IMG/VR virus record: IMGVR_UViG_3300020203_000004
Location: 1 to 35,983 of that record
DNA length: 35,983 nt
Reading direction: 5' to 3' (one strand)
Source of the DNA: a virus
A model generated the notes under the pieces. The model saw nothing but the letters and a program-made list of their open reading frames with translations, made no database searches and was not told the origin of the DNA. Below, piece after piece: positions 1 through 35,983 of this stretch (position 1 is its first letter; each line of letters begins with the position of its first letter). Both the position numbers and the translations under genes were made by a program.

Positions 1-127
1 CATTGGCTCTTCGACAAACAAAATATTTGCTTTGTCCCCATTCACCATAAGGTCAACCCTTGAGAATGTGCCGTCCTTGTGTTTCATAACGCCCATTGCA
101 ACAAACCAGCCAAAACCGGTTTCTGCC
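1..127. repeat. Terminal direct repeat, left copy
   Basis: The first 127 bases are identical to the last 127 (35857-35983). A perfect overlap of exactly this length is what a de Bruijn assembler with k=127 leaves on a closed circle, so I read it as proof of a circular or circularly permuted genome rather than a biological long terminal repeat. The unique genome is then 35,856 bp. A real short direct terminal repeat cannot be excluded from sequence alone. Confidence 0.95.
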
Positions 128-195
128 ACAACCTTCTTTTTCCTGATGCGCTTTTTCTTTACTACTTCGCTGATGCTTGCCCCTTTAGAAATCAT
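1..195 (-). CDS. Small basic hypothetical protein, 5' part (runs across the circle junction)
   Basis: Reading leftward from an ATG at 195 the frame stays open to base 1 and, after closing the circle, continues to a TAA at 35791, giving 86 residues. A purine-rich AGGGGG lies just upstream of the ATG. The start overlaps the stop of the upstream gene (185-424) by 11 bases, and its own stop overlaps the start of the following membrane protein, so it sits in a tight late operon. The N-terminal third is strongly basic (a KKKRIRKKKKVV segment at about residues 13-23), followed by a short mixed domain with FGWFVAMG. No family recognised; nucleic-acid binding is only a guess from charge. It would be missed or called partial in a linear annotation. 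Confidence 0.75.
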   Translation of the reverse strand, partial: MISKGASISEVVKKKRIRKKKVVAETGFGWFVAMGVMKHKDGTFSRVDLMVNGDKANILFVEEPM

Positions 196-424
196 CGAGG
201 CCCCCTACAGTGTGTGCGAAATCGTGCGCTCTTGCTTGCGCCAATATCTGCTCACGGGCAGCCTTAGTGAAAACTATGCCACTATATACTCTACCTGCCA
301 GGCTCCCTGAAAAGGCCCCATGCTCAAGCAGGTCGACTACTGAGGTCAGCCCTTGTAAGGCCGCTATGATCTGCTTTAAATCGTCTGGTATGGATTCTGG
401 CGGGTTGTCTTGTAGTTCAGACAT
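185..424 (-). CDS. Small hypothetical protein (79 aa)
   Basis: A 79-residue ORF with a strong Shine-Dalgarno (AGGAGG followed by about nine bases) before its ATG. It is acidic at the N terminus (ELQDNPPESIPDDL) and then helical, with TKAAREQILAQARAHDF near the C terminus. No membrane segment or known motif is visible. It lies downstream of the LamG-type gene and overlaps the next gene by 11 bases, so it is probably co-expressed with late genes. Function unknown. Confidence 0.7.
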   Translation of the reverse strand: MSELQDNPPESIPDDLKQIIAALQGLTSVVDLLEHGAFSGSLAGRVYSGIVFTKAAREQILAQARAHDFAHTVGGLDDF

Positions 425-514
425 ATTCCCTTCCTCCTATAGTGAATTGGTTTAAAAGGTATGCTTAAGGACAGTATAGACGTGGGCGTAAAGGAAAAGC
501 AACCATCATGATTT

Positions 515-1291
515 TTAAAAAAACCTGCCGGTGAAAGCATAACCCGAGGCAGCAATGGCAGCGCGTTTACCAAACAGGGCGCGCTGAGTAGTTACGGGGA
601 CAAATGAAGGAGCAGCTAGAAGGGCCACTTCAGCAGCTGAGAGTGCCCGCCCGTAGATTCGGACGTCGTCTATCGAGCCTCTAAAATACCCAGACAACAC
701 GCCAGCGATCCCTACAACTCCAATAAGCAAACTCTCAGTATTGTCGGCCAAAGCATGGGTATTAGCAGCTCTAACCCTTTCAACGCCGTTAACGTACAGA
801 ACAACATCGACACCATTTTGAAGAGCGACCACGTGTGTCCAATCATTCGCCGTAGCTGCAGTTGTAAGGAAAGTATTACCAGTGCCAGTAGTACCTTTGA
901 AAAATCTTATATTCCCTGAAAAAACCTCTATTAGTATGCCTCGTTGAGCGACATCGTCTCTCCACTTACTTACGATACCATATCGTCCGGTAGTATCTGG
1001 AACTCTAAACCATGCAGAAATAGACCAGGAAGATTTTCCATCTAAAAAAGTCACGTCGCCGTAATCAACATAATCGTTTGATCCGTCAAAACTCACAGCA
1101 TTACGTTTCCCGCCTTCGCCGAGCGTCCAGATTGGGCCATTCGTTAGCGTCCCGTTATTCCCATAGCCTGACCTATCAAACCAGGTATTGCCACTGCCGC
1201 CACCGGTAGCGTGAAAAATTAGATCCGCGCGCAGCCTAGGATCTAGCTGTGCAGAATCAAAAACTCTTTGGCTTGATCGAGGTACAATCAT
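515..1291 (-). CDS. LamG/concanavalin A-like jelly-roll protein, putative receptor-binding or tail-fibre protein
   Basis: The 258-residue protein has the hallmarks of the LamG-like jelly-roll superfamily: SFDGSNDYVDYGD at about 67-79, SWSISAWFRV at 88-97, WTHVVALQNGVDVVLYVNG at 151-169 and GSIDDVRIYGRALSAAEV at 205-222. These domains bind carbohydrate or other surface ligands, and in phages they are typical of tail tips, fibres and virion decorations. It starts at an ATG that overlaps the TAA of the upstream gene (TAATG), so it is translationally coupled. With its neighbours 1291-3414 it forms a receptor-binding cluster. The domain assignment is firm; the adsorption role is inferred from context. 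A C-terminal tail of about 30 residues (after position 228) lies outside the jelly roll. Confidence 0.85.
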   Translation of the reverse strand: MIVPRSSQRVFDSAQLDPRLRADLIFHATGGGSGNTWFDRSGYGNNGTLTNGPIWTLGEGGKRNAVSFDGSNDYVDYGDVTFLDGKSSWSISAWFRVPDTTGRYGIVSKWRDDVAQRGILIEVFSGNIRFFKGTTGTGNTFLTTAATANDWTHVVALQNGVDVVLYVNGVERVRAANTHALADNTESLLIGVVGIAGVLSGYFRGSIDDVRIYGRALSAAEVALLAAPSFVPVTTQRALFGKRAAIAASGYAFTGRFF

Positions 1292-1797
1292 TACTCTACT
1301 TTCGAGAATACAGGCGTTATGTAAATCGCGTGATTTGCAGCCGTTGCGTTTAAATTCACGGCTGTACTGTGGGTAACGAAGGCCAAGAATTTCTTTGGCA
1401 TTGTTCCACCGAAAAGAGAAGCTACTGAGACAGGACCAAAATAGTAAGCAAGGTTTGACGTTGCGATTGTTGGAATTACGGCAGCTAGTTTACAAACACT
1501 GTCGCGCGTTCCTACACCGCTAACGGTTTCCGCTGAATCAGTCCCGTCAAAAACGTCAGGATATAATGTGTCATCCATCAGCCCTACGACGTAAACTCTG
1601 ATTTCTTTTGCAGTCGTCGGAGTTGTGCCAGTGGTAATCATTCCTGCCAAAAGGTAGTCTTGAAAAAGGTTAACGGTATTGCTTACCTCAGTTGATGCTC
1701 GGCCCGTAAGTAGGCTTGCGTCAGTTGCAAGTGAGGCGAGCGTAATTGTAAGAGCCGACGAAGCCCCGTACGCTAATTTGATATCTCCGACAGCCAT
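1291..1797 (-). CDS. Putative virion structural protein
   Basis: 168 residues, rich in Ala, Thr, Val and Ser and with no signal peptide or membrane segment, the composition typical of phage fibre-accessory or baseplate-type proteins. A central segment EIRVYVVGLMDDTLYPDVFDG and the C-terminal NHAIYITPVF suggest a beta-rich fold. It lies between the small 1816-2052 gene and the LamG gene, overlapping the latter by TAATG. I do not recognise a named family. Role in the tail or adsorption apparatus is inferred only from position and composition. Confidence 0.75.
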   Translation of the reverse strand: MAVGDIKLAYGASSALTITLASLATDASLLTGRASTEVSNTVNLFQDYLLAGMITTGTTPTTAKEIRVYVVGLMDDTLYPDVFDGTDSAETVSGVGTRDSVCKLAAVIPTIATSNLAYYFGPVSVASLFGGTMPKKFLAFVTHSTAVNLNATAANHAIYITPVFSKVE

Positions 1798-1815
1798 GTG
1801 TGTACTCCCTTGAGG

Positions 1816-2052
1816 TTATGCGTTGAGTGCCGCCAACATACTTGTTTCGTTTGTTTCATACTTAATTTGCAAAGCAACCCAGTCTATTAGTGCAGCCTTA
1901 GCGCGGACAACGAACTCCGCTGATTTTGAATTTACGTCAATTCTGTCCTCTGTGTAAGTAAAAACGCCTAGTGTCTGGTGCTCATACACGGCTATGGCTG
2001 CTCCAAGTTTTTCTTGGACTGTATTTTGTTTGTACTTTACAGAAACCCACAT
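1816..2052 (-). CDS. Small hypothetical protein in tail-fibre cluster (78 aa)
   Basis: A 78-residue protein preceded by a GGGG-type ribosome binding site. The N-terminal half looks beta-stranded (MWVSVKYKQ) and the C-terminal half helical with regularly placed hydrophobics and acidic residues (KAALIDWVALQIKYETNE). It is flanked by the fibre gene and a structural-type gene and is probably co-translated with them. No motif gives a function; a small fibre chaperone or accessory protein is possible but unsupported. Confidence 0.7.
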   Translation of the reverse strand: MWVSVKYKQNTVQEKLGAAIAVYEHQTLGVFTYTEDRIDVNSKSAEFVVRAKAALIDWVALQIKYETNETSMLAALNA

Positions 2053-2067
2053 TTTTTGTCCCCTTTT

Positions 2068-3222
2068 CTAAGTTCTGGTTAATCTCATAGTAAAACGCAA
2101 ATCGTTAGCCGCCGAGTTGGCACTAAAAACCCAAGTTACAATATCACCTGTAGCAACGACGTTTGCCGCCGAGGCGTTCGAGTCTCCTGGCGTGCTGGTA
2201 ATCGCTACGGCTGATAGGCCAGTCACTGAAACGCCGTTAATTTGAACCGCCAGCGTTATGGTCCCGCTTGACGTGCCCGCTCCCCCGACACTGTTAATGG
2301 TGTAGCCAAAAGCTGCCTTAGCATCAGCGTAGATAGTTTGGTTTGCCGGATTAGCAAGTGGAATGCTGCACGTCATAGCACTAACAAGAGTTGTGGCGTT
2401 ACCTACTGACGTTAACGCGCCAGTCAAGTTTGCGTTGGTTGTGACGTTGCCCGCCGTTAACCCGGCAGCTGTTCCCGTTAGGTTCGTTCCTACACCGGAG
2501 GCAGGTGTGCCGAGGATCATTGCAGCGCCAAAAGAGGTTAAGCTTGACGCCGTTACTCCTGCCGCGAGGGTGGCACCCGTTAGTGTTCCCGCTGCCGCCG
2601 TTACCGTGACGTTAGCCGTACCGTCAAAAGACGTTCCGTTAATTGTGCGCGCTGTTTGCAAAGCCGTAGCCGTACCAGCGTTACCAGAAACCGTGGTTTG
2701 GTCGCCTGTATTTGTACCTGAGTTTGTGCCAGTGATTTGACTTGTGAGAGCTAGTGTGCCAGTACCACCTGGGAGCGTGTGCGTGTTGAGTGTACCAACA
2801 CCCGCCATATTTCCAGTTGAGTCTGCTATAGTGACCACCGAGTTTTGAATGAGCTTACCCGTAGTGGTATCAAAACGAACAACCGCGTTGTCTGTCGCAC
2901 TGGCTGGCCCTAAGACGTCACCACTACCAGAAGAGGTCGACCATTTCATGCCGGTAGCTTCTGCACTATCAGCAGTCAACACCTGCCCGTTTGTTCCTAC
3001 GGCTAACCTTATGGCCGCGTTGGCGCCGGTAGCAGCGGCCAAATCTCCCTTAGCGTCCCAAATGGAATCTCCTGCTACGGAACCAGCGCCCGCTATAGGT
3101 AACGCGATACCGCTCTCTGTCATATATTTAAAAATATTAGCCGTAGTATCAAACCATAGGTAAACTTTCCCTAGGGCAGGAGTAGTCGGCTGATCGTTAA
3201 CTGAAAATCTTTGGATTGACAT
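2068..3222 (-). CDS. Tail fibre protein
   Basis: 384 residues dominated by Ala, Thr, Gly, Ser and Asn in short beta-like repeats (TGTNSGTNTGDQTTVSGNAG, ARTINGTSFDGTANVTV). This is the standard composition of phage fibre shafts. The N-terminal 40 residues (PTTPALGKVYLWFDTTANIF) resemble the virion-attachment or early repeat segment seen in many tail fibres of environmental phages. A GAGG ribosome binding site precedes the ATG. The C-terminal ~90 residues are less repetitive and may be the tip. The long open frames on the opposite strand here are a by-product of the composition. Function is assigned by composition and neighbourhood, so the fibre call is good but the receptor is unknown. Confidence 0.85.
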   Translation of the reverse strand: MSIQRFSVNDQPTTPALGKVYLWFDTTANIFKYMTESGIALPIAGAGSVAGDSIWDAKGDLAAATGANAAIRLAVGTNGQVLTADSAEATGMKWSTSSGSGDVLGPASATDNAVVRFDTTTGKLIQNSVVTIADSTGNMAGVGTLNTHTLPGGTGTLALTSQITGTNSGTNTGDQTTVSGNAGTATALQTARTINGTSFDGTANVTVTAAAGTLTGATLAAGVTASSLTSFGAAMILGTPASGVGTNLTGTAAGLTAGNVTTNANLTGALTSVGNATTLVSAMTCSIPLANPANQTIYADAKAAFGYTINSVGGAGTSSGTITLAVQINGVSVTGLSAVAITSTPGDSNASAANVVATGDIVTWVFSANSAANDLRFTMRLTRT

Positions 3223-3225
3223 GTA

Positions 3226-3414
3226 TTAGTCCTCTAGGATAAGGGTGCCCTCGATATTTAGAGCGCCCTCTAAAATAAAATCGCCAAACACGACCATTTG
3301 CTTACTTGCCGTAATCGTAACGGTAGTGCCCGCCGCAATATCTGAAAATCCACTGTGGTGGTCTAGTCCGCTGGCAGTACTGCCCGCCCCTGAAATATTG
3401 ATTGTACAGCTCAT
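3226..3414 (-). CDS. Small hypothetical beta-rich protein (62 aa)
   Basis: 62 residues, almost entirely beta-type sequence (TINISGAGSTASGL, GTTVTITASKQMVVFGDFIL) ending in ILED. It immediately precedes the fibre gene with three bases between them, so it may form a small cap or attachment domain for the fibre. No Shine-Dalgarno is visible before the ATG, and a possible -10 element lies only six bases upstream, so the message could be leaderless. No family recognised. Confidence 0.65.
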   Translation of the reverse strand: MSCTINISGAGSTASGLDHHSGFSDIAAGTTVTITASKQMVVFGDFILEGALNIEGTLILED

Positions 3415-3420
3415 GCAGGT

Positions 3421-3449
3421 AGTCTAGCACATGATTTTAATAAAATTAA
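3421..3449 (-). promoter_or_regulatory. Candidate leftward sigma70-type promoter before the fibre cluster
   Basis: On the minus strand, TTAATT (3449-3444), 17 bases, then TAGACT (3426-3421) preceded by TG two bases upstream, an extended -10 pattern. The predicted start point falls at about 3414, the A of the ATG of the next gene, which has no Shine-Dalgarno. The -35 match is weak, so this is a candidate only. Confidence 0.35.
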
Positions 3450-3532
3450 GGGTACCCCACTAAAAAGATAATCCGCTCGTCCATGAGGTTTTAGTCAGTT
3501 TGTGGGGTTAAGAGCTCTAGGCTAATCGTACT

Positions 3533-4579
3533 CTATTTTCTACTAAACCTCAAAGCTGCCGCGTTACAGTATACTTTTTCTAAAACCTTCGTGCCGGCGC
3601 CTTGTCGTGACATGAGCGCTAGTTTTTTCTTAGTCCAAATAAGCCTAAATCTAGGATCCTTGATATCATATTCTGAAATGAATATAGGAGTGTCGTGCTT
3701 GTCTGCCCAGTCTAAAAACGCCGGCCTATCGAAACTTAGGGCGTAACCTTTCGTGTCTTCATATGGGATATCACAGTAAATAATTGAGTTGGGCAGAATC
3801 TCTACCTTCTCATAACTTTTAGAGAAGTAAACTATCTTCTGCCGCAAGCCCTCTAAGCCTTGAACGCGCTCAAGGGCGAATAGGTGTTGCTGAGCTGCGA
3901 GCTGATCTAGGCCTTGCGCCTGCTCTATGCGCTCAAGACTTTCAATGCGCAAGCCCTCTAAGCCTTGAACGCGCTCAAGGGCGAATAGGTGTTGCTGAGC
4001 TGCGAGCTGATCTAGGCCTTGCGCCTGCTCTATGCGCTCAAGACTTTCAATGCTTTTAAGCTGGTTGCTTTTACCGCCCAAAAGTTGCACATGTCTCAAA
4101 AGCAGGCGGCGGTCTTTGATCGATGAAGATTCCTTAAAAGCATTCATTCCAAATGTCTTTTTAGCAACATCATCAAACTCATTGAAGACTATGGCCATAT
4201 GCATGGACTTCTTGTAAGATTCAATATTTTTACCAAATAAATAGTCTTTTCCGTTACAACTAAAGGACCAACATAGTTTAATATAGCCGTCTAAATCTTT
4301 TTTCTCTAAAAACTCTTCTCTACTAATCCATTTAGGTTTAAAAACTTCGTAAGAATATTTACCAGCAACTGCATTTTTAAAACAATCAATGATCTCTGGT
4401 TTTATTTCATTGTAATGAAATTGTTTAAAATCTTTTGATCTCCTAACAGCCATAGCGTGCGTTACCGCACCACCACCACCAAAGAGGTCGTAGAAGTGAT
4501 CAGCCGCTGGAAATATTTTAATTAGTTCGTCACACAGTGATTGTTTTGAGCCTTGATAAGGTAAGCCGTACTGCGACAT
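3533..4579 (-). CDS. dam: D12-class DNA adenine-N6 methyltransferase with internal leucine-rich duplication
   Basis: 348 residues. The N terminus has PYQGSK (7-12) and motif I DLFGGGG (31-37), the S-adenosylmethionine pocket of D12/Dam-type enzymes. The catalytic motif is DIPY at 270-273 in CDIPYEDTKGY, a variant of DPPY. The product should be N6-methyladenine in a short target such as GATC, which could protect phage DNA from restriction or mark replication. Between the target-recognition part and the catalytic motif sits a leucine-rich insert (177-246) made of two perfect 35-residue copies encoded by a 105-bp tandem repeat. Its ATG overlaps the TAA of the ParB-like gene (TAATG), implying coupled translation. 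Target sequence and activity are not deducible here. Confidence 0.9.
   Translation of the reverse strand: MSQYGLPYQGSKQSLCDELIKIFPAADHFYDLFGGGGAVTHAMAVRRSKDFKQFHYNEIKPEIIDCFKNAVAGKYSYEVFKPKWISREEFLEKKDLDGYIKLCWSFSCNGKDYLFGKNIESYKKSMHMAIVFNEFDDVAKKTFGMNAFKESSSIKDRRLLLRHVQLLGGKSNQLKSIESLERIEQAQGLDQLAAQQHLFALERVQGLEGLRIESLERIEQAQGLDQLAAQQHLFALERVQGLEGLRQKIVYFSKSYEKVEILPNSIIYCDIPYEDTKGYALSFDRPAFLDWADKHDTPIFISEYDIKDPRFRLIWTKKKLALMSRQGAGTKVLEKVYCNAAALRFSRK
3843..4052. repeat. Perfect 105-bp tandem duplication inside the methylase gene
   Basis: Copies 3843-3947 and 3948-4052 are identical base for base. The unit is a multiple of three, so the frame is kept and adds one 35-residue block beginning IESLERIEQAQGLDQL. 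Each block is itself made of shorter Leu-Glu-Arg elements. Zero divergence between copies indicates a very recent expansion. Confidence 0.95.
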
Positions 4580-5130
4580 TATTTTTCCTTGACAATTAGT
4601 CCACGAGACGAAAGCTCGGTTTTTAAATCATCAAGTTCCAATTTGTCGCCTAAGTGAACAGTGAGGATGAATTTTGATTCTGCTGATTCCTTGCCTTCCT
4701 TGTCGTCAAGCTCGACTTCAGGCATGGCGTAACCAAGGCCTGGAATATCGTCAATATCAAAACCGATATCTTCTACTGCGAAACCATCGTTAAGGAGCGC
4801 GTCAAGTGAGGCTCTTAGTATTTCGTCGTCCCATTCTGCTAGCTCTGACGTTTTGTTATCTGCAAGTGCGTAAGCCATAGCTTGGGTGTGGCTGAGGTGA
4901 TCAGCGCGCGTTATGTCTACCATTTCCCACCCTAACATTCTCGCCGCCGTGAGTGTTCCATTGCCTGCTATGACGATATCGTTTCTTACCACGATTGGTT
5001 TTATTTGCCCAAACTCCAGGAGTGAGCCCTTAATAGCAGAAAGGTTTCTTGCGCCATGCTTTCGTGCGTTATTTGGATCAAGGTGAAGTGTATCAACGCC
5101 AACTTTTTCCACTCGAAGAGTTCGATTCAT
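4579..5130 (-). CDS. ParB/Srx-like N-terminal domain protein
   Basis: 183 residues from the ATG at 5130, which overlaps the upstream lipoprotein's stop as ATGA. An in-frame ATG four codons earlier is less likely. The first ~100 residues match the ParB-like nuclease domain fold: DPNNARKHG near the start, then LLEFGQIKPIVVRND and the signature GNGTLTAARMLGW, followed by ALADNKTSEL. In phages this domain is often fused or adjacent to DNA methylases, exactly as here, where the D12 methylase follows with overlapping stop and start. The C-terminal part is acidic and ends in a small alpha/beta-like segment. Role is probably DNA binding or nucleotide hydrolysis supporting modification or replication; biochemical function unproven. 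Confidence 0.85.
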   Translation of the reverse strand: MNRTLRVEKVGVDTLHLDPNNARKHGARNLSAIKGSLLEFGQIKPIVVRNDIVIAGNGTLTAARMLGWEMVDITRADHLSHTQAMAYALADNKTSELAEWDDEILRASLDALLNDGFAVEDIGFDIDDIPGLGYAMPEVELDDKEGKESAESKFILTVHLGDKLELDDLKTELSSRGLIVKEK

Positions 5131-5525
5131 AAGATCTCGCAAGTGCTAGTGTGGGACACATAATCTGCTGAACAAGTAAAAACTGCGTCAATGACACAGC
5201 GCGCTTCTAGAGTTACTTTTTGCCACCTGATCTCTGGGTTTTTTTTGCAAGGGAACTGTAAGGAACGGCCTAATACTTGCCCAGAAAAAAAGGGTAACTC
5301 CGTAGCGGTATACCCTTCTGCAAAAATCATTTGTTTCCAAGCGGTCTTGACTTTGGTGCCAAACTCCACCTGCTGTCTCATAAGATAAGGCTCAAGGTCC
5401 ATATCGCGCTCAGTTTCATGCGCCTTTTTGTCGTCTTTGTTTTTAGAGCAGGACTCGAGGAAAATTAGCGAGGTCGTTATGGCTAGTATCGATGACGCTG
5501 TCAACATGAGGAGTACTTGTTTCAT
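5127..5525 (-). CDS. Putative lipoprotein or membrane-anchored exported protein
   Basis: 132 residues from the ATG at 5525, which has AAGG upstream; an ATG 15 bases earlier is the alternative. A signal-type segment (VLLMLTASSILAITTSLIF) ends in LESC, which fits a lipobox imperfectly because of Glu at -2. The mature part is charged (SKNKDDKKAHETERDMD) and has four further cysteines toward the C terminus that could form disulphides. The start lies well inside the nuclease gene (83-base overlap), and the stop overlaps the ParB-like start. It may modify the host envelope or act in superinfection exclusion or lysis, but nothing in the sequence decides this. Confidence 0.7.
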   Translation of the reverse strand: MKQVLLMLTASSILAITTSLIFLESCSKNKDDKKAHETERDMDLEPYLMRQQVEFGTKVKTAWKQMIFAEGYTATELPFFSGQVLGRSLQFPCKKNPEIRWQKVTLEARCVIDAVFTCSADYVSHTSTCEIL

Positions 5526-5874
5526 TTTTGCCTTTTTCATGAATTTCTAAAATTGCCTGTGCAAAATCTATCATGTCTTCAAACCTAATTGTAATCAACC
5601 ATCCTTCATTATTTTTTCTTGAAGCAACAGCTGGCGTTCGTCCACTATTTGGATGTCCAGAATCCCGCACGGCCTGAGACACGCTTCCACTGAGGTCCAG
5701 TTTTTCTCGTCTCTTAACCTCCCAATAAACCGAACCATCGCAAAGGATATCCGGAGTATCAGGACCACCCCTATATTGACAACCACGCCGCGCGTTGAAT
5801 AGTCCGATAGAATTAAGTTTTTTGGCAAACTCATTTTCTGCAACCTTCCCCTTCGTTCGGGCGTTTATAGGCAT
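5443..5874 (-). CDS. PD-(D/E)XK nuclease, Holliday-junction-resolvase-like
   Basis: 143 residues with an AGAGGAA ribosome binding site. The layout is that of small PD-(D/E)XK nucleases: an N-terminal helix with a conserved Glu (GKVAENEFAKKL, 9-20), then PDIL (41-44) and WEVKRR (51-56), giving the P-D...E-X-K metal site, followed by SVSQAVRDS resembling the Q-containing helix of Hjc/VRR-type enzymes. A DNA-junction or recombination nuclease role is likely. It overlaps the HNH gene upstream by 44 bases and the lipoprotein downstream by 83 bases, so its last ~30 residues are constrained by two frames. Exact substrate unknown. Confidence 0.8.
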   Translation of the reverse strand: MPINARTKGKVAENEFAKKLNSIGLFNARRGCQYRGGPDTPDILCDGSVYWEVKRREKLDLSGSVSQAVRDSGHPNSGRTPAVASRKNNEGWLITIRFEDMIDFAQAILEIHEKGKNETSTPHVDSVIDTSHNDLANFPRVLL

Positions 5875-6604
5875 ATATTTCCTCTATAGATTTACCTTCT
5901 GCTATCCATTGTCTAACACTAGTGTAAGGCATCTCGACAAGTCTTGACCACTCCTTAAGTGAAACTAGTTTACCCTCCCAAATGAATTCCGTTATTTGCC
6001 TTACCCTCTGGGTCAAGGCCCTATTTAAATTAAACCCGTGCTCATATCGCCTCAATAAAGTTCCATAGCGCATACCGGTAATAGCGGCTAGCTCCCTGAT
6101 GCTTTTCCACTTACCTTTGTAAAAATACCCACGTGGTTCTGGTATTTTCGAAGACTTCTTTGAAGGTGGGAGTAGAATATCTTCTACTGATTTTCCCGCT
6201 TGATACCTCTTGGTAATGCATTTGTAAGAAAAACCCAGCTCGTTTGCCCAGTCTTTTAGGCATTGCGTTTTGTCGTTGTAGGTAAGCATAACGGCGTGAG
6301 ATGAATTAAGCACCTGTTGCCTTGGGGTCGCCCACCTGACATTTCCAGGCTCGTAGTTACCGTCATTGTTGATGCGATCAATGGAATATTCCGGCGCAGG
6401 CTTAGGTCCCATATAATCAGCGAAAGCCTGGAAGTTATGTCTCCATGCGTCACACACGGTTATGCCTCGACCGCCCCATTCGGAGTAGCGCTTACCCTTA
6501 CTGTTGTAACAGCGATAGTTCATATGCGCCCAGGTGCTGTACAAAGGATGCTTCCATTTGCTTATTTTATTTATTGTTTTTCTTGGATCTGCTATATCAG
6601 TCAT
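5831..6604 (-). CDS. HNH-type homing-like endonuclease with three NUMOD1-like repeats
   Basis: 257 residues. The N-terminal half has the phage HNH-family pattern: YSTWAHMNYRCYN (22-34), WGGRGITVCDAW (43-54), YSIDRINNDGNYEPGNVRW (73-91) and a following QQVLN. The C-terminal half contains three repeats with the same order, (F/Y)-x-G/D-K, LKEWS-like helix, two tens of residues, then a GKS/GFN-(V/I)E-E-I ending, as in NUMOD1 DNA-binding modules: about 107-143, 160-198 and 207-248. Such proteins cut DNA site-specifically and are often selfish elements, but this one sits inside the operon without a visible intron. AAGGA precedes the ATG. Confidence 0.85.
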   Translation of the reverse strand: MTDIADPRKTINKISKWKHPLYSTWAHMNYRCYNSKGKRYSEWGGRGITVCDAWRHNFQAFADYMGPKPAPEYSIDRINNDGNYEPGNVRWATPRQQVLNSSHAVMLTYNDKTQCLKDWANELGFSYKCITKRYQAGKSVEDILLPPSKKSSKIPEPRGYFYKGKWKSIRELAAITGMRYGTLLRRYEHGFNLNRALTQRVRQITEFIWEGKLVSLKEWSRLVEMPYTSVRQWIAEGKSIEEIYAYKRPNEGEGCRK

Positions 6605-6668
6605 GTGGGATTTTTCCTTCTAGTACAAGGTTTAGTCCCACAACCCTAACAAACAATTCATCTCTATG

Positions 6669-7580
6669 CTACTTGCATTTTTTAAGCATTGACTCAAAGA
6701 AAGCTAGTTTACTAACCTGAAGGTCAAACATCTTTTTCTCTTCTGCACAGTGACTAGGAATTTCTGGTGGTAATGGCGGCGGCGGAGGAATAATGACGTC
6801 CTCTCCGAGACAGTCCTTATTTATACCACACACTTCAGCACTGTTTTTTGCGGCCCAGTCTTTGAAAAAAGCTTGTGCCCTTGAGTCTCCTGTCATATTG
6901 AGAATGGAAAGACGTCCACCGGCGCGTGAATTAATGGAAACAATCTTGAAGGGCCCGTCTTTTAAATTAGGCATATCGAGGTATGCGGCCGACCCGGAAT
7001 CACCACTTCCGATCACGACCCCACCTTCTGTAAAAATTTCTTGCCCCTGTACGCGCGCTATTGGCATTTTTCCCACATGAAGACGTCCGTTTGTACTTCC
7101 TTTGCCGTAGCCATTCATAACGATTACGTCTCCTGGCGCTACTGGGTATACGCCGAGATTGCCGTATTTTGGGAAATCCCCACGAGGGGAGAACTTACAC
7201 AGCGCAAAGTCGTTTAAAAGGGTTCCATTGTTGTACTGGGGGTGACGTGTACAGGTTGCCGAGTACTTGGTGCCGGCAAAGACAAACGAGGCCTTAGAGC
7301 CTGTATTATGGCAGTGTCCAGCCGAGACCACGGTTTCTGGTCCAACGATAGTAACTGAACAAAAACCCACATTGACGTTAGGGAGTAATTCACCCGCTTC
7401 AACCGGACGTCCGCCGTAGAGCATCGGTACTGGTCCGTCAAGTTCTGCGATACTTTTAGCGTAAGCGATTTCTTGATCGGTTAATTCAAGTGCGTCAGTT
7501 ACGGGCATCCGCTCTATGCCCTCACCAAAAGCGCAGCAAGAACTAAGAGACAGCGACACTGCAGCTATTAAATATTTCAT
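6669..7580 (-). CDS. Secreted trypsin-like serine protease (S1 family)
   Basis: 303 residues from the ATG at 7580, chosen because AGGAG sits seven bases upstream and the ATG overlaps the previous gene's TGA. The N-terminal signal segment YLIAAVSLSLSSCCAFG has LSSC, so it may be processed as a lipoprotein. The full chymotrypsin-type triad is present: His in SAGHC (about 89), Asp in LLNDFALC (about 124) and Ser in GSGDSGSAAY (about 195). The mature domain is followed by a proline-rich spacer (IPPPPPLPPEIP) and a short helical tail, possibly a cell-wall or oligomerisation element. A complete secreted protease is uncommon in a small podovirus. It could act at lysis, on competing surface receptors or on the host envelope; not determined. 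Confidence 0.88.
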   Translation of the reverse strand: MKYLIAAVSLSLSSCCAFGEGIERMPVTDALELTDQEIAYAKSIAELDGPVPMLYGGRPVEAGELLPNVNVGFCSVTIVGPETVVSAGHCHNTGSKASFVFAGTKYSATCTRHPQYNNGTLLNDFALCKFSPRGDFPKYGNLGVYPVAPGDVIVMNGYGKGSTNGRLHVGKMPIARVQGQEIFTEGGVVIGSGDSGSAAYLDMPNLKDGPFKIVSINSRAGGRLSILNMTGDSRAQAFFKDWAAKNSAEVCGINKDCLGEDVIIPPPPPLPPEIPSHCAEEKKMFDLQVSKLAFFESMLKKCK

Positions 7581-7993
7581 ATACATTCTCCTTCGAAGCT
7601 GTCGCCCAGCAGATATTTTTTGTAGACAGCCATTTCTTTAGATCGAGGATCAAACTTCACGAGCAAAAGTTCAGAGTCGATTTTGTGTTTTTTCTCGCTT
7701 TGAGGAAAAACTTTTGACGCGGTTTCTGTGTAGGAATCTTTCTCGTTGAACTTGTAGGTATACTCGAGCGTGGCTGCCACTGAGCCTTTCGAGTAAAGGA
7801 AGGAGATAAGTTTCACGTGGAACCCTCTTACAGGATCGTGATCACCGTTTTTATCAAGGCTGGGCACTAGGGCCGTACACGAGATTGAGTCGGTAAGTTT
7901 TTCCTCACCGCCCACATGATCGTCGTTCTTACCGCCGCCGCTGCCGCCGCAAGCTGTTAAGGTCAAGGCTAAAACTATCGCCGCTGCCCGCAT
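7577..7993 (-). CDS. Lipoprotein
   Basis: 138 residues with a textbook type II signal peptide: MRAAAIVLALTLTAC, lipobox LTAC, then a Gly/Ser linker GGSGGGKND. AAGGAGGG precedes the ATG. The mature part is a beta-type domain (FHVKLISFLYSKGSVAATLEY) with paired cysteines (SISCTAL near its start and GECI at the end). It overlaps the secreted protease gene by four bases (ATGA), so the two are surely co-translated and may act together, for example as an inhibitor or anchor for the protease. That partnership is inferred only from the overlap. Confidence 0.85.
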   Translation of the reverse strand: MRAAAIVLALTLTACGGSGGGKNDDHVGGEEKLTDSISCTALVPSLDKNGDHDPVRGFHVKLISFLYSKGSVAATLEYTYKFNEKDSYTETASKVFPQSEKKHKIDSELLLVKFDPRSKEMAVYKKYLLGDSFEGECI

Positions 7994-8025
7994 GAAACCC
8001 TCCTTGGATCTGTCCCTTGTTTAAA

Positions 8026-8054
8026 TTGGTGTATACTTCTCCCCATGGTACAAT
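8026..8054 (+). promoter_or_regulatory. Candidate rightward promoter between divergent genes
   Basis: TTGGTG (8026-8031), a 17-base spacer, then TACAAT (8049-8054). It would transcribe the two plus-strand genes 8098-8629. If correct, the ATG at 8053 lies inside the -10 box and translation must begin at 8098. Confidence 0.45.
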
Positions 8055-8097
8055 GAAGGAGTTAGCAAAAGCAAATAATTCTCATAGGGTAAGACGC

Positions 8098-8340
8098 ATG
8101 GAAGTCGATAGCCGCCTCATTAGTATACAAAACGAACTACAGGAAATCCGTAAGTCAGAGCGTGAGCTCGAGCGTGGATTTGACAAAAGGATAAATGAAG
8201 TGTTAGAAAAGCTTCACGATATGAGTGAAAAGCTTAGCGTGGAAATAGCGACTCTAAAAGTTATGTCTTCATTTTACGGCGCAGTTTGCGGTTTCATTCC
8301 AGGTTTTTTGTTTTTTCTATTTGATTTTCTAAAAAAATGA
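8098..8340 (+). CDS. Coiled-coil protein with C-terminal membrane anchor (XhlA-like)
   Basis: 80 residues from the ATG at 8098. An ATG at 8053 would add 15 residues but overlaps the likely -10 box. Residues 1-50 are a charged heptad-like helix (SIQNELQEIRKSERELERGF), followed by one membrane span, VMSSFYGAVCGFIPGFLFFL, and a short basic tail. This is the layout of XhlA/haemolysin-type phage proteins that help holins, and of membrane-tethered immunity or exclusion factors. It stands alone in orientation with 8342-8629, away from the main lysis genes, so the lysis role is only one option. Confidence 0.65.
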   Translation: MEVDSRLISIQNELQEIRKSERELERGFDKRINEVLEKLHDMSEKLSVEIATLKVMSSFYGAVCGFIPGFLFFLFDFLKK

Positions 8341-8341
8341 G

Positions 8342-8629
8342 GTGCTCGTGCTTACCCTAAATGACTTGAATGACTTTGTAAAATGCACGAAACAAGACGA
8401 CGCCCTTATAATCCTTAGCCCCAATCAGTTGTCTGAATCGCCCGCGCATAATTGGGCGGTAATCAAAAGTCCTTTTGAAGGGTCAAAAGAACTAACCAGC
8501 CTCAATACTGCCGCCGTTTTTTGTTATGAAATTCTTGATTCTTTAGGTGTGCCCGTTAGATATAAGCATCTGGGCTTAAGACTTGAAATCCGTGTGGTGG
8601 TTGATCAGGAAAATACTAGGGAACACTAG
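8342..8629 (+). CDS. Small hypothetical protein (95 aa)
   Basis: The frame begins at GTG one base after the upstream gene's stop; no ATG is available, and a second GTG lies two codons later. No good ribosome binding site is visible, so translation is presumably coupled. The sequence is a plausible soluble alpha/beta protein (LNDLNDFVKCTKQDDALIIL, LGLRLEIRVVVDQ). It is convergent with the gene at 8638, leaving eight bases between stops. No known motif. Confidence 0.6.
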   Translation: MLVLTLNDLNDFVKCTKQDDALIILSPNQLSESPAHNWAVIKSPFEGSKELTSLNTAAVFCYEILDSLGVPVRYKHLGLRLEIRVVVDQENTREH

Positions 8630-8637
8630 TTATGAAG

Positions 8638-8925
8638 TTATGAATTTATGAAGTCTAAGCAGTAGTTGAAAATTGATTTTTCAATTTCGCCCATATTCGA
8701 TATTTTACTTTTCCTAATAAAGCTGTAGCTTCCGTCCTCCTCCTCGAAAGAGACATGATCGATTTCAAAACAGTCTAATTCGCGCCTTAGCTCGCCCCTA
8801 TTACCGTCCCTGTCCTCCCCGTAGACATACTCAGCCATATGGCCGACACCCACCACAAGGCCGTCAAAAACTTGGGAGCCGATCATTACCGGCACCTGTA
8901 TCTCGAACTCAATTGAAGTGATCAT
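8638..8925 (-). CDS. Small acidic hypothetical protein (95 aa)
   Basis: 95 residues, acidic, with AAGGGG before the ATG. It begins with beta-type sequence (ITSIEFEIQVPVMIGSQVF) and is rich in Glu and Asp through the middle. Three small genes of this leftward cluster (8925, 9118 and 9380) have similar leaders, suggesting a common origin or joint regulation. Such acidic small proteins in early phage regions are often host-takeover or anti-defence factors, which is speculation here. Confidence 0.65.
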   Translation of the reverse strand: MITSIEFEIQVPVMIGSQVFDGLVVGVGHMAEYVYGEDRDGNRGELRRELDCFEIDHVSFEEEDGSYSFIRKSKISNMGEIEKSIFNYCLDFINS

Positions 8926-8938
8926 AGTGTCCCCTTGG

Positions 8939-9118
8939 TTAATAATTTTTTCTACTTGCTTTTTGCTCTTTGAAAAGTTTCATTGTGTCAATGAAAAAAT
9001 CACCTCTGGTTTCATAATCTGCGACACTTCCCTTGTGTATTCTTTCCTGATAGAAAATCTCCCATTCTTGTTCGTATGTGTCTTTCATCTCTTGTAGTAA
9101 TTCAGTAATGGTTTTCAT
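8939..9118 (-). CDS. Small hypothetical protein (59 aa)
   Basis: A 59-residue ORF with AAGGAG upstream, starting MKTITELLQEMKDTYEQEWE and ending KASRKNY. It is highly charged and helical, without cysteines or membrane segment. It fills the space between 8925 and 9141 and shares with the gene upstream (9141-9380) an identical -NY stop context followed by TTAACCA. Coding is supported by the ribosome binding site and the lack of other features. Function unknown. Confidence 0.65.
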   Translation of the reverse strand: MKTITELLQEMKDTYEQEWEIFYQERIHKGSVADYETRGDFFIDTMKLFKEQKASRKNY

Positions 9119-9140
9119 GCTTGTTTCTCCTTAGTTCTGG

Positions 9141-9380
9141 TTAATAATTTTCTACATCAACATGCTTTGCCAGGTCTTCGTCGTCGTCGATCCCGATCGG
9201 CGATGCACCATCATCAGTAGTGATCCAAAAAGCATACTCAGAAAAATCGATGTGTTTACATAAGTCTTCAGCGTGCCAGTCTTTTTGATCTGAGGTGATC
9301 TCTTCTAAGCTTCTGATCTCGACGCCCTCTTGAGCAAAATTTTGGATGATTCTTGTAGATCCGGTTAGTGCGCTTTTCAT
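9141..9380 (-). CDS. Small acidic hypothetical protein (79 aa)
   Basis: 79 residues with AGGAG before the ATG (leader GGAGACACT nearly matches that of the gene at 8925). The C-terminal half is very acidic (TTDDGASPIGIDDDEDL), the kind of surface that can mimic DNA or bind basic partners. No motif recognised. It is the second gene of the leftward small-gene cluster, after the membrane protein at 9779. Confidence 0.65.
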   Translation of the reverse strand: MKSALTGSTRIIQNFAQEGVEIRSLEEITSDQKDWHAEDLCKHIDFSEYAFWITTDDGASPIGIDDDEDLAKHVDVENY

Positions 9381-9403
9381 AGTGTCTCCTGGTGGTTAGT
9401 TTT

Positions 9404-9422
9404 AGGGGGGCCGTTCCCCCCT
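9404..9422. terminator. GC-rich stem-loop between small genes
   Basis: AGGGGGG (9404-9410), loop CCGTT, then CCCCCCT (9416-9422): a perfect 7-bp stem. There is no T-run on either side, so it may weaken or pause leftward transcription from 9779 or protect an mRNA end rather than terminate efficiently. Confidence 0.45.
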
Positions 9423-9506
9423 CCCTATATCGTCCTTATCGGCAAAATGGGAAAAACCTTTAGGAGTATTTTAAAAAATCTTGTAAGTGGCGGGAAGATT
9501 GGGGCT

Positions 9507-9779
9507 TTATTTTGACTTATTTTGTAAGTCTTCGTTTTCTTTGAGCTTCGTGACGTAGTGGCCTACTGGCGATAAGTAGCCAAACAGATGACCACAAATG
9601 AAAGCTACTGCAAACACGACAGCAGGGCGGTTAAAACCGACGTTAACGAGGTATTGGGAGACGGAAAGGCTTGTGTCCGGGTTAATCAGAATGGCCACAA
9701 GGTCATAGATTCCGAGGGTGATTATAAGGGTGGTTGTGACGAGCGCCGTCTTCCTCATGGTAAGTTTTAAAAAAGTCAA
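9507..9779 (-). CDS. Small membrane protein (two predicted spans)
   Basis: 90 residues. A TTG start at 9779 is preferred because AGGAG lies six bases upstream; the internal ATG (MRKTALVT) has none. Two hydrophobic segments are visible: ALVTTTLIITLGIYDLVAIL (about 12-31) and AVVFAVAFICGHLFGYL (about 53-69), joined by a loop and followed by a charged cytoplasmic-type tail. Size and topology fit a class II holin, but it lies beside the origin in the early region, so an immunity or membrane-targeting role is equally possible. First gene of the leftward small-gene cluster. Confidence 0.7.
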   Translation of the reverse strand: MTFLKLTMRKTALVTTTLIITLGIYDLVAILINPDTSLSVSQYLVNVGFNRPAVVFAVAFICGHLFGYLSPVGHYVTKLKENEDLQNKSK

Positions 9780-9882
9780 AGCGCGCTCCTAAATAAAACC
9801 TCCCTATAACGTTTGTTGTTGAAAAGGCATTGGTGTCTTCTGTTAAGAAAATTTGGGAGGTCTCGATATAGTGTACCACAAG

Positions 9883-9924
9883 TTATCCACAGCTTATCCA
9901 CAAGATATCCACAAGTTATCCACA
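9883..9924 (+). promoter_or_regulatory. DnaA-box array, probable replication origin
   Basis: TTATCCACA occurs at 9883, 9894 and 9916, with ATATCCACA at 9905. All are in one orientation and exactly 11 bp apart. Three match the bacterial DnaA box consensus TTATNCACA perfectly. Helical phasing close to one turn suits cooperative DnaA binding on one face of the DNA. It lies 156 bp upstream of the initiator gene, with an A-rich stretch from 9948 that could be the unwinding element. Confidence 0.85.
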
Positions 9925-9944
9925 GGGTTTATTGAACACCTAAA

Positions 9945-10013
9945 TCAATAAAAAAAGAAAACCTTGACCGTGAGGCCAAGGTTTTCTAAAATCAAATTTA
10001 CTAACAAATGATT
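9945..10013 (-). ncRNA. Predicted short leftward RNA beside the origin
   Basis: A leftward promoter (10048-10020) predicts a start near 10013. The transcript would meet, within about 30 bases, a perfect GAAAACCTTG/CAAGGTTTTC stem with a CTTTTTTTA tail (9986-9949). That gives an RNA of roughly 65 nucleotides with no ORF. It could be a replication primer, an antisense regulator or an attenuated leader. Sequence-based prediction only. Confidence 0.5.
9957..9986 (-). terminator. Intrinsic terminator, leftward
   Basis: GAAAACCTTG and CAAGGTTTTC form a 10-bp perfect stem, extended inward by two more pairs around a GTGA tip. On the minus strand it is followed by a run of seven T. On the plus strand the trailing bases are not T-rich, so it acts leftward. 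Confidence 0.75.
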
Positions 10014-10040
10014 GAGTCCATCATATCGCTTGCCGATAAA
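10012..10040 (+). promoter_or_regulatory. Candidate rightward promoter for the replication operon
   Basis: TTGAGT (10012-10017), 17 bases, GATAAA (10035-10040), giving a start near 10047 and a short leader with AAGGA before the ATG at 10080. It overlaps the leftward promoter, so the two should exclude each other. Confidence 0.5.
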
Positions 10041-10048
10041 AAAATCAA
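10020..10048 (-). promoter_or_regulatory. Leftward sigma70-type promoter
   Basis: On the minus strand TTGATT (10048-10043), exactly 17 bases, TATGAT (10025-10020): four and five of six consensus bases. It drives the predicted short RNA, or, with read-through of the terminator, the leftward small genes. Confidence 0.6.
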
Positions 10049-10079
10049 TCAAAAAAAGTAAAAATAAAAAGGAACCCTA

Positions 10080-11012
10080 ATGAGTAATAACGTTGGCTTT
10101 TACAAAATGCACAGAAACTGGCGGGGAAAACTCACCCCTTCGCAGGTTGGATATTTAAACTGTCTGTTACACGCTGCGAAATGGACGCGCGGAAAAACCG
10201 GAAACGGTGAACTAGAAATAAAGAGAGGACAGTTAATTTTGAACCTGAATCAGTTTGCAACATACTACGGCGGAAGTTGGGTTGCACTGCGCACTGCGCT
10301 GACGAAACTTGCGGAAAACAAAACAATCGTGCGCGAAATATTCGAAAATAGTGAACGAATCACCATCATAAATTACAGTAAATACCAGGACATACGAAAT
10401 AGTGGAGATGAGACTAGAGATGAGACTAGAGATGAGACTAGAGATGAGACTAGAGATGAGACTAGAGATGAGACTAGAGATGAGACTAGAGATGAACTTC
10501 GCTCCGAATCCTCCTTTAAAATCACAAGCTTAGACCCCTCTAAGAAAGGAAGAAAGGAAGAAGGTAAGAAGGGAAGAAAGAAAGAAGGTAAGAAACTAAC
10601 TCAGTCCACCGCTGACGCTCGGGTATCGCTTCGCGAACCCCTTAGTGATCATGACAACGTGCTTGGTTCTCGTTGGGCAGAATGGACGAAATCAGAATGG
10701 CCACACATGAACCCCAACCCAACAACCTATGCGGAGGCAATTAGGAAAACCAAAAAACAAACAGGGCTTAACGAGGTACAGCTTGACTATATTTTTAATT
10801 TCATAGTAAACGACCCTTTTTGGAAACCCAATTGTCAGTCGCCAGCAGGACTACTAAGGCCAAGTAAAAACGGAGTTCGCAAAATTGACAACGTGCTTGC
10901 GAAAATCAAAGACAAGAACAAGGTTGAAATTGCAATGATGAGCTGGGTGAAGCGTAAAGAGGCAGAAGAGGCTAACCCAGAACTAAAACCTAGAAAGGAG
11001 TACGCGTTTTGA
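10080..11012 (+). CDS. Replication initiator, lambda-O-like winged-helix protein
   Basis: 310 residues, AAGGA before the ATG. Residues 5-105 form the winged-helix pattern of phage O-like/replisome-organiser proteins: FYKMHRNW, then RGQLILNLNQFATYYG, WVALRTALTKLAENKTIV and ITIINYSKYQD. A linker follows with seven perfect DETR repeats (110-137) and a lysine-rich stretch (KKGRKEEGKKGRKKEGKK). The C-terminal part (about 200-275) contains LDYIFNFIVNDPFW and is the likely helicase- or partner-contact domain. First gene of the rightward operon, directly after the DnaA boxes, and followed with overlap by a helicase-loader candidate. The DNA repeats that encode DETR are themselves likely origin iterons, as in lambda where ori lies inside gene O. 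Confidence 0.85.
   Translation: MSNNVGFYKMHRNWRGKLTPSQVGYLNCLLHAAKWTRGKTGNGELEIKRGQLILNLNQFATYYGGSWVALRTALTKLAENKTIVREIFENSERITIINYSKYQDIRNSGDETRDETRDETRDETRDETRDETRDETRDELRSESSFKITSLDPSKKGRKEEGKKGRKKEGKKLTQSTADARVSLREPLSDHDNVLGSRWAEWTKSEWPHMNPNPTTYAEAIRKTKKQTGLNEVQLDYIFNFIVNDPFWKPNCQSPAGLLRPSKNGVRKIDNVLAKIKDKNKVEIAMMSWVKRKEAEEANPELKPRKEYAF
10407..10490 (+). repeat. Seven perfect 12-bp direct repeats inside the initiator gene (candidate iterons)
   Basis: GATGAGACTAGA is repeated seven times without any mismatch. The next 12 bases begin GATGAACT, a decayed eighth unit. Because 12 is a multiple of three, the encoded protein only gains DETR units. Position in the disordered linker of an O-like protein matches the place of origin iterons in lambdoid phages. 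Confidence 0.9.
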
Positions 11013-11539
11013 ATATTAGGATTTTTGCAGAAGCTATGTTGAGGTATAGCAAGGTTGTGGCTGGTAACAAGCCTGACTTTGCAGATGAGGACGTAATCGA
11101 GTTTTGGTATGACTCACTTAAGGATATCCCGCTTGAGCTCCTTGGTGTGGCCATTAAGAAGCTTTGCAAGGGAACACATTTTCCGTCCATCGATTCTATT
11201 CTGAAACAATGTGGTATGGCCGACGTCGAATGGAGTGAGGACGAAGTCGCGCGCGAGTTCATTCCGAAGATAGTAAAATTTGTCGAAAGGTTTGGTTACC
11301 CAAACGAAGGATCCGCAAGGCAGCATATCGGAGAACAGGGCTGGGGAATTATAACCTCTCTTGGCGGCTGGTCGTACTTGTGCAATATTTCTACGTATGA
11401 GGAATTCAATCGTATGCAACCACAATGGCGAGAAACCGCGAAGGTTTACCTAAAAAAAGTTAAGGCTGGCCTTGGCGATAAACCGCTCCACATAGATGGA
11501 CCAAAGCCACAAGGATTACTAATTGAAAATACTCACTAG
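11009..11539 (+). CDS. Putative helicase loader, G39P-like
   Basis: 176 residues, starting at a TTG that overlaps the initiator's TGA and has AGGAG nine bases upstream. The N-terminal region (FWYDSLKDIPLELLGVAIKK then GTHFPSIDSILKQC) matches the helical, DnaB-binding loader/inhibitor type found next to phage initiators (G39P of SPP1 and relatives). The middle has a GWGIITSLGGWSYLCN helix pair. No Walker motif is present, so it is not a DnaC/DnaI-type ATPase. Position between the initiator and ERF strongly supports a role in loading host DnaB. Family assignment is moderate. Confidence 0.65.
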   Translation: MNIRIFAEAMLRYSKVVAGNKPDFADEDVIEFWYDSLKDIPLELLGVAIKKLCKGTHFPSIDSILKQCGMADVEWSEDEVAREFIPKIVKFVERFGYPNEGSARQHIGEQGWGIITSLGGWSYLCNISTYEEFNRMQPQWRETAKVYLKKVKAGLGDKPLHIDGPKPQGLLIENTH

Positions 11540-11783
11540 CAAAAATCTCAAGGGCGTAAAAGAGTACTACGAATTTTTCCTTTACAAAGACTGGACACCC
11601 GACGAGGAGGACATGAAAAAATTGCCCCATGGGTGGGAAACCTACAAAGGTGAAAAAGGAGCAGTAGTCGAAAGGTCAGACGAAGGCCGACAGGCTTTCA
11701 TTCTCAACCACAAGATGAATCGCGAATGGTACCGCGCTGGAATGGAAAGTTATAAAAAAAACTTGATTCCAGACTCAGAATAA
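11523..11783 (+). CDS. Small hypothetical protein (86 aa)
   Basis: 86 residues from a TTG at 11523 with AAGGA upstream, overlapping the loader gene by 17 bases. Contains an aromatic, charged stretch (VKEYYEFFLYKDWTPDEED) and ends in a basic-then-acidic helix. No recognised motif. It is the last gene before a terminator, so it closes the first early transcription unit. Confidence 0.65.
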   Translation: MKILTSKNLKGVKEYYEFFLYKDWTPDEEDMKKLPHGWETYKGEKGAVVERSDEGRQAFILNHKMNREWYRAGMESYKKNLIPDSE

Positions 11784-11816
11784 AATAATAATTAATCACC
11801 TGTAGTAGGGTCATTA

Positions 11817-11856
11817 GACCGATCACATCCCTTGGGGGAGGCCGATCGGTTTTTTG
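11817..11856 (+). terminator. Intrinsic terminator after the initiator-loader unit
   Basis: ACCGATC (11818-11824) pairs with GATCGGT (11844-11850), with extra pairing possible in the loop, followed by six T. It faces rightward and separates the initiator unit from the ERF unit, implying partial or regulated read-through. Confidence 0.75.
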
Positions 11857-11885
11857 TTGCTTCTTTTTTAAAAATCAAATATAAG
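11857..11885 (+). promoter_or_regulatory. Candidate promoter for the ERF-SSB unit
   Basis: TTGCTT (11857-11862), 17 bases, TATAAG (11880-11885), located directly behind the terminator. Start point near 11892, then CAGGAG before the ATG at 11915. Confidence 0.55.
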
Positions 11886-11914
11886 TTGATCTCACCTACT
11901 ACCAGGAGTCCTGT

Positions 11915-12502
11915 ATGACCCCAGCTACCCCCAGCCCATCGATTACCTTAGCAAAAGCCCTCATCAAAGCCACATCAGAAATCCTCTACTGCCCAATGGA
12001 CAGTACCAATCCTCAGTTTAAGAGCAAGTATGCCTCGCTAGAATCCGTTTTAAAGACTCTAAAACCAATCCTGGCGAAGAATGGCCTTGGAGTAACTCAA
12101 TTGCCCTTGGCGCCTGGAAAGATCCTCACAATCGTTATGCATGAGTCTGGCGATAGTATGAGCTGGACTACAGAAATGCCCTTCAATGGTACAAAAGCTC
12201 AAGAGGTTGGTTCACTCATTAGTTATTTACGGCGTTACGCGCTTGTCTCCTTCTTTGGAATGGTCGGCGATCACGACGATGATGGAAATGAAGCGTCAAA
12301 AGAATTAGCTGCACCTGAGCAAAATGCTACGGCAATTATAACCGCTGCAGCCCTTAAGAACGAATGGGCAATGCCTCAACTCGTGGCTTACATTTCAAAA
12401 ACATTTAAAAAAGCATCAGTTGGCGCTCTTAACCGTGAAGAGCAGGAACGCCTTTGGAAGACAGTGACGAATTTTAAATTCCACCAGCTTGACAAGGAGT
12501 GA
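11915..12502 (+). CDS. erf: ERF-family single-strand annealing protein
   Basis: 195 residues, CAGGAG ribosome binding site. ERF signatures are clear: ALIKATSEI, NPQFKSKYASLESVL (about 30-44), MSWTTEMPF, SLISYLRRYALVSFFGMVGD (97-116) and DHDDDGNEAS (117-126). ERF proteins anneal complementary single strands, and in phages they circularise or repair genomes and make concatemers. The SSB and nuclease-type genes that follow fit a recombination module. The C-terminal ~65 residues are variable, as usual. Full length for the family. Confidence 0.93.
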   Translation: MTPATPSPSITLAKALIKATSEILYCPMDSTNPQFKSKYASLESVLKTLKPILAKNGLGVTQLPLAPGKILTIVMHESGDSMSWTTEMPFNGTKAQEVGSLISYLRRYALVSFFGMVGDHDDDGNEASKELAAPEQNATAIITAAALKNEWAMPQLVAYISKTFKKASVGALNREEQERLWKTVTNFKFHQLDKE

Positions 12503-12506
12503 TGAA

Positions 12507-12797
12507 GTGGACTATCCAATGGGTTTTCAAATGAATGATCAAATTGAAGATGAAAGAAGACTAATAGCCTTTGCAGAAAAAGTTTTACAACGTGGAAAAG
12601 AGGACGTGCTCACTGCAATTGGCACGCTCTATTTTCGGATAGACCAGCATGCCGATCAGCTAGTTGCGGGAATTAATTTTAAATCTGATATCGAGCGTGA
12701 AATTTGCCGAGACTGTGCTAAGGCGGGGTTTGCTAGCGCGCTTGTAGCTTGTAAAACCATTTGTGAAAAAGAGCTGAGGGTACACGAGGATGCTTAA
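12507..12797 (+). CDS. Small hypothetical protein (about 96 aa)
   Basis: The GTG at 12507 is chosen because AAGGAG lies seven bases upstream; the frame is open from 12489. The protein is helical with alternating charges (RRLIAFAEKVLQRGKEDV) and three cysteines in the C-terminal part (ICRDCAKAGFASALVACKTIC has four in this stretch). No known family. It overlaps the next gene by eight bases. Probably accessory to recombination or replication by position only. Confidence 0.65.
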   Translation: MDYPMGFQMNDQIEDERRLIAFAEKVLQRGKEDVLTAIGTLYFRIDQHADQLVAGINFKSDIEREICRDCAKAGFASALVACKTICEKELRVHEDA

Positions 12798-13110
12798 GTT
12801 CAAAGAAGTGCCAGACAGTGATAGACTTTTTGTTTCGAATGCTGGCCATGTCTACCAAATTGTGGATGAACAGCGGGTTGACATTGACAAGCGAAAAGAT
12901 GAGCGCGGCAAATGCATGATTCGCTGGAAGGTAAACGGTGTAGTTAAGCGCCGTGAGCTTGTTTGGTTAGTTCTTCAAGCTTTTAGTGACAAACCACTAG
13001 GCGATCGAAGGCATTACCATTTAATTTATAAGGATGGCAATTCGTATCACTGCGGTCTCGACAACTTAACGGTTTTAGTGAAGGAACGAAAAGAAAGGAA
13101 ACAAGCATGA
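12790..13110 (+). CDS. HNH/NUMOD4-like small protein, probably lacking full catalytic set
   Basis: 106 residues. LFVSNAGHVYQI resembles the NUMOD4/HNH opening (vSN.G.V), WLVLQAFSDKPLGD the middle and HYHLIYKDGNSYHCGLDNL the HH..DG.....NL end of phage HNH proteins. The usual second His and the Asn pair are altered (DGNSYHCGLDNL), so activity is doubtful. It may be a DNA-binding relic. The start lies inside the previous gene and the stop overlaps the SSB start. Confidence 0.6.
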   Translation: MLKFKEVPDSDRLFVSNAGHVYQIVDEQRVDIDKRKDERGKCMIRWKVNGVVKRRELVWLVLQAFSDKPLGDRRHYHLIYKDGNSYHCGLDNLTVLVKERKERKQA

Positions 13111-13517
13111 CGGTAAAGGTTAGTCTAACAGGCAACGTCGGAAAAGATCCCGAGTTCAAAATGAGTAAAGCTGGTGCTGAGTACTGCGAGTTTTCTGTGG
13201 CGACTTGGACTGGTGTAAAGAATGCCGACAGGTGGTTCCAAGTCTTAGTTTTTCGTGAGGGAGTTAATTATGTCCGTGATTTCGTTGCTAAAGGGTCTTA
13301 TATTCAGGTTTCTGGAACGTTTGGTTTTGAAACCTATCAAGACAAAACCGGATCTCACCGAGAAAAATTTAGATGTCTCGCGGATGAAGTTCGAGTTGTG
13401 GCGAAACCGGTTGCGAAGTCTGAGGCACCTAAACAAGATTTTGGAGAAAGGCAAAACCCGTTCTCTGTACCGTTAGTGGAGAATGATGCTTTCGACGTAA
13501 GCAAAATACCCTTTTGA
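13107..13517 (+). CDS. ssb: Single-stranded DNA-binding protein (SSB)
   Basis: 136 residues. Typical OB-fold start VKVSLTGNVGKDPEF, then FSVATWTG, RWFQVLVFREGVNYVRDFVAKGSYIQVSGTF (about 42-72), and FRCLADEVRVV. After a short linker the C terminus ends in DVSKIPF, corresponding to the acidic DDIPF tip that recruits host replication and repair proteins. It should coat replication and recombination single strands together with ERF. Its ATG overlaps the previous gene and its stop overlaps the next (TTGA). Confidence 0.93.
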   Translation: MTVKVSLTGNVGKDPEFKMSKAGAEYCEFSVATWTGVKNADRWFQVLVFREGVNYVRDFVAKGSYIQVSGTFGFETYQDKTGSHREKFRCLADEVRVVAKPVAKSEAPKQDFGERQNPFSVPLVENDAFDVSKIPF

Positions 13518-14008
13518 AGGTTTGTAAGAAATGTAATGTCGGAAAAGAGCTTGGCGAATTTTACACTAGAGGAGGCGGGAAGCTGTACGCTAGGTGTATA
13601 GTTTGCACAAGAGAGGGTCAAAAAATTTATGAAGAAAAAAATCGTGAGCTAAGAAATGAGAAGCAACGACAACAGCGCCTTGTGCCCGAAAACAAAAAGC
13701 GCGCGAAGGAGTACGCGAAGGAACACAGGGGAATAGACGCAAATCGCAAAAGGGCAGCGATTATTCTTGCGGCGCATAGAAAAAGAAATCCCGAAAAACA
13801 TTTGGCTCGGAAGGCTGTAAAAAGAGCAATCGCTCGGGGTAATTTAATTAGATTGCCGTGTACCGTTTGTGGGGATTTGAAATCGGAAGGGCACCATGAA
13901 GATTATAGCAAACCTCTAGACGTGATTTTCTATTGTGCAAAGCATCATAGTGATAGGCATAGAGAGTTACGTAAATTAAACTTTGGCAGAAGTGTTAACA
14001 CCCTTTAG
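13514..14008 (+). CDS. HNH-type zinc-containing putative endonuclease
   Basis: 164 residues, starting at a TTG overlapping the SSB stop. Two metal-binding parts are visible: N-terminal CKKCNVGKELGEF...CIVC (CxxC...CxxC, residues 4-30) and C-terminal LPCTVCGDLKSEGHHEDY followed by PLDVIFYCAKHHSDRHRE (about 115-153), the CxxC...HH.DY.KPL.V...C..HH pattern of small phage HNH proteins. The middle is a long basic helix (KKRAKEYAKEHRG). Likely a DNA-binding nuclease; activity not provable from sequence. Confidence 0.78.
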   Translation: MKVCKKCNVGKELGEFYTRGGGKLYARCIVCTREGQKIYEEKNRELRNEKQRQQRLVPENKKRAKEYAKEHRGIDANRKRAAIILAAHRKRNPEKHLARKAVKRAIARGNLIRLPCTVCGDLKSEGHHEDYSKPLDVIFYCAKHHSDRHRELRKLNFGRSVNTL

Positions 14009-14019
14009 AAAGAGAAAAA

Positions 14020-14295
14020 ATGGAAAAATCGCAGCACCCTTACGAAATTGGAAAAAACTACCTAATCAGAACTGTGACCATGATCTATTCTGGAAAATTG
14101 GTAGCGGTCTACGATCAAGAACTTGTCATCGAGGACGCAGCCTGGATTGCTGAAACGTCTCGCTGGTCTGATTGTTTAAATGACGGAACTTTTAACGAGG
14201 TAGAGCCCTATCCTGAAGGACCAGTGATTGTCGGACGTGGCGCGATAGTCGACGTTTGCATTTGGTCTCACGCGTTGCCGCGAAAGCAAAAGTAG
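14020..14295 (+). CDS. Conserved phage hypothetical protein (91 aa)
   Basis: 91 residues beginning MEKSQHPYEIGKNYLIRTVT, with LVAVYDQELVIEDAAWIAE, WSDCLNDGTFNEVEPYPEG and VIVGRGAIVDVCIW. I recognise this as a frequent small protein of environmental phages, but its function is not known to me. It often precedes a low-complexity repeat gene, as here. That last statement is from memory and should be checked. The stop overlaps the GTG of the following repeat ORF by one base (TAGTG). Confidence 0.8.
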   Translation: MEKSQHPYEIGKNYLIRTVTMIYSGKLVAVYDQELVIEDAAWIAETSRWSDCLNDGTFNEVEPYPEGPVIVGRGAIVDVCIWSHALPRKQK

Positions 14296-14450
14296 TGAAC
14301 CAGACTATTTTACGCACCATCTATGTGTACATCCCTTCAAGGTCATTGTCGAAGACGCGCTCAGGAACATACATGAGATCGTGGTCGCAGATGGGGACGT
14401 GGACGAGAACGACGTCAATAGCATGGATGAACTCGTGGTATGGAAAATGA
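14295..14450 (+). CDS. Dipeptide-repeat ORF, unit 1 (51 aa)
   Basis: Starts at a GTG sharing one base with the upstream TAG. Begins (V)NQTILRTIYVYIPS and continues with alternating small and large residues (SRSLSKTRSGTYMRSWSQMG, then TWTRTTSIAWMNSWYGK). The head motif NQ(A/T)IL recurs in units 2, 3 and 7, with related RQ(V/A)IL heads in units 5 and 6. Codons alternate NCN (Ser/Thr/Ala) with NGG/ANG-type (Trp/Arg/Met), giving a six-base period. Strongly basic, no charge-balancing acids. Its stop overlaps the next unit as ATGA. Function unknown; expression uncertain because another frame is also partly open. Confidence 0.55.
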   Translation: MNQTILRTIYVYIPSRSLSKTRSGTYMRSWSQMGTWTRTTSIAWMNSWYGK

Positions 14451-14620
14451 ACCAGGCTATTCTATATTCTGGTTATGTGCAGGCCAGACCACTGTCAAGG
14501 TCAATGTCGTCGTCAAATTTCCACAAGCGGATAGGATCGATGTCAATGGCGAGATCAAGATCGACGTGGTTGTCGAAATCTAATCCTAAAATTAGATCAA
14601 GGTCGAGGTCAAGAAATTGA
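14447..14620 (+). CDS. Dipeptide-repeat ORF, unit 2 (57 aa)
   Basis: ATG overlapping the stop of unit 1 (ATGA). Head MNQAILYSGYVQARP, then SRSMSSSNFHKRIGSMSMAR and a tail ending IRSRSRSRN, the same RSRSRN ending as unit 5. The ending overlaps the start of the next gene as TTGA. A longer frame from 14381 would fuse an acidic segment (MVADGDVDENDVNSMDELVV) to this head, and is the alternative reading. No recognisable domain. Confidence 0.55.
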   Translation: MNQAILYSGYVQARPLSRSMSSSNFHKRIGSMSMARSRSTWLSKSNPKIRSRSRSRN

Positions 14621-14901
14621 ACCCATTTTATGATAGAATTGAAAAAAATGGTCGTCCCGCCTTGTACGTTATCGATTCAGATACAGGAGTTAGTGTGTGG
14701 GAATGGTGCCCGCCGGTAATTCCATCAGTTTGGATTGACAACTATAGGCATGGCGCGGTTGGTCTATTAAAAGATTATTTTTTTGGTGTGCGAAGAATTG
14801 ACTTGTCAAAGCGTGCAAACGAGCAGGCTACCGAGCTTGTGATAGAGACGCTATATAGAAAGCTGGTTACCCGTATACACAAAGAACATTCTGCAACATG
14901 A
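14617..14901 (+). CDS. Hypothetical protein inserted between repeat ORFs (94 aa)
   Basis: 94 residues from a TTG overlapping the stop of unit 2. It is an ordinary globular-looking sequence: GRPALYVIDSDTGVSVWEW, CPPVIPSVWIDNYRHGAVGL and a C-terminal helix NEQATELVIETLYRKLV. It lacks the dipeptide repeat and has normal codon use, so it marks the two repeat groups as part of a real operon. Its stop overlaps unit 3 (ATGA). Function unknown. Confidence 0.75.
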   Translation: MNPFYDRIEKNGRPALYVIDSDTGVSVWEWCPPVIPSVWIDNYRHGAVGLLKDYFFGVRRIDLSKRANEQATELVIETLYRKLVTRIHKEHSAT

Positions 14902-14990
14902 ACCAGGCTATTTTAGCTTATGCAGAATATTGCGAAGGTATTTTTGAATCTTGCCGTGCGGCTTTAACAGTAATTACCGGCGCTGATTAA
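14898..14990 (+). CDS. Repeat-family head without repeats, unit 3 (30 aa)
   Basis: ATG overlapping the previous stop. MNQAILAYAEYCEGIFESCR and ten more residues to a TAA. It has the same MNQAIL head as unit 2 but no Ser-Arg/Trp body. It could be a repeat ORF that lost its array, or an ancestral short peptide. A following ATG gives only 12 codons and I do not call it. Confidence 0.45.
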   Translation: MNQAILAYAEYCEGIFESCRAALTVITGAD

Positions 14991-15025
14991 ATGACCAAGA
15001 GCCGCGATGGGAAGGAGGAGGGGGA

Positions 15026-15301
15026 ATGAAAGTTGATCTTGACTTGTTAGAAAAATTGGCGAGGGAAAGAACTAAATGCGTTTGGGCGATAGGGGATCTC
15101 TATGAAGAAAGAATTAACAAGTTTTCAAGGAATGACGAGGATTTTTTCATTACCATGGAAAAAAACATCGACGCAGTTCTATTTGAACTACGCGCCGCGA
15201 GGGAAGTTGTAGTAGCGGCAGAACAAATAGAAGAATTTTTTGGTAGTGACGATAGAGACAGGATTGAAAAGGCTCTTGAGAAATACAGGGCAGTGAAATG
15301 A
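15026..15301 (+). CDS. Coiled-coil hypothetical protein (91 aa)
   Basis: 91 residues with an excellent GGAGGAGGGGG ribosome binding site. Helical throughout, with Leu/Ile/Val spacing suggestive of a coiled coil (VDLDLLEKLARERTK, FELRAAREVVVAAEQIEEFF) and no cysteine cluster. Its stop overlaps the next small gene (ATGA). No known family. Confidence 0.7.
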   Translation: MKVDLDLLEKLARERTKCVWAIGDLYEERINKFSRNDEDFFITMEKNIDAVLFELRAAREVVVAAEQIEEFFGSDDRDRIEKALEKYRAVK

Positions 15302-15450
15302 TTCATAAGTATGCCGGCTGGTATGCAATGACTCATTGGAGTGACCGAACTACCTCACTTTGCGGAGTTGTGGTGAGTAATAAGAATCAACGATGGCGGT
15401 GGGCAGCGGTTACTTGCGAAAAGTGTTTAAAGTTCAAACTTAAAAGATAG
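15298..15450 (+). CDS. Small protein with His/Cys pattern (50 aa)
   Basis: ATG overlapping the stop of the previous gene. MIHKYAGWYAMTHWSDRTTS is followed by LCGVVV, a WRWAAVTCEKCLK segment and a basic tail. One upstream Cys, a CxxC and nearby His residues suggest a small zinc-binding fold of the type seen in short phage and actinobacterial proteins. Too short for confident assignment. Confidence 0.55.
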   Translation: MIHKYAGWYAMTHWSDRTTSLCGVVVSNKNQRWRWAAVTCEKCLKFKLKR

Positions 15451-15458
15451 GGGTTTTT

Positions 15459-15680
15459 ATGAATCAAGTTTTAAGTATTGGTAGGGTTGTTCATTATCAG
15501 CGTTACGGTAGTCCAGGCGGAGAACATAAGGCGGAGCCTTCTCCGGCGATTATCACACAAGTGTTTAGTGACGGTGACTGTCAGTTATTCGTTATGAATC
15601 CAAACGGCGTTTACTTCAATAAGACGCCGTACTCCGAGCAGCCTAAGCCTGGCTGTTGGTCTTGGCCGCCGAGAGTTTAG
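15459..15680 (+). CDS. Conserved phage hypothetical protein (73 aa)
   Basis: 73 residues. VVHYQRYGSPGGEHKAE, PAIITQVFSDGDCQLFVMNP and PGCWSWPPRV form a pattern I recognise from many environmental phages (Y-G-S/T-P-G-G-E; tail W-x-W-P), without known function. GGGG lies before the ATG at moderate spacing. Repeat unit 4 is homologous in placement to unit 1, following this gene with the same one-frame step at the stop. Confidence 0.75.
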   Translation: MNQVLSIGRVVHYQRYGSPGGEHKAEPSPAIITQVFSDGDCQLFVMNPNGVYFNKTPYSEQPKPGCWSWPPRV

Positions 15681-15892
15681 TTTTCACTATTTTAAATACT
15701 GGGTATCTAAATGCCAGGGTGGAATCGGGATCGTGGTCGAGGTCGTGGTCGAGGTCGTGGTCCCAGTCATGGGCGAGGTCGGGATCGTGGTCGACTTCGA
15801 GGTCAAAGACGTGGGCGGTGTCGTGGTCATGGTCGATTTCGAGGTTGAGAGATAGATCGTGGATGATTTCGATTTCGAGGTTTGGAAAATAA
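15656..15892 (+). CDS. Dipeptide-repeat ORF, unit 4
   Basis: The frame opens at TTG 15656 inside the previous gene. The position matching the heads of other units (15677) is TTA, not a start. Head homologous to the others (VFTILNTGYLNARVESG against NQAILYSGYVQARPLS), then the clearest repeat: SWSRSWSRSWSQSWARSGSW and onward to ISRFGK. Codons alternate TCN/ACN/GCN with TGG/AGG. Either a TTG start is used or the unit is reached by a -1 step from the upstream gene. Confidence 0.5.
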   Translation: MVLAAESLVFTILNTGYLNARVESGSWSRSWSRSWSQSWARSGSWSTSRSKTWAVSWSWSISRLRDRSWMISISRFGK

Positions 15893-16128
15893 GACAGGTA
15901 ATCCTATATTCTAATTATGCGCATGATCAGCATGAGTCGATGCCGTGGTCGAGGACGTGGTCTAGGTCGAGGACCGGGATAAGGACGTGGGCGGTGTCGT
16001 GGACAAGATCCTGGGCATGGTCGAGATCTAAGACGACATCATGGGCGTGGTCCCGGACGTGGTCAATGACGCGGTCGAGAACAGGGTCAGGAGCGGGATC
16101 GTTTACAAGGTCGAGGTCTAGAAATTGA
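15859..16128 (+). CDS. Dipeptide-repeat ORF, unit 5
   Basis: The codon matching the start of other units is ATA (15889), so either GTG at 15859 is used, adding VDDFDFEVWK, or the unit follows unit 4 by a -1 step at its stop. Head IRQVILYSNYAHDQ, body WSRTWSRSRTG...SWAWSRTWSMTRSR, tail TRSRSRN as in unit 2. Stop overlaps unit 6 (TTGA). The wobble base of the Ser/Thr/Ala codons uses all four bases, which supports this frame as the coding one. Basic, Trp- and Arg-rich, no known domain. Confidence 0.5.
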   Translation: MDDFDFEVWKIRQVILYSNYAHDQHESMPWSRTWSRSRTGIRTWAVSWTRSWAWSRSKTTSWAWSRTWSMTRSRTGSGAGSFTRSRSRN

Positions 16129-16262
16129 GACAAGCTATTCTATTTTCTAATCACCTGACTATTCCGTCATGGTCGCGCTCGAAATCGAAATTAAGGAGGA
16201 GATCAACTCACTGGTCAAGGAATTGGATTTTGTCCATTGCAAGGTGTGGGAACAAGATTTGA
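16125..16262 (+). CDS. Dipeptide-repeat ORF, unit 6 (45 aa)
   Basis: TTG start overlapping the previous TGA. Head (L)RQAILFSNHLTIPSWSR, then SKSKLRRRSTHWSRNW and a short divergent tail. Stop overlaps unit 7 (TTGA). The competing frame (ATG 16169, 89 residues, beginning MVALEIEIKEEINSLVKEL) also looks protein-like and leads without stop into unit 7, so the true product is ambiguous here. Confidence 0.45.
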   Translation: MRQAILFSNHLTIPSWSRSKSKLRRRSTHWSRNWILSIARCGNKI

Positions 16263-16438
16263 ATCAAGCTTGTCTGACACTTGGGTTTCTGAATGGCAGG
16301 TCGAGGTCTAGGGCGGGATCAATGTGGTCGTGGAAAAGGTCGAGATCTCAGCCCTTCACGTGGTCGATGGCGCAACCGCGAATGTGGTCTATGTCACAGT
16401 CAGGGGTAAAACGATACAAGACATTCACATCTACGTAA
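16259..16438 (+). CDS. Dipeptide-repeat ORF, unit 7 (59 aa)
   Basis: TTG start overlapping unit 6. Head (L)NQACLTLGFLNGR, then SRSRAGSMWSWKRSRS and QPRMWSMSQSGVKRYKTF to a TAA. It may instead be the C-terminal part of a longer frame starting at ATG 16169. The last eight bases overlap, stop to stop, the convergent lysis gene. It is the end of the rightward operon, with no terminator visible after it. Confidence 0.45.
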   Translation: MNQACLTLGFLNGRSRSRAGSMWSWKRSRSQPFTWSMAQPRMWSMSQSGVKRYKTFTST

Positions 16439-16862
16439 AGTGCGTCTTGTCAGGGACGTGAATGGCAAGCAGGTCTTTTCTTGAGAAGATTGGCCTAAGC
16501 CTTACAAAAGCATTTTGCTTCACAGCCATCTCAAGCGATGTAGTGTTTGCACCACCACCGCCAGCCTCGACCATGAATTCCGGTGAAATACAGTAGCCGA
16601 CGTGAGTTACTCTTTGCTTACCACCGAAAAAAGCCAACGCGTGAACTTCAGGCTTCAAAACTCCACCGCTTTTAGTAGCTATGAAAATGTTGTGAGCTGT
16701 GGCATCGAACGAATTCGATACCAGCCCGCGCGCCCTCAAGACTTCGAGAACTAGACCACTACAGTCGAATCCTAACGGAGTCGCGCCTCCCCATTGATAT
16801 GGAGAGCCAATATATTTTAGAACTAAGTCTAAAATAAAGTTGTCGCCTTCAAAAGCCGCCAT
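16431..16862 (-). CDS. NlpC/P60 cell-wall peptidase (lysin or ejection-associated)
   Basis: 143 residues. YQWGGATPLGFDCSGLVLEV (22-41) holds the catalytic Cys34, and VTHVGYCI (85-92) the catalytic His87, with the following EFMVEAGGGG in the expected third-position region. The family cleaves gamma-D-glutamyl-diaminopimelate or similar peptide bonds in peptidoglycan. No signal peptide, so export would need a holin or release inside the tail. Located at the end of the late operon after two small membrane-type genes, the classic lysis cassette arrangement, which makes endolysin the first choice. ATG overlaps the previous gene by 14 bases. Confidence 0.85.
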   Translation of the reverse strand: MAAFEGDNFILDLVLKYIGSPYQWGGATPLGFDCSGLVLEVLRARGLVSNSFDATAHNIFIATKSGGVLKPEVHALAFFGGKQRVTHVGYCISPEFMVEAGGGGANTTSLEMAVKQNAFVRLRPIFSRKDLLAIHVPDKTHFT

Positions 16863-17079
16863 TCATCCTCTTTTGCTTTTTTGTCTTGATCGCTGCCATT
16901 AGTTTTGACTTATCTTTGTCCTTTTTGAAACTGACTAGATCGTCGCGGCACATTTCCATAACAGCTTTGCTATCAACAGCATTTAGGTCTTTGAGCAATC
17001 CCCTAATTTCAATTATAAGACGGATCACGGAAGGCCCGTTTGAGAGAACGAATAGTATGATAGAAATCCAAGAAATCAC
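16849..17079 (-). CDS. Small membrane protein, holin candidate (76 aa)
   Basis: GTG start overlapping the upstream stop (GTGA). One N-terminal membrane span (MISWISIILFVLSNGPSVIR region) followed by a charged, basic cytoplasmic tail (KKDKDKSKLMAAIKTKKQKR). Fits a type III-like or small single-span holin, or a signal-arrest accessory. It directly precedes the peptidase gene. Size and location support lysis, but the family is not recognisable. Confidence 0.6.
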   Translation of the reverse strand: MISWISIILFVLSNGPSVIRLIIEIRGLLKDLNAVDSKAVMEMCRDDLVSFKKDKDKSKLMAAIKTKKQKRMNGGF

Positions 17080-17249
17080 TTTAGTGCTTCCTTTATTTTT
17101 TTGACAATAATATCGTCAATTTCGTTATCAGTAGAAAGCGCCAGCTTCTCTAACTCACGGATCAGCATTTCTTTTGCTTTTACAATCATGCTTTCAGTGA
17201 GAAACATGGCAATAGCTTGCTTAATTAGTCCTTCAATTACGTCCTTCAT
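17076..17249 (-). CDS. Small hypothetical protein in lysis cluster (57 aa)
   Basis: 57 residues with AAGGAG before the ATG, beginning MKDVIEGLIKQAIAMFLTES. Entirely helical and amphipathic: hydrophobic IEGLIKQAIAMFL, then charged MLIRELEKLALSTDNE and KKIKEAL at the end. Its TGA overlaps the next gene's GTG, so it is co-translated with the holin candidate. It could be a holin partner or antiholin, but that is inferred from position alone. Confidence 0.65.
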   Translation of the reverse strand: MKDVIEGLIKQAIAMFLTESMIVKAKEMLIRELEKLALSTDNEIDDIIVKKIKEALK

Positions 17250-17315
17250 GGGTGAACTCCTTGTTCAAAATAATATGGTTGTTGACTTAAATATAAGCTT
17301 ACTAATAAATAAAAT

Positions 17316-17648
17316 CTAAGGCAAGTAGCCCTTACAATAAATTCTGACACCCATAACGATATCTGCAGCAGTGTTTGATGTAACCGAGACTCTAAGCCAC
17401 TTGTAGAGCACGTCACTCACGTTCCAGAGCTGATCTCCGCCGCCGGCAATGGTTACCTCGCTTGTGCAGATATCGGCCCAGGTATTGGCGTCAAGGCTTG
17501 CCTGAAGCTTGATGGAGCCAGAACCCAGTGCTCCAATCCAAAGCGCCTGCACGCAGTAGCCATACATATCTTCTACCGGGAAGGGATCACTAGTCGCGGT
17601 CGCGTTATTTACGATTTTATTAAAAATAACCTTGTCGTAGTAACGCAT
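17316..17648 (-). CDS. Small structural protein, paralogue of the 26965-27309 product
   Basis: 110 residues of beta-type sequence. IKLQASLDANTWADIC matches in pattern VGIQGSIDGVNYATL of the 26965-27309 protein, and both end with a Trp/Arg-containing strand (LYKWLRVSV and IWYRLVYAR). This S-(I/L)-D-G-x-N-(W/Y) pattern is common in virion accessory and decoration-type proteins. Directly after the large ejection protein gene, one base apart. Role inferred. Confidence 0.7.
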   Translation of the reverse strand: MRYYDKVIFNKIVNNATATSDPFPVEDMYGYCVQALWIGALGSGSIKLQASLDANTWADICTSEVTIAGGGDQLWNVSDVLYKWLRVSVTSNTAADIVMGVRIYCKGYLP

Positions 17649-19313
17649 CTATTCGCCCTCATCTTCACCGCTGATTATTTTTCGATACTCAGGATCTTTT
17701 GATTGTAAAAGCTGATGCGTAACCGCAACCGCTGTACCTCCGCGCTGTATAGCTTTTTCAAGGGCTGGCCTGTACTTACCGAGCATTTCTGGTGTTTCCC
17801 TTATGAATTTTGAAAGTTTGTCGGTGGTAATGGCCGCCGTTTGGTTGCCGTACTTTTCACTAATCTTTTTTGCAGCAACAAAGGGAATCGCGAGCATGGA
17901 AAGGCTTGATGTTGCGATATTGTCGGTAAGGCTGAATAGTTTGTTGCCTTCTTCTCTCGCTGCCTTATTTCGTAAAAGTGTCTCGGTATTTTTGCCAATA
18001 CTAAATTTTTTGTTAGCGCCTTCTATCGTCTCTCGTAAGGTGGTTGGCAGGGCAGCGCCGGATTCGCCGATTCTAGTACCACCGCGCTTGTCCATTGCTG
18101 AGCCTGCGCGTTCAGCCGCCTCGTTCACGGATTCCCTTACACTAAAATAGATGTCTCGCGCCATATCTTGCGCCGCGTTGGTCCTGGTCTTGTCAAACTT
18201 AGATTTGACGTTAAGAGACTCAACCAGCCGCTGGCCATCGGCCATCGATATGTTGTCGTCTCCTCGACTAAGGATATTCTCAATCTCAGGTCGGAGTTTT
18301 TCCATGAGTTCTTGGGTGTCTTTGTACTGAGGATTCATCAGGTTTTTGTCTTTGTCGCTCAACACTTTCTTGGCGACACTTCTAGCAATCTCAGTCGGGT
18401 TAAGTTGGCTAGCACCTGCGTCGTCAATCACGCGGTAAGCCGCTGCCCTGTCTGCCATAGCGCCTTTTTTCACAGCTTCGTTTCTTGCGACTAAATCACT
18501 CGTGTTAGCTCCGAAAGATAGTATATCTTCGTCAAGTGCTTGACGTCCAACCGCTCTTGTCGCGTCACGTCCCATTTTCTTTTGAGTCGCGCGCTCTAAG
18601 CCTAAGGCCCTTGCTCCTTGCAGCTCTGCGAAGTCCTCCATACTATTAGCAACACCGCTAGCCCCCCCTTTGTATTTTGAAAGTAGATATTGTCCAACCT
18701 TGGAATCAGCCAGGGAATCTGTCACCCCGCCGACGGCCTTACCTAAGCCAAAACCTGCAGCGCCCCCGCCAGCACCGAGAGCAGTGCCCTTTAGTGTGTC
18801 GAGTGCTTGACCGCCAACGCCTTCCTCTTCTGTTCCTCCTAGCCCTGTCAGCGCGCCCTGTAAAGCGCCCTTGCCAACAACCGCGCCGAGCTGTGCTCCT
18901 TTCGCTGCGTTGAGCATGCCGAGTCCCGGGACAAAGGCCGTTCCTATTGCTCCGCCGATTTCTGCTCCCTGGTAAATGCCGGGGTTAGCCTCTTGAGCGC
19001 CCTTATATTGCTCACGTGATTCGTCTCTTCTTACCTTGTAGGTATCGCCAAAATCACTTAGCTTTCTGCCTCCAAATACAGTGTCCGAAGCGGCTTCAAG
19101 CCCTCCCGTCAGCTCGTCGGCAAAACCTAAAGAGGCTCCTTGCGCAAGCCCTCTAAGACCAGACTCAAGGCCCGTAACAGTAGGGCTATATTTTTTTAAA
19201 AAAGCTTTAGGATCAAAGGCAGCCTTAGGAAGGTCTTCGGCTAAGAATTTTTTAGGATCAAAAGCAGCCTTGGGAGTTTCTTCGGCCAAGAATTTTTTGG
19301 GATCAAAAGGCAT
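17649..19313 (-). CDS. Internal virion/ejection (pilot) protein
   Basis: 554 residues with GGGGTG before the ATG. N terminus has three 15-residue repeats (FDPKKFLAEETPKAA, FDPKKFLAEDLPKAA, FDPKAFLKKYS). It continues with a Gly/Ala-rich, membrane-active region (GAEIGGAIGTAFVPGLGML, then GALQGALTGLGGTEE) and a helical C-terminal half. That architecture fits podovirus ejection proteins that leave the capsid and help carry DNA across the envelope. Four such proteins lie in tandem (17649-22815), as in P22 (gp7, gp16, gp20) and T7-like phages. No lytic transglycosylase motif found. Assignment rests on composition and position. Confidence 0.75.
   Translation of the reverse strand: MPFDPKKFLAEETPKAAFDPKKFLAEDLPKAAFDPKAFLKKYSPTVTGLESGLRGLAQGASLGFADELTGGLEAASDTVFGGRKLSDFGDTYKVRRDESREQYKGAQEANPGIYQGAEIGGAIGTAFVPGLGMLNAAKGAQLGAVVGKGALQGALTGLGGTEEEGVGGQALDTLKGTALGAGGGAAGFGLGKAVGGVTDSLADSKVGQYLLSKYKGGASGVANSMEDFAELQGARALGLERATQKKMGRDATRAVGRQALDEDILSFGANTSDLVARNEAVKKGAMADRAAAYRVIDDAGASQLNPTEIARSVAKKVLSDKDKNLMNPQYKDTQELMEKLRPEIENILSRGDDNISMADGQRLVESLNVKSKFDKTRTNAAQDMARDIYFSVRESVNEAAERAGSAMDKRGGTRIGESGAALPTTLRETIEGANKKFSIGKNTETLLRNKAAREEGNKLFSLTDNIATSSLSMLAIPFVAAKKISEKYGNQTAAITTDKLSKFIRETPEMLGKYRPALEKAIQRGGTAVAVTHQLLQSKDPEYRKIISGEDEGE
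19178..19310 (-). repeat. Three 45-bp degenerate repeats encoding the pilot N terminus
   Basis: Each 45-base unit encodes FDP-K-(K/A)-FLAE...PKAA. Copies are diverged at several bases, so this is an older duplication than the methylase repeat. Possibly a multimerised attachment or binding segment. Confidence 0.8.
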
Positions 19314-19314
19314 A

Positions 19315-20493
19315 CTACACCCCTATTTTTTTTCTAATTGCTGCCGACATAGGATCATCCGGGTTAGCGTCCGCCCAGTCTAACGCCTCTTGTAGCTCAG
19401 GTGTTAACTCGGGCCGCGAGGTTTCCGGAGCAATCCTATTCTCTTTTGCTATGCGCGTAGAAATCTTGGTCTCAAAATCTAGATTTTTGTCTTTTTGAAA
19501 ATTAAGAAGCTTCGCCATAGTGGGGTCTTGGCCTGGTATGCCGTCAAAAGCCAGTGGATCAGACGGAATGATCGCGTCGATGATATCGGTATCAGACGAA
19601 GACAAAACGCCTAGTTTTGCTAGGTTTTTATATTCCAGCAAAAGGTCTTTCGAGAGCTGTTTGCCTACTTCGACGTCTTCCCGGTTAAGTACTGCGCCGC
19701 CCTTATGCTTTTCTCTTAATGCGATCATGCCAGCTAATTTTCGATCAAAACTGCCTTTTGATTCGTGTGCGTCCTTTAGTGTCTTCGCGTCGACCAGCGA
19801 GCGCGCGATCCCGTAAGGAGTAGTAAGAGCGTTCTCCTTCTCTTTTCGTTTTTCCTCTTTTTCTATAGCTTTCTCTTCCTGCTTTAATTCCCTTTGCGCT
19901 TTTACATCTTCTCGCCTTACGCTGATATCTTGCTGACGATATGCCAGGTCTTCTTTACGCCTCTCCTTGTCCGTCTCCGAGTCAAGTACTGATCGCATGT
20001 TGCTCATGATAGAGCCTAGTTGCTTTGCGCTATACTTCGAGAAGTCTTGTCCTGGCATCATGCGCGCAGCCATGGTCTGCATGAGCTTAGAACTATTACT
20101 TTCCGGATCAGACTCCTCGGCTTCTGATTTACTATCGCGCTCGAATTTTCCTATTTCACGGTCCTTTTTAATTTCGTCAAAAGCCCCTGTTCTCTTAAGG
20201 TCAAAATCTTTTAGCTCTTGCGCCTTGTCGCGGGATCCCTGGCCAAGTTGATTTACCGCGTCACTTTGACTTTTGCCGGAAAGTCCAGCGCCGAGAGAAG
20301 CTAGAAAGGTAACGCCACTACCTGGCTTTGCGTCTTGTACGCCTTGCTCAAGTTCTGCCCTCTTGTCGTCGCCAAGACCTTTTTTTGCATAGAGGTCTGC
20401 AATATAGGATCGAAGGTCAATTGGGCTAGCCGTCCTTGTCATTGGATCCATCTTCATTAGGTCTTCCTCTTCAAATCCGCCTTGATTCATCAC
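19315..20493 (-). CDS. Internal virion protein, coiled-coil rich
   Basis: 392 residues, highly charged with a long helical middle (KEEKAIEKEEKRKEKEN and neighbouring heptads), no membrane segment. It lies two bases upstream of the pilot gene and follows two other internal protein genes. P22-like phages have coiled-coil ejection proteins in the same place, so DNA ejection or a capsid-internal role is likely. No specific family recognised. Confidence 0.68.
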   Translation of the reverse strand: MMNQGGFEEEDLMKMDPMTRTASPIDLRSYIADLYAKKGLGDDKRAELEQGVQDAKPGSGVTFLASLGAGLSGKSQSDAVNQLGQGSRDKAQELKDFDLKRTGAFDEIKKDREIGKFERDSKSEAEESDPESNSSKLMQTMAARMMPGQDFSKYSAKQLGSIMSNMRSVLDSETDKERRKEDLAYRQQDISVRREDVKAQRELKQEEKAIEKEEKRKEKENALTTPYGIARSLVDAKTLKDAHESKGSFDRKLAGMIALREKHKGGAVLNREDVEVGKQLSKDLLLEYKNLAKLGVLSSSDTDIIDAIIPSDPLAFDGIPGQDPTMAKLLNFQKDKNLDFETKISTRIAKENRIAPETSRPELTPELQEALDWADANPDDPMSAAIRKKIGV

Positions 20494-20507
20494 GGGGAGT
20501 GTCTCCT

Positions 20508-21416
20508 TTATGGTTTGTTGTACGCACTTGCTCCAGCCGATAAGACCGTCCCAAATAAGCCGGTTTTTCTTTTCGCATCTTCTGACGCTGCCGCAGCTTG
20601 CGCTTGATCCAATCCAGCCTGACCGCTTACTTTTTGCATTCTTTGAGAATACTGATCCTTGACGTTCTGAGCGTTATATCCAAGCTGTTGGTTCGTCGTA
20701 TCTTGACCACGATTGGCGACGTCTTGAGCCGTATTTACGTTTCTAAGTGTGGCCGTGTTGCGCGCTCCGATATTGCCGACATTCACGGCTTGTTGATTTT
20801 GAGTGTTGAAGCGTGATATGGCGTCACGTGCTTCTGCTAATTTACTCTGCTCGCCAAAGTCTTGTCCGCGCATTTGCCCTGACATCTGCCCGCCTGCCAT
20901 CATCGCCTCGAGCGCCCGGTTTTGTGCTTGCTTTGCTACGTCAAAACCTTGTTGACTAGCTCTGCTGGCCGCTCCCTGCTGGGCCATCATCTGGCTAGCA
21001 AGCTCCATCCCGCTACCAGCCACTCCGCGCGACTGGGCATTTTGAAGTATAGCGTCACGTTGTCCTTTTTCAGCCGCTTGTGAATCGCCTTGTATTCTTT
21101 GTAGGTCACCACGATCGCCAGCTGTCAGACCGCCCTGGGAGACTTCTTGTAAGCTTGAAAGCGCATTCATTTGAGCTTCGCGAAGACGAGGATCAGTTGA
21201 TACATTCTCTTGAGCTGTTCGCTCTAGGAAAAAAGTCTCTGCGTCCTCTGGTGTCATTTCACCAGCATTGACAGCCTCGGCTAACTTTATTTTCATTTCC
21301 TCAAGTGTCGGTACTTCGATCTCGTCAAAGCGTTGCCTTGCCCGATCAAGAGCCTGGTCGCCCTTCTTAACGGATCCTCCACTGATGAAATTGTCTAGGC
21401 CGCCAATGATATCCAT
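20508..21416 (-). CDS. Internal virion/ejection protein, Gln/Ala-rich
   Basis: 302 residues rich in Gln, Ala, Met and Asn (SQMMAQQGAASRASQQGF, AMMAGGQMSGQMRGQ), typical of ejection proteins with many helices. C terminus has a Gly/Ala-rich hydrophobic patch (GLFGTVLSAGASAYNKP), possibly membrane-inserting. Located between genes of the same type. Function by context. Confidence 0.68.
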   Translation of the reverse strand: MDIIGGLDNFISGGSVKKGDQALDRARQRFDEIEVPTLEEMKIKLAEAVNAGEMTPEDAETFFLERTAQENVSTDPRLREAQMNALSSLQEVSQGGLTAGDRGDLQRIQGDSQAAEKGQRDAILQNAQSRGVAGSGMELASQMMAQQGAASRASQQGFDVAKQAQNRALEAMMAGGQMSGQMRGQDFGEQSKLAEARDAISRFNTQNQQAVNVGNIGARNTATLRNVNTAQDVANRGQDTTNQQLGYNAQNVKDQYSQRMQKVSGQAGLDQAQAAAASEDAKRKTGLFGTVLSAGASAYNKP

Positions 21417-21447
21417 GTATTTTTCTCCCTTGTTTTTTCTCTTTCCG

Positions 21448-22815
21448 TTACAGTCCCAGTTTTGCGAACATTTCCTCTTGACTCATTGGCTTTGTGCCCT
21501 TCATTTGCTCCGCAGCTTTTTCTAATTGATATGTGCTCGCTGAAGGCGGCTGGCCTGCCATAGGTCCAGCGCCCGCCATTCCACCCCGCTGGAACACGTC
21601 AGGAACTTTCACGTCTGTTGATCTTAACGATTTTAGTAACCCGTCAATGTCAAGGTCGAGGTAATCACGTCCGCCAGCGCGTGAGGTTTTTGGTACACCG
21701 CCGAGATCAAGCTTAGTTCTTGACAAACCGCCTAGTTCTGCCAGCGCATTAGAGCGCGCTATATCGTCGTCCGTTGTAACGTCTTCGCGCGTTAAGTCTC
21801 CACTGCTACCGCTTCTCTTTATAAACTTAGAAAGCCCTCGCTCCTTGTCCCCTAAAAAGCCAGCGTTGTTTTTGTTGGTAAACAGCCCTTGTGCTTCGGC
21901 CCACTGCTCAGGTGTGACGCCTAAGTCTTTCAAATCCTCGCTCGTTAGGTTTGCGCCTGTGCCAGCCGCTCCTAGAAGCTGACTCTCACGCGCGTTAACT
22001 CGTGCCTGCTCGCCCTGAAGACGCGAACCAATACCTTCGTTAAGAGATGCCGCTTGACTCGTTAGAGCGCCGCGTGCTGCCTGACTAGCCGCTTGTTGGT
22101 TTGTCGCGGCTTGTGTGTCGACATTTGCTCCTCTAGTGGCTGCAGCTTGTAGTTTGGCGTCTAAATCAGCGTCAGCGAGTGATTGCCTTGCACCACCTAA
22201 AGCAGCTTTACCTTCGTCGCTTGATTGAAGTAGAAGGTTGTCAAACGATCTCATGCCCGCCGTGTTGACGCCGGCAGCTTTCGAGAGTGTCTGCTGATCA
22301 CCAATTAGTTCTTTTCGCCCGCCAATGGTTTCTGTCTGCCCTACTTTTGCGCGCGCTGTGTCTGCTAGATTTCTTGCGCCGTCCATCTCGCCGGCCATAC
22401 CAAACTTTTGGGTAGGAGCCTTGAATAGATTTTGAAACTGCGCCCTGTTTTGTGTCATAGGGTTGAAGGTTTTGGCGTCAAATGAAAATTGCCCAGGGTT
22501 TACTTTTTCACTGTAACCCTTATCGGAATCATCCGCCGCTTGACCAGCCGCGTTAACGGATGAAGTGACTTGATCCTTGATTTTCCCGCCAAGCTCGGCG
22601 GCTTGTGGCTTGTTGGCGTCAATATATTTGTTAAGGTTAGTAAATCCGCTTGAACTGGCCGTCCTGTTTTGCGGGGTAGCTTTCCCGCTGCCTGGTGCAC
22701 CACCACCCGCGCCGCCAGATATCGCAGAAGACTCCGCGCCAATTTGCTGACCACCGCCAGCACCTGGCTCCTGGTCTTCGTCTTCTAAATTTGGATCCTT
22801 CGGAACAAAAGCCAT
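21448..22815 (-). CDS. Internal virion/ejection protein, first of the ejection cluster
   Basis: 455 residues. N terminus acidic and glycine-rich (DLEDEDQEPGAGGGQQ-like), then helical Ala/Gln-rich sequence with AATNQQAASQAARGALTSQA. No membrane span. Common in environmental podoviruses just after the tail nozzle gene. Together with the three following genes it probably forms the ejectosome. C-terminal KPMSQEEMFAKLGL ends in a typical amphipathic tail. Confidence 0.68.
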   Translation of the reverse strand: MAFVPKDPNLEDEDQEPGAGGGQQIGAESSAISGGAGGGAPGSGKATPQNRTASSSGFTNLNKYIDANKPQAAELGGKIKDQVTSSVNAAGQAADDSDKGYSEKVNPGQFSFDAKTFNPMTQNRAQFQNLFKAPTQKFGMAGEMDGARNLADTARAKVGQTETIGGRKELIGDQQTLSKAAGVNTAGMRSFDNLLLQSSDEGKAALGGARQSLADADLDAKLQAAATRGANVDTQAATNQQAASQAARGALTSQAASLNEGIGSRLQGEQARVNARESQLLGAAGTGANLTSEDLKDLGVTPEQWAEAQGLFTNKNNAGFLGDKERGLSKFIKRSGSSGDLTREDVTTDDDIARSNALAELGGLSRTKLDLGGVPKTSRAGGRDYLDLDIDGLLKSLRSTDVKVPDVFQRGGMAGAGPMAGQPPSASTYQLEKAAEQMKGTKPMSQEEMFAKLGL

Positions 22816-22827
22816 TTTTCAATCTCC

Positions 22828-23235
22828 TTATAATATCATGACGCGTAAAGTGTAAGTTTTTGATGCCGCAAGACCAGAGACAAAATCAATCCTTGCGCCA
22901 GCCTCTACCGGTGTCCACTCAATCGTCGAAGCAGTCTTTATTAACGTTATGTTATCAGCTTTCAGCGTTAATTTTAAGAGCATCACACCAGAAACAATCG
23001 TTTTTAGTTTTGAGGAAAGCGTTACAGCTGGAAAAGAAGTCGGATATGTGCTCGACGTCGTAATCTGCACCTCCGTGATGGTACACGCAATGTTTTCACT
23101 AAAAGTTATGTTACGGTTTAGTCCTGCATAGATCTCTTCAAAAAAAGAGTTAATTGGAGCGATGATTTTTAAAATCCAATCAGGAGCTTCAGAGACGTCT
23201 TGTCGTAGTATCTTTTGTATGTTTGGTAGTCTCAC
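22828..23235 (-). CDS. Hypothetical structural protein (135 aa)
   Basis: 135 residues overlapping the nozzle gene stop by four bases (ATGA). Begins with a helix (PNIQKILRQDVSEAPDWILK) then becomes beta-rich (TCTITEV-like, TYTLRVMIL end). Position between nozzle and ejection genes suggests a small tail or adsorption component. Family unknown. Confidence 0.65.
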   Translation of the reverse strand: MRLPNIQKILRQDVSEAPDWILKIIAPINSFFEEIYAGLNRNITFSENIACTITEVQITTSSTYPTSFPAVTLSSKLKTIVSGVMLLKLTLKADNITLIKTASTIEWTPVEAGARIDFVSGLAASKTYTLRVMIL

Positions 23236-25709
23236 CTGAACCTCTCAGACATGGATTCATACATAATTGAAATGCCAAGGAGCGATACCGAACTAAAAGC
23301 TACAGAACCCTCAAGGGACAAGTTAACCCACAAGGCGCGTTGCTTATCTAAAGGAAAATAGGTTCTGATCGCTTGAGATCCACCGAAACCACCGCCCCAA
23401 GCGTCAAGTCCCCAAGGGAAAGCACCCCAAGCTCCACGAGACACAGGCGCTAGACTAATGCTGTCTGTGTTCCCACTAAAGTTAGAGGTGAACGAGGCCG
23501 TGATTTGCCTAAAAGTTGCGTCGCGAAAGAAAAAACTTAGATCTCTAAAGTGTTTTACCGTTCCGACATTGCCCGAATCGATTGGTGCCCACTGAATCAA
23601 GTTTTTAATTGGAGCGTAGACAAGAGCAGCAGCTATATTCCATGATTGAAGGACGTCAACCGTCAGAACGTTACCAACAACGGCCAAAACGTTAACCGTT
23701 ACCGCTCCCTGGCCGAGCGCCATGCCTGGCAGAACACCAGTGGCCGAGCTAAGCGTTACCGTAAGAGGAGAAGACGCACTAGCCGTTATGGTGACCGCAA
23801 AACTTTCATCTACGTAATCAAACTTGTCGTAATTCTTTCTTTCCTGAAACCACCAGCCGGAAAGCGGCTGGGCTTTTGCTAAGTAAAGCTTGTTGCCAGA
23901 TGATTCCACTACACCAGTGACAGCGCTTGTGATCCACTTTGTCCATACATTGGTAAATGAGTTGTAAACAAAGGCTTGAGTCGGCACCACGTCTTCGTCA
24001 TCTGTAAAGGTGAAAAGAATGTACTTCCTCTCTGACTCATAGGCAACGGCGAAGGTTTTCGCAGCAAAATTTGTGTAAGTAGCAAGGCGAAGGAGTTCCG
24101 ATTCAATCTGCTTAGAGAGAACAGAAACCCCGGAGTCAGAAACAGAGACAACCCCCTGATCACTAAACATGAAAACCTGGTTGTTGAACGACACAGCACT
24201 TTCCGGCGCAAGAATACGCGCGGTATTGTCAAGAAGGACAATACTAAAACTTTGCGGCGTTTCGCCAAAGAGCCTGTAAATACCGTCATCTTTTAAAATA
24301 AAAACTGAATCGCGAAGTGCGATAATTCGCTTGATAGGAAAATCCTTGGAACCAGCCTCGAGGTATTGCAGTATGGGTACGGCTTCAGGCTGTAAGTTTT
24401 TACTATAGTACAGTCTGTTTGGTGCTTCATCGTTGTCACTGCCGTTAGCAGTACCAGACGCCGAGAGAGACGGGTTGAAAGCATCACCTCTGCTCGATAA
24501 AGCATAGACTGTGGCACCTCCGACATCCCTCTCCTCGATGAGCATCCTCCCTGGAAGCTCCTCGAAACCAGAAAGGTAGTAAGCGTAAAGTGTCGTGTTC
24601 GCCGTGTTGGCGTTGATCATAGCGATCAAGCTTTGAGAGGTAAGCGCGATATTTTCAGCAGGTGTACCGGACGTTGTAACTTTGAATACGCGTGTCGCCG
24701 CATTCTCTGAAGCGCCGCCCGTGTAGACTTGACCGCCAATAGTCACCGTGTCACCAGACTGCACGCCACTAGGAGCGCCGACAGAGATAAGCGTTAAGGT
24801 TAGCCGCTGTTTTGAACGAGTGTTAGCAAAGATAGTAAAACCCTTGTAACTTGCAATGTCTTTTGCAAAAGGAGGCTGGTCGTTTGCCTCGATGATCCCG
24901 CCCTGAGTTGGATTAGTGTAGAGAGAAGCGCCCTTCAGGTCGTCTGGTGTCGAATCAACCACCGTTAAGGAGCGCGCAGCTATCTCTCCAGCACTCGGGT
25001 TGTCCTCATACACGAGTTGCATTTCATCGCTCGGCACAGCACTCACGCTAGCAGATTCCGGTGACCGGTAGACCTGGTAGAGCCAGTTAACGGTGATCGA
25101 TACAGGAATTTGAAAAGTAAGGGATACGTCCCTTGTAGCACCAGAGGAGTTCGTCACGATTATGCGTTGACTAGGGCTGCCCAAGATGAGATTGTTGTTT
25201 AAATCTTTAAACCCCCAAACTACCCGGTAGGCTACTTGAGTAGCAGTCGCCATGAAACCACTGGCTCCCGTTGTAACAGCCGTGCCGTTTAGTGCTTTTG
25301 GAGCGCCAGCGTCTACAGGAGTAGCGGTAAGTGCATCAAGCTTTTGTACTCCATCACTCGTGGTAAAGTAAAAATTTCTATTAGACAAAACAGCGTGCAT
25401 TTTAAAACCAGTGTCCGGATCATTATAAGTTCCTGAGTAGTTGATCCATGCGCCAGCTCCTGTGCTGTCATAAGCCATCTTGCTATTGTAATGAGTTATA
25501 AGCCTGTCCTTATAATTGAATGCCTTTTTAATATCAACAGTACCGCCCGTTAGTTCAGTACCAAAATAATTAAAACCACGGCGTGACTCGGCGACAGAAT
25601 CCTTATCAATCGAGATATTGTCGGCGCGTACAAGTGCCCCGTCAGGTACTTCTGAAAAAGAGTTTGGATCAGTGTAGAGGCCTTTGATTTTTAAATTCAA
25701 AGTTTGCAA
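23232..25709 (-). CDS. Tail nozzle/stabilisation protein (P22 gp10-like, T7 gp12-like)
   Basis: 825 residues, the largest gene. N terminus GLYTDPNSFSEVPDGALVRA, then RRGFNYFGTELTGG and repeated beta-propeller-like segments (NYKDRLITHYNSKMAYDS, YKGFTIFANTRSK, LRDSVFILKDDGIYRLFGE, SFNNQVFMFSDQGVV). This is the pattern of podoviral tail hub/nozzle proteins that close the portal channel, such as P22 gp10 and T7 gp12. Its neighbour 25714-26649 is the matching adaptor. Start of the tail half of the late operon. Family by architecture and context. Confidence 0.83.
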   Translation of the reverse strand: MQTLNLKIKGLYTDPNSFSEVPDGALVRADNISIDKDSVAESRRGFNYFGTELTGGTVDIKKAFNYKDRLITHYNSKMAYDSTGAGAWINYSGTYNDPDTGFKMHAVLSNRNFYFTTSDGVQKLDALTATPVDAGAPKALNGTAVTTGASGFMATATQVAYRVVWGFKDLNNNLILGSPSQRIIVTNSSGATRDVSLTFQIPVSITVNWLYQVYRSPESASVSAVPSDEMQLVYEDNPSAGEIAARSLTVVDSTPDDLKGASLYTNPTQGGIIEANDQPPFAKDIASYKGFTIFANTRSKQRLTLTLISVGAPSGVQSGDTVTIGGQVYTGGASENAATRVFKVTTSGTPAENIALTSQSLIAMINANTANTTLYAYYLSGFEELPGRMLIEERDVGGATVYALSSRGDAFNPSLSASGTANGSDNDEAPNRLYYSKNLQPEAVPILQYLEAGSKDFPIKRIIALRDSVFILKDDGIYRLFGETPQSFSIVLLDNTARILAPESAVSFNNQVFMFSDQGVVSVSDSGVSVLSKQIESELLRLATYTNFAAKTFAVAYESERKYILFTFTDDEDVVPTQAFVYNSFTNVWTKWITSAVTGVVESSGNKLYLAKAQPLSGWWFQERKNYDKFDYVDESFAVTITASASSPLTVTLSSATGVLPGMALGQGAVTVNVLAVVGNVLTVDVLQSWNIAAALVYAPIKNLIQWAPIDSGNVGTVKHFRDLSFFFRDATFRQITASFTSNFSGNTDSISLAPVSRGAWGAFPWGLDAWGGGFGGSQAIRTYFPLDKQRALWVNLSLEGSVAFSSVSLLGISIMYESMSERFR

Positions 25710-25713
25710 ATGA

Positions 25714-26649
25714 TCACCACCTTAGCCATGAAAAGGATCCACTGTCCATTATGCCGTTGCCGTTACTCGAGCACCTTTTTGGGCTGTCGTCCACCCTTGG
25801 AGTAAGCGTATTAAACATGTCTTCTTTTAAATCTTTTAACTTTTTCTCGGCAATTTGCATGCCATTCGAATCACCAAGAGCCTCGAGGCATTTCACCGTT
25901 ACGGCTTGACTAAGGACCGCCTGTGCCTCTACTGGAAGCATGACCACGGGAGAATATCCTGTAAGAGAAACCCAGTCTCCAACAGCAAAACCAGTCACTG
26001 AACTAAACGTCAGCGTCGGACTAGAGACCGCCACAAGAGCCGTCGATTCTACTTTCACTTTGAACCCTGGTTTACTCGATATCACAGTGAGCAGTGTGCC
26101 TGTAGTCCAAGCGTTAGGCACGTTACCCACGACCACTTCACCGGTGGCTGTGTTGATGCTTTGGATTTTTCCACTTTCGCTTTCAGTGACTAAGTAGTTT
26201 GCCCGCCGGTAATACCATTTACGTAGAATGCCGCTGTCACGCGCTCCACTGGGCCACAAGACAAGTGAATTGCCCATGACATAGTAACCCCCGCCCGTGT
26301 AGTTAATCGTGTCAATCGTCCTAGAGCCTCCTGATATTTCATCAAGACTAAGACGCGGCAGCTCAAAGTAACCTGGCGCGTTGGAGTCGGCGTTAGTAAC
26401 GACCATGAGGCTTTTTAGTTTTGAACCAATTGCGCGCTCTGGTATCTCGTAAGAAGCAGCCGCCGTTATGGGTTCGTCATCAAAGGTGAGGAAAAAGTCC
26501 TCACGGACTGACATAATCTGCGCTACGATATTGGTCTGCATTTCATCGGTCGCAATGGCGGCAAACCGTGCGTCAGTGAACATTTGCTGGCTTGTTGGGA
26601 TTGTGCCCCTAATTTTGATATTCGCTATGAGTGAATCTAGAGTATACAT
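25714..26649 (-). CDS. Tail adaptor/head-to-tail connector (gp11-type)
   Basis: 311 residues. Opens with an alpha-helical part typical of adaptor proteins (QQMFTDARFAAIATDEMQTN, NIVAQIMSVREDFFL) and a beta domain around residues 60-230, ending in a helix (MQIAEKKLKDLKEDMFNTL) and a short Trp-containing tail. Size and place directly before the nozzle gene match T7 gp11/P22 gp4-type adaptors that ring the portal. Its ATG overlaps the previous gene by one base. Confidence 0.75.
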   Translation of the reverse strand: MYTLDSLIANIKIRGTIPTSQQMFTDARFAAIATDEMQTNIVAQIMSVREDFFLTFDDEPITAAASYEIPERAIGSKLKSLMVVTNADSNAPGYFELPRLSLDEISGGSRTIDTINYTGGGYYVMGNSLVLWPSGARDSGILRKWYYRRANYLVTESESGKIQSINTATGEVVVGNVPNAWTTGTLLTVISSKPGFKVKVESTALVAVSSPTLTFSSVTGFAVGDWVSLTGYSPVVMLPVEAQAVLSQAVTVKCLEALGDSNGMQIAEKKLKDLKEDMFNTLTPRVDDSPKRCSSNGNGIMDSGSFSWLRW

Positions 26650-26951
26650 TACGCTCCCTTCTTAAGAGCCCTCAATTTTTTCATTAGGCTTGATCCCTCG
26701 TATTCATCTTCTTCTTCATCTTCTACGGCCATAATTTCAGCGCCTTCTACTTCCTCCTCCTCTTCGCCCTCAACCATGTCGTCTTTTTTCATGGCTCCCA
26801 TGATTTTCGTCTCCACCCCAGAAGCGGGTGCGCATTCTACTTCCTCTTCTGGCATAATTGGTTCGCCCTTTTTAAATTTACTCATGGAAGACTCGTCCAT
26901 CTCGGCCATGAGTTCCTCTAGTAGCTTCATCTTTAGTTCTTTGTCCATCAT
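26649..26951 (-). CDS. Acidic small protein (100 aa)
   Basis: 100 residues with a continuous acidic block (VEGEEEEEVEGAEIMAVEDE and following) flanked by Lys-rich ends. No fold motif. Such acidic proteins near tail genes may be assembly chaperones or compete for basic partners during assembly. Its stop overlaps the adaptor start by one base. Confidence 0.6.
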   Translation of the reverse strand: MMDKELKMKLLEELMAEMDESSMSKFKKGEPIMPEEEVECAPASGVETKIMGAMKKDDMVEGEEEEEVEGAEIMAVEDEEEDEYEGSSLMKKLRALKKGA

Positions 26952-26964
26952 GATAATTTCTCCT

Positions 26965-27309
26965 TTAGAGTGGTTGACCCTTAGTCAACGCGGTGGCTGT
27001 TGATACATAACTTCCTGACGTACGAGCGTACACCAGACGGTACCAAATATAAGAACAAAGGCGTTCGCCAAGTTCGACAAAGAAGGTTCCGTTTCCTGTG
27101 ACGGTCACAAGGCCGGTTAGTGTCGCGTAGTTCACCCCGTCTATTGATCCTTGTATTCCTACGGTCGTACCAACCGGGCTTGAGGCGGCACTTGCTACTA
27201 CCGCAAAAGCAACCTTTTCCGCAAAGGGAGCGTAGATAGCCGGTGAGTTTTGGCCCGCGTTAATTGTTAACGGCGCCTGTGTTTCGTTTGACAAAATTGC
27301 TAGTGACAT
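26965..27309 (-). CDS. Small virion protein, beta-type
   Basis: 114 residues. Contains VGIQGSIDGVNYATLTGLV and ERLCSYIWYRLVYARTSG, the same pattern as the 17316-17648 product, so the two are probably paralogues. Likely a head- or tail-decoration accessory. Follows the fibre gene by 18 bases. Family not named. Confidence 0.7.
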   Translation of the reverse strand: MSLAILSNETQAPLTINAGQNSPAIYAPFAEKVAFAVVASAASSPVGTTVGIQGSIDGVNYATLTGLVTVTGNGTFFVELGERLCSYIWYRLVYARTSGSYVSTATALTKGQPL

Positions 27310-27327
27310 AGATTTCCTTTCTAAAAA

Positions 27328-28713
27328 TTAAGTATTTACTTGTAAGCACGTAATCATTGTTGATTGGGCTGCGTCGTTTAGGAAAGTTAACGTGCCTGCG
27401 CTAACCTGGGCCCTTACTTTTACCGTATAGGTTCCTGCCGCTAAACTATCGCTCATGCCAGATAGGTTAATTGGGTAAAAATGACCGCTGACGTCTTGAG
27501 CATTATACAGACCGCCAGTCCCGAATTGATTGACTCCGTTAACCTGTATATTAATTTGTGTTGCATTCGGAGTTGCGGTGTTTCTAAAAGAACTAGAAAA
27601 AGTAAAGGCAATTCTTGAAGTAGCGTTAGTCGTTATGTCAAGTGTGAAGCCCGTTATATCTACCGCCGTAGTTGAGGACGTGCTTGGGTTAGTTCCTGAC
27701 GCGCTTAGAAGTCTAGCACTTGCCGGTGTAACTGTCGCCGTTGCTACGTCCGTCTCTACTCCTGCACTGTTTAGTCTGTAAATCCTACCGTCTGATTTAA
27801 AATAAAGTTTATTTCTTGAAGCCGCTGGGCTGGCTGGTGTGGCAATTTGAAGTGTGTCCCACTCTCTGTCGTTTGACAAAAGCTGCGCGCCAAACTGTGG
27901 AGCAAGTTTTGAGCCGGCAATCGCAGCTGATGCGTTGACGTCAGCGTTAACTATCACGCCGCTTGCAATGGCTGTGACGCCAGCGTTTGAAATAGTTACG
28001 TCGCCAGTGAGTGCCACCTGTGTCGCGACGTTGCCAGCTGATCCCACCAAAACGTTTCCACTCGTAAGGACAGCCAATTTTGAGAAGGCAATCGCAGCGG
28101 ATGCGTTGACGTCAGCGTTGACAACGCCACCGACTAGATCAAGTTTTGAGTAGGCAATGCCCGCCGAAGCATTGACGTCAGCGTTAACTATAACATTGCT
28201 TGAGATACTTGTGACACCAGCATTCGAGACTACGACGTCACCCGTTAAGGACAATGACGTTGCGACGTTGCCGGCTGATCCCACCAGAACGTTTCCGCTT
28301 GTAAGAGCCGCTAATTTAGAAAAGGCAATCGCAGCAGATGCACTAATGTCGGCGTTAACTATTGCGCCAGCAAGTGTTAAGGCGACGCCGTTAAACCTGA
28401 GTGCGTCGGTCGATACGCTCAAAAGAAGGTCAGCACTATTGGCTAGATTCCTCCACCCGATAGAGTCCGCCTGGGCTAGACGAAGAGATCCCGCCGTAGA
28501 GATATCAGCTGTCCTACTTTTGTAGTAGGCCGAAGTGAGCCCAAAAGTTGCCCCAAAATTTACGTCGGCTAACAAAGTGAAAGCACCGCCAGCCTTTTGC
28601 AACATGCCGTTTGTCGCAGCAGTAGCCCAGAGTGTTGCACTACTGCCCCAGTCTGTATCGGCAGTCTCTGGGTAAGCAAAAGTTTGGCCGTTGATCGTTA
28701 AGTTAACCGACAT
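27328..28713 (-). CDS. Tail fibre/spike protein with internal repeats
   Basis: 461 residues. The region of about 115-270 repeats VNADVNASAAIAFSKL and GNVLVGSAGNVAT with partners such as LTGDVVVSNAGVTSI, a phage fibre-shaft pattern. The N-terminal 30 residues (MSVNLTINGQTFAYPETADT) are a common virion-attachment start, and the last 130 residues (TNPSTSSTTAVDITGFTLD onward) are a less repetitive, possibly receptor-binding tip. It is unusual to find a fibre between capsid and adaptor genes; the second fibre gene lies at 2068-3222. Two fibres would allow two receptors or a main and a side fibre. Confidence 0.82.
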   Translation of the reverse strand: MSVNLTINGQTFAYPETADTDWGSSATLWATAATNGMLQKAGGAFTLLADVNFGATFGLTSAYYKSRTADISTAGSLRLAQADSIGWRNLANSADLLLSVSTDALRFNGVALTLAGAIVNADISASAAIAFSKLAALTSGNVLVGSAGNVATSLSLTGDVVVSNAGVTSISSNVIVNADVNASAGIAYSKLDLVGGVVNADVNASAAIAFSKLAVLTSGNVLVGSAGNVATQVALTGDVTISNAGVTAIASGVIVNADVNASAAIAGSKLAPQFGAQLLSNDREWDTLQIATPASPAASRNKLYFKSDGRIYRLNSAGVETDVATATVTPASARLLSASGTNPSTSSTTAVDITGFTLDITTNATSRIAFTFSSSFRNTATPNATQINIQVNGVNQFGTGGLYNAQDVSGHFYPINLSGMSDSLAAGTYTVKVRAQVSAGTLTFLNDAAQSTMITCLQVNT

Positions 28714-28722
28714 ATTTTCTCC

Positions 28723-29247
28723 CTAAGCGTTATTTAAAACGTATGTGGCTCCGCTTGATCCACCCGCAAAAGCTGTTGGCGATACGTTCGTCATAGCTTC
28801 AGTCAAGATTAGACCGTTACCAGTACGAGCAGGCAAGACAGCGGTGATCGTCACGACACCAAGGGCGCTAGTCGCCGTTACAATTCCCACAAGAGTCGAA
28901 AGGCTGTTAATTGCAAGCGCCATACCAGTGGCTACAACATCAGCTGAAGCGTTGATATCGAACTCGCCGCTTGCCGGTACTGCTCCGCTTGTCTTCGCTG
29001 TGATCGTGACACCGGCAACAACTGCCACTTCGTTGTTGAGTGGGCCAGATGACGTTACGGTAAGAAGTCCTACCGCCTGCACCGCTCCAACGCGGCAAGT
29101 GATCGTCGCCGTTCTTACGCCGGCCACAGTACTCTCAAGGTAACTAGCAAGGGAAAGCGTGCCCTCGATTGTGTCTGCAAAACGGTTGATGCTTTCAAAC
29201 TGCGCCGTTGTCTCTGGGTAATCTATAACTATAGTTGCTAAGCCCAT
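28723..29247 (-). CDS. Putative head decoration/structural protein
   Basis: 174 residues of Ala, Thr, Val-rich beta-type sequence (ATITCRVGAVQAVGLLTV, VVAGVTITAKTSGAVPASGE), no membrane segment. It follows the capsid gene after a terminator and precedes the fibre gene, so a decoration or minor head protein is the best guess. Not a recognised named family. Confidence 0.7.
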   Translation of the reverse strand: MGLATIVIDYPETTAQFESINRFADTIEGTLSLASYLESTVAGVRTATITCRVGAVQAVGLLTVTSSGPLNNEVAVVAGVTITAKTSGAVPASGEFDINASADVVATGMALAINSLSTLVGIVTATSALGVVTITAVLPARTGNGLILTEAMTNVSPTAFAGGSSGATYVLNNA

Positions 29248-29263
29248 GATTTTCTCCTTTTAG

Positions 29264-29298
29264 AAAAAAGGCGCTCCCACAATTAAGTTTGAGCGCCC
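29264..29298 (-). terminator. Intrinsic terminator after the capsid gene
   Basis: On the minus strand GGCGCTC and GAGCGCC form a perfect 7-bp stem (29297-29291 with 29276-29270) around a 14-base loop, followed by six T (29269-29264). It lowers transcription after the highly needed capsid gene; downstream genes need read-through. Confidence 0.88.
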
Positions 29299-29320
29299 TA
29301 TTAGTTAACTCCTAAAACAC

Positions 29321-30637
29321 TTAAGAGTTAGTAAATCCTGAAACGTACACACAACGTGCTGGAGTCTCGATAAACAGTGCACAATCTACGTAGTTACGTA
29401 GTTCAAAGCCTGCGCTGTTTGGAAGTTGCAAGAAAATCTCGCCTTCACGTCCTGGCGTTTTGAAAGAGAGGTCTTGTGCTCCAATTCTCTTACAACGTTT
29501 TGGTGGGAAAATAATTACTTCGCCCGATTTTACCAAGTTGTAAGAAACAATTTCGATCTCTCCGTTTTGACCGAAGTAACAAATAGACTCTGATCCACTT
29601 TCAGATTTCTTTTTGTTGTAGCTTCCGTCAAAGCGACGAAGTGCTGCAAGGTCAGAAGCAAGGTTTGACCATGTATCTGGGTTGCACAGTACTGTCACTT
29701 TTTCGTTGAGTCCGCGTTGAACAGCTTTTCCTACTGCAGTCAAAAGTTTAGAGAAAGTCATTTGGCCAGTAGTAGTAACCGTGTTTCCTCTCCAAAGATT
29801 CCATGTAGCTGAGTTGATGTTGAACAGTGTACCAGTGTTAGAAATAATTCTGCGAAGGCCAGCCATTTCTGCGTAAGCAAAAGAAGCGCCTGTACCAGTT
29901 ACCGCACCCTTGAAGTACACGGTGAGTGCTTTTGCAGCTGAGAAGTCGTTGATGTCTTCGATTGCAAGGGCAGAACCAGAAACCGATATAGTTCTAGTGT
30001 CAGTGTTAACCGCTGTGACGATTACGTTCTTGTCGGTGTCGTCGTTTGCAGTTACGTTCGTGCCGGCTGAGATGGTGAGCGACGTGTCTTTGAAAAAAAC
30101 AAGCTTAGCACCTTCGATACCTGCCCAGATTCCTGCTGCCCATGAAGCTTGACTTATAACGAAAGTTGCAGTAGTTGCGGCTGGCGCAGTCTCATCGAAA
30201 TCACCAATTGCGATATCAGCAATTCCCATTTGACCATGAAGCATAGAAACTTCTAGTCTCTTAGTCGCAGACTCCATCATGTTCTCAACAAGAAGCTCAG
30301 TTGCCTTAACGAAAGCTTTTTTGCTGTTAGAAGCGCGAGCAGCTGCGTCGTAAGCAAGAGAAGACCTAAGCAACATTTGGTTGCCTTGAACTTGTGCATC
30401 TTGCATGTTCATTGATACTGCATCTTCTAGTGCAAAAGCACCAGCGCCTGCAGCAGCGTATGTTACACCTTGTTCTGCACCGACTACCACGGGCTGATGA
30501 TATTTCTCACCTGTTTCCTTATCGCGCTGAACGAAAGGAATCATTTTGGTAAGCTTTGCCGCTTCTGGAATTAGGTTCTCGATACTGTCGCCGTAGGCTT
30601 CTTTAAATAAGCCACTAAGCTCTGCTGGATTAGTCAT
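29321..30637 (-). CDS. Major capsid protein
   Basis: 438 residues. Starts MTNPAELSGLFKEAYGDSIE, with early helix NLIPEAAKLTKMIPFVQRD and later a capsid-type core (MLLRSSLAYDAAARASNSKK). A beta-rich insertion at about 130-240 (ISAGTNVTANDDTDKNVIVT) looks like an inserted Ig-like domain, followed by a P-loop-like NTGTLFNINSATWNLW strand and the end FELRNYVDCALFIETPARCV. Position after the scaffold and before a strong terminator, plus size, identify it as the shell protein. Likely HK97-fold, by context. Ribosome binding site AAGGAGA. Confidence 0.88.
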   Translation of the reverse strand: MTNPAELSGLFKEAYGDSIENLIPEAAKLTKMIPFVQRDKETGEKYHQPVVVGAEQGVTYAAAGAGAFALEDAVSMNMQDAQVQGNQMLLRSSLAYDAAARASNSKKAFVKATELLVENMMESATKRLEVSMLHGQMGIADIAIGDFDETAPAATTATFVISQASWAAGIWAGIEGAKLVFFKDTSLTISAGTNVTANDDTDKNVIVTAVNTDTRTISVSGSALAIEDINDFSAAKALTVYFKGAVTGTGASFAYAEMAGLRRIISNTGTLFNINSATWNLWRGNTVTTTGQMTFSKLLTAVGKAVQRGLNEKVTVLCNPDTWSNLASDLAALRRFDGSYNKKKSESGSESICYFGQNGEIEIVSYNLVKSGEVIIFPPKRCKRIGAQDLSFKTPGREGEIFLQLPNSAGFELRNYVDCALFIETPARCVYVSGFTNS

Positions 30638-30859
30638 AGAAATATCTCCTTGATATTGTAGGAATCGTTTTATTAAATTTACTTGTTTTGTTTTGGTTGG
30701 ATGACTTTTGACTTTGGCTTGAATTTCAAGTTACAAAGCGCTCAGTATCGCCTTCATTCAGTTGCGATGAAAAAGACGAGGGGTTCTTTAAAAAGAGTTG
30801 CCCTAGCTATTGAAATCTTAAGGCAGATTGTAAGCTAAGGCAACTTTTAGGTCTATACT
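30638..30859. other. Scaffold-capsid intergenic region (222 bp)
   Basis: Holds the terminator at 30790-30845, a perfect 13-base palindrome CTTGAAATTCAAG around 30730, and the capsid gene's AAGGAGA leader. A separate promoter for the capsid gene is expected here but I see no convincing consensus pair. The palindrome could be an operator. Confidence 0.5.
30790..30845 (-). terminator. Intrinsic terminator after the scaffold gene
   Basis: On the minus strand AGTTGCC-T-TAGCT pairs with AGCTA-G-GGCAACT (30845-30833 with 30808-30796, one G-U pair), loop of about 24 bases, then CTTTTT. It splits the scaffold and capsid messages. Confidence 0.75.
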
Positions 30860-31735
30860 TTATTCAAGACCTGCTTTGATCCTGTCCATTTTAGCTTTCC
30901 ATTCGTCCCTTGAAATGCCTGGCTCCTTCTTTACAGCGCCCTTCTCCGAGACATTAGGCTGATCAAAACGAGATATAGTCTTAGGACTAATCACTCGGCC
31001 CGTATCGTATTTTCTTATTTTCTTTGCTAAGTCCTCACCTAAGAATTTAAGTAAGTTCTCACCGTCAAGACTAGAGAACAAGCTTTTCTGTTCCTCTAGA
31101 TATTCCTCTTTTACGAAAACCACGACGTCTTCTGGCTTAAGGTCAAGCCCGCGCTTCACGCCTTCGTGCATGTAAAAAGCTAGACGCTTTACCGTGTGTG
31201 GTGTCTTAGGTAGACCAGAAGCCTCTAAGCAAGTTTGAAAAGACTTTTCGTACTGGTCCCTATACTCACCTGACAACTTAACCATCTCTTCCTCTTCTGC
31301 TTCCTTCTTAGCCGTTGCAGCTTCCTCCTCTCTTGTCGCCTTGTCTTTTCTTAAATCGCGAAGCTCCTTGTCTTTTGGATCCATCACTTCATCCTCAAGA
31401 ATAGACATCAGGTGCGTTTCAGCAATTTCGCGCAAATTAAGGCCGAGTTTAGGATTAGTCAGTACTGACAAAGGATCCTTTTTTAGTGCCTCAATGAAAG
31501 ATACTGCTTCCTTGCGAAGGGCAGCGGCTTCCTGGAACTTTTTGTCTGCAGCTTTTCCCTTGCCGTAGTCACTGATAAGGTCAGCCTCGTCAACTTCGAT
31601 ATACTCCCCGTCTACCTTAACCTTAATCTTTCTTGACTCCTTTGGGGCTTCGTTCTCTACGGGCTTTGTGGTTGTGCCAGTGACCACGGGATCAACTGTT
31701 ACCGGGGTTGGCACTACACTAGGTTGTCCTTCCAT
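30860..31735 (-). CDS. Scaffolding protein
   Basis: 291 residues, highly charged. N terminus Pro/Thr/Val-rich, then KVKVDGEYIEVDEADLISDYGKG, the DGE/ISDY motif common to podoviral scaffolds. A long Lys/Glu helix spans about 125-160 (KDKATREEEAATAKKEAEEE), and a basic C terminus (EPGISRDEWKAKMDRIKAGLE) is the usual coat-binding end. Located between portal and capsid genes as expected. It should guide procapsid assembly and leave the shell before packaging. Three bases separate it from the portal gene. Confidence 0.88.
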   Translation of the reverse strand: MEGQPSVVPTPVTVDPVVTGTTTKPVENEAPKESRKIKVKVDGEYIEVDEADLISDYGKGKAADKKFQEAAALRKEAVSFIEALKKDPLSVLTNPKLGLNLREIAETHLMSILEDEVMDPKDKELRDLRKDKATREEEAATAKKEAEEEEMVKLSGEYRDQYEKSFQTCLEASGLPKTPHTVKRLAFYMHEGVKRGLDLKPEDVVVFVKEEYLEEQKSLFSSLDGENLLKFLGEDLAKKIRKYDTGRVISPKTISRFDQPNVSEKGAVKKEPGISRDEWKAKMDRIKAGLE

Positions 31736-31737
31736 CT

Positions 31738-33726
31738 CTATCCTCCTTCTAAAATTAAATTCTGCTCTTCGATTGTGTTTTCAGCCATGGGATCACTGCC
31801 AGCAGGAGCGCTCGGCAGATTAGGATCACCCGGCAGCTCAGCATTCATTGCAGCGCCTGCGTCCATGCCCTGAGCGACGCCAGGATCCATCGGTGGCGGT
31901 TGCATACTTTGCTCGCCCAGAAGGGCTAGTAGTTGTGGGTTAGTCGACAAGAGCAAATCAAAATGCTCTTGTATGTGATCCGTTACCGTTTGCACTACCT
32001 CTGGGTTCTCGCGCGCTTCCGGTGAAGCAAGCACAACCTTATGTTCCCTCACGTGAAGGGAATGTGCGTCAGTGATCATCGCTTGAGGACGACCGCCCTC
32101 ACTCATTCGTTCGTTCTCAGCCCTTATAAGCATTAGCTCTGCTTGATCGCCCTCAATGATCGGCTCAAGCCTTCCCGTAGTCATAACCTGAATATACTGT
32201 TCCGGTGTTTTGATAAAACCTTTCTCCATGAGCGCGTCAGCTAAGTTAACTTTCCCTGCTACAGTTCGCGTTAATGGATTACCAATATCAACCATTACCC
32301 TCGAGATAAGGGATAAGTCTTCGCCCGTAAACTCCTTCATGAAAGGGCGATTAGCCTTACCCGCAATCATGGCCACACGGGGAACAGAAGCAAAATCTTG
32401 GAGCGTTACTATAGTGGCAGTTGCGACATCCTCAAGAAGCCTAATCCAAGCACCTTCTAGGTCCTTAGAGAATTGCACCGCCATAGCTTGCACGAAAGCA
32501 ATAGCAGCGCCTGACTTAAGGGAAGCCTCCGGTTGACCGCGCGTCACTGCGTTAACAGCGCTGAGAGTCTCCATTTTACGCTCGAGCATTTCGATGAGAT
32601 TGTAAAGTTCAGGCGCGCTCTGAGTTAATTGGAGTGCTTCTAACTTTCCATTCCTCTGGTCATACTCAAAATAATTTAAACCTTCTGAAAGATTAGTGTG
32701 ACTAATATTCCCGCCTTTTGGTCCGACTATACTTTGCACGCCAAATTGTTTGTTATTAGTTAGAGCGATAGAGTAAAGGCCGTCTATTGCTTCCTGCAGC
32801 GGGAGGATATCGTACATGATCGTGTAACCGAAAGGTGTCCCGTCTTGCTTACTCGGTTCAAACCGAAAAAGCGGAACCTTTCTGTAAGGTAGTGGTCCAT
32901 CGATTAGCCCTAAGTCAGAACTAAGAAAATGCACCTCACGTCCTTCTGGCAGCGCAGCACTACGAGGATGATAGAACTTGTAGCAAGGGATAAGGTCAGA
33001 ATCTTTTAGAGAACTAGGACTAAGAATGTATTCGTCGAGCATGTCCGTTATGCTAGGAAGTCCCTCAATGCGGTCTGCCAATTCTGGGTAAAGCGCCATG
33101 ACGTCATAGCGGTTTTTGTATGATCTAGTTATTTTCCAGCTGTCAGGACCTTGCTCGTTGTTCGTTACGTCAACGCAGACATCCATAGGAGAAAAAGCTT
33201 CATACGACATATCTCCTTCTGGCACGTCAACGCCTAAATCATTCTTGCCGTAACTTTGCCCGTCGCTAGAGTCCCACGTACAGCTGATGTAAGAGTGATC
33301 ATAGATAAGCCCGTACTCAAGACACTGTACCGTGAAACGCTCCATCCTCTTTTCGCGGTTATAATAGTCGAGTAAACCTGACGCCAGTATCGTTTGCGCC
33401 ATAGACCTGTAGTCTGTGTTAGTCGCACGAGGATCAAAAGCTGGTCGTTGTTGTGTCGTGAGTGCTTTGATATGGAGCGCAATATTCCTGTAATCGTTAA
33501 CACCAATCTTTGTAAAGTCCCCGGTCTTACCTGCGCGCGTAAGCTGCCCGCCGAGCTGAGACTGCTTATAGTAAGCCGAGTAAGAGCGCCGCCACAAGTA
33601 AAGACGGCCCGTAGTTTTGAGGAAATCATAGTAATCCTCAGTCTTACCAATGAGGCTTGGTAGCAGCTCCTTAATTCCCTTAGCTGCCCAGTATTTTGGT
33701 TCGTCGTCCTTCATTCCTTGTTCCAT
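31738..33726 (-). CDS. Portal protein
   Basis: 662 residues, the size of P22-type portals. N-terminal YDFLKTTGRLYLWRRSYSAYY is portal-like. Conserved core: ALHIKALTTQQRPAFDPRAT, DYRSMAQTILASGLLDYY, ECLEYGLIYDHSYI-like, DVCVDVTNNEQGPDSW and LTNNKQFGVQSI. The C terminus (DPGVAQGMDAGAAMNAELPG) is low-complexity. Forms the dodecameric vertex for DNA entry. SD AAGGAGGG; the ATG overlaps the terminase TGA. Order TerS-TerL-portal-scaffold-capsid is standard. Confidence 0.92.
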   Translation of the reverse strand: MEQGMKDDEPKYWAAKGIKELLPSLIGKTEDYYDFLKTTGRLYLWRRSYSAYYKQSQLGGQLTRAGKTGDFTKIGVNDYRNIALHIKALTTQQRPAFDPRATNTDYRSMAQTILASGLLDYYNREKRMERFTVQCLEYGLIYDHSYISCTWDSSDGQSYGKNDLGVDVPEGDMSYEAFSPMDVCVDVTNNEQGPDSWKITRSYKNRYDVMALYPELADRIEGLPSITDMLDEYILSPSSLKDSDLIPCYKFYHPRSAALPEGREVHFLSSDLGLIDGPLPYRKVPLFRFEPSKQDGTPFGYTIMYDILPLQEAIDGLYSIALTNNKQFGVQSIVGPKGGNISHTNLSEGLNYFEYDQRNGKLEALQLTQSAPELYNLIEMLERKMETLSAVNAVTRGQPEASLKSGAAIAFVQAMAVQFSKDLEGAWIRLLEDVATATIVTLQDFASVPRVAMIAGKANRPFMKEFTGEDLSLISRVMVDIGNPLTRTVAGKVNLADALMEKGFIKTPEQYIQVMTTGRLEPIIEGDQAELMLIRAENERMSEGGRPQAMITDAHSLHVREHKVVLASPEARENPEVVQTVTDHIQEHFDLLLSTNPQLLALLGEQSMQPPPMDPGVAQGMDAGAAMNAELPGDPNLPSAPAGSDPMAENTIEEQNLILEGG

Positions 33727-35186
33727 CAGTTCCCTCCTTTGAAAATATTGCGTAACACAGACACTTGTGTAGAGTCGCTTGACCTGTAACTTTCTGGTAT
33801 GAAGTGACGGTGATCGTCAAGTCTAAACATACTTGGCACAGGGTTAGTCTGCCGATCGAGATTTCTTATAAGATACACCAGAGCGGCCAGGTGGTCAAAG
33901 TGTCCGTAAGCCGTGGTCCTTGCGAACTCTTTTCTCCTGTCGTCAAACACGCCGTACTTAAGCCCTCCTATAGTCTTAAGGCAGCGCGCATTGACGCGAA
34001 GCCTGCCCTCACCCACAAGTATTCTTACCTCGTTCACCATAGCGTCAAGTGAGTCCTTGTTAGTCGGTAGAAAGTAACAGGCGTGAAGTGTTCCGAGGTC
34101 CTGAAGCAAGAGAAGGTTATTGTTGTCTGATATACGGAGGTAAGGTTTAAGTTCGCCGTACACTTTCTTTTCTGTGTCGTTAATGAGTGCCGCAAGCCTA
34201 GGCGTTGTCATGGTAGGCCCGTTCATCTCGGCTTCCTCTTCGACATATAAGATACCGCGCCTAAAATCATAGGTCGCAAACAGTACCGCCGTTAAGTCTT
34301 TCACTCCGAGATCCATTGCAGTGTAGCGGTGCATGAAGTGAGAAAAGCCGTCCTTCTCGTATGTCTCGATATAGTCGTCCTTCCATTCTGGAATAATGGC
34401 AAGGGAATCGTCGACCACGAATTGACACAAATATTCACGGCGGAACGTCGTGGAGTCATAACCTCCGCTCTCTAAAGCGTAGAGGTCAATCGTCTCCTTA
34501 GTTACCCGTGTGTTCTGATAGATTGTAAACTCACTGTAAAACCCCAGCATTTTACACTCTTGAGCAATATAGAAATAATCATGTGCCGGCGTCTTTGGTG
34601 GGGTGCTGGCAAGTAAGGTTTTGGCGCCCGTAGTCAGTGTCTGAGGTATGAGAATGGAGCGCATAATATAGTCTAATTCAGTGCAAAACGCCGCTTCGTC
34701 AATTATGTTAAGGTCTGACGATGTACCGCGTAAGTTCTCATAGCTTTGGTTGTCTGTTCCGGCAAAGTGGATTTCTGATCCATTAGGAAACTTGTAGAAT
34801 GAATCAATCACTGAATATTTGGGCAGAAGGAATATAGGACAATCCTCAAATATAATTTTCATAATTGGAAAAATTATCTTCCTCAGCGCCTTACCAGTAG
34901 GAGCGGCAAAACGGATCTGCGCTCCTGGTTGTTGGATAGCTTTCTCTACTGCAATGAGGCATAGAATGAATGACTTTCCATAACGTCGACTACAATTGAC
35001 AGTGTATTTTATACACTCTTTACTTTCTAAAGCTTTTCTTAAACCTAAGTAAAGTTCGTCTTGATAAGGATGGAGTTTGTATTGAAGATTACCAATTTTC
35101 CAGGCTAACGATTGAAGGCTAGGCTTCGCTTTCTTTAGCAGCTCGGAGTAAGGCGACAAGTTGTGCTTGGGTGAGGACGTTTCCAT
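33726..35186 (-). CDS. Large terminase subunit (TerL)
   Basis: 486 residues from the ATG at 35186, chosen because GGGAGG lies upstream; an in-frame ATG at 35231 has no ribosome binding site and would overlap TerS more. ATPase: Walker A-like CSRRYGKSF (about 65-73), FAAPTGKAL, Walker B LNIIDEAAF (about 159-167) and LLASTPPKTP for the coupling motif. Nuclease: AMDLGVKDLTAVLFATYD (290-307) with the first catalytic Asp, and further acidic residues in YVEEEAEMNG. It packages DNA into the procapsid with TerS and portal. Full length for P22-like terminases. Confidence 0.93.
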   Translation of the reverse strand: METSSPKHNLSPYSELLKKAKPSLQSLAWKIGNLQYKLHPYQDELYLGLRKALESKECIKYTVNCSRRYGKSFILCLIAVEKAIQQPGAQIRFAAPTGKALRKIIFPIMKIIFEDCPIFLLPKYSVIDSFYKFPNGSEIHFAGTDNQSYENLRGTSSDLNIIDEAAFCTELDYIMRSILIPQTLTTGAKTLLASTPPKTPAHDYFYIAQECKMLGFYSEFTIYQNTRVTKETIDLYALESGGYDSTTFRREYLCQFVVDDSLAIIPEWKDDYIETYEKDGFSHFMHRYTAMDLGVKDLTAVLFATYDFRRGILYVEEEAEMNGPTMTTPRLAALINDTEKKVYGELKPYLRISDNNNLLLLQDLGTLHACYFLPTNKDSLDAMVNEVRILVGEGRLRVNARCLKTIGGLKYGVFDDRRKEFARTTAYGHFDHLAALVYLIRNLDRQTNPVPSMFRLDDHRHFIPESYRSSDSTQVSVLRNIFKGGN

Positions 35187-35496
35187 TCTGATCTTCCTCC
35201 CATGTACTTCTGCTGTCGCGTTCGTAGTCATTGAATTGGCCGAGATGCTGTTTGCCCATGAATATCAGCATTGGAATGGAGCCGTCTAGTGCTGCCTTCC
35301 ACTGTGCCCTTCGTAAAGACACTTTCATTTCGTCGCCGTAACGTGAGCGTAGATCGTCGAAGGTGCTTCCTTCTATACCTAGCTCCTCACACCAGCCAGG
35401 AGAGCGGTTATAGACAGCCTGCTCACATAAGCCTAGGACGTTTCCAATCTCCTTAGCAGTGCAGAAGACACGGCAAAGGGCAATGAGCACCTTCAT
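35119..35496 (-). CDS. Small terminase subunit (TerS)
   Basis: 125 residues. The sequence VLIALCRVFCTAKEIGNVLGLCEQAVYNR carries the helix-turn-helix of podoviral TerS, then RSRYGDEMKVSLRRAQWKAA, MLIFMGKQHLGQFNDYERD, the usual oligomerisation core and tail. It recognises phage DNA and delivers it to TerL. First standard start is ATG 35496 with AGAGG upstream. However, the bases just before it encode RLGRPPKEVD in frame, a motif normally part of TerS N termini, with no ATG, GTG or TTG before a stop at 35586-35584. A non-standard start or a frameshift is possible. Confidence 0.85.
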   Translation of the reverse strand: MKVLIALCRVFCTAKEIGNVLGLCEQAVYNRSPGWCEELGIEGSTFDDLRSRYGDEMKVSLRRAQWKAALDGSIPMLIFMGKQHLGQFNDYERDSRSTWEEDQNGNVLTQAQLVALLRAAKESEA

Positions 35497-35519
35497 GTCT
35501 ACCTCTTTAGGCGGACGTC

Positions 35520-35801
35520 CTAGCCGCGCATTTTTAGTGCTAGATTTATTTTTGATATATCTGACTCCAAAGAAGTTACGCGACTAACGAGAATGGCCGT
35601 CTCTTTTGATGCTTTCATTGTTTGCTTCGCTTCTAATCTTAGCATGTAGTAGCAAGCAAGCGGTAGGATCGCCGCCACAATAGACGCTAGCCACTGAGTA
35701 AGGCCAAAAGACTCACTCATGAAGACAGCTACAAGAAAGCTACCTTCCGCTACAAGCAGACTACAAAGCATGAGGTCACTAGCGGTTACCTTATAAAACA
35801 T
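35520..35801 (-). CDS. Small two-span membrane protein with coiled-coil tail (holin-like)
   Basis: 93 residues from the ATG at 35801, preferred because AGGA lies seven bases upstream. Two hydrophobic segments (LMLCSLLVAEGSFLVAVFM, about 10-28, and LASIVAAILPLACYYML, about 38-54) and a charged coiled-coil C terminus (ETAILVSRVTSLESDISKIN). Topology matches class II holins, but it sits before TerS and far from the peptidase gene. It overlaps the previous gene by 11 bases. Confidence 0.7.
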   Translation of the reverse strand: MFYKVTASDLMLCSLLVAEGSFLVAVFMSESFGLTQWLASIVAAILPLACYYMLRLEAKQTMKASKETAILVSRVTSLESDISKINLALKMRG

Positions 35802-35983
35802 CGAGGATCCTTTTTTGTGCTGCAATACTAAAATCAAGCCTCACGTTATGCCTTGACATTGGCTCTTCGACAAACAAAATATTTGCTTTGTCCCCATTCA
35901 CCATAAGGTCAACCCTTGAGAATGTGCCGTCCTTGTGTTTCATAACGCCCATTGCAACAAACCAGCCAAAACCGGTTTCTGCC
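35791..35983 (-). CDS. Small basic hypothetical protein, 3' part (same gene as 1-195)
   Basis: This is the C-terminal part of the 86-residue gene that starts at 195 on the other side of the junction. The window end repeats its middle, so bases 35857-35983 are the duplicated copy. The stop TAA (35793-35791) overlaps the ATG of the membrane protein. Confidence 0.75.
   Translation of the reverse strand, partial: AETGFGWFVAMGVMKHKDGTFSRVDLMVNGDKANILFVEEPMSRHNVRLDFSIAAQKRILDVL
35857..35983. repeat. Terminal direct repeat, right copy
   Basis: Identical to bases 1-127. Remove one copy to obtain the circular sequence. Confidence 0.95.

Follow-up and report, generated by a model that had tools for sequence, protein, structure and literature searches.

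The 2006 review by Weigel and Seitz is said to be the main one on phage replication modules. In phage lambda, the origin (ori) lies within gene O, and its iterons adjoin a 40-bp A+T-rich region (PMC5043065). Between lambda and the Stx phages the number of iterons varies (four or six) and the length of the protein varies with it: in Stx phages six iterons go with an O protein that is longer to match, and mutating the iterons there without altering the protein abolishes plasmid origin activity (PMC7466680). In phage SPP1, oriL is located in gene 38; the gene of the initiator (G38P) contains direct repeats and an AT-rich element, and a loader, gp39 (G39P), cooperates (PMC6316719). For plasmid pSK41, the winged-helix N-terminal domain of the DnaD-like Rep protein (RepA_N family) binds boxes in the middle of its own gene, the linker encoded by these boxes is dispensable as protein, and the C-terminal domain contacts the replication machinery (PMC5703833). 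In Francisella phage KIRK, the predicted origin has repeats in a replication gene (ORF43) with an internal amino-acid repeat, and a neighbouring gene encodes an Inhibitor_G39P domain (PMC7924643).

Here we compare these systems with a locus in IMG/VR virus record IMGVR_UViG_3300020203_000004; the whole stretch of 35,983 nucleotides that was analysed is called the window. The locus resembles lambda O and ori-lambda in several respects: the putative origin lies within the initiator gene, between the parts encoding the N- and C-terminal domains, the candidate iterons are followed by an A-rich segment that may be an unwinding element, the C-terminal domain is weakly similar, and a probable loader gene comes next. 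The lambda iterons, however, are ~19-bp inverted repeats at a spacing of 20–24 bp, whereas the window has seven direct repeats of 12 bp that abut without a spacer, and the N-terminal domain of its initiator belongs to the DnaD-like/replisome-organizer group, unlike that of lambda O. Membership of the lambda O family proper was considered and rejected, as 19-bp inverted-repeat iterons at 20–24 bp are absent. SPP1 (compared here by its published description) has a second origin, oriR, whereas no second copy of the 12-bp array is present in the 36-kb window. pSK41 differs in being a plasmid with an initiator of another sequence family and four Rep boxes (the window initiator has no Pfam match to RepA_N), and KIRK ORF43 differs in its repeat and its host, its origin being likewise a predicted one. 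By analogy, an in-gene iteron origin in the window would most likely work like lambda ori, SPP1 oriL or the origin of pSK41.

The initiator gene and its genome

The gene in question (10080–11012, + strand) encodes a protein of 310 a.a. that profile matches and an AlphaFold model identify as an initiator, or replisome organizer. It matches the profile of phrog_2514 (DnaD-like helicase loader; E=2.7e-15, residues 5–259) and that of phrog_391 (O-like; E=2.5e-7). Its domain plan consists of a winged-helix N-terminal domain (residues ~5–108), a disordered linker (~110–190) and a lambda-O-like C-terminal domain (~190–300). The last of these is assigned mainly by the profile match; the direct match between the C-terminal part and O proteins of lambdoid phages is weak (E~1). 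AlphaFold, with a 41-sequence alignment as input (the window protein and 40 relatives), gave a confident winged helix up to residue ~108, disorder up to ~190 and then low-confidence helices: pLDDT is ~75–94 over most of residues 11–100 and mostly <50 over 110–230, and the confident helix–strand fold of the N-terminal domain spans residues 20–103. In a PDB fold search the matches were generic winged-helix regulators, none better than E=0.02.

All of the 41 aligned proteins (41/41) match phrog_2514. The window initiator fits this group both by its profile match and by a winged helix that ends in a characteristic motif (ITIINYSKYQ, fitting ITIxNYxxYQ); with the lambda-O-type plan it shares the tandem DNA repeats in the linker part of the initiator gene. 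A probable helicase loader gene follows at 11009–11539 (+ strand) and overlaps the initiator stop; it is weakly G39P-like, its match to PF11417 (E=0.0041) falling short of the curated cut-off, and the order of initiator and probable loader is that of lambda and SPP1. An exact peptide-word search of viral and bacterial contigs gave no close relative of the window initiator, no GenBank phage was found with DNA near-identical to the window, and an Rfam search gave no match.

The record has an exact 127-bp terminal direct repeat (1–127 is identical to 35857–35983), so the genome looks complete; the repeat probably arose where the assembler overlapped the ends of a genome that is circular or permuted, and a near-identical contig (L002) spans the terminal junction. 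Relatives found by terminase and capsid (L002–L004 and L260–L272) share the virion module. No initiator match was found in the capsid/terminase relatives searched whole, many of which are fragments. One contig with the same virion module (L005, 900–4200) has a different early region in the place of the initiator: it carries two HNH genes, an ORF of 173 aa that matches no family and a long stretch in which no clear gene is seen (~2840–3540). The lack of initiator matches in the capsid/terminase relatives suggests that the replication module is swapped between these phages. The minimum of the GC skew falls near 9 kb, where gene orientation turns; because skew follows the gene strand, it was left out as evidence for an origin.

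The window contains other repeats. At 3843–4053, a 105-bp segment of a DNA methyltransferase gene is perfectly duplicated in tandem, which keeps the frame and repeats 35 aa; contig L002 has two copies of this unit as well, slightly diverged. TRF also reports, at 15731–15845 and 19206–19312, a TCGAGG-type array (6/12/42 bp) and 2.4 copies of a 45-bp unit.

Seven 12-bp units in the linker

Seven perfect contiguous copies of GATGAGACTAGA are found at 10407–10490 (+ strand), exactly where a preliminary description of this DNA had placed seven identical 12-bp repeats within the initiator gene. The array is in frame and encodes DETR seven times within the ORF 10080–11012. TRF, run on the window, reports it as 10405–10495 with period 12, 7.6 copies and 100% matches, the figure of 7.6 arising from a partial match that flanks the seven full units. 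With up to two mismatches allowed, the unit has just two sites outside the array in 36 kb (each with two mismatches); the total of nine matches is reached in none of 100 shuffles, for which the mean is 2.45. The linker repeat score of the window is 79; synonymous-codon shuffles of this gene average 42.9, and none of 300 reaches 79. The seven units are iteron candidates.

An eighth unit, GATGAACTTCGC (10491–10502, + strand), is diverged and encodes DELR: D, E and R are kept, with changed codons for E and R. The preliminary description spoke of a decayed unit at the 3' end. The unit is indeed diverged, but its change is in part synonymous drift.

It had also been argued that perfect identity favours a role of the DNA. 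Such a role is backed by the relatives described below, but the identity itself is not proof of it because recent slippage yields the same result. The chance that seven independently drawn DETR units share all four codons, given the codon usage of this phage, is 1.4e-11, a calculation that slippage would make moot. The identity of the seven units probably also reflects recent in-frame expansion, and in one gene it has no power to separate a DNA role from recent slippage; nor can the frame alone, at an in-frame pitch of 12 bp, separate DNA-level from protein-level repetition in this phage. The array might then be a coding minisatellite, that is, a flexible DETR linker grown by slippage, with no DNA role and with replication starting elsewhere. 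Perfect in-frame 12-bp copies are what recent slippage predicts, the eighth unit would have drifted in the absence of DNA constraint, and an unrelated viral gene carries 12-bp DETS repeats that are nearly perfect, so coding minisatellites of this quality do arise outside initiators.

The DETS-type array (L007, 2943–3057; 9.6 copies, 96% identical) was the single pattern match when IMG/VR was searched for three consecutive DETR units under any codons; no other IMG/VR contig with three DETR units was found.

DNA repeats at the same place in relatives

Relatives were drawn from IMG/VR by the peptide motif ITI[IV]NYxxYQ at the end of the winged helix, blind to repeats (a first multi-family initiator alignment was too divergent as a scan query). 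The scan is a sample, made of the matches listed, and comprises 61 clusters after removal of redundancy. We scored tandem repeats of 10–13 bp in the 150 bp after the motif (match +1, mismatch -1, threshold ≥14). Such a linker repeat is present in 82% of the 61 sampled clusters and in none of 404 control segments, taken from other genes of the same contigs. Against shuffles that preserve the protein and the codon usage of the gene, 42 of the 61 clusters are significant (p≤0.01, i.e. ≤3/300): 33 at 11 bp and nine at 12 bp. The window and seven phage-record homologs bring the set to 69, of which 48 beat the synonymous shuffles. The best period between 5 and 30 bp (n=69) is 11 bp in 38 cases, 12 bp in 18 and 22–24 bp in 10, whereas in control coding sequence just upstream the best periods are spread and show no such preference.

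An 11-bp unit shifts the reading frame with each copy, so this repetition is kept at the DNA level and is not explained by repetition of the protein. Tandem DNA repeats persist at this position in most of the sampled relatives, even as the protein and the reading frame of the repeat vary, and selection on the out-of-frame linker repeats acts on the DNA. The preliminary description had named, as the outcome to look for against its reading, relatives that keep DETR and lose the DNA repeats. No such case was found in the IMG/VR search for three DETR units; the converse was seen, DNA repeats without protein repeats. The 61 independently sampled relatives lend good support to its lambda-like reading of the array as a protein linker and likely iterons.

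The units of the relatives have a weak core in common, RACNACARA, with an information of 4.6 bits (shuffles reach at most 3.7). The window unit does not fit this consensus (54% of shuffled units score equally well), so no conservation of letters is claimed. What the window appears to share with its relatives is the place, the pitch and the architecture, with all parts in the same order, but not the letters, which are lineage-specific. That the window unit falls outside the family consensus could be counted in favour of a coding minisatellite. We nevertheless consider a minisatellite without DNA role unlikely: the repeats of the independent relatives lie at the same place, mostly as out-of-frame 11-bp units, and are absent from the controls, and the protein is an initiator, a gene class with established in-gene iterons. 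Among described phages, TRF finds a 12-bp array in the linker of Listeria A118 gp49, an 11-bp array in Staphylococcus phi11 orf15 and a 15-bp array in TP901-1 rep; in lambda O it finds no array above threshold. Vibrio phage 1.135.O and Shewanella phage 3/49 are examples of cultured phages whose initiators have an 11-bp array.

Beyond the array there is usually an A-rich stretch of weak pairing. Where relatives carry an array, the 60 bp that follow it are rich in A (AT of 0.70, then 0.66, then 0.54, for a baseline of 0.54–0.58), and in 57% of relatives, versus 11% expected, the 40-bp stretch of lowest stability in the gene comes directly after the array. In the window, an A-rich polypurine tract at 10539–10600 (+ strand; found by TRF and composition), with 8/24-bp repeats, 87% purine and 65% AT, is a candidate unwinding element that may correspond to the AAGAATGAA-type repeats seen in relatives. 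Its instability is only moderate (z about -1.1 to -1.7), and it is found 43 bp downstream of the array, farther than usual. An alternative unwinding element is the least stable 50 bp within the initiator gene, just 5' of the array (10335–10384, + strand, z=-2.4).

Many relatives have 8–9 bp A-rich repeats, AATAATGAT and AAGAATGAA, after the iterons (e.g. L093, 115–170 bases past the motif start). A is central in many of the triplets of these repeats, which could be DnaA-trio-like or merely hydrophilic codons.

DnaA boxes and the probable origin of replication

Upstream of the initiator gene there are three exact TTATCCACA DnaA boxes and one with a single mismatch (9883–9924, + strand, by TRF and direct match), at a pitch of 11 bp. 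Between the boxes and the gene, and overlapping the gene start, lie the least stable 50 bp of the region 9.5–11.1 kb (10040–10089, z=-2.8). A terminator-like hairpin is also found between the boxes and the gene (9956–9987, - strand), such sites being no more numerous than in shuffles. The boxes and the AT-rich intergenic DNA (9883–10089) could thus form the main opening site together with host DnaA, leaving the array an accessory role in initiator loading or autoregulation. Box arrays of this pitch are found in at least 120 IMG/VR contigs (loci L136–L255), and a full scan for a 14-bp control pitch gave 86 contigs, so the 11-bp pitch is the commoner. Among the matches listed, 80 out of 96 such arrays are outside ORFs, and they are enriched between divergent genes (29/78, versus 133/1130 for other gene pairs); both features, like the low stability of 10040–10089 and the lack of a box pair in capsid relatives without the initiator, favour an opening site at the boxes. 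But the neighbours of tandem boxes are diverse and include terminase genes, so that the boxes may regulate transcription, and no enrichment of DnaA boxes is seen near the initiators of relatives (0.033 boxes/kb, versus 0.051/kb elsewhere). A capsid query against bacterial genomes, aimed at the host, gave no match. We regard an origin of this kind as rather unlikely, though it overlaps with an origin at the array where both sites act jointly. The preliminary description had proposed a two-part origin with DnaA boxes: the boxes are present in the window and a composite origin is possible there, but the case for it comes from this one genome, and the boxes are not a trait of the initiator family.

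Short matches to the tandem boxes of the window are found in Escherichia phage P483 and several Microviridae.

The array at 10407–10490 is very probably the initiator-binding part of a replication origin located inside the initiator gene. The repeat, its position, the domain plan of the protein and the family-wide DNA-level repeats at the linker are direct observations. We infer binding, opening, helicase loading and origin activity, which may proceed as follows. The array sits in the segment encoding the disordered linker, and because such a linker tolerates nearly any hydrophilic sequence, the DNA could carry iterons at little cost to the protein. The winged-helix domain would bind the 12-bp units, each of which spans roughly one turn of the helix, and several initiators would align along one face of the DNA. 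Their binding would strain and open weak DNA close by, either the polypurine tract on the 3' side or the AT-rich segment on the 5' side, and the O-like C-terminal domain, together with the product of the next gene, would recruit the replicative helicase. The 12-bp unit could expand or contract in frame.

More tentatively, a general rule may hold, one that we find plausible but lean somewhat against: DnaD-like (phrog_2514) initiators would hide the origin in the linker as direct repeats of one helical turn (11 bp, sometimes 12 or 22–24), on which initiators form a side-by-side filament on one face of the DNA, unlike the separate dimers on the spaced iterons of lambda. The window would be a recently expanded, in-frame 12-bp case. 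No statement of a family-wide 11-bp rule was found in the literature searched, which took in few subscription papers. The in-gene iteron origin is already known as a kind, and the family-wide regularity is the more useful result. A probable origin has been located for a complete-looking genome of an uncultured phage, and the repeat-in-linker plan turns up very often within a large phage initiator group, which would make origin prediction from sequence simple. If the rule is true, the gene itself could reveal where the origin lies in thousands of phages.
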